64,000 bases of DNA from Gimesia aquarii (GTDB lineage: Bacteria; Planctomycetota; Planctomycetia; Planctomycetales; Planctomycetaceae), in contig NZ_CP037920.1 of assembly GCF_007748195.1 (NCBI RefSeq), forward strand, positions 7,064,062-7,128,061, written 5' to 3'. Under the pieces are notes generated by a model. It saw only the letters and a program-made list of their open reading frames with translations. It searched no databases and was not told where the DNA came from. Position numbers and translations under genes: made by a program. Shown piece after piece: positions 1 through 64,000 of the stretch (position 1 is its first letter; every line of letters begins with the position of its first letter).

Positions 1-3000
1 GTCTTTGTCCCAGCCGACATTATGCAGGATAAAATCGCGTTTCCAACCAGGTTTATCTGGTGCTGCTGATACTGCAAATCGTAACCGCATCTCATCGCCG
101 GCGCCCATGATCACCAGACGATTGTCAGCAGATTCCACTAAAGTTTTCACATCACCATAGCGTGTAAACCCCCCTTGCATCGGTGGCCACTGGATGTCTG
201 ACGACAGACTTTCATAATCATAACGTTCCGGGCCATTTCCAGGATGATTAATGGGAGTGGAAAACCCGCGATATTTCAATGTCGCTGATTCCAGCGGCAG
301 CACTCTCATCATAAATTCCGCTGATTCTTCGTCTACAGTGAAAAAAGCCTGATCCCAGTAGAATTCCATATTTGTATTAATTCGTACGCGATAATCGTTA
401 GTTAAGAACTGGTCTGCCAAATCAACGGCAATTGTTTTCGTCTTCCCGCCAGGAAATCCCATGAAGGGCATGACAGTTTTCCATTCGCCGTTCTCATCAG
501 GAACCGACAGAGACGGCGGCCGAGGCGACGGCATCGATGGATTTTCCGATAAAGCCAAGTTGATACCGGTATCTGTCGGATAAATCCAACCGGTCAGAAA
601 CAATTTCAACCGTGGTGGCGTCTTCGTATTCAGTACCGCTTCAGTATTCAGGTCCAGTTCCAGAAAATGATCCTCGGTCAGCCCCTGGCGGTACTTTTTG
701 TTGAACGTTTTCGCATATCTATCGTCGGCGTCTTTGATCTCAGATAGGACGTCATGGCCTTCATGATTAATTGCGGCCACTGGTGTTTGCGGATGCTGTA
801 CCGTATGAATGTCAACTTCAGCTATTTCAGGAGGACCTACCTTTTCATTCGTATAGATTTCCACATCTGATGGATGATAGACGGCCATCAGTTCTACCAT
901 GTCGAAGTAACCGGCTTCCCACAACTCTTCAGTGACCCGCAATTCATAGAAACCGTCTTTTTCTTTTAAACGGTCGCCATCAATTTTGAGAAATTCCCAG
1001 TCACGACAAGGGGCCACAATGCCTTTGCCAAACTGCAAGCCGATAGGCGCCGCCCAGAGCAGATCTGTATAAAAAGAAAACTGTTCGCCATCCCAGGTAT
1101 AGAGATAAGGACAAGATCCCATCAAAGTCTGCTTCTCATAAATTCGCTGATCGGTTTTCACATTGATAATATTTACAGGAATTCCATTAGTCCATAGGAC
1201 ACGAATCGCTTCAGCCACAGTTTGTTTACCAAGACCAAAATGTGTCGACTGCCCCGCTACAATTTGTGGCTGATAAATCGTACCACTCCGTAGTTCCAGC
1301 AAACTTCCAATTCCGTAATGATTCACACGACCACTGGCTGATTTGACTTCTCCTTTAACCTGTTCTGCTCGGAGTGAAATATCAAGCCAATGGTAATCAT
1401 TGCCTTTATTTTGCCTTTGAACGATTTGGTTTTCTGTAACGGCAATCACATCGAGGCTACCGTCCTGATTCAGATCGTACAGCAAGATTTTTTGAATCGG
1501 CTTGGGAAAAACGATCACTTGATCTTTCACATAGACAGTTTGACCTGCCTTCTGCTCAGCTGTTCCCAAACATAGCTGCAATCCATTAGGACTCGACGCC
1601 ACAACATCCAAAACTCCATCGTTATTTAAATCCCCTGTTAGTAATATTGTATTCTCAGCGTTGACAGGCTCTGACTCTTTGAGTGGCCGCACGCTGGCAA
1701 TCTGCACGCTTCCTGGCAGAGGTCGGTTCGTCTCTACCAACATCATCTGTGCTCTGGAAACGCCAATCAAATCCCATGAACCATTGCGATCAAAATCAAC
1801 CAGTCGACATTCCTCAAACTGATTAATGACTGACTCTTTTTCTTTTGCGTCAAATTGTCTCCAGCGAAATCGGCCATGGCGTAAATTTTCCAGATAGCCT
1901 GCCTGCTTCGATTCACGGCTGCATAAGATCAAATCAAGATCGACATCCCGATCCCAGTCAACACGTACAATAGAGGTCGCTGCCAGACTGTCAGGAGGTA
2001 ACTGAGAATTCATACTGATATCTTGAAAGGAAAAATCACCTCGATTTGACCAGAGTGATAATCCGCGAGAAGTCGAAGCCACCAGGTCCAGGTCACCATC
2101 ATGGTCGATGTCAGAAAAATTGACAGCCAGTACATCGCTTAATACTGCCAGATCATTCTTTTGCGCTTTCAGAACGAGTCTTCTTTTTCCTGTTTTAGAA
2201 TCCCATTGATTCTCGAAAACTTTGATTCCTGATTTCCCAGAAAGTACCAGATCCAAATCCGCATCGCGGGACGGCGACACCGGAAACAGTATTTGCTCTT
2301 TCTTTTCATTTGAAGCAGCCTGGTTTAACTGTTGCACGTCAGCATCCAAATCTACTGCGTGGACTTCTGAATAATCTCCGTTACTGGTTTGGTTCGCGAT
2401 GATTTCCCAAATCCCGGACTCATTCTGTGTAAACACGGAAACCTGCTCTGCACTCAGCAGAATCAAATCTGGCTTACCATCCAGATCGAAGTCAGCAATC
2501 TGTAAATCTCTGATATCAGGTGGTAGTTCCCTAGAAAATTTCAATGGATCAGGTTCAGCAAGTTCAACCGTTAATGGCTTTTGTCGTGCCGGCCACTCGA
2601 CAGCAGTATAAAATTCAGGTGGAAAATCATGTATCACAAACTCAAGCGGATTCTGCTCTACACGTCGTCGATCACTTTTGACCAAATCCTCTGCTATCAA
2701 CACATTTCTCAGAATTCGTGCGTTTCGAATCACAAGATTCCACTTTTGATCCCGAATCGCGGTCACTGAATCGTCGATCAGTTTGTTTAAATCCAGCCTT
2801 GTATGATCTTTGACACTGTCTGCCAATGGCCCAGCCAACTGTTTGACTTTCTCAAACACGGGAACAGCTTGTTCTGCTTTCTGACCTACCACAACTTGCA
2901 AATAATCGAGTGTCAGAAACAAATTATCCGATTGAAGTTCCCAGGCTTTTTCAAGTGAAGACTTTGCTTTCTTCTGCACCTCAGATTTTTGAATCTGTTT

Positions 3001-3516
3001 TTGTACCTCTGATAACTCATACCAGACGGCAGCATCTTCGGGATAATGTTGAATCGCACGTTGTAAAGCAGCTAAAGCCTGTTGAAGGTCACCCAGTGCC
3101 GTATAGATTCGTGCTGAGAGGATATAGCTAACACCAGAATCCGGAGCGATTTGAATTAATTGATTAACAGTGCTAATTGCCTGTTTAGCAAATTCCTGGT
3201 CGGCCTGTATTTTTTCGGGTGTCAGTTGTAATAAGCGGCAGATGGTTAAATTACGAAAGCCAATTACTTCCCTGGGGAGCTCTTCTGTCAAACGTTCCAG
3301 CAATGGATCACTTTCTGCATACTGTGCATTTTCCAGATAAGCAATGCCTTCATTTTTAAATCGCAGTAATTCATTCGCCTTTTCGTAGGAAATCAATTCC
3401 TTCGCGACTGGCCCCTGATTCAGCGGCGGCGCTTTGACGGTTATAAATACTGCGAACGCGATTAAAAACAGAATCACAGCCACTATGAACGCAAAATGTG
3501 ATGACCGAGACGGCAT
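1..3516 (-). CDS. TPR / FG-GAP (VCBS) / ASPIC-UnbV protein, 3' end off the window
   Basis: The frame stays open from an ATG at 3516 down to base 1, giving 1172 visible residues with no stop, so the C-terminus lies outside the window. Residues about 8-27 form one hydrophobic N-terminal helix (signal anchor or signal peptide). TPR-like helices follow to about residue 250. Then come FG-GAP/VCBS calcium-loop motifs such as DFDLDGKPDLILL, DIDHDGDLDLVAS and DLNNDGVLDVVAS, and an ASPIC/UnbV-type segment (GIGSLLELRSG ... THFGLGKQ). A long beta-rich C-terminal part ends in the visible HNVGWDKD. By family this is an exported, probably beta-propeller-bearing CRTAC1-like protein of unknown substrate. It is divergent from the J-like/LRR gene at 3714. 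Function beyond surface or periplasmic binding is not assigned. Confidence 0.88.
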   Translation of the reverse strand, partial: MPSRSSHFAFIVAVILFLIAFAVFITVKAPPLNQGPVAKELISYEKANELLRFKNEGIAYLENAQYAESDPLLERLTEELPREVIGFRNLTICRLLQLTPEKIQADQEFAKQAISTVNQLIQIAPDSGVSYILSARIYTALGDLQQALAALQRAIQHYPEDAAVWYELSEVQKQIQKSEVQKKAKSSLEKAWELQSDNLFLTLDYLQVVVGQKAEQAVPVFEKVKQLAGPLADSVKDHTRLDLNKLIDDSVTAIRDQKWNLVIRNARILRNVLIAEDLVKSDRRRVEQNPLEFVIHDFPPEFYTAVEWPARQKPLTVELAEPDPLKFSRELPPDIRDLQIADFDLDGKPDLILLSAEQVSVFTQNESGIWEIIANQTSNGDYSEVHAVDLDADVQQLNQAASNEKKEQILFPVSPSRDADLDLVLSGKSGIKVFENQWDSKTGKRRLVLKAQKNDLAVLSDVLAVNFSDIDHDGDLDLVASTSRGLSLWSNRGDFSFQDISMNSQLPPDSLAATSIVRVDWDRDVDLDLILCSRESKQAGYLENLRHGRFRWRQFDAKEKESVINQFEECRLVDFDRNGSWDLIGVSRAQMMLVETNRPLPGSVQIASVRPLKESEPVNAENTILLTGDLNNDGVLDVVASSPNGLQLCLGTAEQKAGQTVYVKDQVIVFPKPIQKILLYDLNQDGSLDVIAVTENQIVQRQNKGNDYHWLDISLRAEQVKGEVKSASGRVNHYGIGSLLELRSGTIYQPQIVAGQSTHFGLGKQTVAEAIRVLWTNGIPVNIINVKTDQRIYEKQTLMGSCPYLYTWDGEQFSFYTDLLWAAPIGLQFGKGIVAPCRDWEFLKIDGDRLKEKDGFYELRVTEELWEAGYFDMVELMAVYHPSDVEIYTNEKVGPPEIAEVDIHTVQHPQTPVAAINHEGHDVLSEIKDADDRYAKTFNKKYRQGLTEDHFLELDLNTEAVLNTKTPPRLKLFLTGWIYPTDTGINLALSENPSMPSPRPPSLSVPDENGEWKTVMPFMGFPGGKTKTIAVDLADQFLTNDYRVRINTNMEFYWDQAFFTVDEESAEFMMRVLPLESATLKYRGFSTPINHPGNGPERYDYESLSSDIQWPPMQGGFTRYGDVKTLVESADNRLVIMGAGDEMRLRFAVSAAPDKPGWKRDFILHNVGWDKD

Positions 3517-3713
3517 AGATAAACCTTTTTACAAAAAATGAAATCAAGAACGAACTTTGTCAAAGGATACACTTGCCACCAGCGGATGTCAGTCGACTCA
3601 CTATCACTTGATTGACTTGAATTCATACCAATCTTACAATAAAAAGATCACATTTGCACACATATACTTGATAATAATTTATCTTCAACGCAACACACAT
3701 TTGGAACTTTTAT

Positions 3714-5060
3714 ATGTCTTTTGACTCCTATCATAAATGGCTGGGTATCCCGCCGGAAAAACAGCCGCCCCATTACTATCAGTTGCTGGGAATTTCTGTG
3801 AATGAACAGGACTCAGAAGTCATTCAAACCGCAGCCCAGCGTCAACGATCTTCGATTGAAGATCATTTGCATGGTGCACATCACCGAGAAGCGACACAGC
3901 TGATTTATGAAATTGAAGAAGCGGAACTGACTCTGTTAAACCCCGAGCTTCGTGAAGATTATGACAAGCGAGTCAAGCTGGTCCTCAAACGGCAAAAAAG
4001 TAAGCAGCGTCTTCAAAACCTCGATCCCGATTCCAATAGGCCTGCCGGTGAAGGTAGTGGGTTAATGCCTCGATTCCTGGGAATCACATCTGTGATTCTG
4101 GTCGGATTTCTGATCATGGCTTACTTTGCTTATCAGCGCCCACGAACGGAAGAAGAGAAAAAGGTACTTCGTGCTCAACCCATCAGCATGAAAAAACAAC
4201 CTGCGCCTACTAAACCAACGGTGACTGAGAAAAAAGAAAATCCTGTTCCTACACCGGCTCCTATTGCGAAAACAGAAGCAGAGGCGATCACATGGATATT
4301 TTCTGTCGGTGGGAAAATCACAACGAAAGCAGGTCAAAATGTTGAGCGTGCCGCTGATTTACCACAAGCCCCTTTTGAGGTTACTTCAATCAATCTCATT
4401 AATTGTGACGTCACTGATGAGACGCTTCCCAATATTCTACCACTAACTTCCGTGCAGTCTTTAGTTCTCACTAGCACTAAAATCACAGATAAGAGTATTC
4501 CTGTCATCAATCAACTGAAGAATCTCCTTTTCCTTTTTGCTGCCGGGACGAATACAACTAATCAAGGATTCGCTCGATTAAGCAATCAGCTTAAGCTCAG
4601 AACATTACATATTAATAATAATTTGAGGCTTGACGATGAAGTTATTAAGACCGTCGTTCAATATCCACAATTAATGCGAGTTTCACTTGCTCAAACCTCG
4701 ATCACGGGTCGATCATTAGAGACAATGGCCAGTTTGAAAGATTTGATTGGTCTACAAATTCATCTGACTCAGATCGATGATAAAGGATTAGAACAACTCC
4801 AAGCCTTTCCAGAACTCAAGGATCTGCTCCTCGGAGGACCGTTAAATTCCGAACATGGAATTTTGAAGACACTTCTGTATTTCAAGGAGCTGAATGTTCT
4901 CTGGATCTTTGATGTTTCAATAACAGATACAGGCGCGAACAACTTAGCGACTATGACAAGTTTAAAAGAGCTTCGATTAATTCGTACTCAAATTTCAGAT
5001 GCAAACGTCAACCGTCTTAAAGCAGCACTCCCTGATACAAAAATCACTGTGGAAAAATGA
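3714..5060 (+). CDS. J-like domain / transmembrane / leucine-rich repeat protein
   Basis: 448 residues. Residues 1-90 resemble the planctomycete version of a J-domain (YYQLLGI, then a helical stretch ending LLNPELREDYDKR). The HPD tripeptide that makes a J-domain stimulate Hsp70 is not seen, so chaperone activity is doubtful. One membrane helix lies at about 117-138 (FLGITSVILVGFLIMAY). A Lys/Pro/Thr-rich linker follows, then leucine-rich repeats from about 200 to the end (for example LTSVQSLVLTSTKITDKSI and MTSLKELRLIRTQISDANV). The topology suggests a cytoplasmic J-like head with the repeats across the membrane. It stands alone, divergent from the gene on its left and convergent with the DUF1501 gene. 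The partner is unknown. Confidence 0.88.
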   Translation: MSFDSYHKWLGIPPEKQPPHYYQLLGISVNEQDSEVIQTAAQRQRSSIEDHLHGAHHREATQLIYEIEEAELTLLNPELREDYDKRVKLVLKRQKSKQRLQNLDPDSNRPAGEGSGLMPRFLGITSVILVGFLIMAYFAYQRPRTEEEKKVLRAQPISMKKQPAPTKPTVTEKKENPVPTPAPIAKTEAEAITWIFSVGGKITTKAGQNVERAADLPQAPFEVTSINLINCDVTDETLPNILPLTSVQSLVLTSTKITDKSIPVINQLKNLLFLFAAGTNTTNQGFARLSNQLKLRTLHINNNLRLDDEVIKTVVQYPQLMRVSLAQTSITGRSLETMASLKDLIGLQIHLTQIDDKGLEQLQAFPELKDLLLGGPLNSEHGILKTLLYFKELNVLWIFDVSITDTGANNLATMTSLKELRLIRTQISDANVNRLKAALPDTKITVEK

Positions 5061-5174
5061 TGGCTCCCTCAGAGAGCTACTGACGATAGACTGTGGACTG
5101 GTATTTAACCAACAGATACTCGAACGGCTTATCGTTTTTAAAACCGTTTGCATGCTAGACTAAAGTGAGTCTAC

Positions 5175-6500
5175 TTACCCGAAGAGTTCGCGCACGGGTT
5201 GCCCCATGTCGGTAATTGGAACAGGACGGTCGCCAGAATGTAGTTCCTCAGTAGGATCGATGCCCAGCGCACAATAAATGGTCGCGTGCAGATCGGGAAC
5301 TGAAACGGGACGAGAGACAATTGCTTCGCCGAGTTCGTTTGTCACACCGATCGTTTTTCCATTTTGTAAGCCACCGCCTGCCAATACCACGCTGAAAGCT
5401 TTGGACTGATGGCCACGGCCTCCACCCGAATCGAATTTCGCAGGACGACCAAACTCTGAAGCGACAACGATCAATGTTTTGTCGAGTAGCTTATGTTTCT
5501 CCAGGTCGAGTACCAATGACGACAGTGCAGAATCAAGCTCTTTAATCAACAAATGCTGATTGAGCTGGCCGTCGTTATGGGTATCCCAACCTGTACCATT
5601 TACAAAGTTCAGGTTATGAGAAACTTCGATAAAGCGAACTCCCGATTGAATCAACCGTCTCGACAACAGACAACGCTGTCCAAACTCGCCACCGTAGGAA
5701 GCGCGCAGGTCACTTTTTTCGTTTTCTAATTGAAACACTTTCATGAACTCGGGACCGGACAGACGAAGTGCTTCGGCGACAGATTCGTCATAATCCTGGA
5801 TCGTTTGTCCGCCGAAACTTTTCTGGCGATATTCGGCTCTTACCTTTGACAATAAGCGTTCTCGGCGATCCTGCCGACTCTGATTGACGCGTGCGGATCG
5901 AGTGAAGCCACTGGGACCGGCGGTCGTATCTGTCAGGTAGACATAACCGGCTTTACTTCCCAGGAAACCAGGGCCACGAGTCACGTTCGGATATCCAATC
6001 AAAACATAAGCAGGAGCATGCGGGCTCGCGGCTCCTCTCTGATGGGCGATCACCGAACCTACAGAAGGATAAGTGATTGTACCCGTAGTAGGCCGTCCTG
6101 TATGCATACGATTTGTGGCAGCCGCATGTTCGTCAATCACTTCATGATGTACGCTTCGGACAATGTTGAATCGATCTAGAATCGGCGCACATTTGGAAAG
6201 ATGCTCACAAACTTCAGTTCCCTGAATCGCTGTCGGAATCGGATCGTAATAGGAACCTGCCTTTTTCGCTTTCGGATCGCCTTTCCGTTTGGGATCCCAG
6301 GTATCAATGTGGCAGGAACCGCCACCCAGCCAGACCATAATACAATGCTCTGCTTTTCCGACAGGCATCGGCTGTTTCTTGACACTCGATTTCTCAGAGG
6401 CCAGAAGTTGTTGCCAGGGAGTCCCCAAAGCAGAGGCAGCCAAACCGGTGACAGATGCCTGACGCAAGAAATCACGGCGTGTTGAATGAAATTCGTTCAT
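5175..6500 (-). CDS. DUF1501 family protein with Tat signal
   Basis: 441 residues. The N-terminus carries a twin-arginine motif (STRRDFLRQASV) and an Ala-rich hydrophobic stretch, so folded export by Tat is expected. The body matches the DUF1501 family, which shares the alkaline-phosphatase/sulfatase-like fold: GGGSCHIDTWDPK near residue 60, GWDTHNDGQLNQH in the middle, and VVASEFGRPAKFDSGGGRGH near 350. It sits 57 bases downstream of the DUF1549/DUF1553 gene on the same strand, the standard arrangement in planctomycetes where the two are co-transcribed. The biochemical role of the pair has not been settled, so no substrate is given. Confidence 0.93.
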   Translation of the reverse strand: MNEFHSTRRDFLRQASVTGLAASALGTPWQQLLASEKSSVKKQPMPVGKAEHCIMVWLGGGSCHIDTWDPKRKGDPKAKKAGSYYDPIPTAIQGTEVCEHLSKCAPILDRFNIVRSVHHEVIDEHAAATNRMHTGRPTTGTITYPSVGSVIAHQRGAASPHAPAYVLIGYPNVTRGPGFLGSKAGYVYLTDTTAGPSGFTRSARVNQSRQDRRERLLSKVRAEYRQKSFGGQTIQDYDESVAEALRLSGPEFMKVFQLENEKSDLRASYGGEFGQRCLLSRRLIQSGVRFIEVSHNLNFVNGTGWDTHNDGQLNQHLLIKELDSALSSLVLDLEKHKLLDKTLIVVASEFGRPAKFDSGGGRGHQSKAFSVVLAGGGLQNGKTIGVTNELGEAIVSRPVSVPDLHATIYCALGIDPTEELHSGDRPVPITDMGQPVRELFG

Positions 6501-6557
6501 GATTCACTCTTAGTTTATAATTCTGATAAGGTATCGTAATTAAGTTAAGTCGAGAAG

Positions 6558-9500
6558 CTAAGGCACAAAGATAAATTCAGGAGAGTTTAAGAGTGCCCAA
6601 AGCATATCTTCATATCGATTTCGCCAGTCTTCTTTCAGACGCTGTGTAGGAGGGTCTCCTTTTTTCACTGCGGCCTGAAGTTCGACTTTAATTTCATTGG
6701 CGCGGGGGCTCAAATGATTTGACCAGCCGACCAGATTACGAGGTAACGGTTCAGGGCTGACTATTTTTGCATTGGGATTGACGCGCTCGGTATAACCAGA
6801 TTTGAGCAACTCAACAAACATCTGTAATTCATTGGTCGTTGGCTCACGTGTGAGTGTTTTTAAGACCGTCTGGTGAATCAACTTTTCTACAGGCTGATCC
6901 TGCAATGCCAATTCTGTAAAATCACTGTCATCTGAAAGGCGTGTGAAACGCTTCCCAACGATGCCATTTGCGAGAATCGCAGGCTGTAACGCCGTTGAGG
7001 TATACTCTCTGACGCTTGTCGGATTCTGTCGCGTATCCCGCCAACCGAACGTTTTCAGTAGCGTAATAAATGGCTGACCAAAGGGGAGTGCGAGGCTGGG
7101 ACGATCACGCTCGTTCGAAGGCGAGGTAAATTCCCAGGCACGACGAGGAGATCCCAAGTCAAGAGCGGTCGGGACACCCAATGCCCCATCAATGTCGATA
7201 CACATGCGTCCGGCATTTAAAGGCTTACCACAAATCGCAAACATCGAATCAACAATTTGTTCGGCTTGCATTCGACGTAAAACAGGAGATGCAAAATTGT
7301 AAGTTCCCTCCACAATGGATTCGACTTTGGTCGCATCAGTACTCACTTGCCGCTGGTAGAGATCCGATTCAAAGATCAGGCGTGCTAAATACTTTAAATC
7401 GTAGCCGTGGATGACGAATTGTTGTGACAGGTATTGAAGTAATTCCGGATGTGAAGGCTCCTGCCCATCCCAGTCATCAACGGGCTCGACCAGTCCCTGA
7501 CCGAGATATCGCTTCCAGACGCGGTTCACAATCACATTCGCAAAGCGATCGTTTTTAGGTGAAGTAATAATGGCCGCCAGTTGCTCACGTGTGTCTTTGG
7601 CAGAACGTAGATAGTTTTCAGGAAAACGTTCGGGATTGATCAATTCTCCAAACGTCCATTTGGGAGGAACCTGCTCTCCTGGCAACAAGGTCACTGAAAC
7701 GAGCATCGAATTTGACTTGGGATCAAACCCCGGAATCGAGCTGGTTTTAGGAACTCCTTGCGGCGTTCTCTTTAACATCGCCGCCAGACTGAAGAGATCG
7801 CGCTGTTTGAAATCATGAAAGGGAGCATCATGGCACCGCGCACATTTCATGTTTAACCCCAGAAAGGTTTGACCAATGATATGTGCTTTTGCCGCCATGG
7901 GAGCATCATTCTGTGAAGCCATTTCAAAACCGGCGGGACCACCGAAGTATTTACTGCCCTCCATCATCACCAGTTCGGTGAGGAAGCGATCGAAAGGTCT
8001 GTTATCGTAAAAGGATTCATGAATCCACCAGCGAAACGGTCCCGAGTTATTCAAAGTGGGTTTAATGACATTGGGGTTTTCAGCCAAAACATCCTGCCAA
8101 TATCCAACCCAGTTATCGGCCCAACCGGGATCATTGAGCAGACGCGTAATGGCATTTACACGCCGTGTTTCTGGTTTATCAGAGAGATATTCCTGAATCA
8201 ATTTTGGCGAAGGGACGGTTCCCGTTGTGTCGAGTGACAGTCGCCTCAGAAAGGCAAGATCATTTAGCTGTGGCGACTGAGCGACCTTCTCTCTAGCCAA
8301 ACGTTGATTGATGAAATGATCAACCTCATTGTTTGCCCGTAACCCGACGGTAGCCGCGGGTACTTTGGCTTGAGGTTGCTTCAGTACTTCCTCTCTGGCA
8401 AGCCGATGTCGCCAATCCCAGTATTTGTCTTCTTTGGTGGCCACTTTCTGTCGACGCTGTGCATTGATGGCGATCAGTGAGTGGCGGAACTTGCGTTCGA
8501 AGGGGACCCAGCTTTCATCAGTCAACCAGACTAACTCATCATCGTTTGAAAGTAATTGAAAGTCTTTTTCAAGATCACCGATGAAAATAGCCGTTTCGCC
8601 AAAATCAGCTCGATGACCGAAACCACCGACAAACATCTCAAACCGCACACGGTGTGACTTGCCGTCTCCAACGTACTCGATCACTTTTTCCTGATCGCCT
8701 CGATACAAGGGGCGAATATGAGGTGCCAAACTACGATCTACATCAAAGACACGACCGTGAGCACTACCGGAAATTTTATGGAATCCCGTCTCGGCAACTA
8801 ATTTATCGTCGATATAAAGTCGAGACGCGTTTCGCGCGCGTACCAGAATCCGCTTTTTTCCTTTAGGAATGGTCACATGCGACATCGCCCGAATTAAAAA
8901 CGGACCAGAACGATCCAACTTGATACCCCGACTGGAATACTTATTAGGTATATCAATCAGCGCAAAATGAGGTTGCGTGAATGATTCTGAAAAACGAGGC
9001 GGGCGGAAGGTCCATGATTTCCGATTGGGAACCCCTTCAAACACATCCACTTGAACTCGATCAGAGGGAACGCTGGTCCAATCGATGCGAGGCTTGGGAG
9101 TTACATACTGAAAGTGGGAAGCAATTTGTTTTGCTGATAAAGCAGTTCTATAAATGGCGACTTCATCCAGTCGTCCATGAAATGAACTGTTTGCTGACCC
9201 ACCTAATGAAGAACCGATCCAGAGTTCATCGTTATCGACAACGGGAGGCAAAGTTGTATCACCGCCCATATCCCACTTACCGGAAACAGTCTTACCATCA
9301 ACATACGCTTTCAGGCTTTTCTTTTTTCCGAACGTATAAGTTACAGCAACATGATGCCAGTTGCCTGAGCTGATCCCTGCACCTCTTGAAGTCCAACGAT
9401 GAAAGTTTGGCTTTTCATCTTTCTTTTTTGGATACCCACGAAACAAAAAGCTGATCTCAGACCCAGTGACTCTTAAGCCATAGTTTTGATTATCGCGTGC

Positions 9501-9998
9501 CATACCTGGTCGGTTAGTGCGACCTTTACCAATAATATAGTAATGACGACCTGACTGAGTGGATTCCATATTGACCCAGGCCTCTAATGTAATTGAATCG
9601 CCGGCGGTAAAATCGAGGACACTATTCTCACCCGGGTCAACAACGCGGAGAAACCCCTGGCCTGGCTTGAATTCTGCAGCCTGATTGTTTGACTGGAATA
9701 GAGGAAACTCAGAAGGTCTGGGACCTGTTGATGTCTCTACTTTATTGCCTTTCAACAATCCCGTCAGCGCTTGAGGTGACTGCTTTTTATCGTGATGACT
9801 CAGTGAAGTACTGGGAAATCCTGCCTTTGAACGTTGTTCGAAACTCCAATAAACCGACGGTTGATGCGAGAGTATCAAACCTCGATAACCGGTATGAGGT
9901 TTCTTTGCTTCTACTTCTGCAAAAGAGTAACTGGGAAGGAAAAGGAGCAAAAACACCAGAAAAGAAGGAGCACTCTTAATGGATACCAGAAATTTCAT
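6558..9998 (-). CDS. LamG / PA14-like / DUF1549 / DUF1553 secreted protein
   Basis: I start this at the ATG at 9998, which directly gives a signal peptide (MKFLVSIKSAPSFLVFLLLF ... SYSFA). The frame continues upstream to 10115 but that extension looks non-secretory. About 1146 residues. Order: signal peptide; LamG jellyroll (residues about 60-290, with ITLEAWVNMES and GRLDEVAIYRTALS); a PA14-like beta region; DUF1549 (from about NEVDHFINQRLAREKV, including a CARCHDAPFHDF CxxCH motif); DUF1553 (FANVIVNRVWKRYLGQGLVEP to the C-terminus). CxxCH could bind heme or metal, but this is inferred. It is first in an operon with the DUF1501 gene. The LamG module suggests polysaccharide or surface binding. 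Confidence 0.92.
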   Translation of the reverse strand: MKFLVSIKSAPSFLVFLLLFLPSYSFAEVEAKKPHTGYRGLILSHQPSVYWSFEQRSKAGFPSTSLSHHDKKQSPQALTGLLKGNKVETSTGPRPSEFPLFQSNNQAAEFKPGQGFLRVVDPGENSVLDFTAGDSITLEAWVNMESTQSGRHYYIIGKGRTNRPGMARDNQNYGLRVTGSEISFLFRGYPKKKDEKPNFHRWTSRGAGISSGNWHHVAVTYTFGKKKSLKAYVDGKTVSGKWDMGGDTTLPPVVDNDELWIGSSLGGSANSSFHGRLDEVAIYRTALSAKQIASHFQYVTPKPRIDWTSVPSDRVQVDVFEGVPNRKSWTFRPPRFSESFTQPHFALIDIPNKYSSRGIKLDRSGPFLIRAMSHVTIPKGKKRILVRARNASRLYIDDKLVAETGFHKISGSAHGRVFDVDRSLAPHIRPLYRGDQEKVIEYVGDGKSHRVRFEMFVGGFGHRADFGETAIFIGDLEKDFQLLSNDDELVWLTDESWVPFERKFRHSLIAINAQRRQKVATKEDKYWDWRHRLAREEVLKQPQAKVPAATVGLRANNEVDHFINQRLAREKVAQSPQLNDLAFLRRLSLDTTGTVPSPKLIQEYLSDKPETRRVNAITRLLNDPGWADNWVGYWQDVLAENPNVIKPTLNNSGPFRWWIHESFYDNRPFDRFLTELVMMEGSKYFGGPAGFEMASQNDAPMAAKAHIIGQTFLGLNMKCARCHDAPFHDFKQRDLFSLAAMLKRTPQGVPKTSSIPGFDPKSNSMLVSVTLLPGEQVPPKWTFGELINPERFPENYLRSAKDTREQLAAIITSPKNDRFANVIVNRVWKRYLGQGLVEPVDDWDGQEPSHPELLQYLSQQFVIHGYDLKYLARLIFESDLYQRQVSTDATKVESIVEGTYNFASPVLRRMQAEQIVDSMFAICGKPLNAGRMCIDIDGALGVPTALDLGSPRRAWEFTSPSNERDRPSLALPFGQPFITLLKTFGWRDTRQNPTSVREYTSTALQPAILANGIVGKRFTRLSDDSDFTELALQDQPVEKLIHQTVLKTLTREPTTNELQMFVELLKSGYTERVNPNAKIVSPEPLPRNLVGWSNHLSPRANEIKVELQAAVKKGDPPTQRLKEDWRNRYEDMLWALLNSPEFIFVP

Positions 9999-10299
9999 AA
10001 CAAGTAATTCCAGATAAACGGGTTCTCGGAAGAGAAACAACAGTGGGCGGGTTTTGTCGTAATCGAATAACAGAGAATTCCTGACCTGCAAACAAAACTG
10101 TACACAAGAGTACAATCTCTATTATAGATTACGATCTACCAGCATATACCGAACTGCACCATAATCTCACGCCAAATTATATCATGTTTGTCCAATTTGT
10201 GAATTTTTTGTGAGATCGGCGATCTTCTGGTATATAAAAGCAGCTTACTTCGACATCGCCAGTCTACTGATGGCACTGATATTGGGGATCATTCAAATC
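9999..10299. other. Divergent intergenic region upstream of the DUF1549 gene and the sigma factor
   Basis: About 300 bases between two divergent starts. It is AT-rich, with an ATTATAGAT-type stretch near 10120-10130 that could hold a -10 element. Frames extend into it from both sides (to 10115 on the minus strand, to 10210 on the plus strand), but those extensions do not look like protein family sequence. I see no repeat or RNA gene. Confidence 0.4.
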
Positions 10300-10824
10300 T
10301 TGAAGCCTGACGAGACTGAAAAATTTGTTCAATTGCTGACCGGGCATCAGAGTATGCTTTATGCCTATATTCGATCATTGTTACCGAATTCCGATGCGGT
10401 ACAGGATGTCCTCCAGGAAACGAATATGGTGCTCTGGCGACGATCAGCAGAATTTAAAGAGGGAACGAATTTTGTTGCCTGGGCATGCAAAGTCGCTTAT
10501 TTTCAAGTTATGGCCTTTTACCGTGACAATAAACGAGATTCCATGGTATTTAATGTCGAGCTGGTATCCATGTTAGCAAAACAAAATGAAGAGAAACTGG
10601 CTGGTTCGCATGACCTGCAGCAGGTTTTGTCGCGATGTCTTACCAAACTTCCGGAACAAAGCCGCCAGCTGATTCAAAAACGATATGCACCGGGTGGATC
10701 TGTGCAATCCATTGCGGCGGAACAAGGGCGATCCGTAGGTGCTATTTCTCAAATGCTTTACCGTATTCGTCAACTATTGCAAGAATGCGTTCAGAAAACA
10801 CTTGCCAGTGAGCAGGGAGAGTAA
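10300..10824 (+). CDS. ECF-type RNA polymerase sigma factor (Rhodopirellula/Verrucomicrobium subfamily)
   Basis: Sigma-70 family regulator of about 175 residues. Region 2 is seen in LYAYIRSLLPNSDAVQDVLQ and VLWRR, and region 4 in LTKLPEQSRQLIQKRYAPGG followed by the helix-turn-helix SVQSIAAEQGRSVGAISQML. Start choice: family members usually begin a few residues before ETEKFVQLLTGHQ. A TTG at 10300 fits this and has GGGGA at 10284-10288. An in-frame ATG at 10270 and GTG at 10210 are alternatives that would add a hydrophobic leader atypical of sigma factors. The FecR-like membrane protein begins 6 bases after the stop, so the two probably form one regulatory unit. Confidence 0.9.
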   Translation: MKPDETEKFVQLLTGHQSMLYAYIRSLLPNSDAVQDVLQETNMVLWRRSAEFKEGTNFVAWACKVAYFQVMAFYRDNKRDSMVFNVELVSMLAKQNEEKLAGSHDLQQVLSRCLTKLPEQSRQLIQKRYAPGGSVQSIAAEQGRSVGAISQMLYRIRQLLQECVQKTLASEQGE

Positions 10825-10830
10825 TTTATC

Positions 10831-12264
10831 ATGAATATCAATTCCCATGATCATGAAGAACAGAAAGATCCGCAACAGATCATCTCGGCATTTCTCGACG
10901 GTTTACTCACCGAAGAGGAAAACCAGAGCTTTCTGGCAAGTTTGGAATCTGATGAAGCAATCCGTAACCTCTTTCTGGAAATGATGAATACCGATTCCCT
11001 GTTGCAATGGGAACAAGGGCAGACGGAACCTTTACCAGATCTCATTCATGCGAGCAGCGAAATCAACGCTGTCACTACAAACATCGATCCCGGTGTTGTT
11101 TCAGCACGTAAGCAATTAGCCATGATGCGCTATGCATTGGGTGCAACAATTGCCATCTGCGTATGTCTGGTGGGACTTTTAATTATGGAAAGTCATCCCA
11201 CTCCGGCAGTTGCGCAATTTGATTCCAGCGATGGTGTTCCTGCCGCTATGATTATCGAGGAACATGATGCGGTCTGGGAGCAAACGGAATGGACTCAAGA
11301 TGTGAGCAAGCCGCTTGTACCCGGCTGGTTAAAATTGAAATCAGGACGCGCGTTAATTGATTTTTTAGGTGGAACAACGATTGCCTTGCAAGGTCCTGCA
11401 GAACTGGGTTTGAATGCCAATAATCGAGCCTATTTAAAATCCGGTCGTTTAGCTGTGGTGGGAACTTCGCGAACGCATGAGTTTACTTTAACAACAGAAA
11501 ATCTGACGATCCTTTCACAGTCGGCCAATTTCGGCCTGATCGTAAATCCCGAAAAACAAGCGGAATTACATGTTTTTGAAGGGAGTGTCACTGTTTCACA
11601 ATCGCAGTCTCAACCGGATGAACAACCTACTCAAAATCAAGTCTCTGTACCCGTTGATTCAATCAAAGTTGAAGCAGGTCAGTCCATTGTCTTCGATCAG
11701 AGCGGTCAGGAAGTCACACGTCAACTGGCTGATCGAAGTGCATTCCCGACTCGCAGTCAATTCTCTGTTGCTGATCCTCCCGGAGACATTCCAGCGATCA
11801 ATTTTTCTGAACACCAAATCAAACCTTATAGTTTTCAGGACGGGCAATATGAATTGCCGACTGATTACCAATTGATCGAACAAGGCAAAGGGCTTCGGCT
11901 CTGGGGAAACGCCTGGAAAACGATAGAGATCAACCGAGAAATCACTCCTGATACCGTGATCGAATTTGACTTTCGCTGCGCTCATGAAGGTCAAATTCAT
12001 GGGTTTGGGTTTGATTCAGATAATGAGTATGACGCTCAGACTAATTATGTTTTTCAGATTTACGGCTACGAAGCGCGGCCCGGTATCGGCCAGCAATTCA
12101 ACACTTATACGGGGACTGACTGGAAACGTTTCCGGATTCGCGTAGGACGTTATCATGTGGGAAAACAACGTTACCTCTATTTCCTCGCCGATGAAGATGT
12201 GATTGCCCGCGCGGAAAGTCAGTTTCGCAATGTGAGAATTTACGAAGCTCCGACAAATCAGTAA
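10831..12264 (+). CDS. FecR-domain membrane protein, putative anti-sigma/signal partner
   Basis: 477 residues. An N-terminal cytoplasmic stretch (ISAFLDGLLTEEENQSFLAS) resembles the anti-sigma-like head found in planctomycete FecR proteins. One membrane helix lies at 101-119 (YALGATIAICVCLVGLLIM). The FecR-type beta domain follows (about 160-300: LKSGRALIDFLGGTTIALQG, then LTTENLTILSQSANFGLIV). The last 150 residues form a beta-rich jellyroll-like domain (VIEFDFRCAHEGQIHGFGFD). It lies immediately downstream of the ECF sigma factor and is probably translationally coupled. By analogy with FecR it would hold or activate that sigma factor from the membrane; this is inference. It ends 10 bases before the convergent TPR/FG-GAP gene. 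Confidence 0.87.
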   Translation: MNINSHDHEEQKDPQQIISAFLDGLLTEEENQSFLASLESDEAIRNLFLEMMNTDSLLQWEQGQTEPLPDLIHASSEINAVTTNIDPGVVSARKQLAMMRYALGATIAICVCLVGLLIMESHPTPAVAQFDSSDGVPAAMIIEEHDAVWEQTEWTQDVSKPLVPGWLKLKSGRALIDFLGGTTIALQGPAELGLNANNRAYLKSGRLAVVGTSRTHEFTLTTENLTILSQSANFGLIVNPEKQAELHVFEGSVTVSQSQSQPDEQPTQNQVSVPVDSIKVEAGQSIVFDQSGQEVTRQLADRSAFPTRSQFSVADPPGDIPAINFSEHQIKPYSFQDGQYELPTDYQLIEQGKGLRLWGNAWKTIEINREITPDTVIEFDFRCAHEGQIHGFGFDSDNEYDAQTNYVFQIYGYEARPGIGQQFNTYTGTDWKRFRIRVGRYHVGKQRYLYFLADEDVIARAESQFRNVRIYEAPTNQ

Positions 12265-12274
12265 ATATTTTTGA

Positions 12275-15211
12275 TCAGGGGTAGGTTCTCAGCGGAACAG
12301 GCTGGGGATTTTCTTCGATGATCATGATCTCTTGATTTGCCGCCAGTCGCTCGAATGTCTGTTTTTTTCCTGAAAGCCATTCAACAGAGATATTTTGTGC
12401 TTCGGTCTGATTGCCTAATCCAAAAACTAGTATCCGCTGATTGCAGGCCATGTACCCATCCCCGGCAGTCAACTGCCTCATCATTGACTGACCGTTGACT
12501 TGCAGACGCACCGTGGTCCCAATGGCATCCCGGCTGGAAATAGTTCCCGTTAAGTGGATTACGAGACTGTTACCATGATTCTCGGTTGTATTTTGTAAGA
12601 GAGCGACGGGAGACTGTAATTGAGTAATTACCGCTTCCGGTAATCCATCTCGGTTCCAATCCAGGCGCGCGAGTCCGCGTCCAAGTCGTTTTTCTTCAAA
12701 GAAAGGTCCCAATTCATTGGCTGGAATGTCTTTATATTGACCAGCGCCTGTATTCAGAAAAAACTGTGTTTTCATTTGATACGGCATGCCAGTCTTACTT
12801 AAATCTTCCACATGTCCATTCGTGGCGATTAAATCCAATTTGCCATTTAAATTCGCATCCAGAAATTGAGTTCCAAACCCTAACACGGAAAGGCTGGAAT
12901 CGTGAAGTAAGGATTTACGAGTGAGATCCAGAAATATTTCCGGATTGATTTGACTGTAAAATGTATTGGACTCACGAAAATAATTCGTCACAAACAAATC
13001 TAATAGTTCATCACCATTGCCATCACCGGCTGCAATTCCCATACAGGCTTCGGTTCGACCATCGGAATTGAGGGCGAGCCCTGCCAGAAGTGCCTGCTCC
13101 TGGAAGTGAGGCAGGCTTTTGATTTTAGTGGTCTGATTGACAAAGTAAAAATTGGGAACAGCATCGTTGGCTATGAATAAATTTAATTTGTTTTGATTCC
13201 CAAAATCAGCCGTAACAATCCCCAACCCCTTTCCGTCAGGAGCTTCAATTCCCGATTCAGATGTAATATCTTCGAAGTCACCATTGGTCTGATTCAAAAA
13301 AAGGCGATCCTGTGCAGCAGGAAAATTTTGTGGCATACATGAGCGAAACGAACCATCGCCAGTTCGGCACACACGTTCGAATACATCTTCCCCCGTGAGA
13401 TAGTTGACCGCATAAATTTCAGGAAACGCATCATTGTTTAAATCTGCCAGGAGACAGCTTGTTGTCCAGTCACTGGCGTTACCTGTTGCCTGATTTGACT
13501 CTGAAAATGTCCCATCTCCATTGTTGAGATAGAGTCGATTTTCGCCAATGTTTCCGATATAAATATCATCAAAACCATCGTTGTTGAGATCACCAATTGT
13601 CACACCCTGGCTAAATCGGTTTTCCCTAATTCCAGTGTGGTCGGTTACATTTCGAAAAGTGCCATCACCTTGATTAAGAAATACAGAGTCGAGATATTGC
13701 ATCTCACTTGCACGAGGTGGCCAGACGCATCCTTGTGCCAGATAAAGATCGGGCCAGTCATCATTATTCAGATCAAGAACAGCAACCCCTCCTCCGGTAA
13801 ATTCATACATTTTCGGTTTTCGGTTTGGTTGTTCCGCGCTATTGAAATATTTAAAGATGACTCCCGTCTCTGCTGCGACTTCCTGAAATGTGACTGCAGA
13901 ATACTGCGTAACTATAGTAGGATTACCGACATGTAAGGGTTTTGGGGATTGCATCGGCAAATGATACTCGGAGAAGTCGAATTCAAAGGCCGGATTTTTT
14001 GAATCCAGCATGCGCTTTAAAGGGATTGCTGATAGCTCAGGACCGAGTTCATCCAAAGTGTTTTGTGCCCAGGTTGCCTGTGGTGCGAGCATCAACGCTG
14101 CTTTACTCCAACCAAACGCTTCCCAGATCAAACCGAGTTCTTTGCCTAGCTGAACTGCTTTCTTGGCAGCGTTCAAATCCTGATCGGAAAAAGCCACTTT
14201 CACTTCGCTTTCATATGCCTGAAGTTTTGTGGTCTGATCAAGAAATCGATTTGCCTCTTCTGTTTCGCCCTTTTTTAATAAAAGTTGTCCCAGTTGATAG
14301 CAGGCTTGAGAGTTCGTTCCATCAAGCTGAATTGCCTCTCCAAAACATCGAATGGCAGCATTCACATTACCTTGTTCTTGATACCAGTTTCCTCGAATGT
14401 TCCAGATCAGTGGATGCTGATTTGCTTGTTCTGGCAATTTATCCAGCCAGGCTTTCATCGCCAGTGGATCATTTCGCTGGCTAATCAATTGGCCCGATTT
14501 GACATAGGCTTCTATCAACTTCGGATCCAGTTTGATGACTTGCTTTAGTTGTTCTTCCGCTTTTTTAAACTGCTGCTCCTCAATCGATCCCCGTGCCAGA
14601 CCTAAAAGTACCAGCGGATCATGGGGGGAAGTTTGCGCATATTCCAGGACTGTCTGATAGTTTTCAAACGCACGGTCCCCTATCACAAGTAGATAAAGAA
14701 TGATGGGAGTAAATCGATTACTGGGAATCAATGACAAGCGTGGGCGTTCTGCTTCCCAACTTTGCGAACTTAAACCAAGCAGATATGCCAAATGCTCATT
14801 GGCGATTGTATTTTGAGGGTCAAGTTCTAAAAGTAGACGATATTCTTTCTCTGCACGAGAGAGGGCTTTTAATTTCATTAACAGAAGCTCGCCCGCTTTA
14901 CCGCGGGCCTTGATTGCATCTGTTTTTTTTGAATCGGAAATACGGTCGTAGAAGATCACGGCCTGCTCATAATTTCCCTGAGACTCTGCCGCTTCCGCTG
15001 CAAGTAGTGCTGCCTGATCTGCATATCCCTCCTGATCAAGCAGTGATTCTGCAATTTGCTGTGCAATGGGATATCTTTTTTGCAGCAGTGCTTCATTTGC
15101 TGCTTTTAATCGTTGGTCAGGAGAATTTTGAGTCTGCCCACAATTAGCAAGAATTAAGACACAAACACATAATAAACCGAGAGAGATTCCTATCTTGATA
15201 TTACGCTTCAT
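12275..15211 (-). CDS. TPR / FG-GAP / ASPIC-UnbV lipoprotein
   Basis: 978 residues. A lipobox LANC with Cys24 follows a hydrophobic signal, so it is probably an envelope lipoprotein. TPR helices run from about 30 to 380 (for example AIRCFGEAIQLDGTNSQACY). FG-GAP/VCBS loops follow: DLNNDDWPDLYLAQG, DLNNDGFDDIYIGN, DLNNDAFPEIYAVN, DANLNGKLDLIATNG and DWNRDGLPEAVITQ. The C-terminus is an ASPIC/UnbV domain (AIGTTVRLQVNGQSMMRQL ... VEWLSGKKQTF). It is a CRTAC1-like protein, the second of this architecture in the window; the first is at 1-3516 and differs in having a signal anchor and a longer C-terminus. It starts 12 bases after the small lipoprotein gene upstream, likely the same operon. Confidence 0.92.
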   Translation of the reverse strand: MKRNIKIGISLGLLCVCVLILANCGQTQNSPDQRLKAANEALLQKRYPIAQQIAESLLDQEGYADQAALLAAEAAESQGNYEQAVIFYDRISDSKKTDAIKARGKAGELLLMKLKALSRAEKEYRLLLELDPQNTIANEHLAYLLGLSSQSWEAERPRLSLIPSNRFTPIILYLLVIGDRAFENYQTVLEYAQTSPHDPLVLLGLARGSIEEQQFKKAEEQLKQVIKLDPKLIEAYVKSGQLISQRNDPLAMKAWLDKLPEQANQHPLIWNIRGNWYQEQGNVNAAIRCFGEAIQLDGTNSQACYQLGQLLLKKGETEEANRFLDQTTKLQAYESEVKVAFSDQDLNAAKKAVQLGKELGLIWEAFGWSKAALMLAPQATWAQNTLDELGPELSAIPLKRMLDSKNPAFEFDFSEYHLPMQSPKPLHVGNPTIVTQYSAVTFQEVAAETGVIFKYFNSAEQPNRKPKMYEFTGGGVAVLDLNNDDWPDLYLAQGCVWPPRASEMQYLDSVFLNQGDGTFRNVTDHTGIRENRFSQGVTIGDLNNDGFDDIYIGNIGENRLYLNNGDGTFSESNQATGNASDWTTSCLLADLNNDAFPEIYAVNYLTGEDVFERVCRTGDGSFRSCMPQNFPAAQDRLFLNQTNGDFEDITSESGIEAPDGKGLGIVTADFGNQNKLNLFIANDAVPNFYFVNQTTKIKSLPHFQEQALLAGLALNSDGRTEACMGIAAGDGNGDELLDLFVTNYFRESNTFYSQINPEIFLDLTRKSLLHDSSLSVLGFGTQFLDANLNGKLDLIATNGHVEDLSKTGMPYQMKTQFFLNTGAGQYKDIPANELGPFFEEKRLGRGLARLDWNRDGLPEAVITQLQSPVALLQNTTENHGNSLVIHLTGTISSRDAIGTTVRLQVNGQSMMRQLTAGDGYMACNQRILVFGLGNQTEAQNISVEWLSGKKQTFERLAANQEIMIIEENPQPVPLRTYP

Positions 15212-15223
15212 AGATCAAGTTTA

Positions 15224-15679
15224 TTATGGTTTAAGATCAAAGTCGAACGTGTTTTCTCCTTCTTTGACGACGACCTGTAAATCAGTATCCTGTTCACTTT
15301 GGTATTTCTTAGGGACATCTTTAAGTGCGTCTTTCAATTCTGGATTTCCTGATTCAGAAGGGGGTGCGTCCCCAAGCCCAGGGGAGGTAAGGTAGACACG
15401 ATATTCGCCTGCAGGGATTTCACCTGGCAATTCGTACGTGCCATCTTCCATTACGTCAGCATAAACACCAGTTCCAGTCGTCGAAGAGACATAATTGACC
15501 CTGGCCTGTTTCAATACGTTTCCGTTAAACTTGATTGTCCCCGCTGCCGTTCCAGAAGGAACAGCATTTGCACTTCCTCCACAACCACTTATCAGGCAAA
15601 CTGGTGCCATTACGATTACTCCTGAAAAAAACGCGTTTACCAGAAGCTGATTGACTTTCAAACGCAAATGACCAGACAT
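15224..15679 (-). CDS. Small lipoprotein with transthyretin/carboxypeptidase-regulatory-like fold
   Basis: 151 residues. A signal and lipobox LISGC (Cys33) are followed by GGSANAVPSG and a short beta domain (GTIKFNGNVLKQARVNYVS ... GTYELPGEIPAGEYRVYLTS). This pattern is typical of the many planctomycete carboxypeptidase-regulatory-like lipoproteins that often sit next to DUF1559 prepilin-like genes, as here (105 bases downstream of one). The downstream TPR/FG-GAP lipoprotein starts 12 bases on. A strong terminator at 15710-15747 separates it from the prepilin gene, so its own promoter should lie in 15680-15710 or transcription reads through. Function unknown. Confidence 0.88.
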   Translation of the reverse strand: MSGHLRLKVNQLLVNAFFSGVIVMAPVCLISGCGGSANAVPSGTAAGTIKFNGNVLKQARVNYVSSTTGTGVYADVMEDGTYELPGEIPAGEYRVYLTSPGLGDAPPSESGNPELKDALKDVPKKYQSEQDTDLQVVVKEGENTFDFDLKP

Positions 15680-15709
15680 TACATATTCTCCATACGTCAG
15701 TTAGTTCAA

Positions 15710-15747
15710 TAAAAACAGCCGATGCATATCAGAGTCGCATCGGCTGT
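15710..15747 (-). terminator. Rho-independent terminator after the DUF1559 gene
   Basis: A perfect 11-bp stem (ACAGCCGATGC at 15715-15725 with GCATCGGCTGT at 15737-15747, 11-base loop) is followed on the minus strand by TTTTTATTG. It lies 37 bases beyond the stop of the gene at 15784-16767. Confidence 0.85.
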
Positions 15748-15783
15748 ATTGTTAACATTAATTCAACGACTAGTTTTTAAGAT

Positions 15784-16767
15784 TTAAAACTCACCTAAGA
15801 CAAGGTCATCGTTTTTCATGCCCAATCGACGAAGAGTTTCGATATCGAGATTGTCGGAAATAAATCGAACAGCACCATCTGCAAGCAGGGCATGCATGCC
15901 TCCCACATGGAACGAAGTTAACGGATTGTTTGGCGTATAGGTTTGATCGCCTCCGGCAGGAGCGGTCTGAGGGTTGGGACTATAGCGAACTGTATTGACT
16001 CCCGTTCCCCAGCTTGACAGCCCAATATGTCCTGCCCAGCCACCGTAGTAGTTGCTACGGTAATCTCTGTTATTAACGAGCCCTGAGTCTTCACCAATGA
16101 TAATTGTATTTGAGGTCCCATCAGTACAATCACGCATTCGGGCAGATTTACCAATCATCATGAGTCCGTTGTTACACCAGAATCCCCCGTAAGCGCTACC
16201 ACAACCGCTGTTGTAAGGTGCGGCATTCGCATAGGAACCACTAATACCAACATAGTCCATAGTCATACCTTTTTCACTTCCCAAAGCAGCATTGGGGGAG
16301 GTCCTGCCATTATTGGAAACAGGACTGGTTCCGGTATAAAAGGAATCAGCGGAGCTTGAAGGGCATTTATAGATCGGTATGAACAGATTATTTAACACAG
16401 CATTTTCTGTGTTATAACCAGAGGCAGAATTTCCATTACCAGATGCATAACCATGGAGTGGAATCGGAGTCTGAGTTAGCTGGTTGTAAGCAGGCGCCTG
16501 ATCAATATAAGGCAAGATAGAAGATCGCCAGTTTGCTCTGTAATAGGAAGTTTGCGAACCAATGGGAAATGCTCTAAAAGTATCGTGGTAATTGTGAAGT
16601 GCCAATCCAATTTGTTTCATGTTGTTTTTACAAGTAGATCGTCGAGCGGCTTCACGCGCTTGTTGAACCGCTGGAAGTAATAGAGCAATCAGAATTGCAA
16701 TAATTGCGATGACAACGAGTAACTCAATCAGTGTAAAACCTCGCCTCATCAGGGATGTCTTCAACAT
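15784..16767 (-). CDS. DUF1559 prepilin-like protein (H-X9-DG type)
   Basis: 327 residues. It begins with a type II secretion/type IV pilin-like signal: a short positive head, then [19 protein letters not shown] with cleavage expected after Gly and Glu at +5. The conserved [20 protein letters not shown] follows. The C-terminus holds the family mark, His, nine residues, Asp-Gly (HVGGMHALLADG). Such proteins are numerous paralogs in planctomycetes; they may be pseudopilins or surface proteins, with roles mostly undetermined. A second member is at 58103-59017. It is monocistronic, with a clear terminator downstream and about 330 bases of non-coding sequence upstream. Confidence 0.93.
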   Translation of the reverse strand: MLKTSLMRRGFTLIELLVVIAIIAILIALLLPAVQQAREAARRSTCKNNMKQIGLALHNYHDTFRAFPIGSQTSYYRANWRSSILPYIDQAPAYNQLTQTPIPLHGYASGNGNSASGYNTENAVLNNLFIPIYKCPSSSADSFYTGTSPVSNNGRTSPNAALGSEKGMTMDYVGISGSYANAAPYNSGCGSAYGGFWCNNGLMMIGKSARMRDCTDGTSNTIIIGEDSGLVNNRDYRSNYYGGWAGHIGLSSWGTGVNTVRYSPNPQTAPAGGDQTYTPNNPLTSFHVGGMHALLADGAVRFISDNLDIETLRRLGMKNDDLVLGEF

Positions 16768-17097
16768 AAAGTCGTTCCTTAAAATCTAAAAAAATAAAAA
16801 GTGTTTAGAATCATTGAAGGGGGTAACGAAACCCGTTGCAGGAATGAAAAATCGCTTTCCAGTGTTCTACTTGAAGCGGAAGGAAAAAGTTTCAGTAAGA
16901 TTGATTATTTATTAATCATTACTAAAAACAAGTATGTAAAAGTAACCTAACTAGCTAGAATAGAAGCTATTTGACTAAACATACCTAGAACGCATGATCA
17001 CATATTTTGATGGCAAAACCACACTTTGCCATCAAAATACCTTATAGGAACTGACAGATTAGGTGATCATGTTCCTGGAATCTGAGAAATGCCCCAT
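16768..17097. other. Intergenic region with nested inverted repeats
   Basis: 330 bases between two minus-strand genes. The part next to the prepilin gene is AT-rich and should hold its promoter. The part next to the permease holds the hairpin at 17003-17039 and a flanking 9-bp inverted repeat (16993-17001 with 17063-17071). I see no gene. Confidence 0.5.
17003..17039 (-). terminator. Long perfect hairpin downstream of the permease gene
   Basis: Two perfectly complementary 15-base arms (17003-17017 TATTTTGATGGCAAA and 17025-17039) with a 7-base loop lie 59 bases after the stop of the minus-strand permease gene. There is no separate T-run, but the distal arm is U-rich on the minus strand, so termination or 3'-end protection is likely. 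A second 9-bp inverted repeat encloses it. Confidence 0.6.
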
Positions 17098-18759
17098 CTA
17101 ATGCCCTAAGCTCGGTTCAGAATCAGACTCTTCTGTCTCTGGCATAAGGGGTTCGTCTTTGAAGCCACCGAGGATCAAAAAGGTGACCGCAAACAGCAGA
17201 TAACCAATGCCAATACCTGTGGCATGATAAGTCACTCCACTCAGATTATCTTCTGTGAATGCCAGTCGAAAGTGAATGTCGTTCCCCATAATTTCATACG
17301 CATTTGTGAGTCCGCTAAATGCAAAGATCGCAGCGATGACTGACCAGATTGCTGCAGAGCGGTATTTGCTATCAATCAGACACGCGCAAATGGCAGAAAG
17401 AATCATGCAGGTAAAAATAAAGCCTCGCTCCATGACCACCATTCCATGAACCAGAAATCCATTGACTTCTGTAAAGAGATCTGCCGACAAAACCTGCTGT
17501 AATGTTTTGTTGCCGGCGACGAGGAGTGTTCCCTGCATTATGGTTGCTCCCCAGGCAGCGATAGCAGGAAAGAGCCCCAACGCGACAGCAGGCGCATGCC
17601 GCTTAGGACAGGCCTGAAAGGCCTGAGCGGTGATGACCATGCCAATCCAAAGTACAATCGCAGCACCCGCTTCAAGAGGAATAATCTGACTGATCACTCC
17701 CGTGGTTCCCGTGAGACAAATCACTAGAAAGAAGAGCCCATTCAAAGTCGAATAACCGGCCCGTGATCCCATCTTTTTCCACCCAGGATGACCAATATAA
17801 ATCGTCGTCGGAAAGCAACTCCCTAAAAGTGATGCAACGATCGTTCCCATACCATTGGCAATCATAGAGGGCCGGGCAGCATAACTGTCTCCTGCGGCTT
17901 CCGCAGATTCGATGTTCTGCATGCTGCCAATTACGTTGAATAGTCCCATCGGAAAAATCACCGACATATAACCGAGCCATTCATCAGGTTGTTTCAGTAA
18001 TTCCCAAAGTGCAGAGCCTGCAAATTGAGGCGGGTACCAGCCCCACTGCCCCCAGGCTGTCTTGATGGCTTCAGTACTCATGGCCGATCCCTGCATGAAT
18101 TGAGGGATGAACTCGGGAAGCACCCAGGCACTGATTGTCCCAACGATAATCGCCAGTAAGCCACCTGGCATGCGAAAAGGAAGCTTCGTCTGAGAAAATA
18201 GCGTTATCAGCACGACCGCAGCAGGCAACATGCCGATCAAAGGTCTCTGATAAATTTTCAACACAAAAGTCATTGAGATAAACCCGATCGCGATACCCGC
18301 AAGCGTTGACAAAAGTGCCGCCCGTGGAGTTAGCCTGCGAACCCAGTCCGCAATAAAAGCCCCAAGAAATTCGATAATACCACTACCGAAACAAGCCAAT
18401 AATCCCATTTGCCAGGCTGCTTCAGCGCTATTGGTCCGCTGATAGACGGGAATCATCACAAAAAAAATGTAAACCAGAATTGAAGGAGTATTAAGACCAT
18501 AAGGAAGCGCGCAAACGTCGCTACGATTTTCTTTTTTGGCAAGCTGATGAGCTTGCCAGGCATAAAACACATTCCCGAACAGAATACTCAGTGCAGCCCC
18601 TGGCAGAATGTATCGCAACAACAAATCGGAATCTGCAGAGATTCCACATAGACTACACAAAGCAACGATTAGCAGAAGCTGGACAAGGTTATCGATCATT
18701 AAGGCGAAAAAACCGTCCAGGTCGCGACGTACAAAGAGAGGGTAGTTGCTATGCTTCAT
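17098..18759 (-). CDS. NCS2-type xanthine/uracil permease-like membrane protein
   Basis: 553 residues with about a dozen strongly hydrophobic segments, ending in an acidic tail ([14 protein letters not shown]). The family features are an N-terminal helix pair ([16 protein letters not shown]), the short conserved [14 protein letters not shown] loop and [15 protein letters not shown] in the middle, as in NCS2/AzgA-like nucleobase transporters, although members of this branch are divergent. The start codon follows the stop of the adenosine kinase gene by a single base, so translation is coupled. The pairing suggests a purine base or nucleoside uptake and salvage unit. The substrate is inferred from context, not from a diagnostic residue. 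Confidence 0.85.
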
Positions 18760-18760
18760 T

Positions 18761-19747
18761 TCAACTCAGTAGTTCCTGAATTTCATCCTTTGTGAAAGGA
18801 CGTTGCAGTCGTGCCCCCAACTGCGAGACAATGCGAGCCGCTGCATGTGAAGCAAGGTGACCCGCCTGGTGCCACGTCAGTCCGTTCGTAATTCCATACA
18901 GAATTCCCGCAGCATACATATCTCCGGCACCGGTGGTATCGATGGCATCGGTTTCGACCCCTTCAATTGGTATCACACGTCCTTCATGCATCAGAATGGA
19001 CCCGTCTGGGCCCAGAGTCAAAGCAAGATTTGGCACATGCTTGTGAATCACTTGAGCACAGTCCACCGCGTCCTGTTTTCCTGTCAGGCTACGCGCTTCT
19101 TCCAGGTTACAAAACAGCAGATCAACGGGGCCTTCGATCAATTGCTGAAATTCTTCTCGAAATAAATTGATCAGGAATGGATCGGAAACGGTAAACGCGA
19201 CTTTCACATCGTGTTTTTTAGCCAGTTCAATGGCGCGATAGGCGGCTTGTTTCTGTGTTTCCCCTGTAAACAGATACCCTTCTACATAGACATATTCAGA
19301 TTGTTTAATATGTTCTTCGTTTAAATCATCCACACTCAACGTGGCTGACACACCGAGGTTTGTCAGCATCGTTCTCTGTGCGTCATCGGTAATCAGCACA
19401 ACACAGGTTCCAGTGTGTCCTTCAGAAGCGGGAGGAACTTCGATGGTGACACCTAATTTTCGCATGTCAGCCAAATCAAACTCCCCCAGCATATCGCTGG
19501 CTACTTTGCCTGCATACGCGGCTTTTCCACCAAAATCGGCGATACCCAGTATCGTGTTCGCAGCAGAACCACCGGCACATTGAGAAATGGGGGCTCCATC
19601 GAGCTCTCCCAGCACTTTTTGCTGTGCTTCTTCATCAACCAGCGTCATGATACCTTTGGCATATCCTAATTTTTCCAAAGTGGCATCTGAAACTTGTGCT
19701 TGAATATCTACTAACGCGTTTCCAACGCCAAAAACATTGTACTGCAT
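18761..19747 (-). CDS. PfkB-family carbohydrate kinase, probable adenosine kinase
   Basis: 328 residues, the usual length for the family. The N-terminus [14 protein letters not shown], the substrate-binding [13 protein letters not shown] and the C-terminal PfkB signature [16 protein letters not shown] (with the catalytic Asp) are all present. This sequence type (GGSAANT with a lid ending [16 protein letters not shown]) is normally annotated as adenosine kinase: ATP plus adenosine to AMP. Ribokinase-like activity on another nucleoside cannot be excluded. It is the first gene of a two-gene operon with the permease 1 base downstream, which supports purine salvage. Confidence 0.88.
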
Positions 19748-20061
19748 GTCTACCTTAACCTGATGAACTGAGAATCGCTTGAATTTGATCTTTTTGAGAA
19801 AAAGAGGGAGTTTAAATCAACCATTTTGAGTATGTGCAGATCATAGCCAATGAATCATTCAATGGGAAACCACAGAGAGTACCCATCTAATCAGTTTGAA
19901 AAAAGCATCAAGGTCACTACTATATAGACGAGAATCTAGAGAGATTTTCCATCAAGTGCAGTTCTGCCGCTGGTTGTCTCATTAAAACTTTCGAGGTTGG
20001 GATTCTTAAACCATAAACATACTCGATCCTCCGCATCAAATATATAAAGGATGCTTCTAGA
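19748..20061. other. Divergent intergenic region upstream of adenosine kinase and thiC
   Basis: 314 bases, AT-rich. AAAGG at about 20046-20050 lies 11 bases before the thiC ATG. I looked for a TPP riboswitch (CUGAGA and ACCCUU boxes) and did not find the conserved core. A TATATAGA stretch near 19921 may be part of a promoter. Confidence 0.45.
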
Positions 20062-21879
20062 ATGACTGACTCCTCATCTGCTTATGACCTGATGTACTCC
20101 CTACCACCAATTGGAGGAAATCCCTCAACTCATCCGCAACAGACAAATCCAGGAAGTTTTGCGAATCCTCCACAGATTGCCCCGGGAGTCGAAGGCGCTT
20201 TCACCTTTTCTTCCCCTGATACCCCCGGAATGCCTGGCGTTTCGGAAAATACGGCATGGGATTTCATGCCGGAAGGTTGGGAACGGAAAGCTGGTTATGA
20301 AAATAATTATGAAACGGCTGAAGCCTGGATCCCTCCCTCTGACTTTTTACCAGTCACACAACTGGAATTTGCACGCTGTGGAACGATCACTCCGGAAATG
20401 GAACGAGTCGCCGAGCGGGAGCCACATTTAACTGCCGAACAAATTCGCGATGAAGTTGCCTCCGGCCGCATGATAATCCCTGCTAACAAAGTGCACTTGG
20501 GATACCAATTGGACCCGATGGCGATTGGCCGTGCGTCAAAAACCAAAGTAAACGCTAACATGGGAGCCTCGCCGGTCTCATCGGGAACAGAGGAAGAAAT
20601 AGAAAAATTAGAATGGGCAACGCGCTGGGGCGCAGATACCGTGATGGATCTTTCTACTGGGGGGGACATCGACAGTTGTCGTCAGGCGATTATCCAGAAC
20701 AGTACGGTTCCCATCGGAACAGTCCCCATTTATTCGATGATTATTGCCCGTCGTCTGGAAGATCTGGATCACGCCAGTATTTTACAAATGCTGAAACATC
20801 AGGCAAAACAGGGAGTAGACTACTTCACTATACATGCCGGAGTGCTGCAGGAGCACTTATCATTAGTCACACAGCGGCTGATTGGAATTGTCAGTCGAGG
20901 CGGATCGCTACTGGCAAAATGGATGCTGCATAATCAACGGCAAAACCCAATGTACGAGCTTTGGGATGAGATCTGTGAAATCATGCGGGAGTACGACGTT
21001 AGCTTTTCGATTGGCGATGGCTTGCGACCTGGCGGTCTGGCTGATGGTTCCGACCGCGCTCAATTGGCAGAACTCTGTGTGCTTGGCGAGTTGACTGAAC
21101 GGGCCTGGAAAAATGGAGTGCAGGTCATGATTGAAGGTCCGGGGCATATTTCATTCGATCAAATCGAATTCAACATGAAAGTTCAGCGAAAACTTTGCCA
21201 TGGTGCTCCGTTCTACGTATTGGGGCCTCTCGTTACGGATATCTTTCCCGGTTATGACCATATCACAAGTTGTATTGGTGCAACTGCGGCCGGTTACCAT
21301 GGTGCCAGTATGCTCTGTTACGTAACACCCAAAGAACATCTCGGTTTGCCCAAAAAAGATGACGTGAAACAAGGTTGTATCGCTTATAAAATTGCTGCAC
21401 ATGCTGCTGACGTGGCATTGGGAATTCCTGGTACACGCAATCGAGATGATGACTTAACAGAAGCACGCGCTGCATTGAACTGGGAAAAACACTTTGAGTT
21501 GAGCTTTGATCCTGACACCGCGCGCGCCTTACACGATGAAGATTTAGACGTGGATACTGATTTCTGTGCAATGTGTGGCCATGACTGGTGCAGTGTTCGC
21601 ATTTCGAAAGAAATTCAGGAATTCATGTCCGGTAAATCGGAAGACTATGCCTGGGACAAAGCCAAGAAGACATTGCCACTCACCGCAGAGCAGCAGGAAA
21701 TTCTGGAGAAGCGCGGCGTACTCAGCCCGGATCAAATCCACAAACTGGCTTCCAAAGTCAAAAAGGAAATGACCGGAGATCAGGACAAAGCATCTTGCCA
21801 TAGCGATTATGTGGCGCCGGAAGAAGCACAAGAGATGCAGACTTCCAAGCATCTACCTGTGTTAAACGAAAAGCTATAG
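20062..21879 (+). CDS. thiC: Phosphomethylpyrimidine synthase ThiC
   Basis: 605 residues, typical for ThiC. This radical-SAM enzyme converts aminoimidazole ribotide to HMP phosphate in thiamine synthesis. Visible marks: a ThiC N-domain ([19 protein letters not shown]), the core stretches [17 protein letters not shown] and [27 protein letters not shown], and the C-terminal CxxCxxxxC cluster motif CAMCGHDWC that holds the 4Fe-4S cluster. It appears to be a single gene on its strand. I see no TPP riboswitch in the leader, which is unusual because thiC is one of the commonest TPP-riboswitch targets. Regulation is therefore unknown. Confidence 0.98.
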
Positions 21880-21912
21880 TTGAACGCTTTCCGTTAACCT
21901 GGATTCCTAAGA

Positions 21913-21941
21913 AACACCCTGTTGGCAACAAAAAGGGCGTT
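21913..21941. terminator. Imperfect hairpin between convergent thiC and SHD1 genes
   Basis: AACACCCT (21913-21920) pairs with AGGGCGTT (21934-21941) with one A-C mismatch. The loop holds a small GTTG/CAAC stem. It is positioned to end thiC transcription and perhaps the opposing gene. Weak evidence. Confidence 0.35.
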
Positions 21942-21957
21942 ACTTTGATTGACCAAA

Positions 21958-24078
21958 TTAACCGCGAAGTTTCATAGCACCGGCAATAAAACCAATGAAC
22001 AAAAATATCAAACCACAAATTTTACCAATGGCTCTGCCTGATCGGTAAGCAGACGATCCGGATCGCACAGATGACCCCGATTCATTTGAGTTAGAACTGC
22101 CTCTAGATCCATTACTCATGAATGGATTGGCATTGTTGGAAGCAACTCGATTTTGATTTTGTTTGTTCTCATTGCAATAAGGGCATGGTGCTGTGATGCC
22201 CTGGCCTTCCGCCTTGAACTTTCGATTACACCTCATACAGCTATAAACTTTATCATTCGCATCCAACCCACAATGCGGACAATGCTTAAAGAATGGTGAG
22301 TCTGAAGTATGGGTTTTCTTACATATGGGACATTCAAATTTCGTTTTGAATATCGGCTGTGTCATTGAATGTGCGGGGCGTTCAGGCATCGCACTATTCT
22401 GATTCGGGAAGGGGTTACTTCTGGGAATGGATCCTGGCATTGCCCCCGGCATCGCACCTGGGAATCTGCCTCTGCCAGTCATGCCACGGTTCATTCCGCC
22501 GGGTATCCTACCTGGAAAGCCTCCCACATTGGAATTATTGTTATTCATCGCCAGTTGATCTGTTTGTTTTTGTTTAGGAGGTTTGAGCAGACTCAAATCC
22601 TGGTCACTGAAGAATTCCGTGATAAATAATTCTTCTTTGTCACCAGTATTAATGACAGCAACGGAATCACCATACGCCAACCGCACAAACTTACCTTTAA
22701 TCTGGCGTTTATTTCTGTCGGTCCAAACCCGGAATTCGTTTTCTCGCTCTTCCAGAGTTAATACCGTATCGGCACCATCGGGGAAAAATTGGCCAGGAAT
22801 TTCTTTTTTGAGACGTTCCTGAACATACTCTTGATCTTCAGGGCTGAAATTCAGATAAGGAAATTCCTGTAGCATTGAAGTTTTCGTAATATTCAGAAAG
22901 ACTTTTCCGTCTTCCATTTTTACATAGGATGCCCCCGTAGAATTTCCGGAAAGATCAGTCCATTTTCGGTGGTTGTTAACCCTGATCAACTGCTTCAATT
23001 TAGTAGGCGAGAGATTGGGATCAAGGGGCTCGCGATAAACGAGAAGCATTTCCTCGAAACGTCCATGCATTTTCAGTGCATCGCGGAGTAATTGAAGATC
23101 TTCTTCAATGAGCGTGCCAATAGGAACTTGTAAGAAACCCGCAGTGCGAGTCGTAAATATAATCTCACGGCCATTAATTCTGCTGAAGCGTGCTTCCGAC
23201 TTCTGGCCCTTCTTATCTGACCATACCCGATATTCACTTAGTGCAGCAACGAGGGCAGGTTCGATTTCCGTATTCGCTTTGATCACATTCGGATCATCCT
23301 GAATTCCATCAGTCATTTTGGCTTTGGCTTCAGCCGCCAACGCTTCTGCTTTAGACTTTTGCTCAACCAACTTCTCAGCCATCTCTTTGGGAAGGTTTGG
23401 TATGAGAGAAGTAGCGGGTTGACCGGGCGTGTCCTGCTTTTGATACTCCGCCGGTAACAGAGCCAGCAAGTTATTCCTGCGATGATATTCGATTATCCAA
23501 TTCAGATCTTTTTCGCTAAGCTGATCGAGAGAAAGCTTCAATGATCCCCCCGATTCTTTGGAGAGCAAAACATTTTGCTTAGAGACAAACAAAAACTTGG
23601 CCTGGTGTTTACTCCCATCCTTAAGTTTCCATTCGCGAATTGTGGACACCTTATATGATTCTTCATCGCTGGATTTACCAGAAGACATGTTCTGTTCAGG
23701 CTGTGCCTTATTTGTTTCTGTCTCTGCTGGTTTTGTATTGTCTGGCTTTGACCCCTCTTTGACTTCCTGTTTTCGTCGATACTGAGGAGGCAGGAAACTT
23801 AACTGTTTTTTTCGCTTATGATATTCATAGAGCCAATTCAAATCCTTGACACTCAATTTCTCCAGTGGTACACGAACTGTTCCCTTTCCATCCAGTTTGA
23901 GTGTGGCAATGGGCCCGGAGACATTTATGAGCTTTCCTGTTTCCTCAGTGCCATCGCGATACGTCCAAGTGCGCACGGTAAAGCGTTCATAGCTTTCTTC
24001 TGCCCGAACCGAATTTGAAAAGCAAAGCGAACACAAAATGACGAACAAAATGGCGATTTGCGATTTGAAAGAACTCAT
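21958..24078 (-). CDS. Secreted or membrane protein with five SHD1-like repeats and zinc ribbons
   Basis: I take the ATG at 24078, which gives a signal peptide (MSSFKSQIAILFVILCSLCF ... VRA); the frame extends 5 codons further. About 706 residues. Five SHD1 (SLA1 homology 1)-like modules can be read, each with a start like RxWxxxDG or RVWTDRN and an end like LxxxDLxxL: TVRTWTYRDGTEETGK, TIREWKLKDGSKHQAK, EYRVWSDKKGQKSEAR, NHRKWTDLSGNSTGAS and EFRVWTDRNKRQIKGK. A Gly/Met/Pro-rich linker follows, then two CxxC pairs in CPICKK/CPHCG and CMRCNR/CPYCNE, and a C-terminal membrane helix (ICGLIFLFIGFIAGAMKL). Function unknown; SHD1 is a protein- or ubiquitin-binding fold in yeast. Confidence 0.88.
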   Translation of the reverse strand: MSSFKSQIAILFVILCSLCFSNSVRAEESYERFTVRTWTYRDGTEETGKLINVSGPIATLKLDGKGTVRVPLEKLSVKDLNWLYEYHKRKKQLSFLPPQYRRKQEVKEGSKPDNTKPAETETNKAQPEQNMSSGKSSDEESYKVSTIREWKLKDGSKHQAKFLFVSKQNVLLSKESGGSLKLSLDQLSEKDLNWIIEYHRRNNLLALLPAEYQKQDTPGQPATSLIPNLPKEMAEKLVEQKSKAEALAAEAKAKMTDGIQDDPNVIKANTEIEPALVAALSEYRVWSDKKGQKSEARFSRINGREIIFTTRTAGFLQVPIGTLIEEDLQLLRDALKMHGRFEEMLLVYREPLDPNLSPTKLKQLIRVNNHRKWTDLSGNSTGASYVKMEDGKVFLNITKTSMLQEFPYLNFSPEDQEYVQERLKKEIPGQFFPDGADTVLTLEERENEFRVWTDRNKRQIKGKFVRLAYGDSVAVINTGDKEELFITEFFSDQDLSLLKPPKQKQTDQLAMNNNNSNVGGFPGRIPGGMNRGMTGRGRFPGAMPGAMPGSIPRSNPFPNQNSAMPERPAHSMTQPIFKTKFECPICKKTHTSDSPFFKHCPHCGLDANDKVYSCMRCNRKFKAEGQGITAPCPYCNENKQNQNRVASNNANPFMSNGSRGSSNSNESGSSVRSGSSAYRSGRAIGKICGLIFLFIGFIAGAMKLRG

Positions 24079-24409
24079 AATGATCAAAACCATGAAAAAA
24101 ACTGAAAAAGTGCCTAGATGGAAACAACACTTCTATATAACAGCTAGAATAGACAACAAACGTTCAATTTGAAATACTTTTTTTGAGAATTGTCAGCTAA
24201 TTGAAGACAATCGACACTCTGTGATTTCAAAAGGCAGGATCCGTCTAATCGGTAAAGTAGAACGCTATAAATAAGGGGCGATTGGGCTGGAAAAATCTAA
24301 CTCTGTTTTTTGTGGTTTTGTCCAGATATAATGAAACTTGTGTATTCATTCGTTATTCAGAAAATCATTTTGATCCAATAGACCAAAATTTTGGAGTTTA
24401 AGTTCCTCT
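24079..24409. other. Divergent intergenic region before the YqgE/AlgH gene
   Basis: 331 AT-rich bases. A consensus-like -10 hexamer TATAAT occurs at 24327-24332, 78 bases before the yqgE-type ATG, but I do not see a matching -35 element. No gene or repeat is visible. Confidence 0.4.
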
Positions 24410-24976
24410 ATGTTGAAATCTTTAAAGGGGCATTTTTTAATCGCTTCCCGGAAATTGAATGACCTCAATTTTTATCGATCAGTTGTATTGATTGTGGAAC
24501 ACAATGAGAAAGGGGCAACCGGGTTAATCGTCAACCGCCCTTCTTCACTCTCAATTACCAATGCACTCTCCAAATATTTTGATCTACCAAAACTGGAAGA
24601 TATGGTATTCACGGGGGGGCCTGTTGAGCCGAGTGGCATGTTTGTTTTACATAATGCGACTGACTTGGAACAAACAGAGGAACCGATTGTTCCCGATCTT
24701 TACATGGGAAGCAGCCCGGAAGTATTTGAAAAAGTCGTCTGGCGGATTTCAGAAGGAGACCCCGATTTGGACTTTCGGATTTTTTTTGGATGCGCGGGTT
24801 GGGCTCCCTTACAATTAGAATCTGAAATTTATCGTATGGACTGGCTTTACACAGAAGCAAAAACTGAAGATGTTTTCGCCATCGACTCTTATGAATTATG
24901 GGATGTTCTACTGGAGAGAGTTATGGCAGAAAAACGCTTTCTCCCCCAACAAAGTGTCCATCCAGAGTGGAACTGA
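24410..24976 (+). CDS. YqgE/AlgH family protein (DUF179, UPF0301)
   Basis: 188 residues, the usual family length. The N-terminus GHFLIASRKLNDLNFYRSVV, the GATGLIVNRPS motif, the VFTGGPVEPSGMFVLH motif and FFGCAGWAPLQLESEI match this family in order. YqgE/AlgH is a conserved bacterial family; AlgH has been linked to alginate regulation, but no molecular activity is established. It precedes an aldose epimerase by 66 bases on the same strand, so an operon is possible but not required. Confidence 0.95.
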   Translation: MLKSLKGHFLIASRKLNDLNFYRSVVLIVEHNEKGATGLIVNRPSSLSITNALSKYFDLPKLEDMVFTGGPVEPSGMFVLHNATDLEQTEEPIVPDLYMGSSPEVFEKVVWRISEGDPDLDFRIFFGCAGWAPLQLESEIYRMDWLYTEAKTEDVFAIDSYELWDVLLERVMAEKRFLPQQSVHPEWN

Positions 24977-25042
24977 GAATTCGAAAACTTTTGAAAAGAT
25001 CATCCTGATCATAATTAATCTACATAAAAAGTATTCACCCAC

Positions 25043-26008
25043 ATGACGCCTATTAAAATTACAGACCCGGAAACTGGTTCAACCGCGCACATTCTGCCTG
25101 AGCTGGGCTTTAACTGTTACCAATTCCGGGCCATGGTAGACGATCAAATCATCGATGTGATTGATGCTCATCCTGAATTTCAGTACGGGGAGCAACGTCC
25201 CAGTAGCAGTGGTATTCCGATCCTGTTTCCCTTTCCGAATCGTATCGCTAATGCACGTTTTCAATGGGAAGGAGTCACCTATGAGCTTCCCACCGATAAG
25301 ACATACCATGATAACAACGGAAATGCCATTCATGGTTTTTGTCTGGATCAACCATGGCGTGTGATCGCCCAAGAGGAAACGTTTGCAATTGCGCAATTTC
25401 AGCTTAGCATCGATGGAAAACACCTTTTAAAATATTGGCCCGGTGATATTTTCATTGAAGTCAAATACGAAGTACGGGGAGCTACATTACGCGCTGACTT
25501 TCGCATTGGAAACCCGGGGCATACTTCTGTCCCCTGGGGATTGGGCACACACCCCTATTTTAAAGTTCCGTTATCAGAACAGGGAAGTCTACAAAACTGC
25601 CTGATCGAGGCACCCGCTACCGAGGAATGGGTTCTGGAAAACTGCCTGCCTACTGGAGAAAAAATAGCCATTCAAAAATCGCATGATCTCAGAGAGGGAG
25701 CCTGGCTCGATCAGTTAAAAGCAGATCATGTTCTCAGCGGTCTTCCAGAAGAGACTGACCAGTACGAGTGCCTGGTGATGGATGAACAAGGGGGACTTGT
25801 GATTTCGCAGGACTATGATTCCCTCTTTTCAGAGTTGGTCGTATTCACACCTCCCAACAGAAACTGTGTTTGTCTGGAACCTTATACATGCGTGACCAAT
25901 GCCATCAATATGACTAGAAAAGATGTCGAAACCGGACTACGCGTGTTGCCTCCAGGGTCGGAAATCAAAACCTGGATTGAAATTCGAGCCGGTAAAGTTA
26001 TTGTCTGA
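25043..26008 (+). CDS. Aldose 1-epimerase family protein
   Basis: 321 residues. The galactose-mutarotase-like fold is indicated by IPILFPFPNRIANARFQWEG, the catalytic-region HGFCLDQPWRV, GLGTHPYFKVPL with the active-site His, and the C-terminal VVFTPPNRNCVCLEPYT with its Glu. It would interconvert alpha- and beta-hexoses or act on a related sugar phosphate; the exact sugar is unknown. Its stop shares the A of the ATG at 26008, though I favour a start for the next gene at 26029. It sits between YqgE/AlgH and the HEAT/TPR protein. Confidence 0.93.
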   Translation: MTPIKITDPETGSTAHILPELGFNCYQFRAMVDDQIIDVIDAHPEFQYGEQRPSSSGIPILFPFPNRIANARFQWEGVTYELPTDKTYHDNNGNAIHGFCLDQPWRVIAQEETFAIAQFQLSIDGKHLLKYWPGDIFIEVKYEVRGATLRADFRIGNPGHTSVPWGLGTHPYFKVPLSEQGSLQNCLIEAPATEEWVLENCLPTGEKIAIQKSHDLREGAWLDQLKADHVLSGLPEETDQYECLVMDEQGGLVISQDYDSLFSELVVFTPPNRNCVCLEPYTCVTNAINMTRKDVETGLRVLPPGSEIKTWIEIRAGKVIV

Positions 26009-26028
26009 TGAATGTTTGGAGAAACAAA

Positions 26029-29000
26029 ATGCGATCTCAAAATTGTTTTTTCCTGATCACATCACTTTTTTTTACTGCATTAGTACTATTGCCACAGAAT
26101 GTGATTGCTCAGTCTAAGACGGTAAAAGAAAACTCTCCCGACCAACCAGTTTCTAATCAAGAGACCCGGAACGACTTGCTGGATATCGAAAACCGTTTGC
26201 AGGTATTAAAAAAATTACCCGCTCACCGGCCTGCTGCCTCAAAAGAATCAGAGGCTTTCATGATCATCAAAAATTCTATGAAAGGAGTCGCGTCTAATCA
26301 GGTTCTCAAAGGGTTTTTCTTGACTCGGTTAATTCTTGTCAATCAAAGTCAACAACCCCTCAAACTGACGCGAGACCAAATACATTTTAAAGTCAATGGC
26401 CAACCTCATACTAAGACAGGCTTACCCGAACATATCCCCAACCAGACTGTCCTGGTAGGAAAAAAAGAAAAAAGCTTGAATGCATTGAAATTCGAACAAG
26501 AAGTCACTGTGCTACCAGGTAAACAGGGTACTATGTGGCTTGCGCTCTCAGACTTACCCAATGGTCCTCATGTCCCGGAAATTGAGATTCAGGCGACTGT
26601 TAACGGGCAACTTTTAAATTTGAATGTCAATCGGTTTGAGTTAGGCAATTTACAGCATACCGTGACATTGATGGGGCCCCATCAATGTCTGGCGAAGCTG
26701 ACAATATCGGGAGCACTCAACAGTATCAATCTCACAAGTCTGATGAATGAAATAGATCTGCTGACGACACAGAAAAATGTCAGACGGTTTGTGATTCATT
26801 TTCCGAATCAAAATTCATTTATAGAACGAAGTGTATTTGGTTGGCTACCACGCGCGGCGCAACAAATTGGTATGAATTCAATTGTACAATCGCAGTTCCC
26901 TCTTTTTCCGACCATGATCAGTGAGCTCCACCTTTCCGGTTTCATTTTTAAAGATCACAAACCCCGCTACTTCGGATTGGGGTTAACATCCCGCGCTACT
27001 ATTACACACACCACAGAAGAGGCAGCCATACATGCCGCACTAGACAGTGCCATGAGCGTGCTCTCACGAGAAAAGATTGCTGAGCAAATTCATATCGGCG
27101 CACCAGCAGTCAAAGTGGCAGCACTGATGAGTGGCGGACGGCACTTAACGAACGAAGAGCTACCACTGGTCTTAACACTAAGTTCAGATCAAAATCAGAT
27201 TGTTCAGGAAGCTGCCTTGTATGCACTACGTTATTTCGGAGATCCTCGTGCACTTGAACGCCTTATCCAAGTCGCAAATTCACCACCTGGTAGAAAGTTT
27301 GAAATGGCGGTGGCAAGTCTCGCAGAATCCCGTTTTGCGGAAGGTCAGCAAAGACTGCTTCAGCTGTTAAAACAACAACCACCCGAAGCTCAGAAAACAA
27401 TTATAGGCATCATTTCACAAAGTCCCCGTCCACAGTGGGGAAACGCGATCTATGAATTTCTTTCCAGTGAAAATCTGGATCTTCGTAAAGCCGCCATTAA
27501 TGCCTTAGTCCTGAATGGACACCCTCAGCTCTATGAAGTGCTGACCGATGCATTAAATTCCTCTCAGTCTGAATTAAGACAAGTCGCCTTTCAGGAACTG
27601 ATTAAGAGGAAAGACAGCAAAAGTGAAACATTGGCGATGAATTATGTTCTGTCACAATTAGAACATACGGTTCCATCGCAACAAATGTTGACGTTCATTA
27701 ATCGATTGAAAGATCCTCGAACCATCCCCCTGCTAGCCCAACATTTACAAGATCCAAAACTCGATACAGGAACGCGAACTGCGATTCTCAAATCTCTGGC
27801 GGCAATTGGAGACCTGACTGTCGATGTCGAATTCTTGAAAATTTATCCTCAGGCTTCAGCTGCAGAGAAACTTTTAATCCTGACATCACTCCAGAAACTG
27901 GGATCGCCACAATACTTCAAATTAGCTGAGGAAGCGATACAGGATAGTAATCTGTCGATCGCAAATGGAGCAGCCTCCAGCTTAGGTGCATCATCGTCTG
28001 GCAAATCACTCTCAATATTACAACACGCACTTCAAAAGGCCAATGAATCATCCAGATGGAATTCGATTTACTCAGCTTTGGTTTCTATAGGCACACCTGA
28101 AGCGCGACAAACTATTATGCAAGCACGTTATGATGGTAAAATCGACGAGAAAAAAAATGACGCACATAAGGCTTTAATAAGAATTTATCAACGTTCACCG
28201 GGAAACCATTCCTATAGAAATGGACAGCGAGAACAAACCAAAAAAAATTGGAAAGCTGCGATTGAAGAATATCATACTGCAATCAGTATCGATGAATTAT
28301 TGATCCCTGCCTATATCGGACTGGTGGATGTGAGTAATTCGCTTCAGAAGTTTGAGGAAGCATTTAAATATGCAGAACAGGGCCTGAAAATCGACAAGAT
28401 GAACCCTCGGCTCTATATAGCAAAAGGGCTCGTTTTTAGCAATCAGTCCAATTCAAAAGAAGCTTTGAAGCAATTCAATAAAGCTGTTGAACTTTCTCCC
28501 CGAGATACATTCACTTATCTCATTATTGCTTCACATCATATCAAACTGAAACAGTATCAAGAAGCAATCGCCGCTTATGATACGGTTATCAAGATCAGTC
28601 CAGATGACCTGCAGCCCTATCTTTTCAAAGCACAAATTTTAAATGAACTCAGTCATTGGGACGCAGCCTTAAAAGTCTATGATCAGATCATTCAAAAAAA
28701 TAACCGCTATGTGAGAGCCTATACGGGACGAGGCCATACACATCTACAAAAGACCGACTGGAAGGCGGCACAACAAGATTTTCAAAAAGCATTTGACCTG
28801 GATAAGAAAAGCTCTCAGGCCATTACGGGGTTAGCTATTTGCATGGTATATAACCACGAGGAAGACAAAGCGATCCCGTTTGTCGAAGGATTTTTGAAGC
28901 AATTCGAAAAGGATGGTTTATTCAGCTATAACGTAGCCTGTGTTTTCGGTCGTGCCCTGATCAACTTAAAAGATCAAACGAAGACCCCCGATCTCGAAAG

Positions 29001-29157
29001 CAAAATCAAAACGTATCGGGAAAAAGCGATCTTTCACCTCACAAACGCCTCCAAAACCGGATTTGATGATGTGGAATGGATGCAAAAAGATCCCGACCTC
29101 ACTGAGCTGCAAGCGTTACCCTCCTTCAAGTCGTTAGTACAATCGCTTCAGAAATAA
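26029..29157 (+). CDS. Secreted HEAT-repeat / TPR protein
   Basis: I choose ATG 26029: it has GGAG at 26018-26021 and starts a clean signal peptide (MRSQNCFFLITSLFFTALVL ... VIAQS). An ATG at 26008 overlapping the previous stop adds seven residues. About 1042 residues. After a beta-rich N-terminal region (about 30-320), HEAT/PBS-like helical repeats run to about 700 (for example LAQHLQDPKLDTGTRTAILK). TPR units follow (AIEEYHTAISIDELLIPAYI, ALKQFNKAVELSPRDTFTYL, AIAAYDTVIKISPDDLQPYL). By architecture it is an envelope scaffold protein. Function unknown. The preceding gene is an aldose epimerase, but no link is visible beyond possible co-transcription. Confidence 0.88.
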   Translation: MRSQNCFFLITSLFFTALVLLPQNVIAQSKTVKENSPDQPVSNQETRNDLLDIENRLQVLKKLPAHRPAASKESEAFMIIKNSMKGVASNQVLKGFFLTRLILVNQSQQPLKLTRDQIHFKVNGQPHTKTGLPEHIPNQTVLVGKKEKSLNALKFEQEVTVLPGKQGTMWLALSDLPNGPHVPEIEIQATVNGQLLNLNVNRFELGNLQHTVTLMGPHQCLAKLTISGALNSINLTSLMNEIDLLTTQKNVRRFVIHFPNQNSFIERSVFGWLPRAAQQIGMNSIVQSQFPLFPTMISELHLSGFIFKDHKPRYFGLGLTSRATITHTTEEAAIHAALDSAMSVLSREKIAEQIHIGAPAVKVAALMSGGRHLTNEELPLVLTLSSDQNQIVQEAALYALRYFGDPRALERLIQVANSPPGRKFEMAVASLAESRFAEGQQRLLQLLKQQPPEAQKTIIGIISQSPRPQWGNAIYEFLSSENLDLRKAAINALVLNGHPQLYEVLTDALNSSQSELRQVAFQELIKRKDSKSETLAMNYVLSQLEHTVPSQQMLTFINRLKDPRTIPLLAQHLQDPKLDTGTRTAILKSLAAIGDLTVDVEFLKIYPQASAAEKLLILTSLQKLGSPQYFKLAEEAIQDSNLSIANGAASSLGASSSGKSLSILQHALQKANESSRWNSIYSALVSIGTPEARQTIMQARYDGKIDEKKNDAHKALIRIYQRSPGNHSYRNGQREQTKKNWKAAIEEYHTAISIDELLIPAYIGLVDVSNSLQKFEEAFKYAEQGLKIDKMNPRLYIAKGLVFSNQSNSKEALKQFNKAVELSPRDTFTYLIIASHHIKLKQYQEAIAAYDTVIKISPDDLQPYLFKAQILNELSHWDAALKVYDQIIQKNNRYVRAYTGRGHTHLQKTDWKAAQQDFQKAFDLDKKSSQAITGLAICMVYNHEEDKAIPFVEGFLKQFEKDGLFSYNVACVFGRALINLKDQTKTPDLESKIKTYREKAIFHLTNASKTGFDDVEWMQKDPDLTELQALPSFKSLVQSLQK

Positions 29158-29354
29158 TTGGATACATCCCGTTCCAAGTCGGCTCCTGACGCCCAAAAGT
29201 AACGTAAGCAAATATCCCTAACTGACTGATCCATTTGAGTTTATCAACGACTCCTGAAATTCCTGCTCAATCATAAACCCGGCACACAAAAAATTGCCGT
29301 TTTCTTAGTTTTGCCTTTCTGCTAGATTCCCGCAGCTCTCTGGCAACTCCCTTC

Positions 29355-30611
29355 TTGAGATTTCATTCCATTACGAAATCCATTTCATTCACCCGATTCA
29401 GAGTGAGTCTTGCGATGCACCGTCATCCCTGTTTGGTTTGTTATCTGATTCTATTCGTCCTGATCGGCAACCAGCTGCTTCACGCAGATGAACCGTCTCC
29501 CCCAGAACAACGCGCAAAAACCACTTCTGGAATACCCGATGGTCATTTGACCGACAATGACATTTCGCTCAATTCACAAAGAATCGCTCCCGAGAAAATA
29601 TTAACGCAATGGTCTGTAGCCTCCCAACTGTTATCGACAGTGGCTCCCTCGTCAAAAATAGACGAACTCAAAAAAGAAAACCAAGCCTATTTTTCCGGAC
29701 ATGAACTCACGCTGATCTCCGAATTTCAAAAACCGGTGAGCACTCGAACTTTACTGGCAGACTATGGTTGGCAAGTTGTGAAACAAACAACAAAATATAT
29801 TATCCTGCGAGGTCAACCAAAGGATACGTTAACCCGTCGTCTTTGTCGCCCATTCGAACTTCAGATTAATTCGCAGACAATGTTACCAGAGTCACTGAAA
29901 TTCCTGGCACTCGCTTCAAAACCAAGCATTGGTTTTGCTTCCATTGAATTGACGGCTTACAAATCGACACAAACGACTGAGCCTGTAATATCAAAATCCA
30001 CACCACAGATCATATTACGCAAAGTTGCGAAAGCCGTGTTCCCAGAAGCAGAAAATAACCAGAACTCCACTTCGACAACGGGTTCTATTAAACGCATTTC
30101 GTTTGCAACTTCCCATTCTGAGAATCAGGATCAGGCAGAAATAATAGAAATTGAAAAAATGGTTTTACGCTGGATTGCTGAAACTCAGCGTATAGAATCT
30201 ATCGAATTAGGTAATGGCGTTACGATCTCCAAACTTGGGAATCAACGTGATAGGGCCGTTCCTAAAAACTTGAACTCAAAGCCCAATGGAGCTTTTGTCA
30301 CCGGTAACTCAGCTTTCCAAAACTCACTTCAACCCTGGTTGATTGACGTCGAGAAAAACGCATTCATCATCGAATCATTTGCGACAGAACGATCGACAAA
30401 CGAAAATGGCTCTTCGGCACCACGATTCATCACATTAAATATGAAACCGAACCCCGCCTTTCCACCCAATTCTCACCCAGGAACCAAATGGGATGCCGTC
30501 GAAATTGTCTTCAGCAGCGACCAACCCCTGCCGATCAAGATCAGCAAAACCCGACTTCACATTGTGCAACAGTTCCTGCTATCAGATCTGAAAATTCAAT
30601 ACGCAGAGTAA
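29355..30611 (+). CDS. Hypothetical secreted protein
   Basis: 418 residues if started at the ATG at 29355. An ATG at 29415 (MHRHPCLVCYLILFVLIGNQLLHAD) gives a cleaner signal peptide and may be the true start. The mature part is Ser/Thr/Gln-rich and has no motif I recognise. A segment FELQINSQTMLPESLKFLAL and the end KTRLHIVQQFLLSDLKIQYAE suggest an alpha/beta domain. It lies 197 bases after the HEAT/TPR gene and ends 11 bases before the convergent exonuclease gene. The reading frame is well populated over 400 codons, so I treat it as real, function unassigned. Confidence 0.75.
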   Translation: MRFHSITKSISFTRFRVSLAMHRHPCLVCYLILFVLIGNQLLHADEPSPPEQRAKTTSGIPDGHLTDNDISLNSQRIAPEKILTQWSVASQLLSTVAPSSKIDELKKENQAYFSGHELTLISEFQKPVSTRTLLADYGWQVVKQTTKYIILRGQPKDTLTRRLCRPFELQINSQTMLPESLKFLALASKPSIGFASIELTAYKSTQTTEPVISKSTPQIILRKVAKAVFPEAENNQNSTSTTGSIKRISFATSHSENQDQAEIIEIEKMVLRWIAETQRIESIELGNGVTISKLGNQRDRAVPKNLNSKPNGAFVTGNSAFQNSLQPWLIDVEKNAFIIESFATERSTNENGSSAPRFITLNMKPNPAFPPNSHPGTKWDAVEIVFSSDQPLPIKISKTRLHIVQQFLLSDLKIQYAE

Positions 30612-30622
30612 AAGCCGAAACG

Positions 30623-31438
30623 TTACTCTTCAGGTGCTACCCAGTCACCCCAATGCTCCAGGTAATGTTGATAGGCAGGATTCCCTGCTGATTCGCGTTC
30701 CAGGAACTGATAGGCTTCGGTTACGATTTCCTGCTCATCATCAATACTGAGTTGTCCTGTAAGGACTCGTGATCTGAGAAACACGAAGTAGGTATCCAGT
30801 ACATCACAGCGGCAGTAATCGTTAATCTCCTGCACTTTCCCTGTATCATACATTGATTGTACCTTGGAGCCATCGATGCCAGTTTTACCCGGTTTACCAA
30901 TGAGATTCGCCAGTAAGTTTAAGCCACCAGTCATACGACTCGCACCGAAGTTGGAAAATACGTCCATTAAATCTATGTGAGCTGAAGTGTTATAACGATT
31001 GCGAGATTGCTCATAACTGCGGGCCTCGAGATTGAACCACTCTGGTAAAGCAATACCATAGCGATAAGCCGCCAATTCCAATACAGGCAAATCGTAACCA
31101 CGGCCATTGAACGTCACAAACGCGGGCTGACCATAGTGTACCCAACCTTGCCAGAATTTCTGTGTGATCACATGTGGACGAAATTTCGGAGCATCGAGTA
31201 CCGTTAAGTCTTGCATACGGAAATCAGCAGTGATTTTGGCAATGGCCACTGATACCGGCAACATGTAGGTCGCCGGGAGGAAGTCACTGCCTGTTGACTC
31301 AATTTGTTCTGCCTGATATTTGGCAATCGCCTCTTCAGGAGCCAATTCTTCGCCGGGATAACGAACCCGCGAAATCAAATCTCCATCGGCCACCGCTTCC
31401 ACGTCAAAAACGAGATAGGCTACTTGGGACTGGGACAC
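30623..31438 (-). CDS. PolB-like 3'-5' exonuclease (DEDDy superfamily)
   Basis: I start it at the GTG at 31438, giving [21 protein letters not shown] lies just upstream. The open frame runs to 31531, but the extra N-terminus (with STOP-free but unusual Cys/Ser sequence) does not match the family. About 271 residues. Motif Exo I is FDVEAV (D-x-E), Exo [18 protein letters not shown] (N-G-x3-D), and Exo [17 protein letters not shown] (Y-x3-D). It matches the predicted PolB-like exonuclease 2 family (PF10108-type), with no polymerase domain attached. Likely DNA or RNA end processing; substrate unknown. It is divergent from the MoxR gene. Confidence 0.9.
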
Positions 31439-31637
31439 GTTTCTCTCGCTTTCTATTTTGCAAGTTGTGATGATATTAACACTTAACGCATTCACTGACG
31501 AACAGGATTGATCCGAAAAATAGAACTTCATGCCGTGACACGGCTTACAGCCCCTTCCATTCGGTTCTGTTGATAAGTATAAACAATAATGAGAACTTAT
31601 TGTAGTTTGCGATTTTCTTGTTAAGGCTGTTGTGGAT

Positions 31638-32711
31638 ATGAGCGACCAAGATGATCAACTGATGATTCAGGAAGATGATGAAGCACAACGAGATCTGGAG
31701 GCACAAGCCATCCGTGGTCTTGCAAATGCCTACTTACTGATGCGCGATGAGATCGGCAAAGTGATTATTGGCCAGACTGAAGTGGTAGACGAAATTCTGA
31801 TTTCACTGTTCAGCCGCGGCCATTGTCTGCTGGTGGGCGTCCCCGGTCTGGCAAAGACGTTACTCGTGAGTACAATTGCAAAAATTCTACATCTCTCTTT
31901 TCGCAGAATTCAGTTTACCCCCGACTTAATGCCGTCAGATATTACCGGAACCGATGTTTTGCAGGATGATCCTGAAACAGGACATCGTACCTTTCAGTTC
32001 ATGCAGGGACCGCTCTTTACAAATGTGTTACTGGCAGACGAAATCAATCGAACGCCTCCGAAGACTCAGGCCGCTTTATTGGAGGCGATGCAAGAACGAC
32101 ACGTGACTGTCGGTACAAATACCTATCGTCTCTCAGAACCATTTTTTGTATTAGCGACACAGAATCCGATCGAGCAGGAAGGAACTTATCCACTTCCTGA
32201 AGCACAGCTAGACCGATTCATGTTCAATATCGTCGTCAATTATCCTTCTGCTGCAGAAGAATTGATGATCCTGAAACAGACAACCAGCAGTCATCAACCT
32301 AACCTGGAAGCGGCCTTGACTGGTCGGCAGATCCTGGCGCTGCAGGAAGTCGTTCGCAAAGTACCTGTCGCTGAACATGTCTTTGTCTATGCCCGCGACC
32401 TGGTAAGAGCAACTCGTCCTGCAGAAGGAACTGCGCCGAAATTTGTCAAAGAATATTTATCCTGGGGAGCGGGTCCGCGGGCTGGCCAGTTCTTAATTCT
32501 GGGCGCCAAAGCCAGAGCGATTCTGGAAGGACGATTCCATGTTTCCACAGAAGACGTGAAGTCGGTCGCACATGCCGTCCTCAGACATCGAATTGTGACA
32601 ACATTTCAGGCGGACAGTAAAGGACTCACTCAGGATGATATTATAGATATGCTGATTGAACATGTTCCCAATCAGCTCAAAACGCAGGCGCAAGAAGCCG
32701 TCAAAGGGTAA
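31638..32711 (+). CDS. MoxR-family AAA+ ATPase
   Basis: I start at ATG 31638 ([20 protein letters not shown]); a GTG two codons upstream is the alternative. About 357 residues, the family length. Walker A is [10 protein letters not shown], Walker [10 protein letters not shown], with sensor-like [26 protein letters not shown] typical of MoxR. C-terminal lid helices follow ([20 protein letters not shown]). MoxR ATPases act as chaperones that assemble metal-loaded or multi-subunit complexes, often next to VWA and DUF58 genes. Here the neighbour is a cysteine desulfurase, and no DUF58 or VWA gene is seen, which is not the classic context. The partner is unclear. Confidence 0.95.
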
Positions 32712-32759
32712 CTCTCACTGCCTTCGAATTAAAAGGCGATCATGAAATACTGATGTGTC

Positions 32760-33905
32760 ATGTCGATTCCCGCTTCACAACGAATCTTTCTGGATAACAA
32801 TTCTACAACGCGGCCCTTGGATGAAGTCGTGGAATTGGTAGCAGAGTATTCTCAAACACATTACGCTAATCCGGGGAGTGCTCACGCCGAGGGACGCCAG
32901 GCACGCCGCGTGCTGGAGGATGCGCGTGAGTCGATCGCTTCACTCCTCGGAGCCAAGCCACAAGAAATCATTTTCACGAGTGGCGGTACCGAAGCGATTA
33001 ATCTTGCCATACATGGCTTCTTAACTGGTTCGCCCGGTGAAATTGCTTTAACAGCAGGGGAACACCCGGCGACCGTCAATACCATTCGCCGACTGTCCCC
33101 ACGAGGAATTAGACAAACGTTACTTCCCCTCAACACTGATGGCAGAATCAATCAAGACCAGCTACAACTGCAGAACTGGGACAACATTCAGTTGGTTTCA
33201 GTCATTCTGGCTCATAATGAAACGGGAGTGATTCAGGATATTGACCCTCTTGCATCACTTTGCGCAGAAAATTCTATTCCCCTGCACCTGGATTGTGTGC
33301 AGGCAATCGGCAAAATTCCGGTACATTTTCAAGATTCTGGTGCAACCGCCATCAGCTTGGCAGCCCATAAATTTCATGGGCCCCGCGGTGTAGGTGCATT
33401 AATTGTCAAAGAAGGTGCCCGACTACATCCCCAAATTGCCGGAGGTCATCAGGAACGAGGCAAACGCGCCGGAACCGAACCAGTGGCGCTTGCTGCAGGA
33501 ATGGCACGGGCATTGGAATGCTGGATGCGCGACAGAGAACAACGTTCTCAGAAGGTCAACGAACTTCGCAATCGCTTGCAACAAGGTCTCGGCGAACAAT
33601 GCGCGCCAATCGTTGTAAATGGTTCCCAACAACACCGGATTCCCAACACGCTTAACATCTCATTTCCAGGTCTGGACGGGGAAGCGCTACTCGTTTCTCT
33701 GGATCTGGCCGGAATCTCCTGCTCTCTGGGAAGCGCCTGCGCCAGCGGTTCGCGAGACCCGGCTCCCGTGTTGCTGGCAATGGGCTGCCCCGAAAACGTT
33801 TATCGCTCTGCTGTCCGATTAAGCCTGTCGTTTCTCAATACGAGTGGAGAAATCGAAGAAGCGATTCGTCGAATCAGCAGAGTTGTCAACCAACTGCGAT
33901 CCTGA
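32760..33905 (+). CDS. Cysteine desulfurase (NifS/IscS-like)
   Basis: 381 residues. PLP-dependent enzyme releasing sulfur from cysteine for Fe-S, tRNA or cofactor synthesis. Visible: IFTSGGTEAINLAIHG (PLP phosphate region), SVILAHNETGVIQDI, LDCVQAIGKIPVHF with the PLP-contacting Asp, SLAAHKFHGPRGVGALI with the Schiff-base Lys, and CSLGSACASGSRDP holding the catalytic Cys. It lies 48 bases after the MoxR ATPase gene. No iscU or tRNA-thiolation gene is seen beside it, so the sulfur acceptor is unknown. Confident family assignment; symbol not given because nifS/iscS cannot be told apart here. Confidence 0.95.
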   Translation: MSIPASQRIFLDNNSTTRPLDEVVELVAEYSQTHYANPGSAHAEGRQARRVLEDARESIASLLGAKPQEIIFTSGGTEAINLAIHGFLTGSPGEIALTAGEHPATVNTIRRLSPRGIRQTLLPLNTDGRINQDQLQLQNWDNIQLVSVILAHNETGVIQDIDPLASLCAENSIPLHLDCVQAIGKIPVHFQDSGATAISLAAHKFHGPRGVGALIVKEGARLHPQIAGGHQERGKRAGTEPVALAAGMARALECWMRDREQRSQKVNELRNRLQQGLGEQCAPIVVNGSQQHRIPNTLNISFPGLDGEALLVSLDLAGISCSLGSACASGSRDPAPVLLAMGCPENVYRSAVRLSLSFLNTSGEIEEAIRRISRVVNQLRS

Positions 33906-33995
33906 ATTTCAGTATTTATTGAACAGAGTGATATGACGACCCCTAGATGGTCAGAGATCATGTTATTCAATAAAGTATGAAATAGATCGAGTGTC

Positions 33996-34274
33996 CTACT
34001 CTCCCGGTGCGTCAAAGATAGAGAATTGAGTCATCGGAAGGGGCAGGTCCGATTTTCCAAGTTCTTTCAGTTGATTTTCAATCATCTGGATACGGCTGGC
34101 GATTAGCTCGCGGCGGTGCATCCATTTCTTTTCCCAATTTCGAAACATGGTCTCAGGCGTTTCTGATTCTATTGTTGATGTCTGACGTGTCTTTTGAATT
34201 TTAACAAGTGATCTTCCTAATCGAGCGTGGGCTTCCTTAACCATATGACTAGTGTGTTTGGGACACAAAGGCAT
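33996..34274 (-). CDS. Small hypothetical protein with a helical core
   Basis: 92 residues. The start ATG at 34274 has AGGGAG nine bases upstream, a good ribosome site. The sequence is basic and mostly helical (IQKTRQTSTIESETPETMFR, RRELIASRIQMIENQLKEL) with a proline-containing end FSIFDAPGE. I recognise no family. It is convergent with the cysteine desulfurase gene. The frame covers the whole gap with sensible composition, so I favour a real gene. Confidence 0.6.
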   Translation of the reverse strand: MPLCPKHTSHMVKEAHARLGRSLVKIQKTRQTSTIESETPETMFRNWEKKWMHRRELIASRIQMIENQLKELGKSDLPLPMTQFSIFDAPGE

Positions 34275-35343
34275 GCGATGCTGCTCCCTAAGGTATGCGA
34301 TTCGTTAAAGTGGTCTTCTTAGGATGAAATACATCTTGAAAAGTGAGTTTGATCAAAGCAGGTGTAATATGATCTTTTTAAAATAGTCCATCAACCGATC
34401 CGACATCATTTGTCAGTTTATTCAATCACCTGTTGTCATACATTCGCTTTTGGCAAGATATGGAAAATGAATCGTCAATGACAATCAGAGATCTTGAGAA
34501 GTAAGCGATGACTTTTCATGTGAAAATAGAGAGAGTTGTGAAACTCTAAGTTCATTTGATACGACCAGCATTCATCAGAACAATTGTTATTAATCCTCAT
34601 AACCCACATCGCTGCAAAAGCAGGTATAAAAAGCATATGAAGGTTCAACTCTGGGAATGTCATGATTCCTTTAATGCAACGACTCTGGATCTGCTATCAG
34701 GAATCCATCATCAGAGTGATTCCGTATGATACTGAAACACGGCTCAATGCAAATCATATTCTCGTCCCGAACACCTGGTCCTGTTAGCATCAGCTATAGA
34801 ACAACCAATTTAAACCATGGCGACTTTAAAGCGATGATACGAATTCCAAATAGTCCTGGAGACACTAAAATAAACATGGAAACAGCCTGGAATCTGGATC
34901 CCATCACAAATGTTTTTTTACTCTCAGAGACGCATCAGTAAATTGTTTATACAACGTGTTAAACAGAATCAATTAAATCGATTCTCCCAGTCTAGAAATC
35001 CAGGCAAGGTCCGGTTAGGCAAACAATAACGATCGTGCTGGCCGACTTAATGTTCATATCACTTTGCGTGTCACGATCCGACATTTCCTCTCTTATAACA
35101 TGAGAGTTACAACCGACACTTTGTTGAAGGACAGGATAATAGTCATGACTAGTCTTTACCTGTTTGCGATGACAGAGAGATCGGTTTATTTTCAAAAAAA
35201 CAACCAAGACACCTAATTTACCCAAAGTATCATTCCGATATGAAAGAGGCGTGATTGCGCGGTTTCCCTCTGTGCTCTCATTGCATCATCTGAATCTGGA
35301 ATGGTTTTGTTATGGAAAGATAAGCCACATCAGTTCGAAAAAT

Positions 35344-35389
35344 CCTGTCAAAATGTACTGTTTTAATTGACATTTTTGGATTTGACAGG
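35344..35389. promoter_or_regulatory. TTGACA/TGTCAA element cluster upstream of flagellin
   Basis: CCTGTCAAA at 35344-35352 pairs with TTTGACAGG at 35381-35389, a perfect 9-bp inverted repeat. An extra TTGACA at 35367-35372 gives three copies of the hexamer in 46 bases, two of them direct and 15 bases apart. They could be a -35 element, an operator or both. It is 120 bases upstream of the flagellin ATG. Confidence 0.4.
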
Positions 35390-35407
35390 GACGAAAACTA
35401 ATGTTTA

Positions 35408-35429
35408 CGAGTGATTTCAGCATCACTCG
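35408..35429 (+). promoter_or_regulatory. Perfect hairpin in the flagellin leader
   Basis: CGAGTGAT (35408-35415) and ATCACTCG (35422-35429) form a perfect 8-bp stem with a 6-base loop TTCAGC, 79 bases before the flagellin ATG. It could be a palindromic operator or an mRNA leader stem affecting stability or translation. Confidence 0.45.
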
Positions 35430-35508
35430 GGTACTTAAATCATAATGTAGCTCTAACCCAGTAAATCCCTTGGGAAGCTTTAAATACTAGTGAGAAAGGC
35501 TATTTGCC

Positions 35509-37317
35509 ATGACACGAATTAATACTAACGTTGCCTCGATCAGAGGTTTACGTAGTTTAAATAAATCTACGAGTCTTTTAGACCAGTCTTTGACACGATT
35601 GTCAACTGGTTTGAAAATTAACTCTGGTAAAGACAATCCATCAGGTTTGATCGCCAGTGAAACACTGCGATCTCAGGTGTCTGCGATTGAGCAATCAATC
35701 AAAAACAGTAACCGTGCCAGTAACGTGATCGCGACTGCTGACTCGGCTCTGGGTGAAGTCACCAACCTGTTGAACCAGGTTCGAGGTTTGGTTCAAGAAG
35801 GCTTGAACGAAGGTGCTCTGTCATCAGATGAAATTGCAGCGAATCAGCTTCAAATTGATACTGCTTTATCTGCCATTAACCGAATTTCAGCAAATACATC
35901 ATTCGCCGGCGACAAACTGATCGATGGTAGTAAAGCATTCCGAACACAAGCCTCTGCAGTCGACTCAGCCAAACTTTCTGACTTCCAGGTCAACGAAGCC
36001 GTATTCGGTTCCAGCAGTACGATTACACTCGATGCCACAATCGTGACTGCCGCAACTCAGGCCAGCTTGGATTATAGTGCCGTTTCTGGTGGTTTAGCAT
36101 CTGCCACAACAATCGAAGTTGGTGGAGCCAGTGGTAGTCAGGTGCTATTCCTCGGAGCCTCAAGTTCGCTTGACAACGTGCGTGATGCTGTGAATGGTGT
36201 GACCGACATTACAGGTGTGACCGCTACAAAAACCAATAAGGTTGCCAGTAATCTGGTAATTGACAGTGCTGCTGTTAACTCAGATCTGACATTTACAGAT
36301 GCCCGAACGTCAGACAGTCTCTTAGGTAGTACAGGACAGAATATTCGAGTTGCCATAACGGCCGCCAATGGGCCGAACTCAGTCGCAGGTATTACATTCA
36401 GTAATAATAACACTGATATTACGATTAATATTCAGGTTGCATCTGATGCAAATAATGCGATTACATCGAACGCGACTTCTATCAAGACGTTATTAGATGG
36501 TAATGCCGATACCAACGCATTGATCTCCACGGCTGTCGAAGGTGCTGGTGCTGGTGTCGTCGATGTCACCGCTGCTGCTGCCTTAAGCGGTGGTACTGAC
36601 GCTTACTTGACTTTCAGTGCTTCTAACTATGGCTCTGACGAGTTTGTTGACGTTAACGTGTTGTCTGGAACCTTTGATACCGTCGACAATGTGACCGATG
36701 CCAATGCTCTCTCACGAGATATCGGCTCCGATATTGTCGCCCGAATTAACGGACAGGTCGCTCAAGGTTCTGGTCTACAGGCCAACCTGCGATCTCAACA
36801 GCTTGATGCATCGTTCTCCTTCACTGCTGCTGCTAACACAGCCTCAAATACCGCCAGTTTAACAATTACCGGTGGTGGTTCACTGTTCCAGATTGGACAG
36901 GATGTATCAGCCGCCGGTCAGGTAGGTATTGGTATTGAAGCTGTGAATACGGCCCGGTTGGGTGGTGTTTCCGGTAAACTGTTCGAACTGGGATCAGGCG
37001 GTGGTAAGAGTCTGCTTGATGTAGGTCCTGCTGTTCCTGGTGCAGACCTGGTGAATATCATCGAAGAGGCAGTCAACCGTGTTTCCACCCTTCGTGGTCG
37101 ATTGGGTGCGATTCAGAAAAACGTGATCGAAACCAATGTCTCCTCGCTGGGGGTTGCTTTGGAAAACATTTCTGAAGCTCGAAGCCAGATCGTGGACACC
37201 GACTTTGCTGTCGAAACTGCGAATCTGACGAAAGCTCAGATTTTGAACCAGGCAGGTATTTCGGTACTTTCGATTGCCAACCAGAACCCACAGCAGGTAT
37301 TGAGTCTCTTAGGATAA
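35509..37317 (+). CDS. fliC: Flagellin
   Basis: 602 residues, the main filament subunit. The conserved N-terminal D0/D1 region (about 1-165) has RINTNVASIRGLRSLNKST, LTRLSTGLKINSGKDNPSGL and the spoke helix VTNLLNQVRGLVQEG. The C-terminal D1/D0 (about 515-602) has RLGAIQKNVIETNVSSLGVA, DFAVETANLTKAQILNQAG and ends QNPQQVLSLLG. The middle about 350 residues are Ser/Thr/Ala/Asp-rich and variable (D2/D3-like), offering many O-glycosylation candidates. A terminator follows at 37368-37405. Next downstream is a glycosyltransferase fusion, then modification genes, fliD and fliS. Confidence 0.96.
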   Translation: MTRINTNVASIRGLRSLNKSTSLLDQSLTRLSTGLKINSGKDNPSGLIASETLRSQVSAIEQSIKNSNRASNVIATADSALGEVTNLLNQVRGLVQEGLNEGALSSDEIAANQLQIDTALSAINRISANTSFAGDKLIDGSKAFRTQASAVDSAKLSDFQVNEAVFGSSSTITLDATIVTAATQASLDYSAVSGGLASATTIEVGGASGSQVLFLGASSSLDNVRDAVNGVTDITGVTATKTNKVASNLVIDSAAVNSDLTFTDARTSDSLLGSTGQNIRVAITAANGPNSVAGITFSNNNTDITINIQVASDANNAITSNATSIKTLLDGNADTNALISTAVEGAGAGVVDVTAAAALSGGTDAYLTFSASNYGSDEFVDVNVLSGTFDTVDNVTDANALSRDIGSDIVARINGQVAQGSGLQANLRSQQLDASFSFTAAANTASNTASLTITGGGSLFQIGQDVSAAGQVGIGIEAVNTARLGGVSGKLFELGSGGGKSLLDVGPAVPGADLVNIIEEAVNRVSTLRGRLGAIQKNVIETNVSSLGVALENISEARSQIVDTDFAVETANLTKAQILNQAGISVLSIANQNPQQVLSLLG

Positions 37318-37623
37318 TAATCCTCTGAGAAGTCGATTACCGACTGAAAAATAAGTTCAGAAACGAAAACACTACTCATCATACGATGGGTAGTGTTTTT
37401 TATTTATACCCGCTGTTCATCCTATTTCCCCAAACAGCTTACAGTTATAAACCTTGTTTGAATCTGATTTCAGACTGACTAAAGAAACGGCTTATCTCTC
37501 TCCCCGCCTCAGCCGATACAAACAGAATAACCGGAATAGTCTAGCTGGTGATCGAACCTGCACAGGTTTTAACAGCTTGCATTGCAAAAAATACAATCCG
37601 TACTGTGACTCAAAGAAGATTCT
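37318..37623. other. Intergenic region between flagellin and the OGT fusion gene
   Basis: 306 bases. The first 90 hold the flagellin terminator (37368-37405). The rest is a leader for the next gene, with GCCGATAC at 37512-37519 that resembles the -10 half of a flagellar sigma-28 promoter, but no TAAA -35 box at the right distance. Minus-strand tRNA-like letters around 37546 (GGTTCGATC) do not fold into a tRNA. Confidence 0.45.
37368..37405 (+). terminator. Flagellin terminator
   Basis: AACACTACTCAT pairs with ATGGGTAGTGTT (one T-G wobble), then TTTTTTATTT on the plus strand. It lies 50 bases after the flagellin stop, so flagellin is probably its own strong transcript. Confidence 0.9.
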
Positions 37624-40600
37624 ATGCCTTCACCTCAGGAACTATTGGCAACGGCGGTTCAACAGCATCAAGCTGGAAATCTCCCTCTGGCAGAAGAATT
37701 TTACCGTGAAGTACTCAAGCACGACCCGGGTCAAGCAGATGCATTGCATTTACTAGGTGTGGTGTACTTGCATTTAAAACAATACACAAAATCCATCGAT
37801 TTTATTACACGCGCTATTTGCCAGAATGATAGATTCGGAACTTTCTATTCAAATCGAGGTGCTGCTTATAAAGGCTTAGGCCAATTACAAGACGCAATTA
37901 CAAACTACGAGCGCGCCATCGAATTGGATTCTCAAAATCCGACGTTCATCTTTAATCTGGGAATTACTCTCGCTTCAGCAGGAAAAAAGCGGGAAGCGAT
38001 TGAAGCGTACCGCAAATCGCTTGAACTAAAGCCAGACTATATCGACGCGTTGATAAACCTTGGTAATCTATTGCTTGAAGAAGAAGAGAGCCTCAAAGAG
38101 TCCATTACAATATGTCAGCAAGTCATCAAGCTGGCACCTCAAGTTCATACAGCCCATTTTAATCTAGCCAATGCGCTATCAAAGTCAGAAACACCTGAGC
38201 TCGCTGACGATTCCTTTCAACGCGCATTGCAGCTCGCTCCCAACCATCTCGATACGATGAAGAACTATGCCGTATTTCTGTCATCACAGCAAAAATACGA
38301 AGCAGCGATCATCGTTCTCCGAAAAGCAGCAATACTCCAGCCAAATTGCTGGGAAATTTTGAATAATTTGGGAATCGTTTATGCCGAACAGCAAGAGTTT
38401 GAATCCGCGATCAAATGTTTTCGTCATGCTCTCAAACAGGTACCTGAGAATTGTGATATTCAATTGCATCTAGCGAAAGCTCTGGAGGGGGCACAAGAAG
38501 TTCACCTGGCATTGACGACATATCGAAATATTCTGGATCAGCACCCAAATCATCCCGGTGCCGCTTTTCACTTAGGCACATTGGCAGCTTCACTTGGTGA
38601 TCTGGACTATGCCTATGATATTTTTCAAAGTCTCTATCAAAGCGATCCAACTAATACAGCATCCCTGTATGGCATGGGCTGCATTCGATTGAAACAGAGA
38701 AAAACCGGCTCTGCGGTTGGCTATTTTGAATCATTGGTGGTGCTTGAGCCAGATCATTTACAATCACGAATCCATTTAATTGATCTGTATTCCCGACAAT
38801 TGCGAGACAAGGAAGTCAGTAAGCATGTCGATGAATCACTCGAATACCATCCTGAAAGTGCGATACTCTGGAATTATCGAGGCCATGTTCAAAACCAGAA
38901 ACAACAGACAAAAAAAGCTCTTAAAAGTTTCTTGCGTGCTGTCGAGCTGGACGATTCTTTATTCCAGACTTACAGCAATCTAGCTTCTATCTACCAGGGA
39001 ATGGGACAGTTTCAGGAAGCGAGAGATGCACTTGAAAAAGCCTACGAGCTAGTCGCTCTACCAGAATATCGCCTCGCGATTGCAAGTTTGTTACCACCGA
39101 TACCCGCTTCTCAGGAAGCAATTAATGAAGTCCGTCAATCGTTTGTAGAAAAAATCGAAGAGATGCACGCTGATGAGGTGCAGATTGATGCTTCGATTAA
39201 ACTGATCCCCGGCACATTTTATCTCGCATACCAGGGATTTAATGACCGTCCGATTATCGAACGTATGGCGGAGCTATATCTACTCAAAAACACTCTTTCC
39301 TGGAATCAGCAAGAGCCAACAATCGAACGAGATGGACGGATCCGAATTGGTTTCATATCTAGTCTATTCTATAACCATACCATTGGTTCATTGATGAAAG
39401 GGATCATCAAGAATTTTGATCGAGAAAAGTATCATGTCATTACGATTTCAACCGTAAAACACGATGATACCACAGCAAAACATATTCGGGAAAATTCAGA
39501 CGAATATGTATTTCTGGGAATTGATCTACAACGGGCGAATCAGGTTCTGCAAAGCCTGGAACTGGATATTTTGTATTATGCTGATATTGGCATGGATCCG
39601 TTTATCTTCTCTCTTGCCACAACGCGTCATGCACCCATCCAGAGTGTTACCTGGGGACACCCAATTACGACCGGCTTAAAAACCATTGATTATTTTATCT
39701 CAAGCAAGCTGATCGAACCGGAAGATGCAGAAGAACACTACTCAGAAAAACTAGTTCAATTAAATTCTCTACCATCTTACTATTATCGACCCAGTTTACC
39801 GGAAAAAATAAAAACGCGAGGGGCATTTGGGCTTTCGGACGACGTACATATTTATGCCTGCCCTCAAACCATGTTTAAAATTCATCCTGAATTTGATCAG
39901 GTCCTGGCAGGTATTCTACGAAAAGACCCAAAAGCACGTATCGTTATGATTCGTGACCAAATTTCCAAATGGAAGGATTTACTAGTCGAACGATTTAATA
40001 AATCTTTTTCTGATGTCGTTGATCGAATTCACTGGTTGCGCGGAATGTCGACGAATGACTTTCTGAACCTGATTTATATTTCCGACGTCATGCTGGATCC
40101 GATGCACTTCGGAGGCGGCAATACTTCCTATCAGTCGATGGCCATTGGAACGCCTGTTGTGACATTGCCGGCAAAATATATGCGTGGTCGCGGTATGCTG
40201 GCTGTCTATAAAAAGATGGAGATTATGGACTGCGTTGTTTCGTCTATCGACGAATACATTGATCTCGCCTGTCGCATTGGTGAAGATGAAAATTTCCGCG
40301 ATCAACTCCGTCTGAAAATTCTTTCCAAAAGTCATCTTGTTTTTGAAGATATGAACACTGTTCGAGAACTGGAAGCGTTTTTCGAATCTGCATTGCACGA
40401 GTTAGAAACACAAAAAAAAACTCATCAACCTCATACGAATCTGATAAGCTCTGCCTCAAATAAGGATGAAAGCATGGATGCTTCATTAAACAACACACAA
40501 AGTCAAGATCACTCCCATCTCCTCAATTCTGCCATGCAGAATTATACATGTCCCGCTTGTGGATACCATATTGCGGTCCAGTTTTATGATGGAGGGTTGC

Positions 40601-41829
40601 TCCCCTTGACGACACTGGCGTGGCCACAGACCTGCGAAGAAGCACAGACGATGGAACGTTTGCCGCATGACTTCATGCGGTGTGTGGATTGCGGACACAT
40701 TTCGAATGCCGCGTTCGACTATGCGAAGGTTCCTTATTCAGATAAACCAAACTTAATGTTCAACAAAGGAGCAATCTGGTCTGAACACTTGCAGAAAGTC
40801 TGCGACCTGATTTCAGAGCATCTGCCTGAAAATCCAACTGTTGTGGAAATCGGTTGTGGAGAAGGTCATCTATTGCGTTCACTGGCAAAGAAAATTCCTA
40901 CAGGAAAATTCATCGGCTTTGATCCAAACGCAGAAATCGAGACCGAAGGCGCCTTGATTGATGCTCGGGCGATGTTGTTTGAACCAGGAACACATCTGGC
41001 GGAACTGCAGCCCGATCTGATCATCAGCCGACATGTGTTTGAACATTTGATGAATCCTCTGGGTTTTGCGCAAGAAGTCGCATTTGCCGCGAACGTCGCT
41101 GAGTGTGCGACCAAACTGTTTATTGAAGTCCCCTGTATTGACGGTGTACTGGCGGCAGGTCGCACGGTTGACTTCTTCTACGAGCACAATTCTCATTTTA
41201 CGACCCAATCGCTGGAAAGACTGTTAACCCGCTGTGCCACAGCCGTTGATTTGATTGAAACCAGCTACAACGGCGAAGTGATTTACGGACTGGCCAGCTT
41301 CCAGCCGCAAAAACACCAGGTCGAATTAGCACGTCAGGCAGTGATGTTTCAGGAAAAGGCTCTGCAGTCTGCGGCTCAACTGGCGCAGCAGTTTGATGAT
41401 CTGGTGAGCACCGGAAAACGAGTGGCAATTTGGGGCGGTACTGGAAAAGCGGCTGCGTTTATCAACCAGAACCAGCTTGATCAAAATCGCTTTCCGGTTG
41501 TAATCGATTCAGATCAGAATAAAGTCGGCACTTTTGTACCTGGAACGGGTCAGGAAATTCTCTTCCGAGATCATTTGATCGAAGAACCGGTCGAAGTCAT
41601 TCTGATTGCCACTCAATGGCGAGCCGCCGATATTGTACTTGAAATTGAACGCAATCAAATTCCCTTCAAGGCAATCTTGATCGAATATCAGGGGCGATTG
41701 ATCGATTATTTCAAAGATCAACACCCCTACCGTGGGGAACACGACCAATCTGAATCACAGGTCCCAAGGCCTCAGTTCCTTTCACAGAAAAACAGACAAC
41801 GTGATTCAATCGACAGCGATATCATATAA
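37624..41829 (+). CDS. TPR / OGT-like glycosyltransferase / zinc ribbon / methyltransferase fusion
   Basis: 1401 residues. TPRs occupy about 1-480 (for example AITNYERAIELDSQNPTFIF). An OGT-like GT41 domain spans about 570-920: GFISSLFYNHTIGSL with His585 at the position of the OGT active-site His, HPITTGLKTIDYFIS, FKIHPEF with Lys752 aligning with the UDP-binding Lys, and HFGGGNTSYQSMAIGTPVV. Then CPACG ... CVDCG (Cys976, 979, 1020, 1023), a SAM methyltransferase (VVEIGCGEGHLL, 1073-1084; HVFEHLMNPLGF) and a Rossmann-like end (VAIWGGTGKAAAFI) as in sugar C-methyltransferases. It follows flagellin directly. I infer that it O-glycosylates flagellin (UDP-GlcNAc-type donor) and methylates a sugar. 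Family letters are seen; targets are not proven. Confidence 0.9.
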   Translation: MPSPQELLATAVQQHQAGNLPLAEEFYREVLKHDPGQADALHLLGVVYLHLKQYTKSIDFITRAICQNDRFGTFYSNRGAAYKGLGQLQDAITNYERAIELDSQNPTFIFNLGITLASAGKKREAIEAYRKSLELKPDYIDALINLGNLLLEEEESLKESITICQQVIKLAPQVHTAHFNLANALSKSETPELADDSFQRALQLAPNHLDTMKNYAVFLSSQQKYEAAIIVLRKAAILQPNCWEILNNLGIVYAEQQEFESAIKCFRHALKQVPENCDIQLHLAKALEGAQEVHLALTTYRNILDQHPNHPGAAFHLGTLAASLGDLDYAYDIFQSLYQSDPTNTASLYGMGCIRLKQRKTGSAVGYFESLVVLEPDHLQSRIHLIDLYSRQLRDKEVSKHVDESLEYHPESAILWNYRGHVQNQKQQTKKALKSFLRAVELDDSLFQTYSNLASIYQGMGQFQEARDALEKAYELVALPEYRLAIASLLPPIPASQEAINEVRQSFVEKIEEMHADEVQIDASIKLIPGTFYLAYQGFNDRPIIERMAELYLLKNTLSWNQQEPTIERDGRIRIGFISSLFYNHTIGSLMKGIIKNFDREKYHVITISTVKHDDTTAKHIRENSDEYVFLGIDLQRANQVLQSLELDILYYADIGMDPFIFSLATTRHAPIQSVTWGHPITTGLKTIDYFISSKLIEPEDAEEHYSEKLVQLNSLPSYYYRPSLPEKIKTRGAFGLSDDVHIYACPQTMFKIHPEFDQVLAGILRKDPKARIVMIRDQISKWKDLLVERFNKSFSDVVDRIHWLRGMSTNDFLNLIYISDVMLDPMHFGGGNTSYQSMAIGTPVVTLPAKYMRGRGMLAVYKKMEIMDCVVSSIDEYIDLACRIGEDENFRDQLRLKILSKSHLVFEDMNTVRELEAFFESALHELETQKKTHQPHTNLISSASNKDESMDASLNNTQSQDHSHLLNSAMQNYTCPACGYHIAVQFYDGGLLPLTTLAWPQTCEEAQTMERLPHDFMRCVDCGHISNAAFDYAKVPYSDKPNLMFNKGAIWSEHLQKVCDLISEHLPENPTVVEIGCGEGHLLRSLAKKIPTGKFIGFDPNAEIETEGALIDARAMLFEPGTHLAELQPDLIISRHVFEHLMNPLGFAQEVAFAANVAECATKLFIEVPCIDGVLAAGRTVDFFYEHNSHFTTQSLERLLTRCATAVDLIETSYNGEVIYGLASFQPQKHQVELARQAVMFQEKALQSAAQLAQQFDDLVSTGKRVAIWGGTGKAAAFINQNQLDQNRFPVVIDSDQNKVGTFVPGTGQEILFRDHLIEEPVEVILIATQWRAADIVLEIERNQIPFKAILIEYQGRLIDYFKDQHPYRGEHDQSESQVPRPQFLSQKNRQRDSIDSDII

Positions 41830-41898
41830 ACGTAGACGGAATCAGCGTTCGATATATGAATGCTTCCACAAAGACCACGATTTCAGACAGGATAAAAT

Positions 41899-42600
41899 AT
41901 GATCATCTTTAATTTCGGAATTCCCAATTCAGGAACCGACTGGTCACAGGAAGTCTTTAAGAAGATCTGGGAAAAACAGAACTATACGTTCCAGGTCGAA
42001 GAGCCAGAGTCATTGGAGGAACTGAATCATCTGATTGGAACGATGAATGTAAACGAGCGAATGATTATTCGGTTTCATTTGCTGACCGAAGAAGCTATTG
42101 AGGCCGCTCAACAGGATGCCGTACGCCCTTTTTATCATTATCGTGACCCTCGTGATGTGGTTTGCATCGAGATGGAAAACAGCGACATCAATTTCTCAAC
42201 CGCCGTCGACCAGACAGTGAGTGCTTATCAGGAAATACACCATGCACTTTGTCTACCGGGAATCATGGTCATTCCTTATGAACACATCGTAGAAAATGCT
42301 GAAGCTTTGATTTTTCAGATGGCGACCAAATTAGGAGTTTTACTAAAACTGAACGTTGCCTCGGAAATTGCTGCTGAAATACGTGAATTAATGGCACAAC
42401 CCGAGTGCGCGGTTGCTTCCACAGCCACCGACTCGCTCCCGGCACAAGCATTACGACTTGATGAAGAGCACACGTCAGATTCGCCCCTTGTTCAACCTCT
42501 GCTGATTGGCAAGTGGCGCAACCAGCTGACTCAGTCTGAAAGATCAATGGTCAACCGTTTTTTTAAACCTTTAGTCGATCAGTTTGGCTACGAACAATAA
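41899..42600 (+). CDS. Sulfotransferase-like protein
   Basis: 233 residues. An N-terminal 5'-phosphosulfate-loop-like GIPNSGTDW (residues 7-15) and a 3'-phosphate-binding-like YRDPRDVV (81-88) place it near PAPS-dependent sulfotransferases. Departures from the family: Asn10 sits where Lys or Arg normally contacts the sulfate, and the Ser expected eight residues after Arg82 is Ile90. So it could be inactive, use another donor, or be a divergent member. It is 69 bases after the OGT fusion gene and 34 before the PhyH gene, in the flagellar cassette. It could sulfate a flagellin glycan; this is inference. Confidence 0.72.
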   Translation: MIIFNFGIPNSGTDWSQEVFKKIWEKQNYTFQVEEPESLEELNHLIGTMNVNERMIIRFHLLTEEAIEAAQQDAVRPFYHYRDPRDVVCIEMENSDINFSTAVDQTVSAYQEIHHALCLPGIMVIPYEHIVENAEALIFQMATKLGVLLKLNVASEIAAEIRELMAQPECAVASTATDSLPAQALRLDEEHTSDSPLVQPLLIGKWRNQLTQSERSMVNRFFKPLVDQFGYEQ

Positions 42601-42634
42601 ACACACGGCTCATCAAAATGACCAGGGATGGTGA

Positions 42635-43489
42635 ATGATGCTTCCTATAAACCAATTATGTACCTTGAACTGTCAGACAGAAGGTGTTGAACTTTCAAAT
42701 GAGCGCCTGGATCAATATGCAGAAGAAGGGGTTCTGCTGGTAAAAAACCTGTTTGATCCCGTGGACTTCCTGTCGATTCGAAACGATCTTTCAGGACGCC
42801 TCACTCTCCTGGAACGACACAACGGTTGTGAAGTCTTTGAAAACGAAAATGAGATTTCACAAATCAGCGATCGATTGATCAGGCTGGAAGAGCAGGCTCC
42901 CGGTACGCAGAGCATTCTATATGATGCCATGAATTTTGCTCCATCCCTGCATGCGATGGGAGCACATTCGAAATTAATGGCGATTCTCGAAAAACTGCTC
43001 TCGCATGAAATTTCAATCCATGATCGGTATATCATTCTCATGAGTATGCCTCAGGGAGAATGGCATCTTGCGTCGTGGCATCAGGACTGGTATTACAATG
43101 AAGGTCCCCATTCAACAATTACGCTCTATGCACCTCTACAGAAAACGGATCAACAAAATGGTAGTCTGACGTTCGCATTAGGTGAGCATCAAAAACCACC
43201 GGTTCCACACGACGAATATAATCATGGAATTAACACGAAATGGCATTCACTTCCTCCCGAAGAGGTGAACCAATACGACCGCGTTGTACCAACGGCGCTG
43301 GATGTAGGAGACGTGCTGTTATTTCACAGTCTGACACCGCACACTCCATCAAAAAATCAATCGGATCATGTCCGGTTTGTATTGAATTTGCGGTATCGGG
43401 ATCTAAGAGATCCTCAATTCCTGAACGAAGGCTGGCGCATTCAAGAAATCACACGTGCCAGAAACGCAATGCAGAGATCGGCATCCTGA
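42635..43489 (+). CDS. PhyH-type Fe(II)/2-oxoglutarate dioxygenase
   Basis: 284 residues. Start ATG 42635 has AGGGA seven bases upstream. The PhyH fold is shown by YAEEGVLLVKNLFDPVDFL, the iron facial triad HxD in WHQDWYYNEG (His149, Asp151), a distal His in LLFHSLTPHTP (His231 or His236) and the 2-oxoglutarate-binding Arg in HVRFVLNLRY (Arg247). Family members hydroxylate small molecules and sugars. In this flagellar cluster it could hydroxylate a glycan or acyl group. Substrate not identified. Spacing from both neighbours is under 50 bases, so it is probably in the same transcript. Confidence 0.87.
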   Translation: MMLPINQLCTLNCQTEGVELSNERLDQYAEEGVLLVKNLFDPVDFLSIRNDLSGRLTLLERHNGCEVFENENEISQISDRLIRLEEQAPGTQSILYDAMNFAPSLHAMGAHSKLMAILEKLLSHEISIHDRYIILMSMPQGEWHLASWHQDWYYNEGPHSTITLYAPLQKTDQQNGSLTFALGEHQKPPVPHDEYNHGINTKWHSLPPEEVNQYDRVVPTALDVGDVLLFHSLTPHTPSKNQSDHVRFVLNLRYRDLRDPQFLNEGWRIQEITRARNAMQRSAS

Positions 43490-43533
43490 AACCAGATTTA
43501 TTCACGAAACACTTCATAAAAAGCTAATTAGAT

Positions 43534-44316
43534 ATGGCAGAAAAAAAAGGTTTACTACGAGGCAACGTGGGAGAATCGCAGAATCAGTCTGCGAGTGATT
43601 TAAATGCACTCAATGCTGTCGAGGAGTATTGGGAAACAAGTGTTGGCACGAACTTAAACAAGTTAGATGCGTTTACTAAATACGTTTCAAGACAATCGAT
43701 TACTAAATTACTGGCTCGTTATGAAATTTTCAAACAACAGTTAGATGTTAACGGATCAGTTGTCGAACTCGGCGTGCACCGGGGCGCCAGCTTAATGGCT
43801 TGGGCACAATTCAGTGCGATTTTAGAGCCTGTTAATTATCTACGAAAAATTATCGGCTTTGATACTTTCGAAGGCTTTCCCTCATTGAGCGAAAAAGACA
43901 CAACGGGAACCAGCGAACATCTTGAAGTAGGCGGTTTCAAGTCAGAAGAAAACGCAATGGAAGATATCGAACGAGCGACACAGGTTTATGATTCCACCCG
44001 TTATCTGAATCACATTCCGAAAGTGGAATTAGTGAAAGGGGATATCGGTGTCACGCTGCCAGAATATCTCGAAAAAAATCAGCATCTGGTCGTTTCATTG
44101 TTACATCTCGATGCAGATTTATACGAACCAACAAAAATCGCGTTGGAGCAACTGATTCCACGAATGCCCAAAGGGGCAATCATTGCCTTTGATGAGTTAA
44201 ATATGGATTTATTTCCAGGAGAGACTCTCGCTGCAATGGAAACGATCGGACTGCCAAAGTTACGACTGAAACGATTTCCCTTTGCGACTTCACTTTCCTA
44301 TGCTGTGATCGAATAG
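43534..44316 (+). CDS. TylF/MycF-type SAM-dependent methyltransferase
   Basis: 260 residues. SAM motif I is VVELGVHRGAS, followed by IIGFDTFEGFPSLSEKD, the metal-binding stretch LLHLDADLYEPTKIAL and IIAFDELNMDLF. This matches TylF/MycF macrocin-type O-methyltransferases, which methylate deoxysugar hydroxyls with Mg2+, and the broad class often found in surface-glycan clusters. Together with the OGT fusion, the PhyH and the sulfotransferase-like gene it suggests a decorated flagellin glycan. It is separated from fliD by 246 bases, in which a separate promoter-like element lies. Confidence 0.88.
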   Translation: MAEKKGLLRGNVGESQNQSASDLNALNAVEEYWETSVGTNLNKLDAFTKYVSRQSITKLLARYEIFKQQLDVNGSVVELGVHRGASLMAWAQFSAILEPVNYLRKIIGFDTFEGFPSLSEKDTTGTSEHLEVGGFKSEENAMEDIERATQVYDSTRYLNHIPKVELVKGDIGVTLPEYLEKNQHLVVSLLHLDADLYEPTKIALEQLIPRMPKGAIIAFDELNMDLFPGETLAAMETIGLPKLRLKRFPFATSLSYAVIE

Positions 44317-44562
44317 CATCATGGCCTGAAAATTCCTCATAATTGCTAAATTCTTTTAAAAAGCCGCTTTACAGAGCAGATCTTGGAACACTCTCTTCAA
44401 GCAGCAACCTTTGACTAACCGATATAAATTTAGATGCAGTAGTCCGTCGTGCGCGGTCAATGATTAAGGGCCCAAGCGCGCACTAACGATATGACTTCAG
44501 GATTTGGCTCTTGTAATGTAAGAGGAGCAGTCGCTCAATTACTCTAAGACAGGCTTGGTAAG
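44317..44562 (+). promoter_or_regulatory. Probable fliD promoter region
   Basis: 246 bases between the methyltransferase gene and fliD. CCGATAT at 44419-44425 resembles the GCCGATAA -10 half of a sigma-28 promoter, 138 bases before the fliD start. A TCAAG at its -35 side is a poor match to TAAA. AAGAGGAG lies further upstream of the start codon than usual. Low confidence. Confidence 0.35.
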
Positions 44563-47298
44563 ATGTCAGGCATTAGTTCCGGTGTCGGTCTGGCAACCGG
44601 ATTGAACATTACGGAAATTGTGGACGCCCTGATCGGCGTCCAGCGAAATGCTCTCGTGAAGCTGGCAGATCGTGCGTCCGGATTTACCGCTGTTGAAGGG
44701 GGTATCAAGACCCTCGAAGCCAACCTGCTTTCGTTGAATTCCTCAGTACAAACACTGGGCCTGGAAAGCACTTTTGAGACGCTGCAGGCCACGAGCTCCG
44801 ACACGAGTCAATTCAGCGTTGCCGCCAACAGCACCGCCACCGCAGCCACCTATCAATTACAGGGCTTGCGTACCTCATCGAACCATCAAGTCATTTCAAA
44901 AGGATTCGCTGATTCCGATACAACACAAATTGGAACAGCAACCACCATTACCCTTTCAAATGGCGGTAAGCTGGATCAGCCCAAACTTCTGGAAGAGTTG
45001 AATAATGGTTTGGGCGTTCAACGTGGGAGTATTCGCATTACCGACCGCGATGGTCAGACAGAAGTCATTGACCTGACCAAGACAATTGATATCGATGATG
45101 TGATCGACACCATCAATAAGTCAGCCACAACGATTGTCGCCAGTATTGAAGACGATCATCTGGTGATTACCGATACCGGCTCAGGTGTGGGAACTCTTTC
45201 CGTCACCGAAGTGGGCGGCGGTCAAACAGCAGCTGATTTGGGAATTTTGAAGTCAGTGGCTGGCTCGTCGTTTAATGGTGACTCCGTCTATCGAGTGACT
45301 ACTGATTTTAACTTGTCACAAATTAACGATGGAAATGGGATTACGACAGTCGCAGGTTCCGATGACTTTCAAATCACGGCCGCGGATGCATCAACCATCG
45401 ACGTTAATTTAGATACCGCGCAGACGATTGGAGACGTCGTCGATTTAATCAATAATGATGTCTCTAATGCAGGCAAAGTGACCGCCTCTATTGACAGTAA
45501 TGGGAAATTAAGCCTGGTTGATAATACCGTCGGTGGTTCTACCTTTGAAGTCACTGCCTTGAACAGCTCATTAGCAGCACGTGAGTTGGGAATTCAGCAG
45601 TCAGCTCCCGGTGGAACCATTCTGGGCACCCTCTCTGGTGGTTTAAATTCCGTCTTGCTCAGAAGCCTGAATGGCGGAGTTTCCGCGACGGGAACCGTAC
45701 TAAACGCAGGTCAGATTTCCATTACAGATGGTGCAGCAGGAAATGCAACCATCGACTTTTCTTCAGCGGAAACTCTGGATGATGTGATTGATCTGATCAA
45801 CGCGAATGGCTCAATTCAAATAGAAGCCAGCTTGAACGATACAAAAACGGGGATCCAAATCAAAGATCTCTCGGCTCCTTCGGGAACATCCATTGAAATA
45901 CAAGATGTCACCGGGAATTTAGCCAGCTTCCTCAAAATCGATACAACACTTGCTGAAACAAAACATACCGTTGATTCCGGTTCATTGGATTTGCGTTATG
46001 TTAATGAAGAGACATCCTTATCGACTTATGGAAAAAATGGTACGGCGGTCTCAACGGGTAGCATTCGCATTACAGACCGTGATGGAGTCAGCTTTAACGT
46101 CGACTTGTCAGACGCAACAACCACTAAAACAATCGGGGATGTGCTCACAAAAATTAATGATGCTGCCACCACAGCCAGTGCGCAAATCAATGCCCGTCTG
46201 AATGATGCCGGAGATGGTTTTATTATCGAAAGTACAGGTGGAAGCTCATTCGATGTCAAAGTCGAAGAAGTCTCCAGTGGAACCGTGGCAGCGGACTTGG
46301 GAATTTTAGGCTCAGGAACAACCAGTGTCGAAAGTAATCAGACGACAGTGATCACGGTTGAGGCAACAGATACGCTTGATGACATTGCAGAAAAAATTAA
46401 TGCCACAGGCGTTGCAACCGCATCGATTATTGATGATGGCACGGCATTTAATTCTTCTCGACTCTCTTTGACGTCTGTACGAAGCGGTGGTGCAGGGGAA
46501 ATGATTCTGGAGAGTTCATTCGATTTTGGATTTTCCACTTCTGTTGATGCTGAAGACGCTCTCATTCGCATTGGTAGTAACCCGCAAACCTCATTTTTAT
46601 TGACCTCATCTACCAACAGTTTTGACAATGCCATTACAGGACTGGAAATCGACTTACTTTCAACAGGTACTTCACCAGCCACAATTTCTGTTGCCCGTGA
46701 TACCGCAGGCATTAAATCTTCGATCAATAATTTTATCACTGCATATAATGCCTTCGTCGATGCCAAAGATTCACTCACCAGTTTTAACTCTGAAACGAAT
46801 GAACGAGGTGTGCTCAATGGAAATGGTGTTGTATTGACAACGGTTTCCCGTTTGGAAGGATTACTGACAAAAAAACTTTCTGTCAGTAACAACTCGATTA
46901 AGAGCATGTCTGAATTAGGAGTTCAGTTTAGTAGTAATGGGAAATTACAGCTTAACGAATCTTTTTTTGATCAGGTATTGATCGACGATCCCAGTGCCGT
47001 TACGGAGTTTTTCCAGCAGGAAGATACGGGATTTGCCGTTGTCATGGATGAAGTGATCACCGCGATGACGGATCCCTTTACCGGATCGTTTAAAGCACAG
47101 ATAGATTCATTGCAGGCATCGGCACTTTCATTGAACACACGTGTCGATGAACTGAATTCGATTTTGGAAGACCGTCGCGAACGACTGATTCGCCAATTTA
47201 CGCTACAGGAAACGATCGTCAATCAATTGAACTCACAACAGTCTGCATTAGAACGACTGCAACTTCTGACTTTTAACAATTCCAACAATAAAAAATAA
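44563..47298 (+). CDS. fliD: Flagellar hook-associated protein 2 (filament cap) FliD, extended
   Basis: 911 residues, much longer than the usual 450-700. N-terminal GVGLATGLNITEIVDALI is the FliD_N mark; FliD_C (about 680-905) ends with a coiled coil LNTRVDELNSILEDRRERLI. Between them are 4-5 hook-IN-like repeats about 110 residues apart: near 150 (GSIRITDRDGQTEVIDLT), 257 (VAGSDDFQITAADASTIDVN), 375 (AGQISITDGAAGNATIDFSS), 490 (GSIRITDRDGVSFNVDLS) and 593 (TVITVEATDTLDDIAEKINA). Each ends in a VID/IGDVxDxIN-like turn. The cap sits at the filament tip and folds incoming flagellin. It is followed by fliS. Confidence 0.93.
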   Translation: MSGISSGVGLATGLNITEIVDALIGVQRNALVKLADRASGFTAVEGGIKTLEANLLSLNSSVQTLGLESTFETLQATSSDTSQFSVAANSTATAATYQLQGLRTSSNHQVISKGFADSDTTQIGTATTITLSNGGKLDQPKLLEELNNGLGVQRGSIRITDRDGQTEVIDLTKTIDIDDVIDTINKSATTIVASIEDDHLVITDTGSGVGTLSVTEVGGGQTAADLGILKSVAGSSFNGDSVYRVTTDFNLSQINDGNGITTVAGSDDFQITAADASTIDVNLDTAQTIGDVVDLINNDVSNAGKVTASIDSNGKLSLVDNTVGGSTFEVTALNSSLAARELGIQQSAPGGTILGTLSGGLNSVLLRSLNGGVSATGTVLNAGQISITDGAAGNATIDFSSAETLDDVIDLINANGSIQIEASLNDTKTGIQIKDLSAPSGTSIEIQDVTGNLASFLKIDTTLAETKHTVDSGSLDLRYVNEETSLSTYGKNGTAVSTGSIRITDRDGVSFNVDLSDATTTKTIGDVLTKINDAATTASAQINARLNDAGDGFIIESTGGSSFDVKVEEVSSGTVAADLGILGSGTTSVESNQTTVITVEATDTLDDIAEKINATGVATASIIDDGTAFNSSRLSLTSVRSGGAGEMILESSFDFGFSTSVDAEDALIRIGSNPQTSFLLTSSTNSFDNAITGLEIDLLSTGTSPATISVARDTAGIKSSINNFITAYNAFVDAKDSLTSFNSETNERGVLNGNGVVLTTVSRLEGLLTKKLSVSNNSIKSMSELGVQFSSNGKLQLNESFFDQVLIDDPSAVTEFFQQEDTGFAVVMDEVITAMTDPFTGSFKAQIDSLQASALSLNTRVDELNSILEDRRERLIRQFTLQETIVNQLNSQQSALERLQLLTFNNSNNKK

Positions 47299-47347
47299 TT
47301 TCTACTAAATCGAGTCAATCAAATTAAATAGAGGGGCGATCAAGGAG

Positions 47348-47821
47348 ATGAACGGAAGCGATTATATTGAGAACCAGGTTCTAACAGCACAACCACATCA
47401 GTTGCATCTTATGGTGGTTGATGGCGCATTACGTTTTGCCCGAAAAGCAGCACAGGCGGCAGAAACCCAAAATTTTGAGCAGACTCACTTTGCGTTAGAC
47501 AAAAGCCGTGAGCTCGTTGCCGAACTGATAGGTGGATTGAATCCCGAACAGCAACCCGAGATGGTTGAACAGCTGAAAGCACTGTTTGTCTTTGTATATG
47601 AGAACTTAAACCACGCAGATGTTAAACAGGATCCGAAATACATTCACGATGCCATTAAGGTCTTGGAGATTCATCGAGAGTCCTGGTGTGAGCTTATCGA
47701 AATCCTGCAGACTGAAACCGTCGAGGAAAAAAAAACGATCCACTCTCCGGAATCACTGAAAGCCCCTCATCATGTTGAGCAACCGGAACAAGTACACCAA
47801 AGCCGCTCCTGGTTGACTTGA
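47348..47821 (+). CDS. fliS: Flagellin-specific chaperone FliS
   Basis: 157 residues, near the usual 120-150. The start MNGSDYIENQVLTAQPHQLH and the helices LHLMVVDGALRFARKAAQA and LFVFVYENLNHADVKQDPKY match FliS, which binds the flagellin C-terminus in the cytoplasm and keeps it export-ready. The C-terminal 30 residues, with KKTIHSPESLKAPHHVEQ, extend beyond the typical core. It begins 49 bases after fliD, the standard fliD-fliS order. A terminator-like hairpin of the opposite strand (47851-47881) lies 30 bases beyond its stop and may also act here. Confidence 0.93.
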   Translation: MNGSDYIENQVLTAQPHQLHLMVVDGALRFARKAAQAAETQNFEQTHFALDKSRELVAELIGGLNPEQQPEMVEQLKALFVFVYENLNHADVKQDPKYIHDAIKVLEIHRESWCELIEILQTETVEEKKTIHSPESLKAPHHVEQPEQVHQSRSWLT

Positions 47822-47844
47822 TACCAAGTCATCATGCTGCGCAT

Positions 47845-47881
47845 AAAAAAACACCCTCATCATTTGAAATGATCAGGGTGT
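47845..47881 (-). terminator. Terminator after the pilin-like gene 47963-48283
   Basis: A 15-bp hairpin with one mismatch (ACACCCTCATCATTT with AAATGATCAGGGTGT, 47851-47881). On the minus strand it is followed by TTTTTT, a good rho-independent terminator, 82 bases after the stop. It could also limit readthrough from fliS. Confidence 0.85.
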
Positions 47882-47962
47882 CTGAGGTGGAGACCTCCGC
47901 CTCGATGCAAGCCTGCTTCCTATGCGGAAAACGTTATCTATTTCGCAGTCATAACGAGACGC

Positions 47963-48283
47963 CTAGTTGTTGTAACCTCGTCCTTCACGAACAGGGCCAC
48001 GGTCACAAACGATGTCGTTTTGACTGTCACAGAAATCAACCCGATCATTGAAATCACTTCCAAACGTATAGCCCTTGTGGCCTGAGGCACCGGAAACATA
48101 GAAGCTCTGGTTGACCCGACCAAATGCACTACCAACATCTTCCAGTTCCTGGTTAATGTTGTGAGCGACTTCGCTCAGCCCTACAATCATGGCCAATACG
48201 GCAATTGTTGAAACGAGCACTAGCTCGGAAGAGATAATAAATCCGGCCTCGTCGTTCATCAGTTGAATCAACACGGTTTTCAT
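47963..48283 (-). CDS. Short pilin-like (TadE/Flp-like) protein, copy A
   Basis: 106 residues. Start ATG 48283 is preceded by GGAGA. A short head MKTVLIQLMNDEAG is followed by a long hydrophobic helix FIISSELVLVSTIAVLAMIV, as in TadE/Flp-type pilins cleaved after Gly14. The Glu is at +6 rather than the usual +5, so prepilin processing is uncertain. The rest has few features and contains two Cys (VDFCDSQNDIVCD). A paralog is 139 bases upstream on the same strand. It has its own terminator. Function inferred from resemblance only. Confidence 0.7.
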   Translation of the reverse strand: MKTVLIQLMNDEAGFIISSELVLVSTIAVLAMIVGLSEVAHNINQELEDVGSAFGRVNQSFYVSGASGHKGYTFGSDFNDRVDFCDSQNDIVCDRGPVREGRGYNN

Positions 48284-48329
48284 GGTGATAGTCTCCAGTT
48301 CATAAAGTGGGTATTGGGTTTGTTTCGGG

Positions 48330-48364
48330 TTTTAAAATCTGCAGGGTTGGTGAAGCCCTGCAGA
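48330..48364 (-). terminator. Hairpin between the two pilin-like genes
   Basis: A perfect 9-bp stem (TCTGCAGGG 48338-48346, CCCTGCAGA 48356-48364, 9-base loop). On the minus strand the next bases are TTTTAAAA. It lies about 59 bases after the stop of the upstream copy, so it could end or attenuate that transcript before the second copy. Confidence 0.55.
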
Positions 48365-48422
48365 CAGTCTTCAGGAAAGAAAGGACGTTTTGGAGGTTGT
48401 CATTCGGTTTTTCAGGGAACAA

Positions 48423-48701
48423 TTATTCAACGTCCCACTGACCAGCACAGAAGTCAGACGAATCGTAAAAGCTGCTTGATTCGGTGCAGGCTTTGTGACC
48501 ATGTGCATGTTTGAGTTTGAAAGACTGATCGATGCAGGAAAAGGCACTGCCCACATCTTCGAGTTCATTGTTAACGTTTAAAGCAACTTCAGACAGTCCG
48601 ACGATCATTGCCAGAACGGCGATACTGGAAATCAAAACAAGCTCGGCAGAAACAATGAATCCGGCTTCGTCGTTCATCAGTTGAGTGAAGATGTTTTTCA
48701 T
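48423..48701 (-). CDS. Short pilin-like (TadE/Flp-like) protein, copy B
   Basis: 92 residues from ATG 48701, which has GGGAGA nine bases upstream; the frame runs open to 48794 but the upstream part is not secretory. MKNIFTQLMNDEAGFIVSAE, followed by LVLISSIAVLAMIVGLSEVA, is nearly the same as the copy downstream (shared QLMNDEAGFI, SELV/AELV, GLSEVA, ELEDVGSAF), so these are tandem duplicates with divergent C-termini. Copy B has Cys in SAFSCIDQSF and DFCAGQWD. They may be minor pilins or small envelope proteins. Two copies in a row suggest dosage or heteromer use. Confidence 0.7.
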   Translation of the reverse strand: MKNIFTQLMNDEAGFIVSAELVLISSIAVLAMIVGLSEVALNVNNELEDVGSAFSCIDQSFKLKHAHGHKACTESSSFYDSSDFCAGQWDVE

Positions 48702-49192
48702 GGTGTTGGTCTCCCTGGTGTTAAATATGAATGCTTTGCATCGAGTTTTGTGTTTTAAAGTTGATACAGGGATGTAAAGCAAGCTGAATACCAAAAGGGG
48801 CTCCGCGCTAAAAACTTTTTACAATCTGTTCAAAAACAGAACTGTAAGTCGTTAACAGGTCATCAGATAGAAAAAACACATTGCGGACATTTTTTTCGGC
48901 ACATGACAAACCGAGACCAAAACAGAATGAGGCGAATTCACAACGCTTGGAACGGTGAAAGAGGGTTTAAACACGTAAACCATTTATAGAAAAGCAGTTA
49001 CCACTATGTGGCCTTAAAACAACATGACGCGAAAAATCAACATGAGAGAAAGGTACCTGAAATGTCTCTGAAAATCAGGGGGAGAGGTGTGCCGAAGCAC
49101 AAAATGCTCTTCACATAAAAGCCATTTCCTGTTATTAACCGCAACAGATTTTAAGGGGGTATTATTATGGGGTCAAAGGGAAAGGAATCCCT
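48702..49192. other. Divergent intergenic region upstream of pilin-like genes and small lipoprotein
   Basis: 491 bases, AT-rich. An upstream ATG at 49167 with AAGGGGG seven bases before it opens a 27-codon frame that overlaps the start of the lipoprotein gene in another frame. I do not call it a gene, but it might be a leader. Otherwise nothing recognisable. Confidence 0.4.
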
Positions 49193-49390
49193 ATGCGTAA
49201 ACAGTTACACCTTACAATCTGCTGTTCCATGCTCTGTGTGCTGTCGATGACGGGTTGTCAAATGGCAGGCGGTGATGGGCCAATCACCAGCACACTCGGT
49301 TTTCGTGATGTTCCCAAACAGAGCGAACCTCCCGTTCAGTCTGAAGAAGAGATCGAAAGTGAAATGGCTGAGTCGATTACGGACGAATAG
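49193..49390 (+). CDS. Small lipoprotein
   Basis: 65 residues. AAAGGAA lies just upstream of the ATG at 49193. A lipobox SMTGC (Cys22) follows a hydrophobic signal; the mature part is short, Glu-rich and disordered (EEEIESEMAESITDE). No family is recognised. It probably sits in the envelope as a lipid-anchored tail. It lies ahead of another small lipoprotein at 49627 on the same strand, separated by 236 bases, so they may be functionally related but not clearly co-transcribed. Confidence 0.7.
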   Translation: MRKQLHLTICCSMLCVLSMTGCQMAGGDGPITSTLGFRDVPKQSEPPVQSEEEIESEMAESITDE

Positions 49391-49626
49391 ATCAGTAATC
49401 TATTGGGGATAAACGGCTTCAAATCAAAAAATTTCAAAGAGATCCCTCCATCTACTAAAATTGAGCAAACTGAAAGATTCAGTTAGTCGATGACGAAAAG
49501 GGATTCGTTCCAAATCAGTGAAAAGAGAGCCGTCACAAAACATCGTTGATACAGTATCAATTCAAATGTGACAGCAAAGTAAATTAAGAGTGATTTGACT
49601 TAGACAAGGATGGAATAAGTCGACAA

Positions 49627-50022
49627 ATGAATGGGCTGCGACTAATTTGGGTTCTTAGTATTACGACCCTCCTGATTGGTACACAATCAGGGTGCCAGGG
49701 CATTGCTAATAAAATGTTCCGAATGGACAGTGATGGCCGGTCTCCTTTTTTCGGTTTGGAATTTTATACCAAAAAAGAAAAACCCACTTCCATTCAAAAT
49801 GTGTCTCAGCAACAACCAGTTGAACTGGAACCGGCAATTTTACAGACGAAATTAGAAGAACCTTCGCATTTCTCGAAGCTCCCCAAATGGTTAAACCCCA
49901 TGTCGAAGAAATCCTCAAAGGGTGAGCGAATTCCATTGCCTCGTACTGATTTGGCGGATAAGGAAGTCATCCTGGAAGAACCAACAGTGGGTGACCTGGG
50001 TTCTTCACTTGAACACTTCTAA
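49627..50022 (+). CDS. Small lipoprotein
   Basis: 131 residues. A signal (RLIWVLSITTLLIGTQSGC) with a lipobox QSGC (Cys23), then a Lys/Pro/Gln-rich, probably flexible mature part (TKKEKPTSIQNVSQQQPVEL, KWLNPMSKKSSKGERIPLP). No known domain. A small hairpin after the stop (50024-50041) may terminate it. Like the 49193 gene it belongs to a class of planctomycete-specific lipoproteins with no known role. Confidence 0.7.
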   Translation: MNGLRLIWVLSITTLLIGTQSGCQGIANKMFRMDSDGRSPFFGLEFYTKKEKPTSIQNVSQQQPVELEPAILQTKLEEPSHFSKLPKWLNPMSKKSSKGERIPLPRTDLADKEVILEEPTVGDLGSSLEHF

Positions 50023-50023
50023 T

Positions 50024-50041
50024 GAAAACGCATTCGTTTTT
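50024..50041. terminator. Small bidirectional hairpin between convergent genes
   Basis: AAAACG (50025-50030), loop CATT, CGTTTT (50035-50040), then TG. The A/T-rich arms give a T-run on either strand. It lies between the converging genes ending at 50022 and 50059. Confidence 0.45.
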
Positions 50042-50058
50042 GTGCTCAGTGAACCGAA

Positions 50059-50823
50059 TTACTGGCTCGATTTCTTCTTGCGACGTGCGTCTGCTTTTTT
50101 CTTCGCCTCTGCAATGAACGTTTCAGGATCTTCCTCAAAAGCCTGTTTACATCCACTGCAACAAACATAATAGTTTTTGCCCTGATAGCTCACTTGAATC
50201 GTACCAGCACCACCAGTCACGATACATTCCGGGCCACCACTCCCTGATTCTGCCAATCGGGTGCCAGCTCTTGTATAACCAACCTCTGCCAAGCGGTAAT
50301 AAAACGACTGCCCCTGATTCCGTTTCTGAAACAGTACCAATGTCCGTTTTTCATTAAGACGTCTAACGGAGATGCGATAGACCGTCCCCTCTTTATCAGG
50401 CGCTGATTCTAAGACCAACGTGTCCTTATCCAATGTACCCCTATAGTCCCGCGTTTTTCCATCAGGCAAGACGGTAGACAAAAGATAGGTTTTCTTTTGC
50501 GGATCATATGTCAGTAATGCCGATTTCAGAAATTTGCCATCCGTGATCTGATAGGCGATCCCAGTAGAGTTTGGGTCGAATTTCCAAACCCACTCTGCCT
50601 TTTCCGACCAGGCCCCTTTACGGGAATTTCGCTTGATCATCCCCACGCCACGCCAGCCACCAATCAACGAGTTGAATTTGGCGAGTGCTTGTTTTACGAC
50701 TTTCTGATCGGTCTTCTCTGTAGCAGCCGAAACCGCTGCAGATTGCTCCTCTGCACCCAGTGACAAAAGTAAAGCACTGACACATAAGCAACAAACAATT
50801 GTTCGGTTTAAGATTTGCATCAA
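50059..50823 (-). CDS. Secreted protein with C-terminal Cys-rich YHS-like motif
   Basis: 254 residues. A signal peptide (VCCLCVSALLLSLGAEEQSA) leads to a 130-residue beta-rich domain that has a lipocalin-like feel (GGWRGVGMIKRNSRKGAWSE ... WVWKFDPNSTGIAYQI ... LVLESAPDKEGTVYRISVRR). The end, CIVTGGAGTIQVSYQGKNYY then VCCSGCKQAFEEDPETFIAE, resembles metal-binding YHS or heavy-metal-associated tails with a CxxC-like pair, and closes in a Lys/Arg stretch. It could bind a metal and a small hydrophobic ligand; this is inference. It is convergent with the lipoprotein gene. Confidence 0.8.
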   Translation of the reverse strand: MMQILNRTIVCCLCVSALLLSLGAEEQSAAVSAATEKTDQKVVKQALAKFNSLIGGWRGVGMIKRNSRKGAWSEKAEWVWKFDPNSTGIAYQITDGKFLKSALLTYDPQKKTYLLSTVLPDGKTRDYRGTLDKDTLVLESAPDKEGTVYRISVRRLNEKRTLVLFQKRNQGQSFYYRLAEVGYTRAGTRLAESGSGGPECIVTGGAGTIQVSYQGKNYYVCCSGCKQAFEEDPETFIAEAKKKADARRKKKSSQ

Positions 50824-51551
50824 AAAGATCCCGACTGGACAGACAATTTACGGTTCCGCTGAGAGAATAAACACATGAAGCCAGCAAACCGATCGCGCCG
50901 ATTCTCGTTTTCCCATCCTAACACACAAATCGGCTGATGCAACGAAAGTTCACCGGGTATTCATCTCCGCATTTGAGTTGACATCAGATATAGTGGATTC
51001 TGGATCTAATCAATGCGAGTCTTTGAAATCAAGCAACTGAGCTATGCCAGGGACAAACGATACTTGTATTTTACAATTGAATTTCTCATTCCAGAATTTA
51101 CATCAAAATAAAAGAGTGACTCGTTACCTTAAAAACATTGATCAGCGAGGACGAAGAGAAATCATCTTGAAGGGCACGAACGAGTCAAGAGGTGACTAAA
51201 CGTCAACAACGATTGAAAGGGAAGTCAAGTGAAATGAGATCGACGCGAAGTGCATGTGAAACGGTTTGATAACAACCTCAGGAAACTGTGTATTTAGAAT
51301 TAGTTCACACTATTCCTATCAGAATATTGAAAAACAAAGCGGTTTTTGTAGTGACGAAATCAACAGGGAGGAAAAGAGCACACTAAAAAAGTTTTTCCAC
51401 GCGCGCGACGCAGATCGCGCAGTTTCGTGATCCGCATGTGAGTGTCAAGATAAAAATAATGACCCAGGAACAAAGTGTGCGTATGAAAGGATTCCCGAAA
51501 ATGTCAATCCCATTTTTTGTTCAACCGAAACGAATCATGTCACCGGAGAAG
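50824..51551. other. Long intergenic region upstream of the ilvE-type gene
   Basis: 728 bases. No open frame is convincing. A GC-rich island at 51400-51421 carries a perfect 6-bp stem (GCGCGA ... TCGCGC) inside AT-rich sequence and is the only structure I noted. The right end of the region lies next to the 3' end of ilvE, so most of it should be 3' or untranscribed sequence. Confidence 0.4.
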
Positions 51552-52409
51552 TTACTCGCGCGTGAGTTGTTTAAACTGTTCGTTTAAGTCTTTGGTAATC
51601 GGGCCTGGTTTTCCATCACCGATTACACGACCGTCGAGGGCGACAACGGGAATCACTTCGGCAGCCGAACCGGTCAGGAAACATTCATCGGCGATGAAAA
51701 TATCGTGCCGAGTGAAGGGTAACTGCTCTACGGTAATACCCGATTTTTCTGCCAGTTTAATCACAGCGTTTCTGGTGATACCTTCCAGGATACCTGCTTC
51801 GACGGGAGGCGTTTTGACAACTCCATCTTTAATAATGAAGATATTATCGCCCGTGCATTCTGCGACTTCGCCTTTATGATTCAACATCAAGGCTTCAATG
51901 GAACCGGCGTCTGTGCCTTCAATCTTTGCCAGAATGTTATTGAGGTAATTTAATGATTTCACACGCGAGGACAGTGCCGCCGGATGATTTCGGATCGTCG
52001 AAGCCGTCACAATCTTCAGACCGTCAATATAAAGTTGTGGATCATATAACGAAATATTATCGGCAATGATAATCACCTGAGGGTTACTCGTGCGGCGAAT
52101 GTCCAGACCTAAAGAGCCTGCACCACGCGTAATCACTAATCGCACATAACCATCTTCGATTTTGTTAGCTGCGACCGTTTCATTAACGGCTTGAATCATT
52201 TCAGATTTTGTGAGGGGAATTTCCAAACGAATTGCCAAAGCACTCTCGTAGAGTCGATCGATGTGCTCCTGCATCAAAAACACTTTTTTATTGTAGACTC
52301 GAATGCCTTCAAACACGCCATCACCATAGAGCAGGCCGTGATCGAATACACTGATTTTTGCTTCTTCTTTGGGAAACAGCGTTCCGTCAATATACACTAA
52401 AATCGACAT
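51552..52409 (-). CDS. ilvE: Branched-chain amino acid aminotransferase (class IV)
   Basis: 285 residues. Start at ATG 52409. PLP class IV fold: YIDGTLFPKEEAKISVFDHG, GDGVFEGIRVYN, SSRVKSLNYLNNILAK with the Schiff-base Lys, GEVAECTGDNIFII and LEGITRNAVIKLAE, FLTGSAAEVIPV. It moves the amino group between branched-chain 2-oxo acids and glutamate in Ile/Leu/Val synthesis. D-amino acid aminotransferase of the same class is the alternative, but ECTGDNIFI and the GSAAEV turn favour the branched-chain type. Gene symbol is the usual one for this match; the substrate is not proven. Confidence 0.93.
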   Translation of the reverse strand: MSILVYIDGTLFPKEEAKISVFDHGLLYGDGVFEGIRVYNKKVFLMQEHIDRLYESALAIRLEIPLTKSEMIQAVNETVAANKIEDGYVRLVITRGAGSLGLDIRRTSNPQVIIIADNISLYDPQLYIDGLKIVTASTIRNHPAALSSRVKSLNYLNNILAKIEGTDAGSIEALMLNHKGEVAECTGDNIFIIKDGVVKTPPVEAGILEGITRNAVIKLAEKSGITVEQLPFTRHDIFIADECFLTGSAAEVIPVVALDGRVIGDGKPGPITKDLNEQFKQLTRE

Positions 52410-52594
52410 CAGATTTTGTTACCATTCTCAAATTAGGCCAAGACGGGGCTGGCTGGTTCGGTTGGAATTTCCATACTGTTTTGAATTCAGTGAAATCCAT
52501 TTCAGACAGCACAATCAGATGCAGCGGCTCTTCCATCGACACAACTCAGGCAATACTGGTTCGTCTACAAAACAAGGCCTCTGATCGTTTGTTA

Positions 52595-53341
52595 CTAAGC
52601 AGGTACCGAAGCACTTTGGTGCTTGCCTAGTAATTCGAACTGACCTTCTCGCAAACGAACGGTTCGATGTGCCTGCGATGCAATCAAATCATCGTGCGTA
52701 ACCATGATGATAGTCAGCTGCTCCTGCTCATTCAAGTTGGTCAGCAGTTCCATAATCTCTTTACCGGTACTACTATCCAAATTTCCGGTCGGTTCGTCAG
52801 CCAACAGAATCTGCGGCTTGGCAATCAACGCCCGGGCGATGGCAGCACGTTGCATTTCACCACCAGACAATTCCGCGGGACGATGTTTGATACGGTGAGA
52901 CAAGCCTACCTTTTCAATAATCTCCATTGCATCCTGTTTGAACTGTTTTTTCTTTTTCCAGTATTCCCAGGTTGAATAACGGATCATCAAAGGTGAAAGC
53001 ACATTTTCCAGTAAGTTCAATTCGGGTAACAAATGATAGAATTGGAAGATGAATCCAAAGACGCGGTTTCGAATTTGGTCACGGGCATGCTCGGGTAAGT
53101 CGTCAATCTGTTGACCTTCCAGATGAATCTCTCCCACATCGGGAGTATCCAGCAATCCAAACAGATGCATTAAGGTGCTCTTTCCCGATCCTGACTGACC
53201 GACGATCGACAGAAACTCGCCCTTATTCACTTCAACATCGATTCCACGTAATACGGGGACCTTGTGCTTATCTTTTCGGTAAGCCTTTTCGACGGCAATC
53301 GCCGCTAACTGTGGATGAGGCATTGATATGGTCTCGGTCAT
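52595..53341 (-). CDS. ABC transporter ATP-binding protein, LolD-like
   Basis: 248 residues, one nucleotide-binding domain. Walker A GQSGSGKST, Q-loop FQFYHLLPELNLLENV, signature LSGGEMQRAAIARALI, Walker B ILLADEPTGNLDS. The type (NLDSSTGKEIMELL) is that of LolD/MacB-like ATPases that drive lipoprotein release or MacB-type export. Together with the permease gene 68 bases upstream on the same strand it should form one transporter. In planctomycetes a Lol-type system for lipoprotein sorting is plausible because this window holds many lipobox proteins; that is inference. Confidence 0.93.
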   Translation of the reverse strand: MTETISMPHPQLAAIAVEKAYRKDKHKVPVLRGIDVEVNKGEFLSIVGQSGSGKSTLMHLFGLLDTPDVGEIHLEGQQIDDLPEHARDQIRNRVFGFIFQFYHLLPELNLLENVLSPLMIRYSTWEYWKKKKQFKQDAMEIIEKVGLSHRIKHRPAELSGGEMQRAAIARALIAKPQILLADEPTGNLDSSTGKEIMELLTNLNEQEQLTIIMVTHDDLIASQAHRTVRLREGQFELLGKHQSASVPA

Positions 53342-53409
53342 GAATTCATACTCGACATAAACGGGAAAACAACAATCGCAACTAGTTCTTTATCTAAAAC
53401 ACGCTCATA

Positions 53410-55002
53410 CTACTCGTATCGCAATGATTCGACCGGATGAAAACGTGCTGCTTTTCGTGCAGGTAGAATACTGGCAAGCACGGCAATAATCATGGCGCCG
53501 ATGGCAACCCAGAAGACCATCATCGGTTCTACATGCGTGGCAATTTCCGGGAAATAATAAATCCGCTGATCGAACACTTTCCGACCTGTGATAAAGGTGA
53601 TAAATTTCTCGATCTCATTAATATATCTCACGAACAGCAATCCAACAGCAACACCAACACCGCTTCCCACGAGCCCTAATGCCAGGCCGTAAGACAGAAA
53701 GATCGACATGATTCCATTCGAACTCGCGCCCAGTGCTTTCAGGACTCCGATATCACGCGTCTTTTCGATGGTAATCATGAAAAAGATCGCTAAAATGCCA
53801 AAACCGGCAACGGCAATGATCAGAAACAGTAATACATTCAAGATTGCAGATTCGACTTCGACGGCTGCTAACAATGGACCTTGTTTGTCTTCCCAGGTTC
53901 GAACACGAAACAAGCCGGCAGGTAATGCTTCCTCCAACTTGCTCACGACCATGGCGGCATCTTCCGGATTTTTCAGCTTAAGCTGAATGGATGTGATCGG
54001 TTTAGCACCGCTCTCCGGATCAAGCACCATTCCTCGAACTTCCTGTAAATATTCCAGATTACAGAACACTAAATTACCATCGTGTTCGCTCATGTCGCTT
54101 TTGAATAAATCGACTACAGTCGCATTAAAGTGGGTCGGTTCTGGAGGATGCCCGGCCGTCACAGTGCTGATCTTAATATCATCGCCCGGCTTGACGATTT
54201 GAAACATTTTGATTTCGCCGGTTTCGGGATCTTCATAAGGAAAACTGACCAACCCATAACCGACATAAACACGTCCCTGCAAAGGGCTACCAGGATCACG
54301 ATTTTCTTGTTTTTCAAAAGCCGATCCTTTTAAGTTTTCCTTGAAAGGATTAGTGACCGCATCTGCTTTGTCTGCTACCTGTGGTTCAGAATCAAATACC
54401 TGATCGGAGGGTGTCTTAGAATCGAATTGAGGAGGAGGTAGTGGCTTGTTCGATTCAGGTCCCTCAACAGGTGCAGTCTGATCATCCAGAGGTGGTGGAT
54501 TATGATTCCAGCGATCAACCATCCATTGTGCGCGGGTAGTCCACTCTTTGCGATAGGCCATCGCTTCCGGCGACAGTTCCCAATCAGGTACTGAATTGAT
54601 ATCTGTATTTACCAGATATTCAGCCAGTGGTCCGACAGTTGCTTTAGTACCTGGATCGATACCGATCAAAGTAACTGGCTTGCTTTGCCATTGAGAGCCA
54701 TACTGCACACTGAGCATTGCATAGATTTCAACGGTTGTCGTCATGCCCTCAATATGGTCCCCGACAGCACGATTAATGCTGTCTTTCATATCCTGCGAGA
54801 TAGCAACGCCATCGAGAGAATTGGTTTCTACGATCACATCCGCCAAAATGCCACGCAGGCGGGTTCTCATATCAGTGCTGAAACCGTCCATCACGCTGTT
54901 GACGACAATCATCGTCGCCACGCCGAGAGTCATACTGATAATGCTGGCAAGCGCAATATAACGCGTTCGCAAGTATCGTAAGCAAAGCAATGTTTTGTAC
55001 AT
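53410..55002 (-). CDS. ABC transporter permease, LolC/LolE-FtsX-like
   Basis: Start at ATG 55002, with AAAGGA upstream; a TTG 12 codons up is the alternative. About 530 residues. One N-terminal helix (LASIISMTLGVATMIVVNSV), a large periplasmic domain with a long proline-rich insert (SNKPLPPPQFDSKTPSDQVF) and three C-terminal helices (NVLLFLIIAVAGFGILAIFF, IMSIFLSYGLALGLVGSGVG and a last one) as in LolC/E-type FtsX-fold permeases. The conserved GVLKALGASSNGIMSIF coupling motif links it to the ATPase downstream (LolD-like). Insert length makes it longer than E. coli LolC (about 400). Substrate inferred from family. Confidence 0.92.
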   Translation of the reverse strand: MYKTLLCLRYLRTRYIALASIISMTLGVATMIVVNSVMDGFSTDMRTRLRGILADVIVETNSLDGVAISQDMKDSINRAVGDHIEGMTTTVEIYAMLSVQYGSQWQSKPVTLIGIDPGTKATVGPLAEYLVNTDINSVPDWELSPEAMAYRKEWTTRAQWMVDRWNHNPPPLDDQTAPVEGPESNKPLPPPQFDSKTPSDQVFDSEPQVADKADAVTNPFKENLKGSAFEKQENRDPGSPLQGRVYVGYGLVSFPYEDPETGEIKMFQIVKPGDDIKISTVTAGHPPEPTHFNATVVDLFKSDMSEHDGNLVFCNLEYLQEVRGMVLDPESGAKPITSIQLKLKNPEDAAMVVSKLEEALPAGLFRVRTWEDKQGPLLAAVEVESAILNVLLFLIIAVAGFGILAIFFMITIEKTRDIGVLKALGASSNGIMSIFLSYGLALGLVGSGVGVAVGLLFVRYINEIEKFITFITGRKVFDQRIYYFPEIATHVEPMMVFWVAIGAMIIAVLASILPARKAARFHPVESLRYE

Positions 55003-55070
55003 ACGGCCAATCCTTTGGCTGATTTTTCCTACCGGCAATCATCACTCATATTGCCAGCTACATCCCTGGT

Positions 55071-56552
55071 TTATTCTTTGACTGCTGGTTGACCTTCTGG
55101 CCTGAGTAGTGGGAAGTAAATCACGTCACGAATGCTGTGACTATTGGTCAACAACATCACAAGACGATCAATACCAATTCCCAAGCCTCCTGCCGGTGGC
55201 ATACCAACCTTTAACGCTTTTACAAAATCCGTATCCATTTTCGCCATCGAATCTTCTTCCGATAGCCCTGATAATTGTGTACGAAATAATTCTTCCTGAA
55301 GCAGTGGATCATTCAATTCCGTGTAGGCATTTGCCAGTTCCATCCCCTGCACGAACAACTCAAATCGTTCTGCAATGTTAGGATCATCCTGCTTTCGTTT
55401 GGTCAACGGGCAGATAGACGCCGGATAATCAATCACGAAAACAGGACCCGACAAATGTGCTTCGCAGGTGGCTTCAAAGACTTCATTCAGAATCACATCT
55501 GGATGAACGTTATCTATATCAATACCATGCTGCTTAGCGACTTCTGCTACGGCAGCCGGGTCATGTGGATCGCAGCCTGCGTGCTCTCTGACCAGATCAT
55601 AATACTTTTTGCGTTCCCAAGGTCCACTGAAGTCGATTGTCTGATCTTCACCCCAGGGAAGCTGCATCGTGTCACTAATGGCTTTGACGGCATCGGTGAC
55701 AATCGCTTCTGTCAAATCCATCATGGTTTCATAATTGCCGTACGCCTGATAGATTTCGATCATCGTAAATTCAGGATTATGAGTTGCGTCAATTCCCTCA
55801 TTTCGAAAGACGCGACCGATCTCATATACACGTTCGATGCCCCCGACCATCAACCTCTTCAGATGCAACTCTAATGCGATCCGCATATAGAGTTCCATTT
55901 CCAGCGTATTATGATGGGTAATAAAGGGCTTCGCTGCCGCACCACCGGCGACTGCATGTAAGACAGGTGTCTCGACTTCTGCAAATTTATGGTTTCGTAA
56001 GGTCTGCCGTACAGAATCAATAATCTGACTCCGTGTGAGCATCTTATCTAAAACACCTTCTGTATAGATCAGATCAAGTGAACGCTGTCTTAACAACAGT
56101 TCGACATCTTTTACACTATGGTGTTTTTCTGGAGGTTGCGCGAGAGATTTACATAATACTGTCAACTCTTTTACGAACACCGAAATTTCACCGGTTTCCG
56201 TACGTCTCAGACAACCATCAATTCCAATCAGGTCGCCCAGATCCAACGTACCCATTAACTCCCATTGCATTTCACTCAAATCGCCGCGGGAGAAGAGTAA
56301 CTGAATTTTGCCCGTCCAGTCTTTGATATCATAAAAGCGAAGTTTACCCGCCTTTCGACGCAGCATGATTCGACCAGCGATGCGCACCTCTTCGCCATCG
56401 ACACCCGATTCTTCAGGAGCCTGGGTGCGTGCTTCAGAAATGGGAATATGACCATCAAATCGCTGTCCCCAGGGATCGAATCCCAGGGATTGAATTTTCT
56501 CTAACTTTTTAATCCGCTCTGCTTCGAAACGGTTGGGCTTAACTTTGGACAT
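55071..56552 (-). CDS. lysS: Lysyl-tRNA synthetase, class II
   Basis: 493 residues, typical. N-terminal OB-fold anticodon-binding domain ([20 protein letters not shown]); catalytic domain with motif 2 [20 protein letters not shown] and motif 3 [16 protein letters not shown]. The enzyme charges tRNA-Lys in the cytoplasm. It is a housekeeping gene. Start ATG 56552. Downstream genes on the same strand are the LolC-like permease 68 bases later and its ATPase, a common enough neighbourhood, though co-transcription is only suggested. No unusual feature. Confidence 0.98.
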
Positions 56553-56768
56553 TGAAATCGATTACGTCTTGTGAGCTATTACTTGAGGTTCACGACATAC
56601 GAAAACACAAACGGTTCGGACTGTATGTCAAAAAGGAGAATTTAAACTACTGAGAGAGGGGGGATAATGGCGAAATCTGCCGATCAGGTCAATGGCAACC
56701 GGCTGAGAATATACATAGAGACACATTAATTGACTTAAAATCTTGAATTCTTACTCCAGCGCTGAAGA

Positions 56769-57587
56769 TTATTCACCGTCACAATCCCATTGCAGCGGGT
56801 CTGTTTCGTTCTGACTGGCCCAGACTTTCAGTTTTGGAAACTGTATTTGTAACAATTCTGCCATCTTCTCCATCGCCGGTCGCTCTGTGGCATAATGACC
56901 AGGTAATATTAGCCCCATGCCTAACGACCTTGCTTCCAGGCACGCATGAAACCGCGCCTCACCCGTTAAGAGAACCTGACAGTCGTGACGGTGTGCGTCG
57001 TTCAAAAATTCTGCTGCCGCCCCACAGGCTATGCCCATACGCTTCACGCGGAGATCAGGGTCACCCACGAATTGAAGAGAAGAAATACGAAGTGCCTGCT
57101 TGATTAATTGATTCAGTTGCGCCAGTGTCAACTCAGCGGGCAATGAACCAAATCGACCTGCCCCGCTCTCCTCTTTCTCTGCTTGTTCTGCTGGAGAATT
57201 AACAGGCCTTAGAATTCCAATCTCTTCTAAACCCAGAAGTTTAGCCAACTGCCAGTTGATCCCACGTTCGGCACTATCATAAGAAGTGTGGGGACTATAG
57301 ACTGAGATTTTTGCCTGGATCAAGTCCAGCAGAAGTTTACCTTCGACAGACATAGATGTTATCTGCTGTACAGGCCGAAAGAGAATCGGGTGATGGGTGA
57401 TAATCAAATCCACTCCCTCTGAAATTGCTTCTTCTGCTACGTCTGGTGTCAACGTTAAGCAAGTCAGAACCTGATCGACATTCTGTGCAGGGTCCCCCGT
57501 CAATAACCCCACATTATCCCAGTTCTCGGCCAGATCGGGAGGTGCGAGACTCACCAGAAAATCCTTAATTTCATCGATGCTCGACAT
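56769..57587 (-). CDS. NIF3-like dinuclear metal-centre protein (YbgI family)
   Basis: 272 residues. Family marks: WDNVGLLTGDP at the N-terminus, DLIITHHPILFRPVQQI with the metal-binding His pair, YSPHTSYDSAERGINWQLA with the next ligand, and LILPGHYATERPAMEKMAEL at the end with a metal-binding His/Glu stretch. NIF3/YbgI proteins form toroidal hexamers with two metal ions per subunit. They have been named GTP cyclohydrolase I type 2 homologs, but the true substrate is unclear. It lies 216 bases upstream of lysS on the same strand. Confidence 0.95.
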   Translation of the reverse strand: MSSIDEIKDFLVSLAPPDLAENWDNVGLLTGDPAQNVDQVLTCLTLTPDVAEEAISEGVDLIITHHPILFRPVQQITSMSVEGKLLLDLIQAKISVYSPHTSYDSAERGINWQLAKLLGLEEIGILRPVNSPAEQAEKEESGAGRFGSLPAELTLAQLNQLIKQALRISSLQFVGDPDLRVKRMGIACGAAAEFLNDAHRHDCQVLLTGEARFHACLEARSLGMGLILPGHYATERPAMEKMAELLQIQFPKLKVWASQNETDPLQWDCDGE

Positions 57588-57762
57588 AGCTTTGCACTCC
57601 TGTTGCCTGGGGAAGAATACAATAAATGATCTCTTTGAAAATCAATCAAGTTCGTAGTTTAGATACATGAATATCAATTGATCAATGTATCATACCGCAC
57701 TATACTTTCCGTAACCAAAGAATATGGGATTCATTTCTTAGAAATAATACAAGGTCAAGACC

Positions 57763-57954
57763 ATGAGTCTAAAAGCACGTTTGATTGCTCTATTTGTCAT
57801 CGCATTCGGTGCCTGTATCGCTGTGAACGGTCCGGATATTCTAGTCTATCTGGTAGCTCAAGCCGCTATTTCAGGAACGTTTATCACGATGTGCCTGAAA
57901 AAAGAACGTGAAATCACCGAGAAACAAAATCAAATGGATCCAGGTGCGGAATAG
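57763..57954 (+). CDS. Small two-helix membrane protein
   Basis: 63 residues from ATG 57763; AGGTC lies upstream. Two hydrophobic segments (LIALFVIAFGACIAVN and ILVYLVAQAAISGTFITMCL) and a charged tail (KKEREITEKQNQMDPGAE). No family is recognised. Size and topology fit a small inner-membrane accessory protein. It is divergent from the NIF3 gene and sits 148 bases ahead of the DUF1559 gene on the same strand. Confidence 0.55.
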   Translation: MSLKARLIALFVIAFGACIAVNGPDILVYLVAQAAISGTFITMCLKKEREITEKQNQMDPGAE

Positions 57955-58102
57955 TCTGCTTCTCGCTAAACTTTGAAAAATGTTTATATCCCCCGCTTGG
58001 AGACTGCTCTCAGGCAAGACATTCCTGGTATGACTTCGTTAGAATATTGAGAACTGTTTTTTAGTTCCAACTATTCTCTATATACCTAGAAAAGCCACAA
58101 GA

Positions 58103-59017
58103 ATGTCTTTTTTCAGTCCACCTTCCCTTTCTTCCCAAACAAATCGAAGTTCTTCAAAGACCGTAAGAAAAAACGGTTTTACATTAATTGAGTTACTGGT
58201 GGTCATTGCCATCATTGCTGTATTGGTTGCTTTGCTTTTACCGGCTGTTCAACAAGCTCGCGAAGCCGCTCGCATGGCACAATGCAAGAATAACCTCAGA
58301 CAAATCGTTCTCGCCTGCCATATGTATGCCGACTCCAACGGAGGGTTTTGGCCACGGGCTGCCGGCGACCAACATGTCGGCTTCGGTGGAAAGAAACGCT
58401 GGCACGGCGAACGAGTTACAGCAGATCCCACCAGCAAATTCCAACCGCACCTCGGACCATTGGCTCCCTTCCTGGAACAAAACGCGGAAATAAAAAAGTG
58501 CCCTTCATTTGGTAACTTCGCCGCACATGGAACGGTTCCTAATGCCTTTGAAGGAGGTGCCGGTGGCTATGGTTATAATCAGGCGTATCTTGGAGGGACT
58601 GGCTGGAAAAATCCGTTTCCTCTTAGTAATCAAGTGGCAACCAACATGCGAGAAATCGGAAGTCTGGCTCGTACCGTGGCTTTTGCAGATGCTGCTTTAG
58701 CTCAGGGCCTTCCTGATCTGCATATTATCGAATACAGCTTTATCGAACCACCTTTTTTTATTGATAACTGGACGCCAACCTATCAGGAATCAACCTTTCG
58801 CCCTGATCCCTCAATTCATTTTCGTCATACGGGAACAGTTGCAAATATTGGTTGGGCGGACGGGAGAGTGACCACAGCGCCCATCTCAGGTACCGGAACC
58901 TCAGCGTATGGCGGAGATCCCAAGGCGTTTCAAATTGGCTGGTTCGGTCCGATGGATTCCAACATCCTGTTTACCAACAAAGACAAACTGGAATCAGACA
59001 TGGGGGGCGTTAACTAA
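58103..59017 (+). CDS. DUF1559 prepilin-like protein
   Basis: 304 residues. A slightly longer N-terminus (Ser/Arg-rich, ~27 residues) precedes [20 protein letters not shown], then [20 protein letters not shown] as in the other copy. The C-terminal family motif is present in a variant with ten intervening residues ([16 protein letters not shown]). It is followed without a gap by a small lipoprotein gene whose ATG shares the last A of its TAA stop, then an NHL protein and an FG-GAP protein, a four-gene run. In other planctomycetes DUF1559 genes are often followed by such lipoproteins. Confidence 0.92.
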
Positions 59018-59358
59018 TGAACGACTCTGTTCAAAATGGAATCGCTCAATTTTATCTCGTAGTTTGTTTTGCCATTTTGCAGGGATGTTCAGAAGAAAGG
59101 CCTTTCGTACCCCAGCCTTCTGCGGAATATGTCGTGATTGTGGATGAGCAGGGAGAACCGGCAAATATCTTACTCGATCAGTTCTTCAAACAGAAAGAAC
59201 ATGCAGACGGGGTGAAAATTGTGATGATTGATAAGAAGACCAATGCACAAACATTGGTATCGCCGGCTGAAGCACTTAAGCATAATCCGAATGCTGGTCC
59301 TTATTTAATATTTAAACATGATGATCCGGAACGTCCTTTTGATGATATTCCCCATTAG
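59017..59358 (+). CDS. Small lipoprotein after the DUF1559 gene
   Basis: 113 residues. The ATG overlaps the preceding TAA stop by one base, so translation is coupled. A signal (FYLVVCFAILQGC) with lipobox LQGC is followed by a compact alpha/beta domain (EYVVIVDEQGEPANILLDQF, KIVMIDKKTNAQTLVSPAEA, PYLIFKHDDPERPFDDIPH). No known domain. The next gene (NHL) begins 31 bases after the stop at the start I favour. Function unknown; it is likely an envelope partner of the prepilin-like protein. Confidence 0.8.
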   Translation: MNDSVQNGIAQFYLVVCFAILQGCSEERPFVPQPSAEYVVIVDEQGEPANILLDQFFKQKEHADGVKIVMIDKKTNAQTLVSPAEALKHNPNAGPYLIFKHDDPERPFDDIPH

Positions 59359-59389
59359 TTCTGGAAAACATGCAATCTGGAATCAAGCC

Positions 59390-60499
59390 ATGCCGCATAT
59401 TCTTTCATTTATCATTCTGTTTGTATTGAGTCTGTTCATTTCACAAGTTTCCGCGCAAACCGTTTCCACTATAGCGGGCACTGGAAAACTGGGATACGCC
59501 GGCGATGGTGGGGCTGCGGTAAATGCCCTAGTGGGTGAACCGTATGGTCTCACGCTTGGCCCCGATGGCGCCTTATATGTCTGTGAAATCAAAAGTCATG
59601 TGATTCGCCGCATCGACGAAAAAACGGGACAGATTTCGACGGTTGCCGGTTCTGGAAAAAAAGGTTATAGCGGTGACGGCGGCCCGGCGCTCGAAGCGAA
59701 CCTGAACGAACCTTATGAAGTCCGCTTCGACCAGGCAGGCAATATGTATTTCGTTGAAATGGTGAATCATATAGTCCGCCGCGTCGATGCTAAAACTGGT
59801 AAGATCGAAACGGTTGCGGGTACCGGCAAAAAAGGTTTCTCTGGTGATGGTGGTCCTGCAACGAAAGCGACTTTCTCACGACCACATTCCATTGCCCTGG
59901 ATAAGAATGACAATCTCTATATCTGTGACATAGGCAATCATCGCATTCGTCGAGTCAATTTAAAAACAGGTATTGTGAATACGTTTTCCGGAACAGGGCA
60001 ACGCAAACCAACACCTGATGGAGTAACGGTAACAGGAACACCACTTAACGGGCCACGGGCTCTGGATTTCTTTGATGAAGGTTCCGGTAAAGGATCATTG
60101 TATCTTGCGTTGCGAGAAGGAAATATGGTGTATCGCATCGATTTGGATAATGAGACTTTACATCACGTCGCCGGGACTGGTAAAAAAGGATATACGGGGC
60201 ATGGTGGACCGGCAAAAGCAGCAACTTTGTCAGGTCCCAAAGGAATTTCCGTTGCTCCCAACGGAGACATTTATCTGGCCGATACAGAAAGCCACACCAT
60301 TCGTGTCATTCGAAAAAAGAATGGTTTGATTGAAACGGCTGTCGGTGATGGCAAAAAAGGAGATGGTCCTGACGGCAACCCGGCAAAGTGCCGCATGGCA
60401 CGACCGCATGGCGTTTATGTAGGACCTCAGGGAAATGTCTATATTGGTGACAGTGAGACTTACCGCGTTCGCAAGTTAACAACAGGACAACATCAATGA
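59390..60499 (+). CDS. Secreted NHL-repeat beta-propeller protein
   Basis: I start at ATG 59390, with GGAA seven bases before it, because it opens a clean signal peptide (MPHILSFIILFVLSLFISQV ... SAQT). An in-frame ATG at 59318 overlaps the lipoprotein and is less likely. About 369 residues. NHL repeats carry the recurrent GTGKKGYSGDGGPA motif (at least five clear copies, with a variant VGDGKKGDGPDGNPA near the end) and blade parts such as GPDGALYVCEIKSHVIRRID and NLYICDIGNHRIRRVN. A six-bladed propeller is expected. It shares a 4-base ATGA overlap with the next gene. Likely a binding module; ligand unknown. Confidence 0.92.
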   Translation: MPHILSFIILFVLSLFISQVSAQTVSTIAGTGKLGYAGDGGAAVNALVGEPYGLTLGPDGALYVCEIKSHVIRRIDEKTGQISTVAGSGKKGYSGDGGPALEANLNEPYEVRFDQAGNMYFVEMVNHIVRRVDAKTGKIETVAGTGKKGFSGDGGPATKATFSRPHSIALDKNDNLYICDIGNHRIRRVNLKTGIVNTFSGTGQRKPTPDGVTVTGTPLNGPRALDFFDEGSGKGSLYLALREGNMVYRIDLDNETLHHVAGTGKKGYTGHGGPAKAATLSGPKGISVAPNGDIYLADTESHTIRVIRKKNGLIETAVGDGKKGDGPDGNPAKCRMARPHGVYVGPQGNVYIGDSETYRVRKLTTGQHQ

Positions 60500-61707
60500 A
60501 ACGAACTCATCCATTTTATCGCTATTTGAGTTTTGCCGCTGTCGCAATTTTATTGTCAGGTACTTTCGAAGTTTCCGCTGGCGAAAAATGGCAGCGTCAA
60601 CAGCTGGACGCCGCCTTCCGCTCGGAAGGTTCCGCCGCAGCCGACGTAAATAAAGACGGCAAAATGGATGTCATTGCTGGGGACGTCTGGTATGAAGCTC
60701 CAGACTGGAAAATGCACGAAGTTCGTAAACCGGGAAAATTCGTTGCCGGTAAAGGATACAGTGACAGCTTTTGCAACTTTGCCTACGACATCAATCAGGA
60801 TGGCTGGACCGATTTCATTTATGTCAGCTTTCCTGGAAAAGAGTTCTACTGGTATGAAAATCCCAAAAATAAATCAGGGCATTGGAAAGAACACCTTATC
60901 TGGCACAGCATCTGTAATGAGACTCCCAAGTTTACAGACCTGACTGGTGACGGAAAACCGGAACTCGTTTTTGGGTCACAGCCTGAAAAGCAGATGGGAT
61001 ATATGGAGATCCCCCCTCCTGAACAGGCCACCAAAAAATGGACCTTCATTCCGATTAGTAAACCCGGCGATCCAATGAAAAACGGTACTTTCAAATATTA
61101 CCATGGCCTGGGAGTCGCTGACTTCAACCAGGATGGCCGAAATGATGTGCTCATTCCTCATGGCTGGTGGGAGGCCCCCGAAACATTGGGTGAAGGTCTC
61201 TGGGAATTCCATCCATTCACACTCAGTGTGAACGGAGCTGAACCTCCTGAGAAAATGGCTGACTTGTATGTAGAAGATCTGGACCAGGATGGTGACAGCG
61301 ATATTATCGGTAGCTCAGCACATGCATTTGGTATCTGGTGGTTCGAAAATGTGTCTGAACCAGGTAAGCCAAAGTTTAAGGCGCATTTGATTGATAAGAG
61401 TTATTCCCAAACTCATGCGATGCATTTCATTGATATGAATGGTGATGGGCAGCGAGATATGGTAACCGGCAAGCGTTTCTTTGCACACAACGGTAGAGAC
61501 CCGGGCGGAAAAGACCCCGTCGTCATGTACTGGTATGAAATCAAAAAGGGCAAGAATGCGGCACCTCAGATCATTCCTCACAAAATCGAAGCAGGAAATG
61601 ATACCGGTGTGGGCACTCAATTTTCGATGGCCGATATGAACGGAGATGGTCGCCCTGATATTGTGCTCTCGAACAAAAAAGGCGTGAACGTCCTGATACA
61701 GAAATAA
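60496..61707 (+). CDS. Secreted FG-GAP/VCBS-repeat protein
   Basis: 403 residues. The ATG overlaps the previous stop by 4 bases (ATGA). A signal peptide (YLSFAAVAILLSGTFEVSAG) is followed by seven calcium-type repeats: DVNKDGKMDVIAGDVWYE, DINQDGWTDFIYV, DLTGDGKPELVFG, DFNQDGRNDVLIPHGWW, DLDQDGDSDIIGS, DMNGDGQRDMVTG and DMNGDGRPDIVLSN. This predicts an integrin-alpha-like beta-propeller binding Ca2+. It is the third FG-GAP protein in the window but lacks TPR and ASPIC/UnbV modules. It is last in the coupled run and convergent with the GT4 gene, 11 bases away. Confidence 0.93.
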   Translation: MKRTHPFYRYLSFAAVAILLSGTFEVSAGEKWQRQQLDAAFRSEGSAAADVNKDGKMDVIAGDVWYEAPDWKMHEVRKPGKFVAGKGYSDSFCNFAYDINQDGWTDFIYVSFPGKEFYWYENPKNKSGHWKEHLIWHSICNETPKFTDLTGDGKPELVFGSQPEKQMGYMEIPPPEQATKKWTFIPISKPGDPMKNGTFKYYHGLGVADFNQDGRNDVLIPHGWWEAPETLGEGLWEFHPFTLSVNGAEPPEKMADLYVEDLDQDGDSDIIGSSAHAFGIWWFENVSEPGKPKFKAHLIDKSYSQTHAMHFIDMNGDGQRDMVTGKRFFAHNGRDPGGKDPVVMYWYEIKKGKNAAPQIIPHKIEAGNDTGVGTQFSMADMNGDGRPDIVLSNKKGVNVLIQK

Positions 61708-61718
61708 GATCTGTTTTG

Positions 61719-62891
61719 TCAGCGTTCGTTTTGCTTTCGTTCATCCAATACTCGATGATAAATCTCTCTTAATCGACGAGTCATCGTTTGATGCCGGAAC
61801 TGGTCGGTAAATCGTTCGCGCCCCGTTTGGCCAAAACGATGCCGTTTTTCAGGATCAGTCGCCAACTCAATTAACGCCTGCGATAATGGTTCTATCGACT
61901 CTGATGGTAATAGATAGCCGGTCTCGTTTGGAATTACAACTTCTCGCGCACCATCAATATCATAGGAAACCACTGGCTTACCTGCGATCAACCCTTGTGG
62001 CAGTACGCGAGCTAATCCTTCCCAGACACTGGTATGCACGACAATGTCCATCGCATGAATTAATTCTGGCACTCGTTCAGGAGGCACCAGACCAACAAAG
62101 ATAACATAGTCCGACAGTCCCAACTCTGAGATGCGTTGTTCAAATTCGGCTTTTAAAATCCCATCTCCTACCAACAGAAAGCGAACCTGTGGTTGCACCG
62201 CGACGACCTCTTTGGCCGCTTCGATCAAATACTTATGCCCTTTCAAATGAAATAGCCGCGCCACTTTGCCAATGACAATATGTTGCGGTTCGATCCCTAA
62301 TTCCTGGCGGACATCTGCAGGAGGACGAGATGGTGTCAGAAACGGTTCTACGTCCATCCCACTGTAAACAGTATCACAACGATCTTTAGTTGTAATACCA
62401 GCTGCCACATATTGGTCGGTCATTGCATCACACACACTGATGAGTCGGTCGCAACGGCGCGCGGCCCATTTTTCGGCTGCAATGTAAGCCCGATAATGAA
62501 AAGGAGATTGTCCAAAATGAAAGGCAGCACCGTGAATCGTATGTACGGCAGGAATCTTTAAATGACTGGCGGCAGCTCGTCCCAGAATACCTGCCTTAGA
62601 ACTATGTGTATGTACTAATTCAGGCTGGAAATCGCGTAGTTCGCTGATCAGTTCCCGATAGGCGCGCCATTCTTTGAATGGTCTGATGCTACGCGTTAAG
62701 TGAGGTATGATTCGCAAATCAAAACCGCCTTGCTCGGCCCGTGGGATTAAAGTTCCTTCAGGCCCCGTAGTCGGTCCCGTCATCAACGCAACTTCATCTT
62801 GATAGTCCCGATACTGATCTTCAACCGTAAAGAGCGTATTTTGCTGCGCGCCACCAATAATCATCCGAGTGATAATGTGTACGACTCTCAC
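61719..62891 (-). CDS. Glycosyltransferase family 4
   Basis: 390 residues, two Rossmann-like halves (GT-B). Early motif IITRMIIGGAQQNTLFTVED and LVHTHSSKAGILGRAAASHL, later IGKVARLFHLKGHKYLIEAA and WEGLARVLPQGLIAGKPVVS, AREVVIPNETGYLLP. In the usual EX7E motif the second Glu is replaced by Gln (EGLARVLPQ), a variant I associate with a planctomycete subgroup, so donor binding should be retained but this is untested. Likely transfers a sugar to a lipid or cell-surface glycan. Acceptor unknown. It lies next to an FG-GAP gene and upstream of an SPFH protein. Confidence 0.92.
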   Translation of the reverse strand: MRVVHIITRMIIGGAQQNTLFTVEDQYRDYQDEVALMTGPTTGPEGTLIPRAEQGGFDLRIIPHLTRSIRPFKEWRAYRELISELRDFQPELVHTHSSKAGILGRAAASHLKIPAVHTIHGAAFHFGQSPFHYRAYIAAEKWAARRCDRLISVCDAMTDQYVAAGITTKDRCDTVYSGMDVEPFLTPSRPPADVRQELGIEPQHIVIGKVARLFHLKGHKYLIEAAKEVVAVQPQVRFLLVGDGILKAEFEQRISELGLSDYVIFVGLVPPERVPELIHAMDIVVHTSVWEGLARVLPQGLIAGKPVVSYDIDGAREVVIPNETGYLLPSESIEPLSQALIELATDPEKRHRFGQTGRERFTDQFRHQTMTRRLREIYHRVLDERKQNER

Positions 62892-62985
62892 GCAGACACC
62901 TGCCTTTGCTCATTATGGCAACGGCACTCAACAATCAATTTCTGTATTACTCTTATCATAATCGAAGATGGAACCAGATGAATTA

Positions 62986-64000
62986 TTAACCCGCTGGTGG
63001 AGGCGGTGGTGGTGTAGCCGCTTGAAAGTAACCTGCCAGTTGTGGTACCTGACCGGCGGGGGTCCAACCCGACAAACTGGCAGACCAGACTTGTGTCGCT
63101 CCCGTAATCTGACCGCTGGCAACCCCCTGAGCGATTTGTTCAATCGGAAAAGGTCCCTGGGTCTGGCCATTAACTGCAATATGCCAGGCCGCTGGTGGAG
63201 GGGGTGGTGTCATCTGACCTGGTGCCCCCATTCCCGGAGCTTGTACCATGCGATTCGCCATGGCAAAGCCCATCCCCAGTCCCATACCTTCAGCAGCTCC
63301 TCCACCTGAAGGATTCTCAGCAGCAGACAGCATCGCCTGCCCCATCTGATATTGTTGGAACTGATTCATATCGCCAATCACGCCCATACTGGTCCTCGTA
63401 TCAAGAGCTTTTTCTACGCTTTCTGGTAACGAGATATTGACGATCAGCAATTGTGGGGTTTCCAGACCATATTCATCGTCAATCCGTTCGTTAACCATTT
63501 TTTGCAGCTCGGTCGAAATTTCTGTGTATTTGGAGGCGAGATCCAAAGCGGCGTATTTCGATTCGCCAATTAAATCTGCGAAGGAGCTGATAATGATCGA
63601 CCTTAACAACTCAGTAATCTCGTCGGAGTGAAATTCGGAATCAGTCCCCACCAGTTCTTGAACGAGAATACGGGGATCATTGGCTTTGAGCGAATAATTA
63701 CCAAACGCCCTCAGTCTAATGGGGCCGAATTCGGGATCGCGGAGCATAATCGGGTTGGGAGTACCCCACTTGAGGTCAGTAATTTGTGTGGTGTTGACAA
63801 AATAAACCTCTGAGCGGAACGGGCTATTAAAACCATGTTTCCATCCCTGCAGTGTTCCCAAGATCGGCAAATTGTCTGTCGTAAGTTGATAGTTCCCAGG
63901 CTCGAACACATCAGCTACCTGACCGCGATGTACGAAGAGTGCCATCTGGCCGGGGCGTACAATTAATTGTGCCCCATTTTTGATTTCATTTTGATATCGG
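62986..64000 (-). CDS. SPFH-domain protein with C-terminal GYF_2 module, 5' end off the window
   Basis: 337 visible residues. The frame is open from the stop at 62986 to the window edge at 64000. The first visible residues (RYQNEIKNGAQLIVRPGQMA) match the start of a YdjI-like SPFH protein, so the Met at 63945 is internal. SPFH part to about residue 230 (ALFVHRGQVADVFEPGNYQL, IDDEYGLETPQLLIVNISLP), a Gly/Met/Ala-rich linker, then a GYF_2-like domain (WHIAVNGQTQGPFPIEQIAQ ... WSASLSGWTPAGQVPQLAGY) and a proline tail PPPPPPAG. This form is often called a virion-core-like or stomatin-like protein. Membrane scaffold role inferred. Confidence 0.88.
   Translation of the reverse strand, partial: RYQNEIKNGAQLIVRPGQMALFVHRGQVADVFEPGNYQLTTDNLPILGTLQGWKHGFNSPFRSEVYFVNTTQITDLKWGTPNPIMLRDPEFGPIRLRAFGNYSLKANDPRILVQELVGTDSEFHSDEITELLRSIIISSFADLIGESKYAALDLASKYTEISTELQKMVNERIDDEYGLETPQLLIVNISLPESVEKALDTRTSMGVIGDMNQFQQYQMGQAMLSAAENPSGGGAAEGMGLGMGFAMANRMVQAPGMGAPGQMTPPPPPAAWHIAVNGQTQGPFPIEQIAQGVASGQITGATQVWSASLSGWTPAGQVPQLAGYFQAATPPPPPPAG

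Follow-up and report, generated by a model that had tools for sequence, protein, structure and literature searches.

The four genes lying between the flagellin gene fliC and fliD-fliS in Gimesia aquarii most likely form a cytoplasmic flagellin O-glycosylation island, with a glycosyltransferase and sugar-editing genes inserted beside fliC. Judged from the genes and their positions, a role for the cassette in modifying flagellin in Gimesia appears well supported. The glycosylation reading is based on the constant position of the cassette in Gimesia, the recurrence of flagellar linkage outside the genus and the co-occurrence of FliD in carriers. It also draws on the GT41, methyltransferase and TylF homologies, the presence of RmlB, the lack of PF01973 and purifying selection, and on two precedents, FlmG and the enterobacterial GT41-methyltransferase islands.

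Organization and conservation of the cassette in Gimesia

The window (the whole stretch analysed; 64,000 nt, GCF_007748195.1, NZ_CP037920.1, positions 7,064,062-7,128,061 of the forward strand) carries fliC, a TPR-GT41-methyltransferase fusion, a sulfotransferase-fold gene (ST), PhyH, TylF, fliD and fliS in this order on the plus strand, to which all coordinates below refer. Open reading frames and Pfam matches confirmed the original prediction of four modifying-enzyme genes on one strand between fliC and fliD-fliS. The candidate acceptor is the 602-aa flagellin encoded by fliC (35509-37317; Pfam Flagellin_N 1e-24, Flagellin_C 8e-22). On the other side lie fliD (44563-47298; filament cap, 911 aa; FliD_N/C, with FliD_C at 3.7e-42) and fliS (47348-47821; flagellin export chaperone, 157 aa; FliS 1.3e-26, TIGR00208 above cut-off). 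Intergenic gaps from fliC to fliS were 306, 69, 34, 44, 246 and 49 nt.

The gaps had been predicted to be small, which held within the cassette but not at its fliC end, where a terminator-like hairpin of 16 pairs followed by a T-rich tail (37365-37400) lies just 3' of fliC. Because of this hairpin, the cassette may be a transcription unit separate from fliC. The hairpin was able to fold in 13 of the 13 Gimesia genomes compared, with both arms of the stem varying in sequence; terminator-like sites in the region numbered 14, versus 13.2 in shuffled sequences. Upstream of the fusion, a block running from AGCCGATA to ACAGAATAACC (37511-37534) was near-invariant in 13/13 genomes and is a candidate promoter or leader element. 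A sigma-28-like promoter at the CCGATA block was considered and dropped, since the window contains 19 copies of this short pattern, against about 12 expected from base composition. Sigma-70-like promoters were not enriched (18 versus 21.5 in shuffles).

Seventeen Gimesia genomes were sampled, and 16 of them, the window included, have DNA at the locus. The fusion and ST were found upstream of fliD in all 16, and PhyH and TylF in 14, both genes being missing from the other two, so that one to three editing genes come after the fusion. In G011 and G015 fliC was not seen because their contigs begin within the fusion gene. The position of the cassette in Gimesia is more than chance. Parts of the four genes were under purifying selection, with dN/dS not exceeding 0.17 across six genome pairs (five pairs for PhyH and TylF; dS of TylF was saturated in G000/G012). 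RmlB scored over the cut-off in all 17 genomes. The Maf family (PF01973) was matched in 0/17, an absence that is weakly controlled because the control genomes that matched were all archaea.

Predicted activities and allele exchange

The fusion (37624-41829) is a protein of 1,401 residues with TPRs, Glyco_transf_41 (8e-28), Methyltransf_23 (7e-15) and Methyltransf_14 (1e-10). Its TPR part (about aa 1-490, 37624-39093; TPR_2 4.5e-53 and further TPR models), 65-82% identical within Gimesia, is by analogy with FlmG a probable flagellin reader. The glycosyltransferase domain is homologous to OGT/SPINDLY and has the catalytic homology and both motifs of GT41: HTIG (His) in the N-lobe (about aa 541-750, 39244-39873; best Glyco_transf_41 stretch 560-713) and the FKxHP lysine motif in the C-lobe (about aa 751-930, 39874-40413). 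The lobe borders and the roles of the His and Lys motifs are those we assume for such a domain. Among the ten rows listed of 21 aligned, HTIG was present in nine and FKxHP in ten. The third part (about aa 966-1360, 40519-41703; Methyltransf_23, Methyltransf_14) resembles sugar C-methyltransferases, its PDB relatives being D-mycarose 3-C-methyltransferase, a sugar 3-C-methyltransferase (5t64, which we take to be KijD1) and TcaB9. It has the cysteine pairs, SAM motif, Methyltransf_14 end and E-H pair of the TcaB9 type, in 10/10 rows listed; the His of the pair is presumably catalytic.

ST (41899-42600; 233 aa) matched Sulfotransfer_1 at 1.8e-6 and 28 bits (cut-off 22). A fold model was used because phmmer against PDB sequences gave no match at E 0.1. 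The model (pLDDT 75.7) had a best Foldseek match of 4e-8, and the 50 matches listed were all of PAPS-sulfotransferase type (TM 0.54-0.67 by query, rmsd 5-9 Å, gapped alignments), pointing to a PAPS sulfotransferase fold. The cofactor motifs (5'-phosphosulfate loop Lys/Arg, 3'-phosphate Ser) are eroded in Gimesia ST. At the positions we take for these residues, the loop Lys was Asn in 15 of 16 Gimesia genomes and Lys in one, and the Ser site held Ala in six, Thr in six, Val in two, Ile in one and Ser in one. In G095 and G097, outside the genus, ST retains Arg and Ser; that of G095 reached 21.6 bits in Pfam, just below the cut-off of 22. The earlier label "sulfotransferase-like" therefore suits the fold but not the eroded cofactor motifs, which make sulfation by ST doubtful.

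PhyH (42635-43489; 284 aa; Pfam PhyH 3.5e-13) belongs to a family of Fe(II)/2-oxoglutarate dioxygenases. H149-Q-D151, H231, H236, R247 and R253 were invariant in 14/14 sequences, so the HxD, a candidate distal His and the Arg of the HxD...H pattern are retained; its fold model failed (pLDDT 37). TylF (43534-44316; 260 aa; Pfam TylF 9e-12, also Methyltransf_24), an O-methyltransferase family member, was single-copy in each of the 14 genomes having it. Its closest solved relative was CalS11, a TDP-rhamnose 3'-O-methyltransferase (E 8e-38, residues 49-251), with homology across the catalytic domain.

Together these parts suggest a pathway in which the TPRs would bind flagellin in the cytoplasm before export, and the GT41 domain would move a sugar, probably a deoxy-sugar, from a nucleotide donor onto Ser/Thr of the exposed D2/D3 domains. 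The fused methyltransferase would methylate this sugar, most likely as the dTDP-4-keto-6-deoxy donor, PhyH would hydroxylate it and the CalS11-like TylF would O-methylate it. ST may add sulfate or may now be an accessory protein. The glycan should be simpler in the two species without PhyH and TylF.

The middle of fliC (about codons 150-500, D2/D3) was its variable part, 79-93% identical to other species, the ends being 93-100% identical. Between G000 and its sister G003, a tract of D2/D3 (36001-36750) was only 75-87% identical in nucleotides versus a window median of 96%, with a dS of 0.59 compared to 0.05 in D0/D1. The longest divergent aligned tract of this pair (37683-39931; 65-84% nucleotide identity, dS about 2) covers the TPR part and the GT N-lobe. 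Recombination breakpoints fell at aa 750-813 of the fusion, close to where the GT C-lobe begins, and allele exchange replacing the TPR part and GT N-lobe was recurrent. Elsewhere in the 64 kb, other G000/G003 divergent tracts of about 0.3-1 kb were observed, and a 1.8 kb stretch was absent from G003; at three further loci the pair was 95, 87 and 81% identical. Joint swapping of fliC D2/D3 and the TPR part was rejected: both were divergent in G000/G003, but in G004, G005, G006 and G014 the TPR/GT N-lobe was exchanged without fliC D2/D3.

A mirror-tree test (13 genomes; partial correlations with fliC D2/D3 against the flgL-region background) gave 0.16 for TPR (p 0.03), 0.34 for the GT N-lobe (p 0.01) and 0.29 for the methyltransferase (p below 0.01), with 0.10 for the GT C-lobe, 0.00 for ST, 0.08 for FliD and -0.03 for FliS. 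TPR itself correlated with FliS at 0.62 and with FliD at 0.46. These results were mixed and were not counted as support. We also consider, tentatively and as rather unlikely, that the fusion consists of two functional halves reshuffled during evolution. The reader half (TPR and GT N-lobe) would meet the acceptor, and the donor half (GT C-lobe, methyltransferase and ST, with or without PhyH-TylF) would determine the sugar. Through recombination close to the lobe border, related strains could re-pair readers with sugars, and the eroded ST would bind sugar or flagellin without sulfating. If true, flagella of new surface chemistry could arise, for instance against phages or grazers.

Distribution outside Gimesia and alternative explanations

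Of 397 genomes of the class, 25 had the methyltransferase domain at E 1e-80, including 15 of Gimesia. The proposed "planctomycete flagellar glycosylation system" was therefore too wide a name, while synteny in Gimesia gave good support to the flagellin-modification cassette itself. The synteny search suggested with the prediction likewise placed the fusion and ST before fliD across Gimesia. Among the 14 close carriers outside the genus, five (G081, G378, G368, G336, G328) have GT-MT or MT genes beside flagellar filament or hook genes. The chance of such linkage was 4e-8 to 6e-6, assuming that 0.75-2% of the genome is near such genes. FliD was present in 9/9 close carriers of the family versus 92/153 non-Gimesia genomes (p 0.009). 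Eight family genomes with distant MT matches (26-30% identity), four of which have FliD, were omitted from the carrier and linkage counts; with them the excess was 13/17 (p 0.11). PhyH and TylF were confined to Gimesia among annotated loci, barring a 49-residue TylF-like piece in G085 (locus L077), whose GT-MT frame was shown by tblastn and is absent from the ORF table. Among 40 fliD loci from other genera, 11 have fliC directly adjoining fliD with nothing between, and three have other TPR genes next to them. No full-length GT-MT relative was found in plasmid or phage collections (80% query coverage in 0/211 and 0/2 records, respectively).

In the other nine close carriers, the available DNA showed no flagellar linkage; for two of these, whose genomes are single contigs, the result is firm. 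GT-MT(-ST) genes were not beside flagellar genes in G056, G061, G071, G073, G074, G085, G097 and G276, several of them on short contigs. In the single-contig G095 they lie 2.5 Mb from fliD, between a cytidylyltransferase-like gene and an ornithine cyclodeaminase-like gene, a case of the dispersal in relatives that the original prediction had named as evidence against it. Therefore, other acceptors exist or linkage is unneeded. The Gimesia cassette might thus glycosylate another protein or a surface polysaccharide, having been captured in the flagellar locus with shared timing, and TPR-GT proteins without MT were linked to fliC/fliD in 0/9 annotated loci. We regard this as improbable, as in genomes of four families (f1, f5, f7, f14), with differing gene orders, linkage with fliC, fliD or genes of the flgK/flgL type is seen repeatedly.

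The TPR-GT plan shared with FlmG would also suit transfer of pseudaminic or legionaminic acid, on which the tailoring enzymes would then act, and 14 of 17 Gimesia genomes matched NeuB strongly (E about 1e-98 or lower). However, G010 (completeness 100), G011 and G016 keep the cassette with weak NeuB-family matches only, in G000 some 2.1 Mb separate the strong NeuB gene from the locus, and relatives of MT and TylF work on TDP-deoxysugars; the probability of a nonulosonic-acid system is low. Least probable, we consider, is direct methylation or sulfation of flagellin side chains by the methyltransferases or ST, apart from the GT. MT without a neighbouring GT does adjoin fliD in G368 and fliC in G336, and flagellin islands with methyltransferases alone are known, as is lysine methylation by FliB (PMC4875605). 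Yet solved relatives of both methyltransferase families act on sugars, and in 11 of 14 close non-Gimesia carriers MT has a GT41 part fused to it or next to it, G056, G368 and G336 being the exceptions.

Comparison with known systems

Among the papers listed for the topic in open-licence PubMed Central, none dealt with planctomycete flagellin glycosylation. Gimesia offers a compact, stable case of GT41 fused to a sugar methyltransferase with editing genes. With the two natural genomes lacking PhyH-TylF and the allele recombinants, the donor, the editing roles and the reader/donor split are approachable if these strains are cultured. CalS11, homologous to TylF, and TcaB9, 5t64 and D-mycarose 3-C-methyltransferase, homologous to the MT domain, are not fused to a protein glycosyltransferase, unlike the Gimesia MT; CalS11, TcaB9, KijD1 and the D-mycarose enzyme belong to antibiotic sugar pathways.

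In Caulobacter crescentus, FlmG binds flagellin through N-terminal TPRs, as examined by two-hybrid, and glycosylates it in the cytoplasm with its C-terminal GT-B domain (PMC7591256). The likeness to the Gimesia fusion concerns domain description; FlmG, described with TPR and GT parts, has 596 residues and a pseudaminic acid donor, compared to the 1,401-residue fusion. The Clostridium difficile type B island encodes GT2, with glycosyltransferase and methyltransferase domains in one protein, downstream of fliC; a methylated rhamnose was proposed for its glycan, which contains a sulfonated moiety (PMC5207246). That GT2 is Pfam PF00535 and not GT41, and no glycosulfotransferase gene was among the genes studied there.

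The prediction that the gene set is unusual holds only in part: in 2016, De Maayer and Cowan (PMC4875605) described enterobacterial islands downstream of fliC that encode GT41-methyltransferase proteins. As in Gimesia, these islands lie beside fliC and combine a SPINDLY-type GT41 and a methyltransferase in one protein, there in 194 strains, with additional sugar-editing genes that there vary between close strains. The main text of that paper contains none of the words sulfotransferase, phytanoyl and dioxygenase, whereas the Gimesia set has ST and PhyH. In enterobacteria the island occupies the fliC-fliA interval, in Gimesia the fliC-fliD interval, where it is kept genus-wide. The kind of island is thus already known, and what is new is the lineage, the enzyme set and the recurrent exchange of the TPR part and GT N-lobe.

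Organization of the cassette in Gimesia

The cassette at the flagellin locus is real and under selection. Open reading frames and domains in the window gave the order fliC, GT41-methyltransferase fusion (37624-41829), sulfotransferase-fold gene (ST), PhyH dioxygenase, TylF O-methyltransferase, fliD and fliS on the + strand, exactly as in the original prediction. The window belongs to a genome of one 7.40-Mb contig (G000). Five named relatives retrieved with the fusion protein were three Gimesia MAGs and two planctomycete MAGs with no genus name; G000 was accordingly treated as Gimesia or a very close neighbour, and the 17 genomes assigned to its genus are called Gimesia here; 16 were counted for the locus after G013, whose contig stops within fliC, was excluded. 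The fusion and ST genes followed by fliD and fliS were found in 16/16 genomes, the window included; fliC was not visible in G011 and G015, where the contigs start within the fusion gene. PhyH and TylF were present in 14 of the 16 loci and were both missing from the cassette locus in G004 and G014. A whole-genome search, made for TylF only, found none anywhere in these two genomes, and TylF was single-copy in each of its 14 carriers. A hairpin 3' of fliC folded in 13/13 genomes, and a block containing CCGATA, AGCCGATA..ACAGAATAACC (37511-37534), was nearly invariant 5' of the fusion gene in 13/13; the cassette is therefore perhaps transcribed separately from fliC. A short CCGATA-containing block was also seen 5' of fliD (44418).

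Allele exchange within the fusion gene

Foreign-allele tracts were present between sister Gimesia genomes. Between G000 and G003, dS was 2.0 for the tetratricopeptide repeats (TPRs) and 1.9 for the glycosyltransferase (GT) N-lobe; it was 0.59 for the variable D2/D3 part of fliC and 0.05-0.31 for all remaining tested parts. This 2.25-kb TPR/GT tract was the longest divergent aligned tract between the two genomes in the 64 kb, with shorter tracts also present. The G002/G008 pair had dS values of 2.4 (TPR) and 3.1 (GT N-lobe), compared with 0.2-1.2 in other parts. For G004/G014 the values were 0.59 (TPR) and 1.17 (GT N-lobe), and about 0.1 in the GT C-lobe, methyltransferase part (MT) and ST; the pattern was reversed in G006/G014 and G005/G014, so G014 looks recombinant. 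Breakpoints in the fusion protein fell at residue 769 (support 750-771), at residues 752-760 (a single event visible from both sides) and at residue 810 (809-813), with a weaker one in G001/G007 at residue 812 (799-867). Going by the domain borders of OGT, we take this region to be the first part of the donor-binding GT C-lobe; a functional reading of the breakpoints is a proposal only, because the conserved FKxHP stretch alone could attract them. Elsewhere, G000/G003 identity was uneven (87% for loci L159/L160, 95% for L161/L162 and 81% for L031/L039), pointing to homologous recombination in Gimesia. A stretch at 15280-17084 was unaligned to G003 and contained a DUF1559/SBP_bac_10 protein with an N-methylation motif (15784-16767).

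Encoded enzymes and the predicted glycan

The fusion protein consists of TPRs (about residues 1-490), a GT41 match (about 560-905) whose best solved relatives were the TPR protein 5djs, human OGT, SPINDLY and HMW1C-type enzymes, and an MT part (966-1360) resembling solved sugar 3-C-methyltransferases. The MT part matched D-mycarose 3-C-methyltransferase (6.7e-9) and a sugar 3-C-methyltransferase (1.1e-6); TcaB9 was also matched. In an alignment of 21 sequences, all 10 rows displayed retained the MT cysteine pairs, SAM motif and E-H pair, the His of which is presumably catalytic, as well as the GT Lys motif; the GT His motif was retained in 9/10, being missing in G276. TylF (P0004) was closest to CalS11, a TDP-rhamnose 3'-O-methyltransferase (8e-38), and candidate iron ligands of PhyH (P0003) were retained in 14/14. 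The description of P0002 as sulfotransferase-like stood as to its fold, a PAPS sulfotransferase fold being predicted (model pLDDT 75.7; best structural match E 4e-8). However, the presumed cofactor Lys was replaced by Asn in 15/16 Gimesia and the 3'-phosphate Ser position was variable. Distant ST copies of G095 and G097 retained Arg and Ser at the cofactor positions. The dN/dS of ST was 0.02-0.11 in six genome pairs, showing that purifying selection is still acting.

Flagellin is likely O-glycosylated by the cassette with a methylated sugar. A dTDP-deoxysugar donor fits the relatives of MT and TylF, and RmlB was above cut-off in 17/17 Gimesia; UDP-GlcNAc, as for OGT, may serve instead. A nonulosonic acid is probably not required by every carrier: NeuB had a strong match in 14/17 Gimesia, and G010, G011 (76% complete) and G016 kept the cassette with weak NeuB-family matches only. 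No Maf (PF01973) match was obtained in 17/17 Gimesia with a search whose control set matched archaea only.

Flagellar linkage in other genera and known systems

At 1e-80, 25/397 genomes from the class had an MT-domain match. The 10 that lie outside Gimesia, with G061, G071, G085 and G097 from the family search and loci, made up 14 close carriers, and eight family genomes with distant matches (26-30% identity; G028, G064, G066, G138, G141, G143, G145, G162) were excluded. Conserved synteny with flagellin genes, the check proposed with the original prediction, held for the fusion and ST genes before fliD in the 16/16 Gimesia loci counted and for GT/MT in 5/14 close carriers: G081 (GT, MT, fliD, fliS), G378 (fliC, fliD, GT-MT fusion), G368 (MT divergent from fliD-fliS), G336 (fliC, MT) and G328 (GT and MT in convergent orientation to flgK and a FlgL-type flagellin-domain protein). 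It did not extend to the other 9/14, which were unlinked on visible DNA, several on short contigs; the lack of linkage was firm in the single-contig genomes G095 and G276. GT and MT formed one protein in G071, G073, G074, G085 and G378 and separate adjoining genes in G061, G081, G095, G097, G276 and G328. FliD occurred in 9/9 close carriers of the family versus 92/153 non-Gimesia genomes (p 0.009), and in 13/17 when the eight distant carriers were included (p 0.11).

Several of these loci had further features. In G336, MT directly follows a very long flagellin ORF (1,065 aa; L154 5840-9037). G095 has an operon-like run far from fliD (L079 8306-15245) of cytidylyltransferase-like, TPR-GT41, MT, ST and ornithine cyclodeaminase-like genes; G097 has a similar unlinked run in L080, which starts within GT, and ST cofactor motifs were intact in both. 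In G085, GT-MT is followed by a 49-residue piece (L063 2849-2998) that shares 76% identity with the TylF end part and is perhaps left over from a more complete cassette beyond Gimesia.

Among 40 fliD loci, one from each of 40 other genomes, fliC lay directly against fliD with no gene between in 11 (L096, L099, L100, L101, L102, L105, L108, L112, L118, L121, L124); a small opposite-strand ORF alone separated them in L116, and in most remaining loci no fliC could be identified next to fliD. TPR proteins adjoined flagellar genes in three, accompanied by a pyruvyl-transferase-like gene in G086 and G080 and as a TPR-GT2 protein in G115. The flagellin locus thus seems to gather differing modification sets. 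The sets adjoining fliC/fliD in other genera (L115 6286-11486, L121 1132-10174, L126 5881-9411) comprised either TPR proteins accompanied by genes resembling polysaccharide pyruvyl transferase or GT29, or a TPR-GT2 protein.

No report of such a cassette was found in literature on planctomycetes with flagellin and glycosylation, on Gimesia with flagella and glycosyltransferase, or on flagellin with phytanoyl-CoA dioxygenase, nor among the matches listed for flagellin with sulfotransferase or glycosylation island and with GT41 or methyltransferase domain. TPRs can act as the flagellin reader of a GT-B enzyme, as FlmG demonstrates (PMC7591256), and C. difficile type B combines a GT-methyltransferase protein with a sulfonated glycan (PMC5207246). 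Enterobacteriaceae have islands that, like the Gimesia cassette, adjoin fliC and encode GT41 and methyltransferase domains in one protein (PMC4875605). The set originally called unusual is therefore of an already known kind; as far as searched, its lineage, enzyme set and exchange pattern are new.
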